Shown here piece after piece: positions 1 through 32,497 of a stretch of 32,497 nt of DNA. Position numbers and translations under genes: made by a program. Positions within the stretch are counted from its first letter, which is position 1, and the number at the start of each line of letters is the position of its first letter. The notes under the pieces were generated by a model, which saw only the letters and a list, made by a program, of their open reading frames with translations, did not search any database and had not been told where the DNA came from. This DNA is from Candidatus Marsarchaeota G2 archaeon ECH_B_1. GTDB lineage: Archaea > Thermoproteota > Thermoprotei_A > Marsarchaeales > Marsarchaeaceae. The stretch spans positions 54,982 through 87,478 of the forward strand of contig NEXG01000003.1 in NCBI GenBank assembly GCA_003019535.1, in the 5' to 3' direction.

Positions 1-321
1 CCCCCGAGCCAAAAGGTACATGTAGACGTGCTCGTAGGGTGTCTGAAGCGAGAACGGCCTACCCTCCTGGGGTACTATTGCTATCCTCTGCCTTATTTTG
101 ACTGTTTCCCTCTCTAGGTCGTACCCAAGAACCCTTACTTCACCGGCCGTGGGCTTTAGTATTGTGGCCGCTATCTTGGTGAACGTGGTCTTACCCGCAC
201 CGTTCCTGCCGAGCAAGCTAAAAACACTCTTGTCTTCAACGCTGAGAGTGAAGCCATCAAGTGCCTTCTTGCCGTCAGGGTATATCTTTGAGACGTTGAG
301 TGCCTGTATCGCTTCAGTCAT
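1..321 (-). CDS. ABC transporter ATP-binding protein (N-terminal part, cut by window edge)
   Basis: The first 107 codons of an ATPase subunit that powers an ABC transporter from the cytoplasmic side. The Walker A motif GRNGAGKTT lies at about residues 38-46, and a Q-loop is visible (IAIVPQEG) near residue 82. The segment between them (ILKPTAGEVRVLGYDL) is typical of the DrrA/CcmA-like export ATPases. The start is the ATG at 321; no ribosome binding site precedes it, and an AT-rich box (CAAATAAG, about 343-350) lies at leaderless-promoter distance. It is divergent from mfnB, sharing about 105 bp of intergenic DNA. The signature motif, Walker B and any permease lie outside the window, so the substrate cannot be inferred. 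Confidence 0.9.
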   Translation of the reverse strand, partial: MTEAIQALNVSKIYPDGKKALDGFTLSVEDKSVFSLLGRNGAGKTTFTKIAATILKPTAGEVRVLGYDLERETVKIRQRIAIVPQEGRPFSLQTPYEHVYMYLLARG

Positions 322-394
322 CTAATAAGTGTGTTGACTGGCTTATTTGAGGATTTTGAATGAGCCTGAAAATTACTACTGGCTAGTAGTATTG

Positions 395-402
395 TTTATA
401 TA
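395..402 (+). promoter_or_regulatory. TATA box of mfnB
   Basis: TTTATATA centred about 28 nt before the ATG at 427. This is archaeal TATA spacing for a leaderless transcript, and no Shine-Dalgarno sequence lies between box and start. Confidence 0.7.
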
Positions 403-426
403 CATGCGAGTAATTGTCCTTGTATC

Positions 427-1179
427 ATGTTGTTAATGGTTAGTGTCCAAGACCTCGATGAAGCGACTGAGGCGGTAAAGGGTGGGGCGGACATAGTCGA
501 CGTCAAAAACCTTAAGGAGATGACCGTTGGCTCCAACTTCCCACCAGTTATAAGGCGGGTGAGGGAAGCCTTCCCGAAGGAGATACACGTGAGCGTCACG
601 CTTGGCGTCGTACCCAACCAACCCGGCACAGTAGCCCTAGCGGTGTATGGTGCCGCTGCGCTCAACGCAACATCGGTCAAGGTGGGATTCGTTAACTCCG
701 ACTATGAGATGGCTCTAAGGATACTCAGGGAATCCAAGAGGGCCCTAGAAGGCTCGGAGACCAAGCTAGTGGCCGCAACCTTCGCTGACAGCCATCTGTA
801 TGGTGGTATAGACCCCACACTTGTGGTCAAACTCGCCAAGGAGAGTGGGAGTGACGGTATACTCATCGACACCCTCACCAAGGATGGCCGCAACCTCTTC
901 GACTTTATGGATGAGGGCGTACTCAAAGACTTGGTGGTGGAGGCTAAGGACCTTGGCATGAGCACAGCCCTCTCAGGGTCACTGCGCATAGAGAACCTCG
1001 ACACACTCGTAAGGATCAACCCAGACATAGTGGGTGTCAGGGGAGCTGTGTGCACCAACGGTGACCGTGAAGGGGGTAAAGTGGCCGCGAGCGCCGTGGC
1101 CAGACTAAAGGAGGAAATCAAGCTCAGAATGGAGGGTAAAATAAACGTTTACGCGTCGTGGCTCAAACCCAAAGCCTAA
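427..1179 (+). CDS. mfnB: (5-formylfuran-3-yl)methyl phosphate synthase MfnB
   Basis: TIM-barrel enzyme (former DUF556) that makes 4-(hydroxymethyl)-2-furancarboxaldehyde phosphate from two glyceraldehyde-3-phosphates, the first step to the furan ring of methanofuran. At 250 residues it is near family length. The N-terminal signature GGADIVDVKNLKE places Asp25 and Lys27 exactly where the Methanocaldococcus jannaschii enzyme has its catalytic pair. Lys85 (TSVKVG) and Asp148/Lys152 (LIDTLTKDG) match the other active-site residues (Lys85, Asp151, Lys155). The C-terminal VRGAVC..GDR phosphate-binding loop is present. The start at 427 fits the TATA spacing. A TusA-like gene follows after 19 bp. 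No other methanofuran or C1-pathway gene is in the window, so the end product (methanofuran or a relative) is inferred from the family. Confidence 0.93.
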   Translation: MLLMVSVQDLDEATEAVKGGADIVDVKNLKEMTVGSNFPPVIRRVREAFPKEIHVSVTLGVVPNQPGTVALAVYGAAALNATSVKVGFVNSDYEMALRILRESKRALEGSETKLVAATFADSHLYGGIDPTLVVKLAKESGSDGILIDTLTKDGRNLFDFMDEGVLKDLVVEAKDLGMSTALSGSLRIENLDTLVRINPDIVGVRGAVCTNGDREGGKVAASAVARLKEEIKLRMEGKINVYASWLKPKA

Positions 1180-1181
1180 AA

Positions 1182-1187
1182 GAGGAG
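1182..1187 (+). promoter_or_regulatory. Ribosome binding site of the tusA-like gene
   Basis: GAGGAG about 11 nt before the ATG at 1199. It selects this start over the ATG at 1192, which runs into a stop after five codons. It shows the small gene is translated from the mfnB transcript. Confidence 0.6.
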
Positions 1188-1198
1188 AGTTATGACCG

Positions 1199-1432
1199 AT
1201 GAACACTGATCCCGTGCTTGTCGATGGTACAAAGAAGAATTGTAGGGGTATCGTGGCTCAGCTCGTGGATATAATGAGTCAGGTAGGCGTGGGAGCTGTT
1301 GTGGATGCGGTTGTTCCAGACGCCGTGAACAGGGAGGAGGTCATCAATTGGGCAAAGCGAAGAGGCTACACAATAGTTGCTGACACAAGACGTGGAAACG
1401 TGTTTGTTCTAAGCCTGATGAAAACCCACTAA
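1199..1432 (+). CDS. TusA-like sulfur carrier protein
   Basis: A 77-residue protein with the TusA/SirA/YedF layout. A cysteine (Cys15, in KKNCRGIV) sits at the end of the first strand, followed by a helix, a central strand, and the second-helix motif REEVINWAKRRGYTIV that is characteristic of the fold. TusA proteins carry sulfur as a persulfide on that cysteine. The usual Cys-Pro-x-Pro is changed here to Cys-Arg-Gly, so the family placement is good but the chemistry is less certain. It lies 19 bp behind mfnB with its own Shine-Dalgarno and probably shares that transcript. Why a sulfur carrier should go with methanofuran-precursor synthesis is unknown. A rhodanese-domain protein at 29-30 kb is a possible sulfur donor elsewhere on the contig (inference). 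Confidence 0.75.
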   Translation: MNTDPVLVDGTKKNCRGIVAQLVDIMSQVGVGAVVDAVVPDAVNREEVINWAKRRGYTIVADTRRGNVFVLSLMKTH

Positions 1433-1570
1433 AACATATGTAGAAGAGCGCTATCACCCCGATCCCTGCTGACCGCCTTTTTATGGTTGATTGATGTTTA
1501 AAATGATGTTCCACAATCGCTTTTCCATGTATGGATAAGTATTCTTTTAATCACGGTTCCGCAGGAAGGC

Positions 1571-1578
1571 TTTAAGTA
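1571..1578 (+). promoter_or_regulatory. TATA box for the 1601 operon
   Basis: TTTAAGTA centred 26 nt before the ATG at 1601. It overlaps an upstream GTG (1580) that could otherwise serve as start, and so argues for ATG 1601 as a leaderless start. Confidence 0.6.
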
Positions 1579-1600
1579 TGTGTTCAAGCTAGGCACATGG

Positions 1601-1978
1601 ATGACGGAAGAACAAGAGCTCTTCGCAATTCTGAAAATCAAACGCGACCTCATACTTGTCGCTTCGGACGAGTTGGACCTTGGTTCTACGAATGAAGTTA
1701 AGGTGTACCTGTTCGAAGTAGAATCAGTTAAAGGTGCTGCAGGTGGTAGGGCTGGCGGCTACGGTGCGAGGCGCGTGAGTTCTGTGAAGGGGTACATAGT
1801 TCGGGGGAGCGTATCTAAGAAGTTCTATCAAACCGATGATAAGGATGTGATCGAATCCTTTGAGATACCCTACCATGCAACGGCCATCGACGTACTATTG
1901 CCAGACGGCTCAAGCGTGGTGGTGAGAGGCGTTGTTGACCCGGAGCTTGTGCGCTCGTATGATGGGTTGACTCAGTGA
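1601..1978 (+). CDS. Conserved-looking hypothetical protein, first gene of a thrB-hemQ operon
   Basis: A 125-residue protein that I do not recognise. It looks soluble and mostly beta: alternating hydrophobic strands (AILKIKRDLILVASDEL near the N-terminus, AIDVLLPDGSSVVVRGVV near the C-terminus) separated by a Gly/Arg-rich loop (GGRAGGYGARR, about residues 48-58). There is no signal peptide, membrane segment or cysteine cluster. A GTG at 1580 would add seven residues, but it lies within a few bases of the TATA box, so ATG 1601 is preferred. The stop is 12 bp before the chosen thrB start, so the two are cotranscribed. No function is assigned. Confidence 0.75.
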   Translation: MTEEQELFAILKIKRDLILVASDELDLGSTNEVKVYLFEVESVKGAAGGRAGGYGARRVSSVKGYIVRGSVSKKFYQTDDKDVIESFEIPYHATAIDVLLPDGSSVVVRGVVDPELVRSYDGLTQ

Positions 1979-1989
1979 GGTGCCATCTC

Positions 1990-2937
1990 ATGACGTGGTT
2001 GACTGTGAGTTCTCCCGCATCATCGGCCAACGTTGGACCCGGCTTCGACTCATTCGGCCTTGCTTTAAACCAGCCCCGCGACCATATTGAGGTGCAGGTT
2101 AAACCTGGTAGCGGGAAGGTGGAGGTTGAGGTCTCTGGCCGCTCGGAGTACAATGTACCAACGAACCCTGAGGCTAACAGTGGTGGGTTAGTTGCGAAAA
2201 CCATCCTTAACCGGGTTGGTGATAGATTTGATGTTAGGATCAATGTGACGAAGAGGATAAGGCCGGGTTGTGGGTTGGGTAGCAGTGGGGCTACCGCTGC
2301 TGGGGTTGCGTTCGCCTTAAACAGGCTCCTGGGTCTGGGTCTCAGCCGCGGGGAGCTCGTATTGCTTGCGGCTGAAGGAGAGAGAGCCGCAGCTGGTTCT
2401 CCTCACGCCGATAATGTGGCGGCGTCTCTTCTCGGGGGCTTCACGATGATAGTTTCACACAACCCGATGCGGGTGTACACCATCACGCCTCCCCGCTCGC
2501 TTCGAGTATGCGTGGTTTATCCACTGGTTGAGTATGAGCGTAAAACCGAGAAGATGAGGTTCGTGATTCCCTCCACGGTTGATCTACACGATGCGCTCTG
2601 GAACATTTGGCATGCCGCGGCTGTGGCTGCTGGCTTCGCTTTGGGAGACATCGAGCTTCTGGGCTCGGGAATGGATGATGCAATAGTTGAGAAGGTGAGA
2701 AGTAGCCTAATACCCTGTTACTCAGAGGTAAAGAGAAGGGCTATACGCGCTGGTGCTAAGGGTGTGGCTGTGAGTGGGGCGGGCCCAGCGATGATAGCCT
2801 TCGTGAAAGCAGGGGACACCGACCCTCAGGGTGTTCTCAGGGATATGCTGGACGCCTATATCGAGGCTGGTATAGCCGCGAACGGCTTTGTGACCGTGCC
2901 GGGGGAGGGTTGCTCGGCCACCTTAGAGGATGAGTAA
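1990..2937 (+). CDS. thrB: Homoserine kinase ThrB
   Basis: GHMP-family kinase that phosphorylates homoserine in threonine synthesis. At 315 residues it has the usual length. The N-terminal strand carries the homoserine kinase signature SSPASSANVGPGFDSFG (residues 7-23). The GHMP ATP loop GCGLGSSGATAAG lies at about 93-105, and the third GHMP motif VSGAGPAMIAF near the C-terminus. The start is ATG 1990, preceded by GAGGTG at 1977-1982; a GTG at 1975 overlapping the previous stop is possible but would add a non-homologous tail. The last eight bases overlap the next gene, which implies translational coupling. Threonine synthase and homoserine dehydrogenase are not in the window. Confidence 0.93.
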   Translation: MTWLTVSSPASSANVGPGFDSFGLALNQPRDHIEVQVKPGSGKVEVEVSGRSEYNVPTNPEANSGGLVAKTILNRVGDRFDVRINVTKRIRPGCGLGSSGATAAGVAFALNRLLGLGLSRGELVLLAAEGERAAAGSPHADNVAASLLGGFTMIVSHNPMRVYTITPPRSLRVCVVYPLVEYERKTEKMRFVIPSTVDLHDALWNIWHAAAVAAGFALGDIELLGSGMDDAIVEKVRSSLIPCYSEVKRRAIRAGAKGVAVSGAGPAMIAFVKAGDTDPQGVLRDMLDAYIEAGIAANGFVTVPGEGCSATLEDE

Positions 2938-3691
2938 ATCCACGCTAGCAGGAAATATATTCGGGTCGGATGTAGACGTGTTTGTGAGCGAAAAACAGGA
3001 AATCTATATGATGGTTTTGGCCTTCAGGATGAATGAGTCGTGGTGGTCTAGTGACCCCATTGTTAGGTCCCGAGTCATTCAGAGGTTGAACACCCTGCTA
3101 TCGGGGCTTAAAGATAGGATAATTGTGGCCAAACTATATACATCACTTAGGTGGGACAGTGACTTTCTCTTGTGGTTGGCCGCTAAGCAGCCTGAGATTC
3201 TCGGTGAGGTTAAACTTGACTTCAACACTGTTCTAATGGGCCTCGGCTCCCCGAGCTACAGTATGCTCTCACTATACGAGGAGTCACCATACCTTAGACC
3301 AGGCATGGACTTGGAAGACACCCTTAAGGGTGAGCCTTCAAAGTATTTTGTCGCCTACCCGATGAGCAAGGATCCCGAGTGGTATCTTCTCGACTTTGAT
3401 GAGAGGAAGAATATACTCGCGGAGCACATTGGCATCGCGAGGACGCACCCCGAATCAAAAGGCATAAGGTCCTATACCACCTATTCCTACGGGTTAGGCG
3501 ACCAAGAGTTCGTCGTTATGTACGAAGTTGATTCACTTGCAGCTTGGTCACATGTCACAGCCAAACTCAGAGAGGCTAAAGCCAGAAAGTGGATTGTAAA
3601 TGAAGAACCCATATTTGTTGGCGTCTATGCTGGTGACTTCTCATTCCTAGAGTTCAAAGACGATGGGAGGACATCAACCCCCATCATATAA
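2930..3691 (+). CDS. hemQ: Chlorite dismutase family protein, HemQ-like (coproheme decarboxylase type)
   Basis: A 253-residue haem-binding ferredoxin-fold dimer protein. Its C-terminal half matches the Cld/HemQ family. YPMSK at 143-147 corresponds to the Tyr and Lys pair of HemQ that act on coproheme propionates. The proximal haem ligand is probably His166 (ILAEHIGIAR), and YSYGLGDQEFVVMYE (185-199) matches the family strand. The chlorite-dismutase arginine cannot be judged by eye. Decarboxylation of Fe-coproporphyrin III to haem b is the likely role; a peroxide-handling or unassigned haem function is the alternative, since many archaea make haem by the sirohaem route. It overlaps thrB by 8 bp. 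The last ten residues (DDGRTSTPII) are a non-conserved tail. Confidence 0.82.
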   Translation: MSKSTLAGNIFGSDVDVFVSEKQEIYMMVLAFRMNESWWSSDPIVRSRVIQRLNTLLSGLKDRIIVAKLYTSLRWDSDFLLWLAAKQPEILGEVKLDFNTVLMGLGSPSYSMLSLYEESPYLRPGMDLEDTLKGEPSKYFVAYPMSKDPEWYLLDFDERKNILAEHIGIARTHPESKGIRSYTTYSYGLGDQEFVVMYEVDSLAAWSHVTAKLREAKARKWIVNEEPIFVGVYAGDFSFLEFKDDGRTSTPII

Positions 3692-3757
3692 CCTAAACTC
3701 ATTTTAACCCTCAAGGAGGTTAAAGAGGCAAAATACCCCTCCCCTGAGAGGGATGGG

Positions 3758-4128
3758 ATGGATAGCGCCCCAAAGTCTAAAGGGAAACTTGTAAACTTAC
3801 GTGTACCCGTGGTGCGTGAGGAATCCACGCCTGTGGACATGGCTTCGGGCCTCCTTTGCCCGAAAGGGGGTCGAGCTTGGTGGAAGAAGCAAGAAGCCCC
3901 GTCCATCAGGGCGAACTCTCAATGGGCGCGCCACCCTTTATTTCTAGCGATAACTTAAAGGAGAAGGACGTTCTACAGATAGCTGAAGAGGAGCTTGGGC
4001 GTAAACTTCTCCCACTCACCTTCCGTCAGGGCGGGGTAGTACACTTGGCCTCAGAGAAGGTTGACTATTACCTTCTCACCCCTCTTTGGAGCCGCATCCC
4101 TGAAGACGATGTAGCCATCGGCTCCTAG
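3758..4128 (+). pseudogene. Possible small gene with a -1 frameshift in a G run
   Basis: Two protein-like pieces lie in different frames. The first starts at ATG 3758 behind GAGAGGGA and reads to about 3866 (NLRVPVVREESTPVDMASG, then LLCPKGG). The second continues from about 3870 (SSLVEEARSP, ISSDNLKEKDVLQIAEEELG) and stops at 4128. Adding one G to the run of five at 3866-3870 would join them into about 123 codons. The final 78 bases overlap the end of moeA on the other strand. I do not recognise the product. It could be a real gene with a sequencing error, a decayed gene, or chance coding. The upstream hemQ gene ends 66 bp before. Confidence 0.35.
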
Positions 4129-5274
4129 GAAGCTCGAGTACATGCTCGAGGACCTGTACACAACCTTAGCCAACCCGTCCTCCAACCTAACGGTTCTAAA
4201 GTAGGTGAACCCCTTCTCCACCCCGGTTATGTCAGAGTCCAACACCGCCTCAACCGTTCTGTAGGTCTTAGGTCTACCCGTGAGCCACATCATTAGTGGT
4301 TTGAGAACCATTATTGTCACAGCCAAACTGGAGGCTGGGTGGCCTGGGAGCCCCACCACAAATGTTTCACCCACCCTTCCGAAGAGTGTGGGTCTACCTG
4401 GGCTGAGTCTCACTCCGTGGGCGAGTACCTTGCCCAGCTTCGAGACCGCTACGGAAACATAGTCCTCTGCACCCGCGGATGAGCCACCTATGAACACGAC
4501 TAGGTCGTGTGTCGTCACCTTTCTCACGGTGGCCTCTATTAGATCCAGGTCATCCTTTAAAGGCTTGGATATCTCAACCTCCCCACCCGCTTCCCTTAGA
4601 AGGGCCGCGACACCGTGGCTATTGCTATCGTATATCTCACCGTATCTGAGCTTTGCACCAACTGGCTTCACCTCGTTACCCGTGGGTATAATGAGCACGC
4701 TGGGTCTTTGGTAGACGCTTATCTCCTTGTAACCTTGGCAGGCTGCGAGTGATATGTCTGTTGGCCTCACAACTGTGCCAGCCCTAATCAACACCTCGCC
4801 TTTGCGTATATCGGAGCCAGCTGCATCTATGTTGGCTGAAGGTTTGACTTCGGCGTACACTTTGACCAGTTCGCCAACCAACTCTGTGTTCTCTACGAGA
4901 ACGACTGAGTCTGCTCCCTCAGGGATCTCTCCACCTGTGAAAACCTTGACGGCCTCCCCCCTGTGAACTCTCACCTTAACGGGTGAGCCCGGTTTAGATG
5001 TGTCTATAACCCGTAGTTTCGCGGGAACCTCCCTGCTGGCCCCCCTAGTATCCTCAGCTTTTACCGCGTACCCGTCGAATGTAGCCCTCCAGAAGGGGGG
5101 CATATCAGACTTTGCTATGACATCTGAGGCACAAACCCTACCCACAGCCTCCATGAGACCCACTTTCTCTACGGCTCTCTTAGGTCTGATAGCCTTGCGG
5201 AGAGCCTCCATGAAGTCCTCGTAGTCTAACAGCTTCGACACGGGGTGCATTCCACCATATCTATCAACACTCAT
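4051..5274 (-). CDS. moeA: Molybdopterin molybdenumtransferase MoeA
   Basis: Inserts molybdate (or tungstate) into adenylylated molybdopterin, the last common step of molybdenum cofactor synthesis in the cytoplasm. The length of 407 residues is typical. Landmarks in order: PPFWRATFDGYA (59-70, with the conserved Asp67), TGGEIPEGAD (113-122), PTGNEV (197-202), GEIYDSNS (212-219), GGSSAGAEDY (263-272, MoCF-fold loop), SPGRP (291-295) and GLPGHPASS (308-316). The C-terminal domain IV is complete. The start at ATG 5274 has no Shine-Dalgarno but has a TATA-like box 28 nt upstream. It is transcribed alone; an XdhC-type molybdoenzyme chaperone lies 2.4 kb away on the same strand. Confidence 0.95.
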   Translation of the reverse strand: MSVDRYGGMHPVSKLLDYEDFMEALRKAIRPKRAVEKVGLMEAVGRVCASDVIAKSDMPPFWRATFDGYAVKAEDTRGASREVPAKLRVIDTSKPGSPVKVRVHRGEAVKVFTGGEIPEGADSVVLVENTELVGELVKVYAEVKPSANIDAAGSDIRKGEVLIRAGTVVRPTDISLAACQGYKEISVYQRPSVLIIPTGNEVKPVGAKLRYGEIYDSNSHGVAALLREAGGEVEISKPLKDDLDLIEATVRKVTTHDLVVFIGGSSAGAEDYVSVAVSKLGKVLAHGVRLSPGRPTLFGRVGETFVVGLPGHPASSLAVTIMVLKPLMMWLTGRPKTYRTVEAVLDSDITGVEKGFTYFRTVRLEDGLAKVVYRSSSMYSSFLGADGYIVFRDAAPKRGEKVIVNLL

Positions 5275-5298
5275 AATTCAGGATTGATGTGCACAAAC

Positions 5299-5306
5299 GT
5301 TTAACC
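5299..5306 (-). promoter_or_regulatory. TATA-like box of moeA
   Basis: On the minus strand AAAGGTTAAACG, with an A-rich BRE followed by GGTTAAAC, centred about 28 nt before the ATG at 5274. The spacing fits a leaderless transcript. Confidence 0.5.
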
Positions 5307-5442
5307 TTTATGTGACCATCCCGAAAATGGGTCACGCTTCACATAGCTGGGTAGACGGAACACTCGAAGTTTACGCTAAAACACGAATAGTTCAAAGAGT
5401 TCCCCTCATTTGCCCCATAAAGAAAAAGGGAGGTTAAGTGGT

Positions 5443-7486
5443 TTATGTGTACTGTATTGTGTTGTAGTAGTAGGCTCCGAGGAAGTTGAACACCTGACCT
5501 TTGAGATAGGGTTGCACGAAGAAGTATGTGACTGGCAGTGGAAGCCATGCGTAGGGTGCATACCAGTAGGTAAAGTTGTATATCCACGCTGTCTCCTGTA
5601 TCTGCTGTGTTACATTGGTGTTAAAGGCAAGATTCATCAGGATCTGATTGACTTGGCTCACATTCATCCAGGCTGGTAACCCAACGCTTGTTGTAAGCAG
5701 TGGCACCATTTCCTGCAGGATGGGATCAGCCCAGTCTGGGAACCAGCCTAGCAATTGAATTGGAGGAGATGCTTGTGGTGTAACGTATGTTAGGCTTACA
5801 GATGCCGTTACTCCTTGGGGTGCGACTGAGAGACCTATCTGTGATAGGCCTGCCTGTATTATTTCGAGCTCACTCTCCGTAAGAGGTGATATGGGTGCTA
5901 GATAGGTGATGGTTATGGGTGGCAACCTGTTGCCGTTGGGGTTCCCAAGCACAGTGCCGTTTGGTGTAACAACGTAGAAATCACCTTGGTAGCCGCTCTT
6001 GTTAAGGTAGTAGGCGGCGAGTGTTAGGTTGAAAGAATAGAGTGGTAGGTGGTCGGGGTTATAGAAGCCAGGTATACCTGGTGACACTGGTCCTAGGAAC
6101 TCCTCCGCGAGTGGTTGGCCATTATAAGTGTAGAGTTTGTCTAGTATTTCGGTGTAGTTTATGGCGTGAACTATGGCGAGTCTGAAGTCTGTTATGTTGG
6201 TGGGGAATATCTGTGTGTTCATACCCAGATAGTTGAACCCAGGCGGGTAGCCCAACTCGTCGAATATCTGGTTGAAGCTGTAGTACTGCTTGTACTGGTA
6301 TGCTTGGTACATCTGGTTGAAGAAGGGTATACTCACATATGATATCTGGGCTTGGTTTGTTGCGAACGCCTCAACTCTAGTGCCGTGGGGCTCACCGTAG
6401 TTTATAACGATAATGGGGATGTGTGCGGGTTGGGCTATTATGGGTAGATTAGAGGCGTTGTTACCCCAGTAGTTGGGGTTGGCTTGTAGCACAACCTGTG
6501 TGAGCCCCGGGGCAACAGACTTAATCATGTAGGGCCCAGTCCCAGGGCCACCGTTGACATCATAGTAGCCGTTCACCTTGTTGCCCTGCACTCCGCCATG
6601 CTCATCGATGTAGATGGGGTCGACGACCACATCCCATGGCCCCCCTAGTGTGAGGAGCCAGTCCCTGTATGGTTCGAGAAGGTTTGTCTCGAATGTTAGG
6701 GGTCGGGTTACCACGTATGCTTGGTCGGGGTAGGACATCACCTTCTGTATTGTTGTGTTCGCAGCGTTGAAGTTGCTCAGTATGTTGTTGAGCGCCTCAA
6801 CGGCGAGTGTTAGGTTTGTGACCGTCGGCAGCCCTGTGGCCGCCTGTATGGCGTGCCTGATACCCTAGGGGAAGGCGTACCCTGTCTTTGAATACTGTGT
6901 CATGTATATCGTGAGTTCACCGTAGTTGGCTAAACCCACAGCCTGACCCATGTATGCCTCCCTCACGAAGCTGAACCACAGGATGGAGGCGTTCACTGGC
7001 TCACCAGTGGAAAGCGTGACCCCCCGTCTAATATTGAACACATATGTCTTGTAGTTATTTAGAATGGTATAGTTCTGCGCGACCACTGGTACAACCTGTG
7101 AATAGTTGAACCCAGTGAACTCCACGAGGCCTTGGTAGACGTTGAGGAAAACAGTGTTGTCTTGGACGAAGAAGCCCGTGCCCGGGTCTAGGGCGTCGGG
7201 TGCAGCTGTCTGCGAGTCATCCACTAGTACACTCCTATTTAGGGGGCTGGAGGGTGAACGCTGTAGTGGTTGTAGTGCTCTGCGTGGTGCTTGTCGGGCT
7301 CGAAGCGGTAGTAGTCTGTGTAACGCTGGTTGTGGGTGTGGATACACTTGTGGTCGAAGTGGTGGGTGTCGACGGATGCGTTGGGCGCGTTGCTAAGACG
7401 GCTGCAGCTATAATGATCACTATTACCACTAATATAACCACTGTCCATCCACCTCGAGATGGACCAGATTTTCTCGTATAAACCAT
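5443..7486 (-). pseudogene. Peptide-type ABC transporter substrate-binding protein (SBP family 5), one frameshift and one in-frame TAG
   Basis: Extracellular binding protein for oligopeptides or similar solutes, tethered to the membrane. From ATG 7486 a short basic leader precedes one transmembrane anchor (WTVVILVVIVIIIAAAVLA), then a Thr/Ser/Pro-rich stalk of about 45 residues as in archaeal binding proteins. The reading frame breaks at the five-C run (minus strand; 7242-7246): removing one C restores TLQPLNRSVLVDDSQTAAPDAL. The SBP_bac_5 domain then runs to a TAG at 6865-6867 (YAFP*GIRHAIQ) and continues in the same frame to 5443, with many N-glycosylation sequons (NVT, NFT, NYT). Repaired length is about 680 residues. 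Only one base at each site is wrong and the rest is well preserved, so it is either a very recent pseudogene or carries sequence errors. No permease or ATPase genes adjoin it. Confidence 0.85.
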
Positions 7487-7510
7487 ACATTATAGCACAT
7501 TCTTGAACCA

Positions 7511-7520
7511 ATTTTTAAAT
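7511..7520 (-). promoter_or_regulatory. TATA box of the substrate-binding protein gene
   Basis: ATTTAAAAAT on the minus strand, centred 29-30 nt before the ATG at 7486. It looks intact although the gene downstream is interrupted. Confidence 0.55.
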
Positions 7521-7676
7521 CTGTCTCAAGCACCTAATCATATCAAAAAATTTTCCATATACGCTCTGAAAAGTATGTCTAAGAATGTTTTCGGTTAATC
7601 CGATTTAACAATTGATTTAAAACTTACTGCAATTGTTTGTCCTGAGATTAGAAGCCTTGTTCTCCTAGGACCATCT

Positions 7677-8522
7677 CTATACTTTGTGTGGTACGTGTTT
7701 TCCACGCTTCACTGCTACCACGTCTGCGAGGATGCTGAGAGCTATCTCTTGAGGCGTCATGCCGCCGATGTCGGCACCCACGGGGGCGTGGACGCTTGAC
7801 AAGAACTCATCACTCACCCCCCTAGCTCTGAGCTTGGCGAAGTCGTCGTTTATCCTCTGCTTTGAAGCCATAAGCCCAACAAATCTACACTTAGCCTTTG
7901 AGAGCGCCTCTAACACTGGCACGTCGAGTCTGCCCCGCGTGACGGCCACTACATAGTCGTCGGGATTAAACTCGAATCTGGATAGGTCGTCGATTTGGTG
8001 AACCACGTCCGCACCCTCAATCATCCCTGTGGGGTCGACGGCGTGAACCTCGAAGCCAAGCTGGCCCGCGAGCGCAGCCACCCAGTTAGCCACCTCATCC
8101 CTGCCCCCATCCGATATCAAAACGAGCCTATCCCTTTTCGTATACGGGTCGATAAAGATTTCCATGTTCCCACCACAGTTGGTCTCAACGTAGAGTTCAT
8201 CCTGATCTGACTTGGTGGTGGCGCATGCCTCGCTGAGTGACTTACCCGCATCCACAAGGTGGACGCGTACAAGTCTCGGGGTCTTACGCTTGATGGCCTC
8301 CAGCGCGAGCTCGACTATAGGCCCCTCTGGGCACCCACCACCCAGGGTACCGGAGACAACATTGCCCTCATCGTCAATCACAACTTTGAATCCGGGTTTC
8401 GCGAGGGTTGACCCCTCAGTCTTCACAACAGTTGCGAGCGCGAACTGCTTACCCTTAGCGGTGAGGGTTGACACACTCTCTAGGAACTCCACGTCATTCA
8501 TACCGGGGGTTCTCTGCATTGC
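7677..8522 (-). CDS. XdhC/CoxF family molybdoenzyme maturation protein
   Basis: XdhC-family proteins bind molybdenum cofactor, protect it and help sulfurate it before insertion into xanthine-dehydrogenase or CO-dehydrogenase type enzymes. The N-terminal XdhC domain carries ATVVKTEGST and VSGTLGGGCPEG, matching the family signature with its conserved cysteine. The C-terminal half is a Rossmann-like XdhC_C domain (LVLISDGG..., then VGADIGGMTPQEIALSILADVVA). The preferred start is ATG 8522 (281 residues), placed 27 nt after the TATA box. ATG 8540, only a few bases after the box, would add six residues; a third ATG follows at codon 7. It lies 42 bp after the tricorn gene stop. No molybdenum hydroxylase subunit is in the window. 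Confidence 0.88.
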   Translation of the reverse strand, partial: AMQRTPGMNDVEFLESVSTLTAKGKQFALATVVKTEGSTLAKPGFKVVIDDEGNVVSGTLGGGCPEGPIVELALEAIKRKTPRLVRVHLVDAGKSLSEACATTKSDQDELYVETNCGGNMEIFIDPYTKRDRLVLISDGGRDEVANWVAALAGQLGFEVHAVDPTGMIEGADVVHQIDDLSRFEFNPDDYVVAVTRGRLDVPVLEALSKAKCRFVGLMASKQRINDDFAKLRARGVSDEFLSSVHAPVGADIGGMTPQEIALSILADVVAVKRGKHVPHKV

Positions 8523-8544
8523 CAATCTTAGTATACCCATGGCG

Positions 8545-8553
8545 AAATATAAG
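8545..8553 (-). promoter_or_regulatory. TATA box of the xdhC-like gene
   Basis: CTTATATTT on the minus strand in the gap after the tricorn gene. Its centre is 27 nt from ATG 8522 but only about 9 nt from ATG 8540, so it decides the start in favour of 8522 if the transcript is leaderless. Confidence 0.6.
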
Positions 8554-8564
8554 GTGTGACCGCC

Positions 8565-11500
8565 CTAACTAGGCTCCTCCAATCTCTGGGTCTTCTCTAT
8601 GAGCCTAACCGCTTCCTCTATCCCCCTCTCAAGCTGGGCGTCCACGCCTCCCGCGTAGTCCTGAGGCTTGTTCTCAACCCAAATAGTGGGCTCGGTGCCC
8701 CTGTTCTCAACACCCCAGCCCACATCCTTGAACCAGAAGGCGAACTGCGGCTGGGTTACAAAGGTGCCATCAACGAGGCGTATACGTGGGTTTATACCTA
8801 CAACGCCACCCCACGTGCGCCGACCGATAAGTGGGCCGAGCCCTAAGAGTTTGAAGCCGTGGCTGAAGATGTCCCCATCTGAACCAGCCTGCTCGTTTGT
8901 GAGCGCCACTATTGGTCCACTCACAGAGTATGGTGGGTAAGGGTAGGGTTTACCCCTCCTAGGCTTGTCGTACCCAATTCTGCGCCTCGCGAGCTTTTCG
9001 AGGATTAGGTGGGATACGTGTCCACCACCATTATAGCGTACATCTACGATGAGTGCGTCAAACGCGGACTCGATGGGGTATAATCTGTGGAACTCGGCGT
9101 ACCCGAAGGGACCCATATCTGGTATATGCACGTAGCCAACCCTCCCACCACTCTTTTCATGCACGTATCGTCTGTTGGCTTCCACCCAACTCCTATAGAT
9201 GAGTGTTTTCTCGTTCCGTAGGGTTGTGACCGTAACGCTCCTTATCTCACCCCGCTTAGTCTCCACTTGGAGCACTACCTGCTCACCCGCCCTGTTCAAG
9301 AGAAGCTGGTTTGGGGTAGTCTCCCTGCTGAGCTTTTTCCCATCTATGCTGAGTATGGTGTCACCGATACCAACGTTGACACCAGCTCCGAGCAGAGGTG
9401 ACTTCTCACCTTCATTTGAGGGGTCGCCTACGAATAGCTTCGTAACCTCGTAGCCCTCACCGTTAAACCTGAACTCGGCTCCAAGCCCACCCACTGGGTA
9501 AGCCTTCTGCTCACCGTAGTCACCTCCAATCTCATAGGCGTGTGAGGTGCCCATCTCACCCTGCATTTCTCTTATCACATCCGACAACTCATACCTAGTG
9601 TTCACACGATCTAGGAGCTTCGCGTAGCGCTCATATATTGACTCCCAGTCCACCCCAGCCAAATCCTCCCTCCAATAGTTTTCACGCATGAGTCTCCAAG
9701 TCTCCCTGAGCATCTGGCGCCACTCCTTCTCAGGGTCAACCAGCACCTTCATCCTCGAAAGGTTTATCCACCCACTCCTAGGGCCGGGCTCCCTACCCTT
9801 ATCCTCGGGTTTCTGATCGACCCTAACATACCTGTAGCCGTCGCCAACCCTTACGATGAGCGCATCACGTGCCATGGAGGGCTCGAAGTCGGTTACACCC
9901 TGCATGAACACATCCTTCGAGAGTTCCTCCATGTTGTAGCTTTCAATCGTAGCGTTACTCGCGGGGGTGGTTGACCAAAGCCACCTACTCATCGCCCCCT
10001 CAACCGGGTGGGATAGCAAGAGAACCCTCCCCTTCACACCCACAACCTTAGAGTAGTTGGCCTCCTCGATTGGGAAGGGCTCCACGCGTAGCTCTATACC
10101 CTCAACATCCACATCGTCGTCGGCGTCTTTAGGCGTCTCAGAATCGTAGGTTGGCGTCCTGTTGAAGGGCGACTGCATGGATGATTTGAGGGTGACTAGG
10201 AAGGGTTTGACGGGTTTCGGGAATCCAAGGTCGAACACCACCCTGTCGTAGACGGGGTCAAGATGCCTGGTTGAAAGGTAGTATAGGTATCTGCCTTCGG
10301 GGTCGAAGCTAGGTGAGAAGTCGTGTGATGTGGGTGTGGACACACGAACTGGTTTCTGGGAGTCCACATTCACTAGGCGTATACTCGTAGCCTCATGGTT
10401 CTCTGGGAAAGAGTATGCGAGCCATCTGCCGCTTGGATGCCAGTCAACTTGGCTTATAACCCCATACTCACTCCTATCCAGCAGCTTCACATCACCGCTC
10501 TCAAGGTTGATGAGCCACAGCTCGAACCTATTGTTTGTGAGCGCTGCGAGAGCCCTCTTCGGGGACACCTTGAGCTCCTCAACTATGCCGAAGTCGTGGT
10601 CGAAAACCCTCCTACCACCATCCTTTAAACTATATAGCTCGAGTCGCTCCTCCCCACTCTCGTCGGAGACAACGAGCAACCCGAGGCCGTCCGCCGTGAA
10701 CTGCGCGTGCCTATACCTCACACCGTTTGGCTCACCCACTTGTAGCGGTGCTCCCTCCCAGTTACCCATCACGAAGGGTTTACCCCTCACAGTGAACACG
10801 CTTATGCGCCCACGCGGATGGGGAGCGTACCCCTCAACAAACTTAGAGGGGTCCACAAACCTAGGCTCCCTCTGCCTCATCGGTGAAGGTACATCAACGT
10901 CGAGCTTCGACTCCTTGCCGACTAAGGGGTCGAGTAGGTAGAGTTCACCCCCACACTGGTACACAATCATTCGACCGTCGCTACGCGCATTCCTCACATA
11001 GTACACATCCTGAGTGGTATGCTTCCTAAGATCCCTCCCATAGGCGTCCACCGAGTATATGTTCCCAATACCCTCGTGGTCAGACACAAAATAAAACCTA
11101 TCACCAACCCACATGGGCGAGTTCAGGTTACCATCAAGCTCGAAAAACTTTTCGAAGACCCCCCTATTACCCCTATCAATCCAGAACTCACCCTTCGTGC
11201 CACCCCTATACCTCTTCCAGTGCGGCAAATCCACGGTGTTCCTACCCAGAATCGTTCCCACGGGTGTCGAAAGAATCGAGGCAGCCGGGCCGTAAGGCAA
11301 ACGCGCAGGCTCCCCACCACTTGGGTCAACAGCGAACAGCTCCCTCCACGACCTGAAGGGTCTGCCGTAATCACTGCAAACAACAAGTCTACCATCGGCC
11401 GACCAGCCCACCACGTCGGTGTACTGTGAGCCGAAGTAGGTGAGCCTCCTCGCCTGACCTCCGCTAACACCCATCACGTATGCCTCGGATACGTTTAGCT

Positions 11501-11690
11501 CACCCATCTGCGAGCCCTTAAACGCCACACTTCTCCCATCAGGTGAGATACGCGGTGAACCCACAACCCCGAAGCCCACGGTCAACCTAACCGGCGTGTC
11601 CTCGCCAAGCCTGAGAAGCCACAGGTCGTCATCGGACACGAAGACAACCCTATCACCCATGATATCCGGCTGGGATATGTAAGCTTTCAT
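8565..11690 (-). CDS. tri: Tricorn protease (S41 family)
   Basis: Giant cytosolic peptidase that trims 6-12-residue peptides released by the proteasome. From ATG 11690 it is 1041 residues, close to the Thermoplasma enzyme. Order: two beta-propellers (about 1-620, with repeats such as SPDGRSVAFKG and HPSGRWLAYSF), a helical C1 domain, a PDZ domain (about 725-830) and the S41 catalytic domain. Catalytic residues are present with spacing like T. acidophilum Ser745/His746, Ser965 and Glu1023: Ser716-His717 (GTSHAYE), nucleophile Ser937 followed by Asp938 (AGSDGD), and Glu1000 (RGTEPT). A TTG at 11705 would add five residues, but ATG 11690 lies 26 nt from a TATA box. It is followed by the xdhC-like gene, which has its own promoter. 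Confidence 0.96.
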   Translation of the reverse strand: MKAYISQPDIMGDRVVFVSDDDLWLLRLGEDTPVRLTVGFGVVGSPRISPDGRSVAFKGSQMGELNVSEAYVMGVSGGQARRLTYFGSQYTDVVGWSADGRLVVCSDYGRPFRSWRELFAVDPSGGEPARLPYGPAASILSTPVGTILGRNTVDLPHWKRYRGGTKGEFWIDRGNRGVFEKFFELDGNLNSPMWVGDRFYFVSDHEGIGNIYSVDAYGRDLRKHTTQDVYYVRNARSDGRMIVYQCGGELYLLDPLVGKESKLDVDVPSPMRQREPRFVDPSKFVEGYAPHPRGRISVFTVRGKPFVMGNWEGAPLQVGEPNGVRYRHAQFTADGLGLLVVSDESGEERLELYSLKDGGRRVFDHDFGIVEELKVSPKRALAALTNNRFELWLINLESGDVKLLDRSEYGVISQVDWHPSGRWLAYSFPENHEATSIRLVNVDSQKPVRVSTPTSHDFSPSFDPEGRYLYYLSTRHLDPVYDRVVFDLGFPKPVKPFLVTLKSSMQSPFNRTPTYDSETPKDADDDVDVEGIELRVEPFPIEEANYSKVVGVKGRVLLLSHPVEGAMSRWLWSTTPASNATIESYNMEELSKDVFMQGVTDFEPSMARDALIVRVGDGYRYVRVDQKPEDKGREPGPRSGWINLSRMKVLVDPEKEWRQMLRETWRLMRENYWREDLAGVDWESIYERYAKLLDRVNTRYELSDVIREMQGEMGTSHAYEIGGDYGEQKAYPVGGLGAEFRFNGEGYEVTKLFVGDPSNEGEKSPLLGAGVNVGIGDTILSIDGKKLSRETTPNQLLLNRAGEQVVLQVETKRGEIRSVTVTTLRNEKTLIYRSWVEANRRYVHEKSGGRVGYVHIPDMGPFGYAEFHRLYPIESAFDALIVDVRYNGGGHVSHLILEKLARRRIGYDKPRRGKPYPYPPYSVSGPIVALTNEQAGSDGDIFSHGFKLLGLGPLIGRRTWGGVVGINPRIRLVDGTFVTQPQFAFWFKDVGWGVENRGTEPTIWVENKPQDYAGGVDAQLERGIEEAVRLIEKTQRLEEPS

Positions 11691-11711
11691 AAAACGTGAT
11701 TCCAAAGAGAA

Positions 11712-11719
11712 CTAATAAG
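11712..11719 (-). promoter_or_regulatory. TATA-like box of the tricorn gene
   Basis: CTTATTAG on the minus strand, centred about 26 nt before ATG 11690. It supports that ATG over the TTG five codons upstream. Confidence 0.5.
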
Positions 11720-11788
11720 GCTTCCCATGTACAGGTTCCTCCCAGATAACACTTTGAACCGTGTATGGTAAGGAAGCGGTAAACTTTT

Positions 11789-12016
11789 TTGGCTTTGCCA
11801 GCGCACAACGAGTCACGCTTGTGCTCCCCGTGCGGTGGAATCAATGAAAATTTGGCTCCGAAAGACCGAGTCCTCCGTTGCCGCTCGTGTGGCTCCACAT
11901 TGAACAGTCACCTAATCACTCGCTTGGCTCTTCTTAGCCGTGCAGGGTGGGTGCCACCCTTACCGCTAGGTGTGCCAACAGGGTCCACCCGACACCTTAC
12001 CCACCCTTGGGTTTAG
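11789..12016 (+). mobile_element. Remnant of an IS200/IS605-type TnpB: zinc-finger end only
   Basis: The frame from 11789 contains SRLCSPCGG, then KDRVLRCRSCG and LNSHLITRLALL. That is the CxxC...CxxC zinc ribbon and following helix that end TnpB (OrfB) proteins, where the helix normally reads D-x-x-NAAxN. The RuvC-like nuclease part upstream is absent, the helix asparagines are lost, and the C-terminal tail stops at 12016, so the remnant is non-functional. It lies in the roughly 520-bp gap between the tricorn gene and the 12213-12770 gene; nothing else recognisable was seen from 12017 to 12212. The assignment rests on the cysteine spacing and surrounding residues. Confidence 0.55.
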
Positions 12017-12212
12017 AGGGGCGGCCAAAGTGGTGGGGGTGTCGATGTGGGAAGCTCTACCCTAATACACTGTGGATCAAAATTCGCGCTTGGCGCCTAT
12101 TGTTTCTTGCACATGAATTCTGTGTGTATAGCCGCGAGGTAGCTCACACTATTCGATACTCAAGTCCACTTTTGGGAGCTTAATTAAAAATGCGAACGCT
12201 TGTGTCAATTGT

Positions 12213-12770
12213 CTACCACCAAAAAGCGGCACTGTGGATTGATGTATCCTTAACTGATATAACCAGGTATTCTTGGCCAGTGCAGCTGTGTAGGCCAGAT
12301 ACTAGTACGGCGCCGTTTGCAAGGGAGACGTTTGGTAGAACGTCTAAGGGGTAGGTGGGCATGTACGTCCAGCTGCGTTCAACCGTTTGGTTTGCGAAGG
12401 ATACCGAAAACTCTAGTGTTGGCAGTGTCTGGAGAACCGTTGTGTTCCCCACCACACGTGGGCCCGCCTGTTGCCACGTTACCACAGTGAAGCTAACCCC
12501 GTCCCACACTACTGATTCGTGAGTCCAGTTCCAAGAATCAACTTCTAGGGTGATGTTGATATAAGTGGTCGTGTAACCGTTGTTTTGTATTGGCGAAGAG
12601 GGCGGCAGAGTAGTGGTGCACCGCAAGGATTGCTGTGTTCCCCCAACTGTGGAGCTTGTAGGTGTTGTTATCCTAACAATGTGCGGGTGATTCAAGTATG
12701 CAGCTCCGACCAGCAAAGCGGTAACTGTGAAAAGTAGTGCGAACGCAGTGAGCAAAATCGCTGTTTTCAT
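12213..12770 (-). CDS. Small secreted or membrane-anchored glycoprotein, function unknown
   Basis: A 185-residue protein with an N-terminal hydrophobic segment (MKTAILLTAFALLFTVTALL, residues 1-20) that is a signal peptide or anchor. It is followed by a Thr/Ser-rich linker and a beta-rich extracellular domain. Five N-glycosylation sequons (NIT, NWT, NTT, NQT, NVS) and two cysteines, one near residue 50 and one in HSCTG close to the C-terminus, suggest a glycosylated, possibly disulfide-bonded surface protein. The start is ATG 12770 with AAGGTGGT just upstream (12776-12783); an upstream in-frame GTG or ATG would bury this site. It begins 15 bp after the degraded vapC frame and may be read from the vapB promoter. 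I do not recognise the family. Confidence 0.7.
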   Translation of the reverse strand: MKTAILLTAFALLFTVTALLVGAAYLNHPHIVRITTPTSSTVGGTQQSLRCTTTLPPSSPIQNNGYTTTYINITLEVDSWNWTHESVVWDGVSFTVVTWQQAGPRVVGNTTVLQTLPTLEFSVSFANQTVERSWTYMPTYPLDVLPNVSLANGAVLVSGLHSCTGQEYLVISVKDTSIHSAAFWW

Positions 12771-12775
12771 AATAA

Positions 12776-12783
12776 TACCACCT
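12776..12783 (-). promoter_or_regulatory. Ribosome binding site that fixes the 12770 start
   Basis: AAGGTGGT on the minus strand, 5-6 nt before the ATG at 12770. A strong Shine-Dalgarno here implies translation within a longer transcript rather than a leaderless start. Confidence 0.55.
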
Positions 12784-12784
12784 T

Positions 12785-13156
12785 CTACGGCACACACGCA
12801 GGTAAACTAGAGTGGATGCTACCAAGAGTGGAGCTAAAATACTTAGTGCAGATATGAGGGCAACCGCTCAAGTATCCTAAGTTTGCAGTGCTTGGAGGAG
12901 CACTGCAAACCCGCTTTTCAACTTCGAGTTCTAACCTAGCGGAGAGCAACACATCCCGCTTCCCAAAGCTCGCTATTGTTGGATTCATCGGCCCGTGTGT
13001 CGGCTTTCCAAACCTTTGGAGCTTGTACAGAACCTTGTGCGGGTTTATCGATGAGGTGGCAACGCTTTCTTCGGTCTGGGCAATCACATTCAAAACCCTC
13101 TCGCCACGCCGCGAATGTTTGTCAATAACTTCAATTATTGCATCATGGATGAACAC
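12785..13156 (-). pseudogene. vapC: Degraded VapC-type PIN-domain toxin
   Basis: The frame starts at a GTG 2 bp after vapB and has VapC-like pieces: FIHDAIIEVIDKHSRRGE, then VATSSINPHKVLYKLQRFGKP and KRDVLLSARLELEVEK. PIN toxins use four acidic residues. The first Asp is present (IHDA), though the usual following Ser/Thr is missing; the second is Lys where the family has Glu (NPHKVLY); the third Asp region is recognisable. After residue 83 the sequence stops resembling a PIN domain, exactly at a perfect 12-bp hairpin (12881-12910), and the last acidic residue is lost. The 123-residue frame has nearly normal toxin length, so a highly divergent protein cannot be excluded, but loss of function is the better reading. 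Confidence 0.55.
12881..12910. repeat. Perfect 12-bp inverted repeat with 6-nt loop
   Basis: GTTTGCAGTGCT at 12881-12892 and its exact complement AGCACTGCAAAC at 12899-12910 are separated by TGGAGG. It lies where the vapC frame loses similarity to PIN domains. It could be the foot of an excised or decayed element, or an RNA hairpin. Confidence 0.85.
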
Positions 13157-13158
13157 AC

Positions 13159-13383
13159 TTAAAACCTTCTCTTAAACCCCCTACGCCTCCTTATACTATT
13201 CAGTACCTCCTTTTTTTCTATCGAGGTCAGCTCAACCCATCCCCTAAGACTCCTTAACAGGCCGACAGGGTCCACCACCCCTTCAACTAAACGCTCTAAA
13301 AGATCGCTAAAGCTTTCATTCCCAGACTTCGCCGCTATAAGCTTCCTATAAACGTCATCTCTAATCGTAATTGTTTTAACCAT
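13159..13383 (-). CDS. vapB: VapB-type antitoxin
   Basis: A 74-residue protein of the archaeal VapB family (DUF217-like). It opens with MVKTITIRDDVYRKLIAAK, a DNA-binding strand-helix, then NESFSDLLERLVEG, the conserved second helix, and ends in a basic tail (RRRRGFKRRF). Such antitoxins bind their VapC partner and repress their own promoter. ATG 13383 is chosen because a TATA box lies 26 nt upstream; ATG 13404 lies inside that box. The stop is 2 bp from the vapC frame, the usual two-gene layout. Because the toxin frame is degraded, this is probably an orphaned antitoxin. Confidence 0.75.
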   Translation of the reverse strand: MVKTITIRDDVYRKLIAAKSGNESFSDLLERLVEGVVDPVGLLRSLRGWVELTSIEKKEVLNSIRRRRGFKRRF

Positions 13384-13405
13384 AAAAGAAAAATGTTTAA
13401 ACATA

Positions 13406-13413
13406 TATTTAAA
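13406..13413 (-). promoter_or_regulatory. TATA box of vapB
   Basis: TTTAAATA on the minus strand, centred 26 nt before ATG 13383, inside an AT-only stretch (13396-13430). It indicates a leaderless vapB transcript. Confidence 0.65.
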
Positions 13414-14104
13414 GATATATATAAGTACAGTAATACACGAAGATTGTGTTCAGATAAGTGCTTGTTAGGCGTGGCGCTCAAGTGCGGTGATTGTGCTTAT
13501 CCGGAACCTATCTACACTGAACCAAGGGATAAATAGGTCATGCCTCCAATTCTAGGCAACTTATAAGAAAGAATGAGTATCTACAAGGACGTGTGCAATC
13601 TGAGACTAATTAGGTTGGGTTAACATAATCAAAGATCGCTACCAGTGGTGCGCTCTTTGCCTCTCCAAGCAACGATATATGAATGCCCTTATAGCTTAGA
13701 TGTTGCACTCAAACAGATCATTTTTCACTTGGGCGCGTAAGGCTCTAGCCCTAGTCAAGATCTGGACAGGATTAACGTTATGACTGGAGCCTCCCTAACT
13801 TATCTGCTTTATTCCTCGCTATATAACATTGGAGTTTTTAGTATTAGGTATATTAAATAATATGTGTGATGATGAAGTGAGGGTCACACATAGAGCCCTA
13901 GTATGCCCTTAATTGTGTCGCCTTCCCAAGTCTAAGTCTAAATTGCAGATGATAGCTGGAATCATCGTCGGACAAGGCTACAAGTACTTTTGGGATCATT
14001 AAATGTAGTGAGGTTTTAGTGTTGTCTAGTCTCTTAGCTCATTGTTAGGTGTTTTGAAACAAGTCTGGTTTCTGAAGCTTTTTGTCGCCGTCCCTTTGAC
14101 GTTT
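13414..14104. other. Gene-free decayed stretch with insertion-sequence end relics
   Basis: About 690 bp with no reading frame that looks coding on either strand. At 13471-13511 GTGGCGCTCA followed by CTTATCCGGA repeats, in the same order, the right end of the IS6-like element at 24388-24424. A weaker copy of the end (ATCTGGACAGGATT) lies at 13760-13773. A 7-bp inverted repeat TGTGTGA/TCACACA surrounds 13863-13890. Nothing else was recognised. Confidence 0.45.
13471..13511 (+). repeat. Relic of an IS6-like right end
   Basis: Compared with the intact right end at 24388-24424, both read GTGGCGC(C/T)CA, a 9-13 nt gap, then GCTTATCCGGA; of the terminal 17-mer, 13 positions agree. Only about 40 bp can be traced; the internal side runs into the vapB promoter. 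Confidence 0.45.
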
Positions 14105-15493
14105 TTAGTTTTTTTGCATCAAGATCTTTTCAATCAGTGTTGATGCTTCGCTGAAATCGTAGTTTCTGAATAGCTCTATTCTGCTCGCCTCGATTGATCC
14201 CTCCGCGTGAACCATGAGTGTGAGCATGCAGCCAGCCATGCTTGTCGCCCCGAGCTCCTTGGCCAACTTCAACACCTCTATTCTGTCCCGTGCATTAGTG
14301 GCTCCACTCATATACTTCTCAATTAAGCTCTTTAAAGCGCCCTCCAAATCCTCCTCTGAAGGCAGGGTGGCAATTATACCGCCCGAGATATCTATGAGTG
14401 AGCGTAGCACCTCCGTAAAATGAGTGTTGGAGTAGATTTTGCCGATATTTGTGTATACGGGGTTGGGGACCGCTACACCCCCAAATAGTGAGGGTTGACT
14501 TGACGCCGCGATGGCAGCCATCTCCATAACTTCCTTGTACGTAACGATTTCCAGGATCCCGTCGCGCACGTGTTTTTCAGATAAGAGGCCGTTAGCCTTC
14601 GCCGCCGCTAGGGCCGCTCCGAGGTAGAGATTCGCCGTCGCCGACCTATAGCTAATGGCTGTAAAGCGGTGGAAATTAGCGAAGAGTGTAGCCAGCCTAC
14701 CAGCGTGGGTTGTGTTCCTTGAAGAGAAAAATCCTCTCCCAAGGCACGAACACATCATCAAAGATTGTAAGCGTCTCAAGCTCGTAGTCAAGTCGGCTTA
14801 GGATGGAGGATGAGTTGCCCTCCACTTCCTCTATTGGCCTCACAACCATGCTTAGACCCCGAGTGTTTGCTGGCACAGCGAAGGCCACCGCGTAATCCTC
14901 CTCGTTAACCCTCAGACTCCGTGGAGATAACAATTATTTCGTCAGACACCGCTGACTGCGTCGTGTGCGCCTTAGCACCCCTAACAATGATGCCATCATC
15001 TCTCTGGTCGACTACACGTAAGTAAAGGTTCTTGTTTTCCTGCTCAGAGGGCCTCTTAGACCCATCGCCCTTAACATCCGTTTGGGCAACCGCCAAAGCA
15101 AGATCCCCCCTTGCAACGAAGCCAAAATACTCCTTCACCCTCCCCCCAAACTCATCACCAAGCTTGGAGCCTAGAGCAAGTAACACGAAGAGCTCATCGC
15201 TTCCAATCGCTTGAGAGATGTTAAAAACGCCGTTTCAGAACATCGTGGTTTCGTAAACCAGTCTATACCTAATCAAGAAGGTCATCTGAAGTCTTTGGAA
15301 CCCTATAAAACCTGCTTATCTAACCCAACCCATCCACTGCGATTCCCCTATCATGATAATCATAGAGCTTGGCGGCGTGCCTAGCGGTAATACACAGAAC
15401 TGGATGGTGCACTATGTCCCCCACCAGTTCACCTCTGTAATACACCCTTCTACCATCGTTTAATGAGTTGAGAAACTGCTCTGAGCTTCTCAT
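14105..15493 (-). pseudogene. HpaB-type flavin-dependent hydroxylase (4-hydroxyphenylacetate 3-monooxygenase family), multiply disrupted
   Basis: Pieces of one protein lie in order in all three frames. From ATG 15493, EQFLNSLNDGRRVYYRGELV and ARHAAKLYDYHDRG are the HpaB N-terminal domain, stopping at TAG 15320-15322. Then VPKTSDDLL and IRYRLVYETTMF appear in two frames before a TGA at 15235-15237. AIGSDELFVLLALGSKLG to VVISTES-like sequence covers 14930-15230; ANTRGLSMVVRPIEEVEG to FDDVFVPWERIF covers 14700-14930. The helical C-terminal domain (FHRFTAISYRSATANLYLGAA onward) ends at 14105. Intact members are FADH2-using hydroxylases or 4-hydroxybutyryl-CoA dehydratases; no Fe-S cysteines are visible, so the hydroxylase side is favoured. 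At least two stops and three frameshifts make it a true pseudogene. The promoter remains. Confidence 0.85.
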
Positions 15494-15513
15494 AACTAGT
15501 CAGCTATTGTGTT

Positions 15514-15522
15514 GAATAAAAC
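15514..15522 (-). promoter_or_regulatory. TATA box of the HpaB pseudogene
   Basis: GTTTTATTC on the minus strand, centred 25 nt before ATG 15493. It is well preserved in front of a dead gene, so transcription may still occur. Confidence 0.5.
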
Positions 15523-15764
15523 TTTTTCTGCCAAAACAGGTTAGGAGCTAAGTGATGCCCTATATTAGGGGTGCTTCAAGAATGGTTGAGGCAATACTTA
15601 ATTTTTCGATATTTATTCGGATAAACAGGGAGAGAGCTATCACCTCTGTGACTGCTGCTAATTTAAACCACTTTAAAAGGTTGGATACATTCCCTAGGAA
15701 GGGAACCTCGTCTGATATCGGGGGACATGTTTGTTGGCTTGCTGCCTATTCGCACTATTAATCG

Positions 15765-15772
15765 TTTATAAA
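15765..15772 (+). promoter_or_regulatory. TATA box of the MFS transporter
   Basis: TTTATAAA centred 32 nt before ATG 15801 (38 nt before the in-frame ATG 15807). It fits a very short leader. Confidence 0.6.
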
Positions 15773-15800
15773 AAGGTTAATAAGTTGCTTATGCAAATAC

Positions 15801-17144
15801 ATGTTTATGCTCGATGTGAGTAGGCGTATAGATGCTGCTAAGTGGAGTAGGCCGCACTGGGCGATATTCGCGTCGACGAGTATCGGCTACCTCATGTGGG
15901 GTGTTATAGGCAGCCTAGCGTACCTGTTTTACCCAAGCGTTAACGCGGTGTGGTTCCTGGTGGCCCCTGTTATTGGTCAGCTAGCTGGCGACTTGGGTTT
16001 GTCCTACCTCTCTGATAGGAGGCTTGGGAGAAAAGCTGCCTTCTACCTGACAATGATGCTTTACGGTGTTGGCTCACTTATCATAGTGATTACAACCGCG
16101 CTAATATCATCTGCCCCGTACTATCCCTACTTGGTTGCCTTCGGCATAGTTTTGGCTGAGATAGGCGTTGAGGGCGAGGTTCCAGTGTCGCTATCCTACC
16201 AGGCGGAGACGATGCCCCTCCGTGAACGTGAGAGGATACTTGTGTTGACACCCAACTTCGATAATGTCGGCGCCGCGCTGGCAGCCCTAGTGGGCTTCGT
16301 GGTGTACGGCGCGGTGGGTAGCCACTATGTTGAATTGCAGGTGCTTGGTTACTTCGCGTTCGCCCTGACGCTTATAGCATTCGTGATTAGGTATCTGGTG
16401 CCCGAGTCGGCTAGGTGGCTTGCACACTCTGGTAGGGTTGAGGAGGCGAAGAAGATTGTGTCTGGACTTGAAGCCTCAGAGCAGGGCGCGTCGAAACCCC
16501 TAAACAAGTCTTCTAGCCTGACGGGGCGCTTCCTATTCCTACTATTAATAGGCGTCTCCCAATATCTGACCTACGGCCTCATGGCCTACGTTGTGGCTGA
16601 CTACTACTTTTCGGGTAACACCGTGAACTTCGTGGTCTTGGTGGCCAACCTCGCCGCTGCCATCACCGGCTTCATAATACCCTTGTTTATCACAAGGGTC
16701 TCCATGAGGAAGTATGGTTTCGGCGTCTTCGTGGGCGGGGCTCTAAGCATGCTTCCAATACTCTACACACTCAACCTCCTCGGCTCAAGTATGGTGCTCT
16801 TCTACTTATTCCTCGCCGTCAACATGGCGTTCAGCGAGATGGCGTGGTCTGTGCGCACAGTGCTCGAACCACTACTCATGCCTACGAAGCTTAGGGCTTT
16901 CATGGTTGGCCTCATTAGGCTTGGACCAATACTCGGCTACACCGCATCACTCTACTTAACATCCACGCTGAGTGTGCGCCAATTCGTGGAGTACAACTTA
17001 GCGCTGTGGGCGGTTGGCGCCCTAGCAACACTTTATTGGCTGCTCAGAGGATACGATGTGCAGGGTGTAAGCCTAGAAGACACAGCTGGTGAAACCCTGA
17101 CCCTACAGACCAGTGTTAACACATCTGAAAAAAGAGAAGCATAG
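15801..17144 (+). CDS. MFS transporter, sugar/metabolite-proton porter type
   Basis: A 447-residue membrane protein with about 12 predicted hydrophobic segments in two six-helix halves. The loop between helices 2 and 3 carries the MFS signature as LSYLSDRRLGRKA (about residues 68-80). After helix 6 comes PESARWL with an acidic-basic linker (HSGRVEEAKKI), the hallmark of the sugar/aromatic-acid porter branch. The R-x-x-R/E-R-E-R stretch (LRERERIL) follows helix 4. Transport is expected to be coupled to protons; the substrate is unknown. It is divergent from the dead HpaB hydroxylase gene, so an aromatic or organic acid is a reasonable guess (inference). It ends facing the Nudix gene across a 75-bp gap. 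Confidence 0.88.
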   Translation: MFMLDVSRRIDAAKWSRPHWAIFASTSIGYLMWGVIGSLAYLFYPSVNAVWFLVAPVIGQLAGDLGLSYLSDRRLGRKAAFYLTMMLYGVGSLIIVITTALISSAPYYPYLVAFGIVLAEIGVEGEVPVSLSYQAETMPLRERERILVLTPNFDNVGAALAALVGFVVYGAVGSHYVELQVLGYFAFALTLIAFVIRYLVPESARWLAHSGRVEEAKKIVSGLEASEQGASKPLNKSSSLTGRFLFLLLIGVSQYLTYGLMAYVVADYYFSGNTVNFVVLVANLAAAITGFIIPLFITRVSMRKYGFGVFVGGALSMLPILYTLNLLGSSMVLFYLFLAVNMAFSEMAWSVRTVLEPLLMPTKLRAFMVGLIRLGPILGYTASLYLTSTLSVRQFVEYNLALWAVGALATLYWLLRGYDVQGVSLEDTAGETLTLQTSVNTSEKREA

Positions 17145-17218
17145 GTATTAGAAACCCAACCGTGGATTGACCCTATGTAGAATTAGTCAACCAACCCCTT
17201 CCCTTTTAGTTGAGTATT

Positions 17219-17680
17219 TTAACCGTATCCTTTTTCTAAGAGTAGTTGTAGTAGACCCGCTGGGTATAGGATGTGTTCTCCCACTGTGAAATCTTTTATG
17301 GGTATCCACTTAGCGGTCATCTTCGCTTTACCTTCAACGAATTCGAGGTAGCCGCGTGGGTAAACGGATTTATCGGTGAACACCCCATCATATACGAAGT
17401 CCACCTCGTGCTGCTGTTTACCGTTGTACACGAATATGTTTTCGAGTACCCCTAGAAGCCTTATGTCCTCGGCGACCATCGAGGTCTCCTCGATGAGCTC
17501 CCTTCTGAGCGTCTGAACAGAGTATTCCCCGAATTCCACTTTACCACCAAGAGGTCTGTAGAAGCCCTGCTTCTTCACGTAGTCGAATCTCTCGTACACG
17601 AGTATTGCTCCTTGATATGAGAACACGCAAAACGCTTTTAGTATGATCTCACCCTTAGAGTCCGCGTGGGTGGAGTTCAA
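17219..17680 (-). CDS. Nudix hydrolase
   Basis: Hydrolyses nucleoside diphosphates linked to another group; the exact substrate cannot be read from sequence. The 153-residue protein has a complete Nudix box at residues 46-66: Gly46, Glu52, then RELIEET, fitting Gx5Ex7REUxEE, with Thr in place of the following Gly. Flanking strands (ILVYERFDY, FYRPLGGKVE) fit the fold. It starts with TTG at 17680, only 1 nt beyond the stop of the upstream thioredoxin-domain gene. AAGGTGGT, formed by the last codons of that gene, serves as its Shine-Dalgarno, so the pair is cotranscribed and probably translationally coupled. No in-frame ATG is available near the N-terminus. Confidence 0.9.
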   Translation of the reverse strand: MNSTHADSKGEIILKAFCVFSYQGAILVYERFDYVKKQGFYRPLGGKVEFGEYSVQTLRRELIEETSMVAEDIRLLGVLENIFVYNGKQQHEVDFVYDGVFTDKSVYPRGYLEFVEGKAKMTAKWIPIKDFTVGEHILYPAGLLQLLLEKGYG

Positions 17681-17681
17681 G

Positions 17682-19778
17682 TTAGACCACCTTTTCGCCT
17701 AGCTGTCTTAGGACTTCTCCAACGCTATCCGTGGGCATGTTGCAACTATGGTTTGAGCAAACATATACGAGAGCCTCCCTCCCAGCACCACCCATATCCT
17801 TGGTATACGGGCACAGCTCAGCTATTTCCTCGTCGTATGGCTCCCTGAGTATAATCACGTGGTTGGGTACGAATCTTCTTCTCAGCTCCTCTAGGAGCCT
17901 GTTAGTGGTTTGGGATCTTCGCTCACCCACTATTACCACTTCGTGTGTTGGGCCGAGTGCGAAATCGAGTGCGCACAGTAGTTGCGTGAATCCTTCGGGG
18001 TTGGCTTCAAGCTGTGCGCCGACACTCTCCAGGAGGGCGTACGCCTTCTCTTCATAGGATGTGTTACCAGTGATCCTCGAAAGCCTGAGTAGGTTGGCTA
18101 ACGCCACCGAGTTACCCGAGGGGATGGCTCCATCATAGTACTCCTTGGGTCGAATCAGCGTCTCTTCAGAGTTGTCAGCCGTCATATAGAATCCTCCGTT
18201 CGCATCGTCCCAGAAGTGCTTCAGCATGTAATCATTCAAGATTAAAGCCTGCTTGAGGTGTTCTGTTTTGAGTGTCGCCTGATATAGCTCGATTAACCCC
18301 CACACCATGAAGGCGCAATCGTTGAGTAGGCCATCAACGTAGGCTACACCGCCCGAGTGGGTATGGTAGAGGCCCCCGTCATCAGATTTCATGTTGGTGA
18401 GAATGAACCCAGCTGCACGCTCAGCCGCATTCAGGTACTCCCGGGATCCCATAGTTGAGGACCCTTTCGCTAGGGCTGCAATCATATACCCGTTCAAGTC
18501 CGCTAAGATCTTCTCATCCCTGTGGGGTCTAACACGCCTACTCCTAGCCTCGAAGAGGGTCCTCCTTATCGATTCAAGCTCAGCTTTCACCCGTGTGGGG
18601 TCAACTCCCCTATCCGCCGCGTACTCCTCAACGCTTCTCTCAGCGTGTAGTATATTCATTTTCCCAAGACCCTCCGGGCTCTCTATGTTTCCATCCTCCT
18701 TCACACCATAATACTCCTTCAAGAGTCTGAGCTGGCTCTCAGAGAGCAGGCTGTATAGCTCCCCCCAGCTCCACAGGTAGAACTTACCCTCAACACCCTC
18801 ACTATCGGCGTCGAGAGCCGTGTAGAACCCCCCAGCATCCGAGCCAAGCTCCCTACAAGTGAACTCGAATAACTCACGCACCACATCCAGGTAGAAGGCT
18901 TCACCTGTTACTTGGAAGGCCTCAGTGTACGCAAGGCAGGCCGCAGCCTGATCGTACAGCATCTTCTCAAAGTGAGGTACCATCCACCTCTGGTCGGTAG
19001 AATACCTGTGTAGGCCGAAGCCAACTTGGTCGTATACACCACCATACCTTATACGTTGAAGCGTCCTCTCAACCATGTATAGGGCGCCCCTATCACCATA
19101 TCTCTTATAGTAACGTAGGAGGAATGATAACCTGTGGGTCATGGGGAACTTGGGCTGTAAGCCGAATCCCCCATGGGTTTCATCGAACTCCTCATATAGA
19201 CGTGTATAAGCACTCTTCAGCACCCGCTCACCCGGAGCGGTCTTTGAGCTGGAGCCAGTGTTGGCTCTGAGGGCCGTGAGTACACTCTGAGATGCTTCAA
19301 CGACCTCGCTACGCCTATTCAACCACAAATCCTTTATCCTAGGCACCAACTCTGTAAGCCCAGTCATCCCGAACCTACTAGACTTGGGTATATATGTTGC
19401 GGCGAAAAACGGCTTCTTGTCGGGGGTCATAATTACGGTGAGAGGCCACCCCCCGCTCCCAGTCATGAGCTGGCACACATTCATATACACCGCATCAATA
19501 TCAGGCCTCTCCTCCCTGTCAACCTTAATACACACGAACGCATCATTCAACAGCTTAGCCACCTCTGGATCCTCGAATGACTCCTCAGCCATAACGTGGC
19601 ACCAGTGACAGGTACTGTAGCCTATCGAAAGGAAGACCGGCTTATCCTCTCTTCTAGCTCTCTCAAACGCCTCCTCGCACCAAGGATACCAGTCAACAGG
19701 ATTATACGCGTGCTGTAGAAGATATGGACTCTTCTCATTAATCAACCTATTGGGCTTAAGCCCACTATTAGCGTTCAA
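17682..19778 (-). CDS. Thioredoxin-domain protein of the YyaL/SSP411 (DUF255) family
   Basis: About 698 residues: an N-terminal thioredoxin-like domain followed by an (alpha/alpha)6 barrel resembling N-acylglucosamine 2-epimerase/cellobiose epimerase folds. Family signatures are [20 protein letters not shown] near the N-terminus, then [16 protein letters not shown] with the CHWC redox pair at about residues 57-60, GGWPLTV and FGLQPKFP. In the barrel, [10 protein letters not shown] and [19 protein letters not shown] are conserved. The biochemical role is not settled in any organism. There is no signal peptide. The start is uncertain: TTG 19778 is chosen, with TTG 19826 giving 714 residues and TTG 19742 the minimal form. 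It overlaps regulatory sequence for the divergent antiporter and is followed immediately by the Nudix gene. Confidence 0.9.
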
Positions 19779-19941
19779 CGCGGGATCAGGTTGGGATACG
19801 TTAAACGAGCAAATAAACCTATCCAAATAAGCGTCGAGTCAGTAAACGCGACCCGATAATCCCTAATTATCCAGAGAACTATTATATCGTTAGGGGAGAG
19901 CACCAAAAAACTATTAGGTTCGCCGTAGGATATTTCAGTGT

Positions 19942-21609
19942 ATGCTTTTGGATATCGCCAGTCTGCTCTCAAGTGTGTCAAGCAGCCTCCAAACGGTTCA
20001 GTTTGGGGCTATTGAGCAGGTGGGGGCGATAGTGCTCATAGGTGTGGTGAGCGCGAGGCTTGCTAAGACCTTCCGTATACCCATGCTTATACCCTTGCTA
20101 ATCACGGGGCTGGTGCTTGGGCCTACTGGGCTTGGCTTTATTCAGCCTGGAAACTTCGGCATATCCCTGACGGGTGTGGCATTCGTCATCATCCCGCTCT
20201 ACCTTTTCGCTGAAGGTTTGTCTATGGATATTACAGAGATACGTAGTGTCGGCTTTATAGTTGTCTCCCTTATAACGGTGGGCGTGCTCATCACCGCTAT
20301 CGGTGTAGCCCTTATCTCCTACTTCTTACTGGGTTTACCGCTCGTGGTGGCAATGCTTCTTGGCTCCATTGTGAGCGCGACGGATCCCTCCGCCGTGATA
20401 CCACTGCTTGAAGGTGGTAGGATCAGCCGCAGAGTTGCATCCATCGTCAAGGCGGAATCGGCTCTCAACGACCCCACCTCAATAGTTCTCTTTACAGTCA
20501 CACTTAGCCTTATACAGGGCTCGGGCTCTGTAACGCCCGCCGCCGTGGTGGTGAGCTTCGGGCGTCTCCTACTTGGAGGCTTGGTGGTCGGGTTGCTCTT
20601 CGGCTACACGAGTGTAGCGTTAACCCAGCGCTTCGAGCTCCAAGATCAGCTAGCATATGTGACTGTTATCACCTTTATAGCGGCGTACGTTCTAGCAGGA
20701 TATTTTAACACGAGCAGTGTGGTGGCCTCAGTTGTGGCTGGGTTGGTGATTGGGAGCGAGCTCAACAGGGTGGGGTTAACACCTCAGAGCCGCCGCAATC
20801 TAAACTACTTTTGGGACAACATCAAATTCATAGCGCAGGTGGTGATTTTCCTGTTGTTAGGTCTCTACACAACTAGAGCCGTCTTCGGCTCCTCAGCCCT
20901 AGCCGAGGGTTTGGTGGTAGCCATACCCTTGATGCTGTTTATCCGACCAGCGGCGGTTTTCGGCTCCGTGTTAAATCGCCTTAACAGGGCTGAGAAGCTG
21001 TTTATCTCATGGATGGGTGTTAGGGGCGCTGTGCCAGCCGCGCTCGCAGCCGCCACCGTGGGTATAGCATCAACTATACCCGGTCTCTACCCTTACGCAC
21101 AGACACTCTTCTCTGTGGTCTTCTTGACTGTGATCTTCAGTATAGGTGTGGTGGCGCTCACGGCTTCCCGGGTGGCTAGCTACTTGGGTGTCGAAGTCGC
21201 CGACCGACTGGATGAGTACAGGTCGATCAGGGCGAGGCAACTCGCACTGGTCTCCGCGCTGAGAAGCTTGGAGGATGCGTGGTCAAGGGGGGAGATCTCT
21301 GAGGATACGTATAAGAATCTCAAAGAAGAGTACGAGGCCAAGATAAGGGGGATACAGGCAAAGATACAGGAGGTCGAGGACCAGCTTAAACTCAACACCG
21401 AGCAGCTCCAAATTATGAGGAAGAAGAGGCAGCTCATAATCGCGCAGATCAACGCCCTCAACGAGTTCAGGAGGACCAATGAGCTCTCGGATAAAGCCTA
21501 CAGGGAGCTCATGGATGAACTCATGAATCAGCTAAACGAGGTGGATGACAAGCTGACCAAGCTCATGGTGGGTGAAGTCGAAAGACCCCGCGACACCGCG
21601 CAGAGCTAA
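19942..21609 (+). CDS. CPA1-family Na+(K+)/H+ antiporter with C-terminal coiled-coil extension
   Basis: A 555-residue membrane antiporter exchanging sodium or potassium for protons across the cell membrane. Residues 20-405 hold about 12 hydrophobic segments. The ion site is visible as SATDPSAV (145-152, Asp148) and ESALNDPT (172-179, the Asn176-Asp177 pair that marks electroneutral CPA1 exchangers). The remaining roughly 145 residues are cytoplasmic, charged and heptad-like, with two similar pieces: ALRSLEDAWSRGEISEDTYKNL and, later, ALNEFRRTNELSDKAYREL, each followed by a long helix. These resemble short SHOCT-like oligomerisation motifs and differ from the usual TrkA/KTN regulatory tail. 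The start is ATG 19942; an AT-rich box near 19910-19918 suits a leaderless transcript. Confidence 0.92.
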   Translation: MLLDIASLLSSVSSSLQTVQFGAIEQVGAIVLIGVVSARLAKTFRIPMLIPLLITGLVLGPTGLGFIQPGNFGISLTGVAFVIIPLYLFAEGLSMDITEIRSVGFIVVSLITVGVLITAIGVALISYFLLGLPLVVAMLLGSIVSATDPSAVIPLLEGGRISRRVASIVKAESALNDPTSIVLFTVTLSLIQGSGSVTPAAVVVSFGRLLLGGLVVGLLFGYTSVALTQRFELQDQLAYVTVITFIAAYVLAGYFNTSSVVASVVAGLVIGSELNRVGLTPQSRRNLNYFWDNIKFIAQVVIFLLLGLYTTRAVFGSSALAEGLVVAIPLMLFIRPAAVFGSVLNRLNRAEKLFISWMGVRGAVPAALAAATVGIASTIPGLYPYAQTLFSVVFLTVIFSIGVVALTASRVASYLGVEVADRLDEYRSIRARQLALVSALRSLEDAWSRGEISEDTYKNLKEEYEAKIRGIQAKIQEVEDQLKLNTEQLQIMRKKRQLIIAQINALNEFRRTNELSDKAYRELMDELMNQLNEVDDKLTKLMVGEVERPRDTAQS

Positions 21610-21659
21610 CGCAGGATTATTAATACCACTAGATGAACAATTAGCCATGGTTGGAAGCG

Positions 21660-22643
21660 ATGATTGAGGTTGACGGCTCAACAATGGAGGGTGGCGGCCA
21701 GATACTCAGGACAGCGGTATCCCTCTCAGCCGTGACCCGCACACCCGTACTCGTACACTCCATTAGGGCGAAGAGGAATCCATCAGGGCTGCGGCCGCAG
21801 CACTTGGCAGCCATCAGGGCGGCCGCCGAGTTGTGCTCGGCTAGGCTTGAGGGTGCGGCTATCGGCTCGGATAGAATAGTGTTCGAGCCCGGGGACACGG
21901 TGGGCGGCCGCTACGAGTTCGACGTGGGCACGGCGGGAAGCGTAACCCTAGTGCTCCAGACGTTGCTACCAATAATGCTACACTCTGGAGGAGAGTACAC
22001 TGTGAGGGTGAGGGGTGGCACCAACGTTATGAACAGCCCAAGCGTGGACTACTTCGAGCACGTATTCTTATACCACCTCACAGCGTTTGGGGCGCGTTGT
22101 GTGTTCAGGGTTATCCGTAGAGGATTCTACCCTTCAGGTGGTGGGGAGGTGGAGTTAAGCGTTCAACCGTCAATACTCGGGGAGGTGAACCTGACAGAGA
22201 GGGGGGAACAAGTCCACTCATTCGCCGTATCCGGTGCATCCAGGAATCTGCAGCCCGCACGTGTAGCGGAACGCCAACTACTACACATCGATGTGGCTGA
22301 GAAGAGGGTTGAATACGTCGACTCACCCTCAACTGGAAGTTACGTGTTTGTGGCCAAGGTGTACTCCAAGACTCGCCACGGGTGTGATGCGGTGGGCAAA
22401 CGGGGTGTTAGAGCAGAGGAAGTGGGTAAATCAGCTTGGGAATGCCTCACACGCCAGCGTGGCGTCTTGGACGAATTCATGGGTGACCAGATAGTACCCT
22501 ACGTAGCACTATTCGGGGGCAGGGCTGTCATCAAGGCCACAACTCACTCGGAAACTAACCTACATGTATGCTCACTCTTCCAAGTACACAGAATCACTGT
22601 TAGTGAGCTGGGTGGGGGCGAGCTGCTCATAGAAGCACGCTGA
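21660..22643 (+). CDS. rtcA: RNA 3'-terminal phosphate cyclase RtcA
   Basis: Converts RNA 3'-phosphate ends to 2',3'-cyclic phosphates using ATP through a covalent histidine-AMP intermediate. The length is 327 residues. Landmarks: MEGGGQILRTAVSLS at the N-terminus, RPQHLAAIRAAAEL, GTAGSVTLVLQTLLP, RGGTNV, FYPSGGGEVEL, and the adenylated histidine at residue 296 in TTHSETN, about 30 residues from the C-terminus as in the E. coli enzyme. ATG 21660 gives the standard opening MIEVDGS and has GGAAG just upstream; a TTG at 21651 would add three residues. The gene follows the antiporter by 50 bp on the same strand, with an ATTATTAATA box near 21617 that may be its own promoter. RtcB is not in the window. 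Confidence 0.95.
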   Translation: MIEVDGSTMEGGGQILRTAVSLSAVTRTPVLVHSIRAKRNPSGLRPQHLAAIRAAAELCSARLEGAAIGSDRIVFEPGDTVGGRYEFDVGTAGSVTLVLQTLLPIMLHSGGEYTVRVRGGTNVMNSPSVDYFEHVFLYHLTAFGARCVFRVIRRGFYPSGGGEVELSVQPSILGEVNLTERGEQVHSFAVSGASRNLQPARVAERQLLHIDVAEKRVEYVDSPSTGSYVFVAKVYSKTRHGCDAVGKRGVRAEEVGKSAWECLTRQRGVLDEFMGDQIVPYVALFGGRAVIKATTHSETNLHVCSLFQVHRITVSELGGGELLIEAR

Positions 22644-22691
22644 CCGCAACCCACAATTTGGTGCGTGACGTGATATGGGTGTGGCTGGATA

Positions 22692-23663
22692 ATGGGCGCC
22701 TTCAGAGTGTTCTTCGTGGCTGACTTACACGGCTCCGAGGTCGTGTACGGGAAGGTGGCCAATGCACCCAAGTTCTACGGTGTGCCAAACGTGGTTGTGG
22801 GCGGAGACCTGACTGGTAAGCTACTCGTACCCATCATCCAGAGGGGTGCTGATGAGTACTCGCTTGAGTTTATGGGTGAAAACATCGTGGTTGACTCCGC
22901 CAAGCTTGAGGCCTATAAGAGGAGGCTGAGGGAGGCTGGCCAATACTTCAGGGTGCTTGGGAGAGACGAGTATGATGAGGTGAAGGAGGACAGGTCTAAG
23001 ATAAAAGCGCTATTCTTGGAGGAGATGAGTAGAACACTTGGAGCATTCGTGGAGAAGTGTGAGGAGAGGTTCAGACCCCTAGGCGCAAAACTCTACGTGA
23101 TACCCGGAAACGACGACTACCCCGAGGTAGCCCAACTCCTAAACACGCTCGAAAACGTCACCCTAATAGTGTTCGATGAGAGGGTGGTAGAATTCGAAGG
23201 CTACCAGCTAGCAGGCTTCGGATACGCCAACCCAACACCGTGGCACACCCCCCGCGAGCTACCCGAAGCCGAAATATACCACAGGCTCACAAACACCACC
23301 CGCACAGCGGACAGCAACAGGCTCATCATGGTTACACACCCACCCCCGTACGGCACACTGCTCGACCAAGCCCCCAAGCTAAAAGACTTCAAACCAGTAA
23401 TCGCGGGAGGAGAAGTGCTCACAGAGCACGTGGGTAGCACCTCCGTGAGGCGATTCATAGAGGAAAAGGGACCACTCATCGGCTTACACGGCCACATACA
23501 CGAATCCCAAGGCGCAGACAAACTCCAACCCACCGATGGCTCCAAAAAGAGAAGCATACCCATATTTAACCCCGGAAGCGAGTACCACATGGGCGTACTA
23601 CGAGGAATACTACTAAACATCAAAGACAACGCGAAAATAGATTACATCTTCACACGTGGTTAA
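22692..23663 (+). CDS. Calcineurin-like metallophosphoesterase
   Basis: A 323-residue two-metal phosphoesterase. All family blocks are in order: FVADLHG (8-14, Asp and His ligands), VGGDLTG (36-42), IPGNDDYPE (about 137-145, Asn-Asp), MVTHPPPYG (His ligand) and LHGHIHES (last His pair). Between blocks two and three there is a long charged helical insert of about 60 residues (EAYKRRLREAGQYF, KALFLEEMSRTLG), which is unusual for the smallest members. It resembles archaeal proteins annotated as Icc/YfcE-type phosphoesterases; the substrate is unknown. It starts at ATG 22692, 48 bp after rtcA, so the two may be cotranscribed, and it ends 21 bp before the inserted IS6-like element. Confidence 0.9.
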   Translation: MGAFRVFFVADLHGSEVVYGKVANAPKFYGVPNVVVGGDLTGKLLVPIIQRGADEYSLEFMGENIVVDSAKLEAYKRRLREAGQYFRVLGRDEYDEVKEDRSKIKALFLEEMSRTLGAFVEKCEERFRPLGAKLYVIPGNDDYPEVAQLLNTLENVTLIVFDERVVEFEGYQLAGFGYANPTPWHTPRELPEAEIYHRLTNTTRTADSNRLIMVTHPPPYGTLLDQAPKLKDFKPVIAGGEVLTEHVGSTSVRRFIEEKGPLIGLHGHIHESQGADKLQPTDGSKKRSIPIFNPGSEYHMGVLRGILLNIKDNAKIDYIFTRG

Positions 23664-23676
23664 ATAGTAATTCTAT

Positions 23677-23684
23677 AAATTTTC
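23677..23684 (+). repeat. Target-site duplication, left copy
   Basis: AAATTTTC directly outside the left inverted repeat; the same eight bases flank the right repeat at 24425-24432. Eight-base duplications are typical of IS6-family insertion. Confidence 0.85.
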
Positions 23685-23701
23685 GATCCTGTCCGGATAA
23701 G
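23685..23701 (+). repeat. Left inverted repeat of the IS6-like element
   Basis: GATCCTGTCCGGATAAG, perfectly complementary to 24408-24424. Confidence 0.9.
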
Positions 23702-24365
23702 GATTCATCCGTGTCACCTCCACTCAGTGTACCAGTGCATGAATAGTTCGAGGAGTCCACGAGTGGTGTAAAGAGTGCTTTCTTGGGGTTGATGTTATTA
23801 TAGAACACTCTGGTCCTGTCTTTGAGGTAGCCGAAGAAGCGCTCGACTGAGCTCCTCAATCCAAAGGTCTGGTGGACGTGGTTTTGGAAGCCCGCCCGGA
23901 TCACGGAGTCACGGTACCAGGGACCCCTATCAGTAAGTATCACCGGGTCTCCGAGGCATCTCCCCCTCAGCCTCCGCAGGAACCTGAGCGCGTTCTCCGT
24001 GGTCCTCCGGTGTGAGTGAGGCGCCGAACCAGACGGGCTGCCTGGTATAGGTGTCCACAGCCACCCATACATAGATCGGTCTGCCACCACGCTTCACCAC
24101 ACTCTCATCCACCGCGATCGCTTGGTGCCAGCTCGGCTCCGCGTCGAAGTTGAGTTTCCCCTCAACCCTCCTCACCCACTCCTCCGAGTACACTCGACTT
24201 CGAGACGCGCTCAGAGAGCACCCAGAAGAACCGCGAGGTCTTCCTGAGGCTCAGCCCAAAAGCGTAGAGCAGCACCGCAACCACTTTGAGTTCGAACCTC
24301 TTCCTGTTCCTCTTAAAAACATTTAAATCCCTGAAGAACTCGAATATGTCCGTGGTGGGCTCCAC
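23702..24365 (-). pseudogene. IS6-like DDE transposase, broken by two frameshifts
   Basis: Three overlapping frames give one transposase. From ATG 24365 an N-terminal helix-turn-helix part (SLRKTSRFFWVLSERVSKS) runs to about 24190. The second frame holds EEWVRRVEGKLNFDAEPSWHQ and the first catalytic Asp in AVDESVV, then VWVAVDTYTRQPVWFG, to about 24015. The third frame holds TENALRFLRRL, the second Asp in ILTDRGPWY, and the Glu in RSSVERFFGYLKDRTRVFYNN. The three acidic residues are therefore all present, and single-base corrections near 24190 and 24015 would restore one frame. The third frame has no stop before the left repeat, so the last residues may also be out of frame. The lesions could be real or sequencing errors; IS6 elements normally use a single open frame. 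Confidence 0.8.
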
Positions 24366-24407
24366 GGTCTCTCACCAATTCAGTTCCGTGGCGCCCACCA
24401 CTTAAGG

Positions 24408-24424
24408 CTTATCCGGACAGGATC
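24408..24424 (-). repeat. Right inverted repeat of the IS6-like element
   Basis: CTTATCCGGACAGGATC on the plus strand, the exact complement of 23685-23701. Confidence 0.9.
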
Positions 24425-24432
24425 AAATTTTC
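24425..24432 (+). repeat. Target-site duplication, right copy
   Basis: AAATTTTC directly outside the right inverted repeat, identical to 23677-23684. Confidence 0.85.
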
Positions 24433-24634
24433 ACTCAAATGCTTTAAAAGATTACTTTAATTAATCAATTATCATAAGCATGATTCCATTAAAAATAATA
24501 AATCTTAACACAAAGAGTATAATCGTTGTGTGACCAAAGGATTATTGCGCGATAGCATTTGAATAATTTATCCCCACACTTACTCGCCAATCCTTAAACC
24601 ATTGTCAGGGCGGTCTTATTGGCGGTCGAAAATG

Positions 24635-27600
24635 TTATAGAAATGCGTACAATCCGTCTGGTAGTTCGCCCTCACTGACTATTAGTTCTCTGACAATTTT
24701 GTCTATTTGCAATACTTCCTCTTCTATCTCGGCTTTGACCAATTGCCGGATCTTTCCAATTCCAGAATACTGCTTTTCAAGCTCGGGTACAATCTTCGAA
24801 GCCTTTTCGCTTGCTCTTTTCGCTAGATTTACGAGCATCATATGCTCGTTCTTTCTAGGATTAAATTTTGGTAGCGGTAACTCTAAAACCTTTTTATGTA
24901 TGTGTCTTTCTCCAAACTGCCCACGGCTCTGCATTGGTTTAATCAACGAATCAATTATTGGTGCATTGAGCAAAGCAGAAAGGAACAAAGCTTCATTTTC
25001 GTCATCTGTGTCATATCTATAAACTGTTGCGTCAGCCACTACCCCAGAAACCCTGATCGATGAGCTGTCAACCTTGACGTTCGAAGGCTTATTCACAACG
25101 ATGCATGACACCAAGTAAGTCCCAGAAGTGTTATAGAGCACCCTATACTTAACACGACTTCTTTGGTCCGATAGTCCTCTTTGATAATCTAGCCTGTCAT
25201 ATATGGTCATCTTGTCTGCCTTCTCTCCACGCTTTCCACTCCAAACCTCTTCTGCTCTAATCAGCCAATGGTATAAACCAGAATAGCCTTTTTGTTTAGC
25301 CTCTTCTGAATGAATGATATGGTATTTTCCACCTTTGGGTTCTATGGGTAACACCACAAGAGGCAGTTTGGTGGTGGAAAAAGGTGCTATTTCAGAACCA
25401 GTTACAACCAAATATAGAAACTGAGACTCAACTTCGCCTTCAACAATAACGTCTTCATATTCTTTCTTTGCCTTTTCGATAGCTCTTTGAGAGGTTTTTA
25501 ACCTAGGCTGTGTTGGATCAATGCCAAGCTTGGGGTGGACTTGAGGCTCAACAAACCAGAGTTGTCGCGGAACGATAGTAGCTCCTTGGGTAAAACTTTC
25601 ATAATAATAACTTTTCTTGCCTCTATCTATTGCCTTAAGTACCGTTTCAAATTCCAAATCTTCTAGGAAAGACCTGTCTCCTATTGCATATTCCGTAAAT
25701 TTTTTGTTTTCTTGATTTAAAGCTCTTAAGGCTTCCTTTAACTTTGTATTTCTTTGTAAGAGCCTACCTTTTAGAACTATGGTATCTACTGGATATACGT
25801 TGATGCCCTTTTTGGCTGTTATTACACAGCTAGGTACACGAAACAATGGGTCAACATGTTCGAGGTCTAATATTTCAATAAACCTCATATTTGGTTTGTA
25901 TTTACCTCTTCTAAAGTTGTGATGATGGTCGCTTACAAAAATGCTGCGTGGCATTACAAAGGAGATTATGCCTTCATCCGCGAGATAAAGGTCGCTGCAT
26001 CGTGCGAAGAAAAGCGTCGCGAGCTCCATTTGAGTTATCAACTCAGCCCTTTTCGTATCGAGTAAATTATACTCATTTAATATCATGTTTTTAAGAAACT
26101 TTTGGTAGTCTGTGCTCTCTACATATCTATATGAGAGCCAAGGTGGGTTACCCACAACAACATCAAATTTCTTGTCTTTTAGAAATAGCGGCTTGTAGAT
26201 GTTTTTGAGAATAAATGCCCAAACGGTATCTCTCTTAAGCTTGATAAGTTCTGCCATAGCTCTTGCTGAATCGAAGAGAACCACGATGCTTTTGGAATCG
26301 ATTTCTCTATTAATCTTCTGGGTGATAATGTTACTGAAATCGTCCAGTTTTGGTTTGTCCCCTTCAGCTATTTTGCGAGCATATTCCTTAACCCCCTCGA
26401 CCACTTTATCGGTTAGATCGGGGTCTACTGTTATGCTGACCGGTAAGCGTAAGATCTTTTTATCCGCTTGAATTTTAAACGACTTTACGCCTTCATAGAT
26501 AGTTACATCGGATTCGGGTAGTCGTATTGAATCAGCTAGATACACTGGCACTGAGATCGGTCCACGTCTTGCAAAAAGTAAATCCGTTCCTAGAGCAGTA
26601 AGAAAGTTTGTTCTTGCAAGTATTACTGCTAATGGATGCACATCCACACCTCTAACTGAAGTTAATATAGCCTGCAATTGTTGAATTGGCCTTCTGCCCC
26701 TTAACAGTTGTTTCTTCTTGCGAATACAGGCAGCGAGGAATGTACCTGAGCCGCACGCGGGGTCGAGGACACTCTTATCTGGATCATCTTTTAATATCCT
26801 TTCTATCATTAGCTCCGCTAGCCAGTCTGGTGTATAGTATTCTCCAAGCTCGTGCCTTGCATTTGGGTCCACTAGCTCTTGGTATAGGGACTTCAGAATA
26901 TCTTCGTCTACCGTGGATAAATCGTAGGAGGCTAATCTGTCGAGGAGTATCTGAGCCGCCTTGATACCGGAATCCGTTCTGGCAACCCATGAAAAGAAGT
27001 CCTCTTCTAGGAAGTTGTGCACATTCCATTTCTCGAAAATCTTTCCCTCAAGGATTTCACATACCTGCTCGGATGAAACGGGTATAGCCCCGCCTGAGAA
27101 GGAGGAGTAAACAAGCAATTTGGCAAGCGTGGCTAAATAAGAGTGTCTGATGAATAAATCTTCGCTGTCAACACTGGAGCCATAGACTATTCTGAGAAAG
27201 CCAGCCCATTGGTCGTACAGTACCTTTTCCTCGCTCTCCTTCCAAGCCTGCTTGAGAAAGGCTTCTGAGTCTCTGAAGGCTGGTTTATTCAGACCGAATT
27301 CATTTGAAAAAGCCTCGGCTGTGGGCGGTCTTCTAGCCTTCGATAATATGTATCGGTCAAGCCAGACAAAGGCCTCTCCTGGATTGGTTCTTGTAAGGTT
27401 TATCTTGTCTATTTCATCTAAAAAGACATCGCTAGGTATTACTTCTACTTCTCCAGGATCAGCTCTTGGTCTGTAGCATACGAAGTTTATTCCGTCAGTA
27501 GCAATCGCCACATACTGTATTCTACGTTCTTTTTGTTGCGTCCATAAAATCGAAATGTAACGACGAAGTTCAGATTCGGCTTCATTTTTACTCTTTTCAT

Positions 27601-27862
27601 CGAGTTTCTTTTTAAACTCAATTATGAGGTTTCCGAGCATGGCATCTGGCCGCCCCTTTACAGTGAGAGTTTTTGTTTTACCTACAAGATGCTTTTCTAA
27701 GTCGGGGTATAGTTTCTCCGAATAATCTACATTAACCTGCTTGAATGTATTCCTTATGAATTCTAGGAAGAGGTAGGATTTACTTGCCTCAGAGTTAGCG
27801 AGGCTTACATCTTTCAGATATCGCTCGAAGTTTTCTTCAAAGTCAGGAGGTGATTTCGACAA
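24635..27862 (-). CDS. Type IIG-like restriction endonuclease/N6-adenine DNA methyltransferase
   Basis: A single 1075-residue protein expected to cut and methylate DNA at a specific site. N-terminal nuclease: GRPDAMLGNLIIEFKKK (70-86), with Asp73, Glu82 and Lys84 as a PD-(D/E)xK site. A helical spacer follows. The methylase begins with HELGEYYTPDWLAELM (337-352), the SAM loop DPACGSGTF (367-375), an acidic VDVHPLA (406-412) and the adenine-binding NPPW (572-575), as in gamma-type N6-adenine methylases. The last roughly 400 residues (WFVEPQVHPKLG, then SALLNAPIIDSLI and FGERHIHKKVLELPLP) resemble target-recognition regions of Eco57I/TaqI-like enzymes. It starts with TTG 27862 directly after the stop of a 53-codon ORF, with GAGGCG upstream. 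The gene is visibly AT-richer than its surroundings, suggesting transfer. A BREX PglX-type role is an alternative, but no BREX partners are present. Confidence 0.9.
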   Translation of the reverse strand: MSKSPPDFEENFERYLKDVSLANSEASKSYLFLEFIRNTFKQVNVDYSEKLYPDLEKHLVGKTKTLTVKGRPDAMLGNLIIEFKKKLDEKSKNEAESELRRYISILWTQQKERRIQYVAIATDGINFVCYRPRADPGEVEVIPSDVFLDEIDKINLTRTNPGEAFVWLDRYILSKARRPPTAEAFSNEFGLNKPAFRDSEAFLKQAWKESEEKVLYDQWAGFLRIVYGSSVDSEDLFIRHSYLATLAKLLVYSSFSGGAIPVSSEQVCEILEGKIFEKWNVHNFLEEDFFSWVARTDSGIKAAQILLDRLASYDLSTVDEDILKSLYQELVDPNARHELGEYYTPDWLAELMIERILKDDPDKSVLDPACGSGTFLAACIRKKKQLLRGRRPIQQLQAILTSVRGVDVHPLAVILARTNFLTALGTDLLFARRGPISVPVYLADSIRLPESDVTIYEGVKSFKIQADKKILRLPVSITVDPDLTDKVVEGVKEYARKIAEGDKPKLDDFSNIITQKINREIDSKSIVVLFDSARAMAELIKLKRDTVWAFILKNIYKPLFLKDKKFDVVVGNPPWLSYRYVESTDYQKFLKNMILNEYNLLDTKRAELITQMELATLFFARCSDLYLADEGIISFVMPRSIFVSDHHHNFRRGKYKPNMRFIEILDLEHVDPLFRVPSCVITAKKGINVYPVDTIVLKGRLLQRNTKLKEALRALNQENKKFTEYAIGDRSFLEDLEFETVLKAIDRGKKSYYYESFTQGATIVPRQLWFVEPQVHPKLGIDPTQPRLKTSQRAIEKAKKEYEDVIVEGEVESQFLYLVVTGSEIAPFSTTKLPLVVLPIEPKGGKYHIIHSEEAKQKGYSGLYHWLIRAEEVWSGKRGEKADKMTIYDRLDYQRGLSDQRSRVKYRVLYNTSGTYLVSCIVVNKPSNVKVDSSSIRVSGVVADATVYRYDTDDENEALFLSALLNAPIIDSLIKPMQSRGQFGERHIHKKVLELPLPKFNPRKNEHMMLVNLAKRASEKASKIVPELEKQYSGIGKIRQLVKAEIEEEVLQIDKIVRELIVSEGELPDGLYAFL

Positions 27863-28024
27863 TTAAAGCGCCTCACGATTTTGGTAAATATCAAATATGT
27901 ATAAGGCGAGCTCCGACGCGTTCACCAGTGATTTTTCAAAGCTTTCCAGAATAATATTTGTATTAGCCGGTCGCCTATTAAAGTAAGAATCTGGGCCATA
28001 AGTTAGAAAAGTCACGAAACTCAC
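27863..28024 (-). CDS. Small protein preceding the restriction-methylase, function unknown
   Basis: A 53-residue frame from GTG 28024 to TAA 27863-27865, ending one base before the TTG of the large restriction-methylase gene. It has a clear Shine-Dalgarno (GGAGAG, 28031-28036) and an in-frame stop just upstream, so its extent is well bounded. The C-terminal two thirds is a probable amphipathic helix (TNIILESFEKSLVNASELAL, then YIFDIYQNREAL); the N-terminus contains TYGPDSYFNRRP. No DNA-binding motif is obvious. Its position suggests a partner or controller of the enzyme, or a translational-coupling leader for its TTG start (inference). Confidence 0.6.
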   Translation of the reverse strand: MSFVTFLTYGPDSYFNRRPANTNIILESFEKSLVNASELALYIFDIYQNREAL

Positions 28025-28044
28025 TTTACTCTCTCCTTAAAATA

Positions 28045-28585
28045 TTATACGTTATAGGCTATTAAGTAGTAATGACTAGGACTTAATAAAGTTTCTTGAA
28101 CGTGAAACAAAACAACGGTTTATTGGGCAATGCCAAATGTAGCAGCGTAGAACTGTATTATTGTACCCATTGGAGTTGCACACAATCTAGTCACATCATT
28201 TCTCCTGCACTGACATCCTATTCTAAAACACACCTGTGCAGGAGAGGCGATATATACATAGAGAGAAACCCCTCCAGAGTTTTTCACTCATCGCCATTTT
28301 CCTGATAGTGTCTGGATAATTGTTTACCGCGCTTGGAGGCAACGCCCAACACCCCAAATACAGACGCTATCATTTTTCTCGCGCAAGGCCTCAATTGGTG
28401 TAACACTATACTGTGAATAACACTCTGTCTGCTTGATCCAACAGTTGATGGTCCTGTCACTAAATCCGAATGCCGCTATAACACACGGGCGATCGCCACA
28501 TTAGCCACCAAATATACGTAGCAAAAACTCCAGTGAATCCGTTCTTTTAATGAATCTTTCGTTTATTCATGTATAATATTAGTTC
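28045..28585. other. Gene-free region upstream of the restriction genes, possible IS relic
   Basis: About 540 bp with no convincing reading frame. A CGTATAATATTTT stretch near 28039-28051 (minus strand) may be the promoter of the 28024/27862 pair. At 28302-28318 GATAGTGTCTGGATAAT matches the IS6-like terminal repeat at 13 of 17 positions in left-end orientation. About 117 bp inside it AACACTCT recurs, as it does 128 bp inside the intact left end. This is weak evidence for a decayed IS copy. Confidence 0.35.
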
Positions 28586-28942
28586 TTAGTTGGAGCCCCC
28601 TCGAGCCAATGTGGAATATATTCCGTAATGTCCTTTAAGATGATGGGTACCTATTCGCTCAGAGCATTCATAGCGTGTGTTGTTGCCTACTTGATAGCTG
28701 TTTAACTTAACCAATAACAAATTAATGCCTTCTGATAACCATGTTGCTCTATACAAGTTACTCCACTTTGACGCAAGTGTTCTATTTATTCGCGAATAAT
28801 TTCGATGCCTCTTTAAGTCGTTCCGGCCTGAAGTTGGAATGATCTCTTTCCCATTTCCCCTCTCAAGTGAATCTGTGTCGACATAGATAATTGTTGCCTT
28901 ATCATTCTTGTTGCGATTAAGCACTACAATAATCATAAACAT
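28586..28942 (-). CDS. Doubtful ORF between tRNA-Cys and the restriction island
   Basis: An open frame of 118 codons from ATG 28942 (FMIIVVLNRNKNDKATIIYV near the N-terminus, then basic HRNYSRINRTLASKW) to 28586. There is no recognised domain. The frame also runs open upstream through the tRNA gene, which weakens its value. It has no Shine-Dalgarno. It could be a small acquired gene or a fragment of a transposase-like protein; I cannot support either. If it is not coding, the whole 28045-28952 stretch is gene-free. Confidence 0.2.
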   Translation of the reverse strand: MFMIIVVLNRNKNDKATIIYVDTDSLERGNGKEIIPTSGRNDLKRHRNYSRINRTLASKWSNLYRATWLSEGINLLLVKLNSYQVGNNTRYECSERIGTHHLKGHYGIYSTLARGGSN

Positions 28943-28952
28943 AGTATTGCAG

Positions 28953-29041
28953 AGCCGGGGGTGGGATTCGAACCCACGGATAAGCGGCTGGCTACGTTGA
29001 CCACTGCAGGCCGCCGCCTTAGGCCGCTCGGCCACCCCGGC
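28953..29041 (-). tRNA. tRNA-Cys (anticodon GCA) with a probable 14-nt intron
   Basis: On the minus strand the acceptor strands GCCGGGG and CCCCGGC pair perfectly, with discriminator U and no encoded CCA. The D arm is GCC...GGC and the T arm GTGGG-TTCGAAT-CCCAC is perfect. The anticodon stem GCGGC/GCCGC encloses 21 nt instead of 7: CTGCAG, 14 extra bases, then A. Reading CU-GCA-GA as the loop gives a cysteine tRNA with an intron after position 37, the canonical archaeal site. The variable region TTATCC resembles archaeal tRNA-Cys. The exact splice points need a bulge-helix-bulge check. Confidence 0.88.
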
Positions 29042-29066
29042 AGCAGATTTTAACGTGCGTATGGAA

Positions 29067-29074
29067 AGATAAGT
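29067..29074 (-). promoter_or_regulatory. TATA box of tRNA-Cys
   Basis: ACTTATCT on the minus strand, centred about 29 nt before the tRNA 5' end. It sits inside the 37-bp gap after the sulfur-protein gene and overlaps that gene's end by no more than a few bases. Confidence 0.45.
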
Positions 29075-29078
29075 TTTT

Positions 29079-30236
29079 TCATGGCGGCCTATGCTTCCTT
29101 ATGATCATGTTGTTCTGGCCGCTTTCTATGTCTCTGAGCTGTCTCTCATCGGCTATTGGGAGGTATTTTTGGGGATTCGTGTTTATCTGTGCTATTAGTT
29201 CGTGGTTGGCTGGTTTCTGTGGTAGGTGTTTCAGGAGGAAGTCTAGTAGTTCGTCTGGTCTGGGTTTGGGAGACCAGAGCCTGCTTTTGATTTCGCCAAG
29301 TGTTGCCTGTATGGGGTTACCCTTCCTGATGTTCTGGGGGGTGCAGTGGGATGGGAGCACCACTGTATCAGCTGGGATGTTTTCGAATAACCAGTCGTAT
29401 AGCTGGTAGAGTGCCTTTGCCTGCTCCTCTAGGTTTGCGGCGCCCAGTGTGTCAGGCCTCGCGTAGCCGTCGGTGAATAACAGGTCTCCTGTGAACACCG
29501 CGGTCGGTGTTTTGCTGCCTGGCTTTGAAAGCACTAGTATCGTATAGTTTAGGTGCTGGTTTAGGGTCACGGGTTGGAGTGTATATGAGCCCAGCCTGAT
29601 GGTCTCCGGGTTGGGAGCTGGCTGGAGTGTGCTGAAGGTGTAGAGTGGCGCCTTTAGTGTTTCGGAGAGTTTGTGTCCTCCCGATATGTGGTCGAGTGGC
29701 CTGTGTGTTTCGACCACGGCGACCACCCTTAACCCCAGTCTTTTGGTCTCCTCAAGGCAGGAGGTGTGTGCTAGGTGTTGTGGGTCGACGATCGCAGCCT
29801 CACCAGTCTCCCTTGAGGCGAGTATGTAGCCCACGCACCCCTTAACTATGCGCCTTATTTGAAGTATTAAGAGCTCTGAGTCTATGTGTATTTCTGCTGT
29901 GTCGCACAACGCGTTGAGGATGTTCATTCCGCCCCGCACACTCTTAGCCCTGTAGCCTAGGGAGGTGAGTATTTGGGCTGCGAACAGCGACCTGTTGCCG
30001 TGTGCACACACAATCAACACCTCCTTGTTTAGGGGTATCCTTTCAAACACCGCTTCGGGCTGGCTGAAGAGGTCCTGCACCGGTAGTAGGAGTGGCTCAA
30101 CACCTGCATAATTTATGCTCCACGCATCATACTCCCAGGGTGTCCTCACATCGAGGAGCACGAATTCCTCCCCAGAGTCAATCTTGTGTTTTAGTGTTTC
30201 GGGTCCAACTTCGAGTGGTTCCTCAATACTAAGCAT
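29079..30236 (-). CDS. Rhodanese domain fused to an ETHE1-like metallo-beta-lactamase domain
   Basis: A 385-residue cytosolic sulfur protein. Residues 10-110 are a rhodanese domain (LLDVRTPWEYDAWSI; active loop CAHGNRS with Cys77). Residues 120-300 are a metallo-beta-lactamase fold of the persulfide dioxygenase/glyoxalase II group. The ETHE1-type iron ligands are present: His178 (ETHRPLDH), His228 (NQHLN) and Asp251 (TGDLLFTDGYARPD). The second His of HxHxDH is Pro180, so a two-zinc hydrolase is unlikely and a mononuclear-iron enzyme oxidising persulfide to sulfite is favoured. Domain order (rhodanese first) is the reverse of most bacterial fusions. The C-terminal roughly 85 residues are an extra helical region. 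ATG 30236 has a TATA box 28 nt upstream. Confidence 0.88.
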   Translation of the reverse strand: MLSIEEPLEVGPETLKHKIDSGEEFVLLDVRTPWEYDAWSINYAGVEPLLLPVQDLFSQPEAVFERIPLNKEVLIVCAHGNRSLFAAQILTSLGYRAKSVRGGMNILNALCDTAEIHIDSELLILQIRRIVKGCVGYILASRETGEAAIVDPQHLAHTSCLEETKRLGLRVVAVVETHRPLDHISGGHKLSETLKAPLYTFSTLQPAPNPETIRLGSYTLQPVTLNQHLNYTILVLSKPGSKTPTAVFTGDLLFTDGYARPDTLGAANLEEQAKALYQLYDWLFENIPADTVVLPSHCTPQNIRKGNPIQATLGEIKSRLWSPKPRPDELLDFLLKHLPQKPANHELIAQINTNPQKYLPIADERQLRDIESGQNNMIIRKHRPP

Positions 30237-30260
30237 TTCCCAAAATAATTAGGACTGGGC

Positions 30261-30268
30261 GTATAAAC
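30261..30268 (-). promoter_or_regulatory. TATA box of the rhodanese-ETHE1-like gene
   Basis: GTTTATAC on the minus strand, centred 28 nt before ATG 30236, with no Shine-Dalgarno between. This fits a leaderless transcript. Confidence 0.6.
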
Positions 30269-30373
30269 TTTACTAACTTAAAGGCTTCATACTACCTAAC
30301 CTGTTAGGATCAGTCATCGGTTTGGGCAGTCCTAGGAGCATCCTCTATATGCGGATTGTTCTTTGCTCCTGGG

Positions 30374-31705
30374 TCAGTATGCCACGGTGGCTGTGACGTC
30401 TTTGATGAGCATGTAGGGTGCAAGTGTGGGTGTTTCCACCTCCCACCACTCGACCCAGTTTCTGGTCTTGGATATTAGGTGTATGCTTTTGAGTTGTCGA
30501 AGCACTGAGTCGCTGAGTCTGAAGCCAGCTACTGGTTCACCTATTTTGCCGTCAACAACGCTGAAGGCTGCGTCTCTGGGTAGGGTTGAGTATTCGCCTG
30601 TTCGCAGGTTTTGGAAGCGTGTGTACCAGTTGTTTGTCACGAGTAGTCCCTTCTTGGTTTCCTGGATCATCTCTTCGAGTGTGGAGTCGCCCTCACCGAA
30701 GACCACTGTGTTTGGTTGGGGTGAAATTATGCCCGCGTTACCCGTGGTCTTTGTGCCGAATTTCTTGGCTGTGGAGGAGTTGTGGAGCATGTTTCTGAAC
30801 ACGCCTTTAGCTATGATCTCGGTTTTCTGGGTTGGCACGCCCTCGTCGTCGAGTCGGCGCCCCCCTAGGCCGCCCTTGTAGATGCCGTAGTCCCACACGT
30901 TTAGCGTCTCCACGCCCACCTGCTGGTTTAGCTGGTCACTGAAATATGATAGCCCAGACTGGATGAGGTAGGCTGATGCCGCCTCGGCGAGTGGTAGGAT
31001 GTTTGCCACCACTGTGGGTGTGAATATCACGTCGTATGCGCCCGCCTCAAGTTGCCTGGGTGACTCGGCCATTTTGGCGTATTCGCCAGCGGCCCTCCCA
31101 GCCTTCTCTGGGTTGAATTCTGAGAGGAATGAGGCGCATGATAGGCCGTGACCCGAGGCGTTATCCTCGGTGAACGCCCTCACGTTTAGCAGGATCTTTG
31201 TAGAGGAGTCATCGCCAGCCACACCCGCGCTCGTGGACACGTGAACCCTCCTCACGAGGCTCTGAAGGGAGCCCGCCACACGCTTGGCACCCGCCTTAAG
31301 GGCTGCGTCCACCGCCTGATGCGCGTGCTCAACGAGCTCCTCACCCTCCAGCCTCTTATCGTAGTTTTGCTCCTCAGGGTACTCGAAGGGACCGCTTGGA
31401 AGCGGGACGTAATCATCGCTTGGAGCCAGCCGGCTCGCCGAGTCCACGAGCCTCGCGACGAACCTCTCAAGCGACTGGGGTGACGTGTCGTGGGTGACAC
31501 CCACCGCCCTCCTAGTCTGGTGCGCCACGTACACCTGTATCGACGTGTCCACAACGCTGCTTGAAAGGGTCACAAGGTTGTTCGCAAACCTGATTAGCCT
31601 CGTGTGGTTCCGCGTGACCACCACTGAAACATCGCTGCACCCAAGCTTCTTGGCTTGGGTGATAACCCCTTGGGAGACCTCCTCGAGGTTTGTATTAAAA
31701 CTCAT
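30374..31705 (-). CDS. pmbA: TldE/PmbA-type subunit of the TldD/TldE protease
   Basis: The non-metal-binding partner in the TldD/TldE heterodimer, which degrades or processes unfolded peptides inside the cell. From ATG 31705 it is 443 residues. Family features: an N-terminal domain with RNHTRLIRFANNLVTLSSS, the central strand GAYDVIFTPTVVANIL, then FSDQLNQQVG, RRLDDEGVPTQKTEII and LHNSSTAKKFGTKTTGNAG. The HExxxH helix of TldD is absent here (VVANILPLAEAAS instead), which identifies the E subunit. A GTG at 31714 could add three residues, but the ATG is better placed behind the GGGTGG of the spacer. It follows tldD by about 15 bp, so the two are cotranscribed. Confidence 0.9.
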   Translation of the reverse strand: MSFNTNLEEVSQGVITQAKKLGCSDVSVVVTRNHTRLIRFANNLVTLSSSVVDTSIQVYVAHQTRRAVGVTHDTSPQSLERFVARLVDSASRLAPSDDYVPLPSGPFEYPEEQNYDKRLEGEELVEHAHQAVDAALKAGAKRVAGSLQSLVRRVHVSTSAGVAGDDSSTKILLNVRAFTEDNASGHGLSCASFLSEFNPEKAGRAAGEYAKMAESPRQLEAGAYDVIFTPTVVANILPLAEAASAYLIQSGLSYFSDQLNQQVGVETLNVWDYGIYKGGLGGRRLDDEGVPTQKTEIIAKGVFRNMLHNSSTAKKFGTKTTGNAGIISPQPNTVVFGEGDSTLEEMIQETKKGLLVTNNWYTRFQNLRTGEYSTLPRDAAFSVVDGKIGEPVAGFRLSDSVLRQLKSIHLISKTRNWVEWWEVETPTLAPYMLIKDVTATVAY

Positions 31706-31720
31706 CGAAGCCACCCACCC

Positions 31721-32497
31721 CTAACCCAAAACCACGTCTCTGAGCCTTATGTGAGGTGAGCCGAAGTAGACGGGTGCGCCCTGCATGGGGTCGCCTTTAC
31801 CGCACATCCCAGAGTAGAATTCCATGTCCTTTGCGCGGGCATCTATGCTTGACCAATACTTAGGGGTGCTTATCTCTAGTATTGGCCTGTTCACGGAGGC
31901 CTTGAGTTCACCGTTCTCTATTAGGAAAGCCTCCAAACCCACGTAGCGCTGGTTGAGCCTCTTGTCGTCGATGTTCCACTCCATGAAGCTCTTAATGTAC
32001 ACCCCCCTCCTAGTGTCTTTTAAGAGCTCCTCGAAGCTCCAGTCCCCCGGCTCAATATAGGTGTTGGCCATCCTTATGAGTGGCTCAACACCATACCTCA
32101 CGGCCCTAGCTGAGGCATTACTCCTACCAGCGAACTTGGTGGCTGTGGCCCTGTTGTGTAGCAGTTCGGAGACGTACCCCGCCTGTAGTAGCCTGCGTCT
32201 TCTCGCCTTAACCCCCTCATCATCGTATAGGTAGAAGCCCATGGAGTTGGGGATGGTTGGGTCATCCGACACGTAGGCCTCCGCGCCCCCGAGTCTAATG
32301 TTGTACTCCCCGGGTTTGAGGTAGGATTCACCCGCCTGAGCGGCCTCCCTGCCGAGTACGCGGTCCGCCTCAAAGGGGTGGCCCACTGACTCGTGGCTTG
32401 TGAGGGATGCCACGTTGGGTCCAAGGATAACGTCAACCCTCTCCCCACGGGGTGGAGCCGTGGTGGATGATAGTGTGGTAGCAATCTCGGTAAGCCG
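31721..32497 (-). CDS. tldD: TldD metalloprotease, C-terminal part (window cuts the N-terminus)
   Basis: The zinc-binding catalytic subunit of the TldD/TldE pair. The frame is open to the window edge and 258 residues are visible; about 200 more are expected beyond 32497. The zinc site is HESVGHPFEAD (HExxxH), followed by SDDPTIPNSMGFYLYDDEG, LHNRATATKFAGRSNASARA and the third-ligand region ending in GMCGKGDPMQGAPVYFGSPHI. The first gene of the pair, it is followed by pmbA/tldE. No in-frame ATG near 32400 should be taken as the start, since the homologous sequence (DVILGPNVASLTSHE) continues upstream. Confidence 0.93.
   Translation of the reverse strand, partial: RLTEIATTLSSTTAPPRGERVDVILGPNVASLTSHESVGHPFEADRVLGREAAQAGESYLKPGEYNIRLGGAEAYVSDDPTIPNSMGFYLYDDEGVKARRRRLLQAGYVSELLHNRATATKFAGRSNASARAVRYGVEPLIRMANTYIEPGDWSFEELLKDTRRGVYIKSFMEWNIDDKRLNQRYVGLEAFLIENGELKASVNRPILEISTPKYWSSIDARAKDMEFYSGMCGKGDPMQGAPVYFGSPHIRLRDVVLG

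Follow-up and report, generated by a model that had tools for sequence, protein, structure and literature searches.

Introduction

In RM.BpuSI, MmeI and DrdV, an N-terminal nuclease, a gamma-class methyltransferase and a C-terminal specificity region are combined on one chain (PMC4081073). In restriction-modification (RM) systems with C proteins, the standard arrangement places the control gene upstream of the restriction endonuclease (REase) gene, often with an overlap (PMC3850674). Our literature search found no report of small-ORF coupling in RM systems.

Here we analyze a 32,497-nucleotide stretch of contig NEXG01000003.1 of Candidatus Marsarchaeota G2 archaeon ECH_B_1 (hereinafter, the window), where a first-pass annotation pointed to a large, type IIG-like ORF preceded by an abutting ORF of 53 codons. 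The large protein shares the domain layout of RM.BpuSI, MmeI and DrdV, with structural matches at E values from 3e-9 to 8e-11, but is only ~12% identical to these enzymes, which represent different subfamilies. The family captured by the PADLOC model PDLC03630, which includes plasmid proteins annotated as 'N-6 DNA methylase' or 'restriction endonuclease BseRI', such as that of Salinibacter ruber pSR35, has the same domain order, length and motifs; the specificity region of the window enzyme is expected to differ from those of this family, and relatives lack the small ORF that abuts it. The top structural match of the enzyme model is the BREX protein PglX/BrxX (8c45, E=2e-14). However, the window enzyme scores 40.7 bits against the respective NCBIfam model, compared to the cut-off of 400; there are no brx or pgl genes near it, and, unlike BREX, it possesses an N-terminal PD-(D/E)XK motif. 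The position of the small ORF, directly upstream of the REase gene, resembles that of the small gene in C-protein systems, but its predicted product contains no HTH, is not conserved and matches no fold in the PDB, and the locus lacks a separate methylase whose expression would have to come first. Taken together, our results indicate that the locus probably consists of a solitary type IIG RM enzyme at a tRNA-Cys hotspot, accompanied by a leader ORF that is specific to the lineage and has no conserved product.

Results

The large ORF and its relatives

The enzyme gene (24635..27862, minus strand) starts with TTG and encodes 1,075 amino acids in an intact reading frame. The motifs appear in the order D73...E82-F-K84 (PD-(D/E)XK), DPACGSGTF (motif I) and GNPPW (motif IV), followed by the C-terminal specificity region, so that all the nuclease and methylase signatures reported in the first-pass annotation are present. 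Pfam detected N6_Mtase and Eco57I; these methylase families alone scored above the cut-off, and the helicase/ATPase domain found in the type I, ISP and III enzymes is absent. The PADLOC type IIG model PDLC03630 covers residues 51-1061 with E=8.5e-104. An AlphaFold2 (AF2) model built from an alignment of eight rows has a pLDDT of 72, with a weak C-terminal region, and, in a fold search, matched BrxX, CamA, M.BseCI, LlaBIII, DrdV, MmeI and BpuSI. The PADLOC model, the alignments of relatives, the motifs and the predicted fold thus agree with the initial type IIG-like assignment: by every feature that can be tested in a sequence, this is a type IIG enzyme. Its catalytic activity and target recognition are what we infer from these features.

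Full-length relatives with the same architecture, at 30-53% identity, are found in both archaea and bacteria. The closest, of full or nearly full length, are L092 (53%; from IMG/VR, split by a frameshift), L038 (48%), L001 from Thermodesulfovibrio (45%) and L039 (43%), followed by L090, L091, L040, L041 and L094 at 40-36% and others at lower identities; plasmid relatives include the one on pSR35 of Salinibacter ruber (33.5% identity over 98% of the length). A scan of viral contigs with the single enzyme sequence produced no matches, and the same scan with an alignment as the query recovered 18 loci. The D and E residues of the nuclease motif (D-x8-E-x-[KE]) are invariant in the window protein and in 17/17 aligned relatives; in the same alignment, DPxCGSG (one DAACGSG) and GNPPW are retained wherever the sequences of the relatives cover them. 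At the third catalytic position (enzyme residue 84, approximately 27611-27613), K and E alternate among the close relatives.

The start of the enzyme gene and the 53-codon ORF

The 53-codon ORF (27863..28024, minus strand) begins with GTG and ends with a TAA that is immediately followed by the TTG of the enzyme, both ORFs sharing one frame, a point not made in the first-pass annotation. The GTG is preceded by the SD-like sequence AAGGAGAGAG (28029..28038, minus strand); thus, both the strong ribosome site of the small ORF and the TTG directly after its stop, which had been noted previously, are borne out. Another SD-like element, GAGG (27871..27874, minus strand), is located 8 nt upstream of the TTG, within the small ORF. 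In the alignment, the relatives have 0-28 residues ahead of the position corresponding to residue 8 of the window enzyme, and the TTG at 27862 is the sole ATG, GTG or TTG between the TAA of the small ORF and the region of residue 8. Because the N-termini of the homologs are short and there is no alternative start codon in this interval, we conclude that this TTG is the start of the enzyme.

We estimated how often such an arrangement arises by chance using first-order Markov sequences with the composition of the island, in which an ORF of at least 53 codons had to end no more than 20 nt from the enzyme start. The expectation for an SD-led ORF abutting the start is 0.27% (0.0027), a post hoc figure, and rises to 1.7% without the SD condition. 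The codon score of the small ORF is 0.03 compared to 2.2-13.7 in segments of the enzyme gene, that is, below 20/20 of these segments, and is equaled by 12% of stop-free shuffles. A single-sequence AF2 model of the product consists of two helices with a pLDDT of 79 (~94 for residues 31-50); a PDB fold search with this model returned no match, and no Pfam or NCBIfam family and no HTH were detected in the sequence. A candidate BRE/TATA element, AAGAAACTTTATTAA (28083..28097, minus strand), is located upstream of the small ORF, with a promoter scan score no better than chance, and the archaeal promoter scan found an equal-scoring TATA-like site within the small ORF itself (27887-27900); the scan did not single out a transcript start.

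Absence of the 53-codon ORF in relatives

The first-pass annotation itself named a lack of protein-level conservation of the small ORF in related loci as grounds for rejecting its proposal; such conservation was not observed in any of the 21 relatives or in the searched databases. No homologs were identified in the viral contigs, plasmids and phages, in 196 relative genomes apart from its own, or in the class to which the nearest enzymes of the genome collection belong (44 genomes, a set with no positive control). The regions upstream of 21 relatives (15 plus six from viral contigs), including those of the 53, 48, 45 and 43% identical enzymes, contain nothing that resembles it: the best Smith-Waterman scores are 19-33 for the 15 relatives, with shuffles reaching 31-44, and 23-28 for the six further viral-contig relatives. 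Matches in genomes with E values between 0.01 and 1 are short, several with internal stops, and were taken as chance. Given that the closest relatives are only at 53% identity, our comparison would miss a partner that this lineage acquired recently.

A short gene of the UPF0758_N family (RadC N-terminal type, helix-hairpin-helix; 93-105 amino acids) directly precedes or overlaps the type IIG gene in two of the relatives (L001, 3667-3948; L091, 2574-2891). Although seen in only two loci, this gene outranks the 53-codon ORF as a candidate for a recurrent small neighbor. Descent of the 53-codon ORF from the UPF0758_N gene was considered and rejected, since significant similarity is absent.

A variable site next to tRNA-Cys

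The GC content is 0.39-0.46 over 24.0-28.5 kb and about 0.49-0.58 across most of the window, so that the locus, at ~40% compared to ~52% around it, indeed differs from its neighbors in composition, as originally described. A second dip (0.42-0.45) occurs near 13 kb. In an AT-richer stretch, a lone C-terminal domain of HpaB is encoded (14105-14791, minus strand, 228 amino acids); no ORF of at least 100 amino acids next to it contains the N-terminal part, and this gene is possibly truncated.

An IS of 746 bp (23682..24427, minus strand) with 20-bp terminal inverted repeats is located on one side of the enzyme gene. It has many related copies in the genome, and its transposase, a weak match to the DDE_Tnp_IS240 type, is split over several frames. 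On the other side, we identified a MITE-like dispersed repeat of ~70 bp (28303..28371, minus strand), with the ends GTGTCCGGAT...ATCCGGACAC, 33 matches in the genome (G000) and terminal inverted repeats that resemble the IS ends. A composite transposon with two IS copies was rejected because the second 'IS end' is this dispersed repeat. Farther on lies a tRNA gene (28952..29041, minus strand) called Ala(tgc) by ARAGORN, which, in our reading of the sequence, is tRNA-Cys(GCA): it has U73 and is interrupted at position 37/38 by a 14-nt intron, TGGTCAACGTAGCC. This tRNA is likewise misnamed in the loci of relatives. Both flanks given in the first-pass annotation, the IS and the tRNA gene, hold up, the latter reading as Cys(GCA) rather than Ala. 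By contrast, the suggested defence island dissolves into a single defence gene, that of the enzyme; the other neighbors in the window are housekeeping genes, including those for RtcA, a metallophosphoesterase, a rhodanese/MBL protein, PmbA/TldD proteins and a Na+/H+ exchanger.

On two contigs of G001, a genome from the same genus, the gene order is the same, with flanking genes 86-98% identical. On one of these (L073), the distance from tRNA-Cys to the metallophosphoesterase gene is 423 bp, an empty site, compared to 5.3 kb in the window. On the other (L074), ~2.4 kb of unrelated DNA is inserted between the 3' end of the tRNA and its direct repeat, GAATCCC[A/G]CCCCCGGCTC, past which the sequence of the empty site resumes. 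This insert (L074 5728-8210; contig C32 of G001) contains ORFs that, when tested, had no Pfam match. As L073 has the empty site, the G001 assembly may mix strains. Homology between the window and the sister genome breaks exactly at the 3' end of the tRNA (28952), where the island starts, and picks up again at 23664; the enzyme, the IS and the MITE-like repeat lie in the 5.3 kb non-homologous stretch between these points. In a search of the window for a tRNA-end direct repeat (att), only the tRNA itself matched, and no integrase family was detected in the ORF at 28586-28951. Because the sister genome is empty at this site on one contig and carries a different insert on another, we conclude that the enzyme occupies a tRNA hotspot. 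Our results also support the foreign, mobile character that had been attributed to the locus.

Discussion

These observations translate into a simple scenario for this locus. The enzyme, presumably acquired by horizontal transfer at the variable site that follows the 3' end of tRNA-Cys, combines on one chain a PD-(D/E)XK nuclease at the N-terminus, a gamma-class N6-adenine methyltransferase in the middle and a DNA-recognition region at the C-terminus. It is predicted to methylate its target on the host DNA and to cut unmethylated DNA near the same target; with both activities on one chain, a separate methylase or specificity protein would not be needed. A protein that only methylates, its nuclease activity having been lost, might be envisaged, considering that the position of K84 is occupied by E in several relatives, so that not all members of the family adhere strictly to PD-(D/E)XK. 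We deem such a loss quite unlikely, however, because D, E and K are all present in the window copy, whose frame of 1,075 amino acids is intact and whose domains are conserved, and because some active enzymes, BamHI among them, are known to have ExE variants of the PD-(D/E)XK motif.

Translation of the enzyme begins at the TTG right after the TAA of the small ORF, and the key question is what this ORF represents. The shared frame and the single stop that separates the two could suggest that it is the original N-terminal part of the enzyme, severed by a nonsense mutation; yet none of the 0-28 extra residues of the relatives can be aligned to the small ORF and a GAGG precedes the TTG, which makes this origin highly improbable, and the fused or broken N-terminus was discarded given that the relatives begin near the TTG. 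The first-pass annotation proposed a coupled small protein that might regulate, inhibit or assist the enzyme, or serve as a leader that enforces coupled translation. The strong SD, the exact TAA/TTG junction with its chance expectation of 0.0027, the confidently modeled helix (residues 31-50, in the single-sequence prediction) and the precedent of control genes upstream of REase genes in C-protein systems (PMC3850674) are all compatible with a dedicated, trans-acting inhibitor, activator or regulator. Nevertheless, the partner proposal did not survive the comparative analysis, and we now regard such a partner as improbable: the ORF is missing before all 21 relatives, including the 53 and 48% identical enzymes, searches of 240 genomes and of viral, plasmid and phage records yielded no homolog, matches to families, HTHs and structures are lacking, and the codon score is under those of all 20 enzyme segments. 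Moreover, with both activities on one type IIG chain, control that delays the nuclease would be superfluous. The opposite view, that the ORF is an untranslated product of chance and that transcription and translation of the enzyme start independently, has considerable appeal, even if we rate it somewhat short of an even chance. It is consistent with the codon score, within reach of stop-free shuffles, with the 1.7% of random sequences that carry such an ORF when the SD is disregarded, and with the AT-rich TATA-like site inside the ORF at ~27900, but leaves the good SD and the exact junction to coincidence. We consider it nearly an even prospect that the small ORF is a translated leader.

The best reading of the small ORF is, accordingly, a leader ORF that lacks conservation, whether or not it is translated. 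If it is translated, for which the chances are about equal, its role would be limited to an effect in cis, with ribosomes delivered to the weak TTG start; such coupling, which we infer, is possible. The helix predicted for the second half of the product, together with the improbable occurrence of an abutting, in-frame, SD-led ORF, is suggestive and leaves room for a real small protein. Specifically, a lineage-specific, newly arisen micro-protein or sensing leader that controls an archaeal type IIG enzyme at the level of translation is conceivable, albeit unlikely.

Three different contents of the tRNA-Cys hotspot described here are seen in a single genus. The locus adds to the type IIG enzymes a full-length archaeal member whose distribution is patchy and horizontally spread. 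Only if the small ORF turns out to be translated would the abutting leader, for now an unconserved curiosity, provide a test case for the throttling of single-chain restriction enzymes in archaea.
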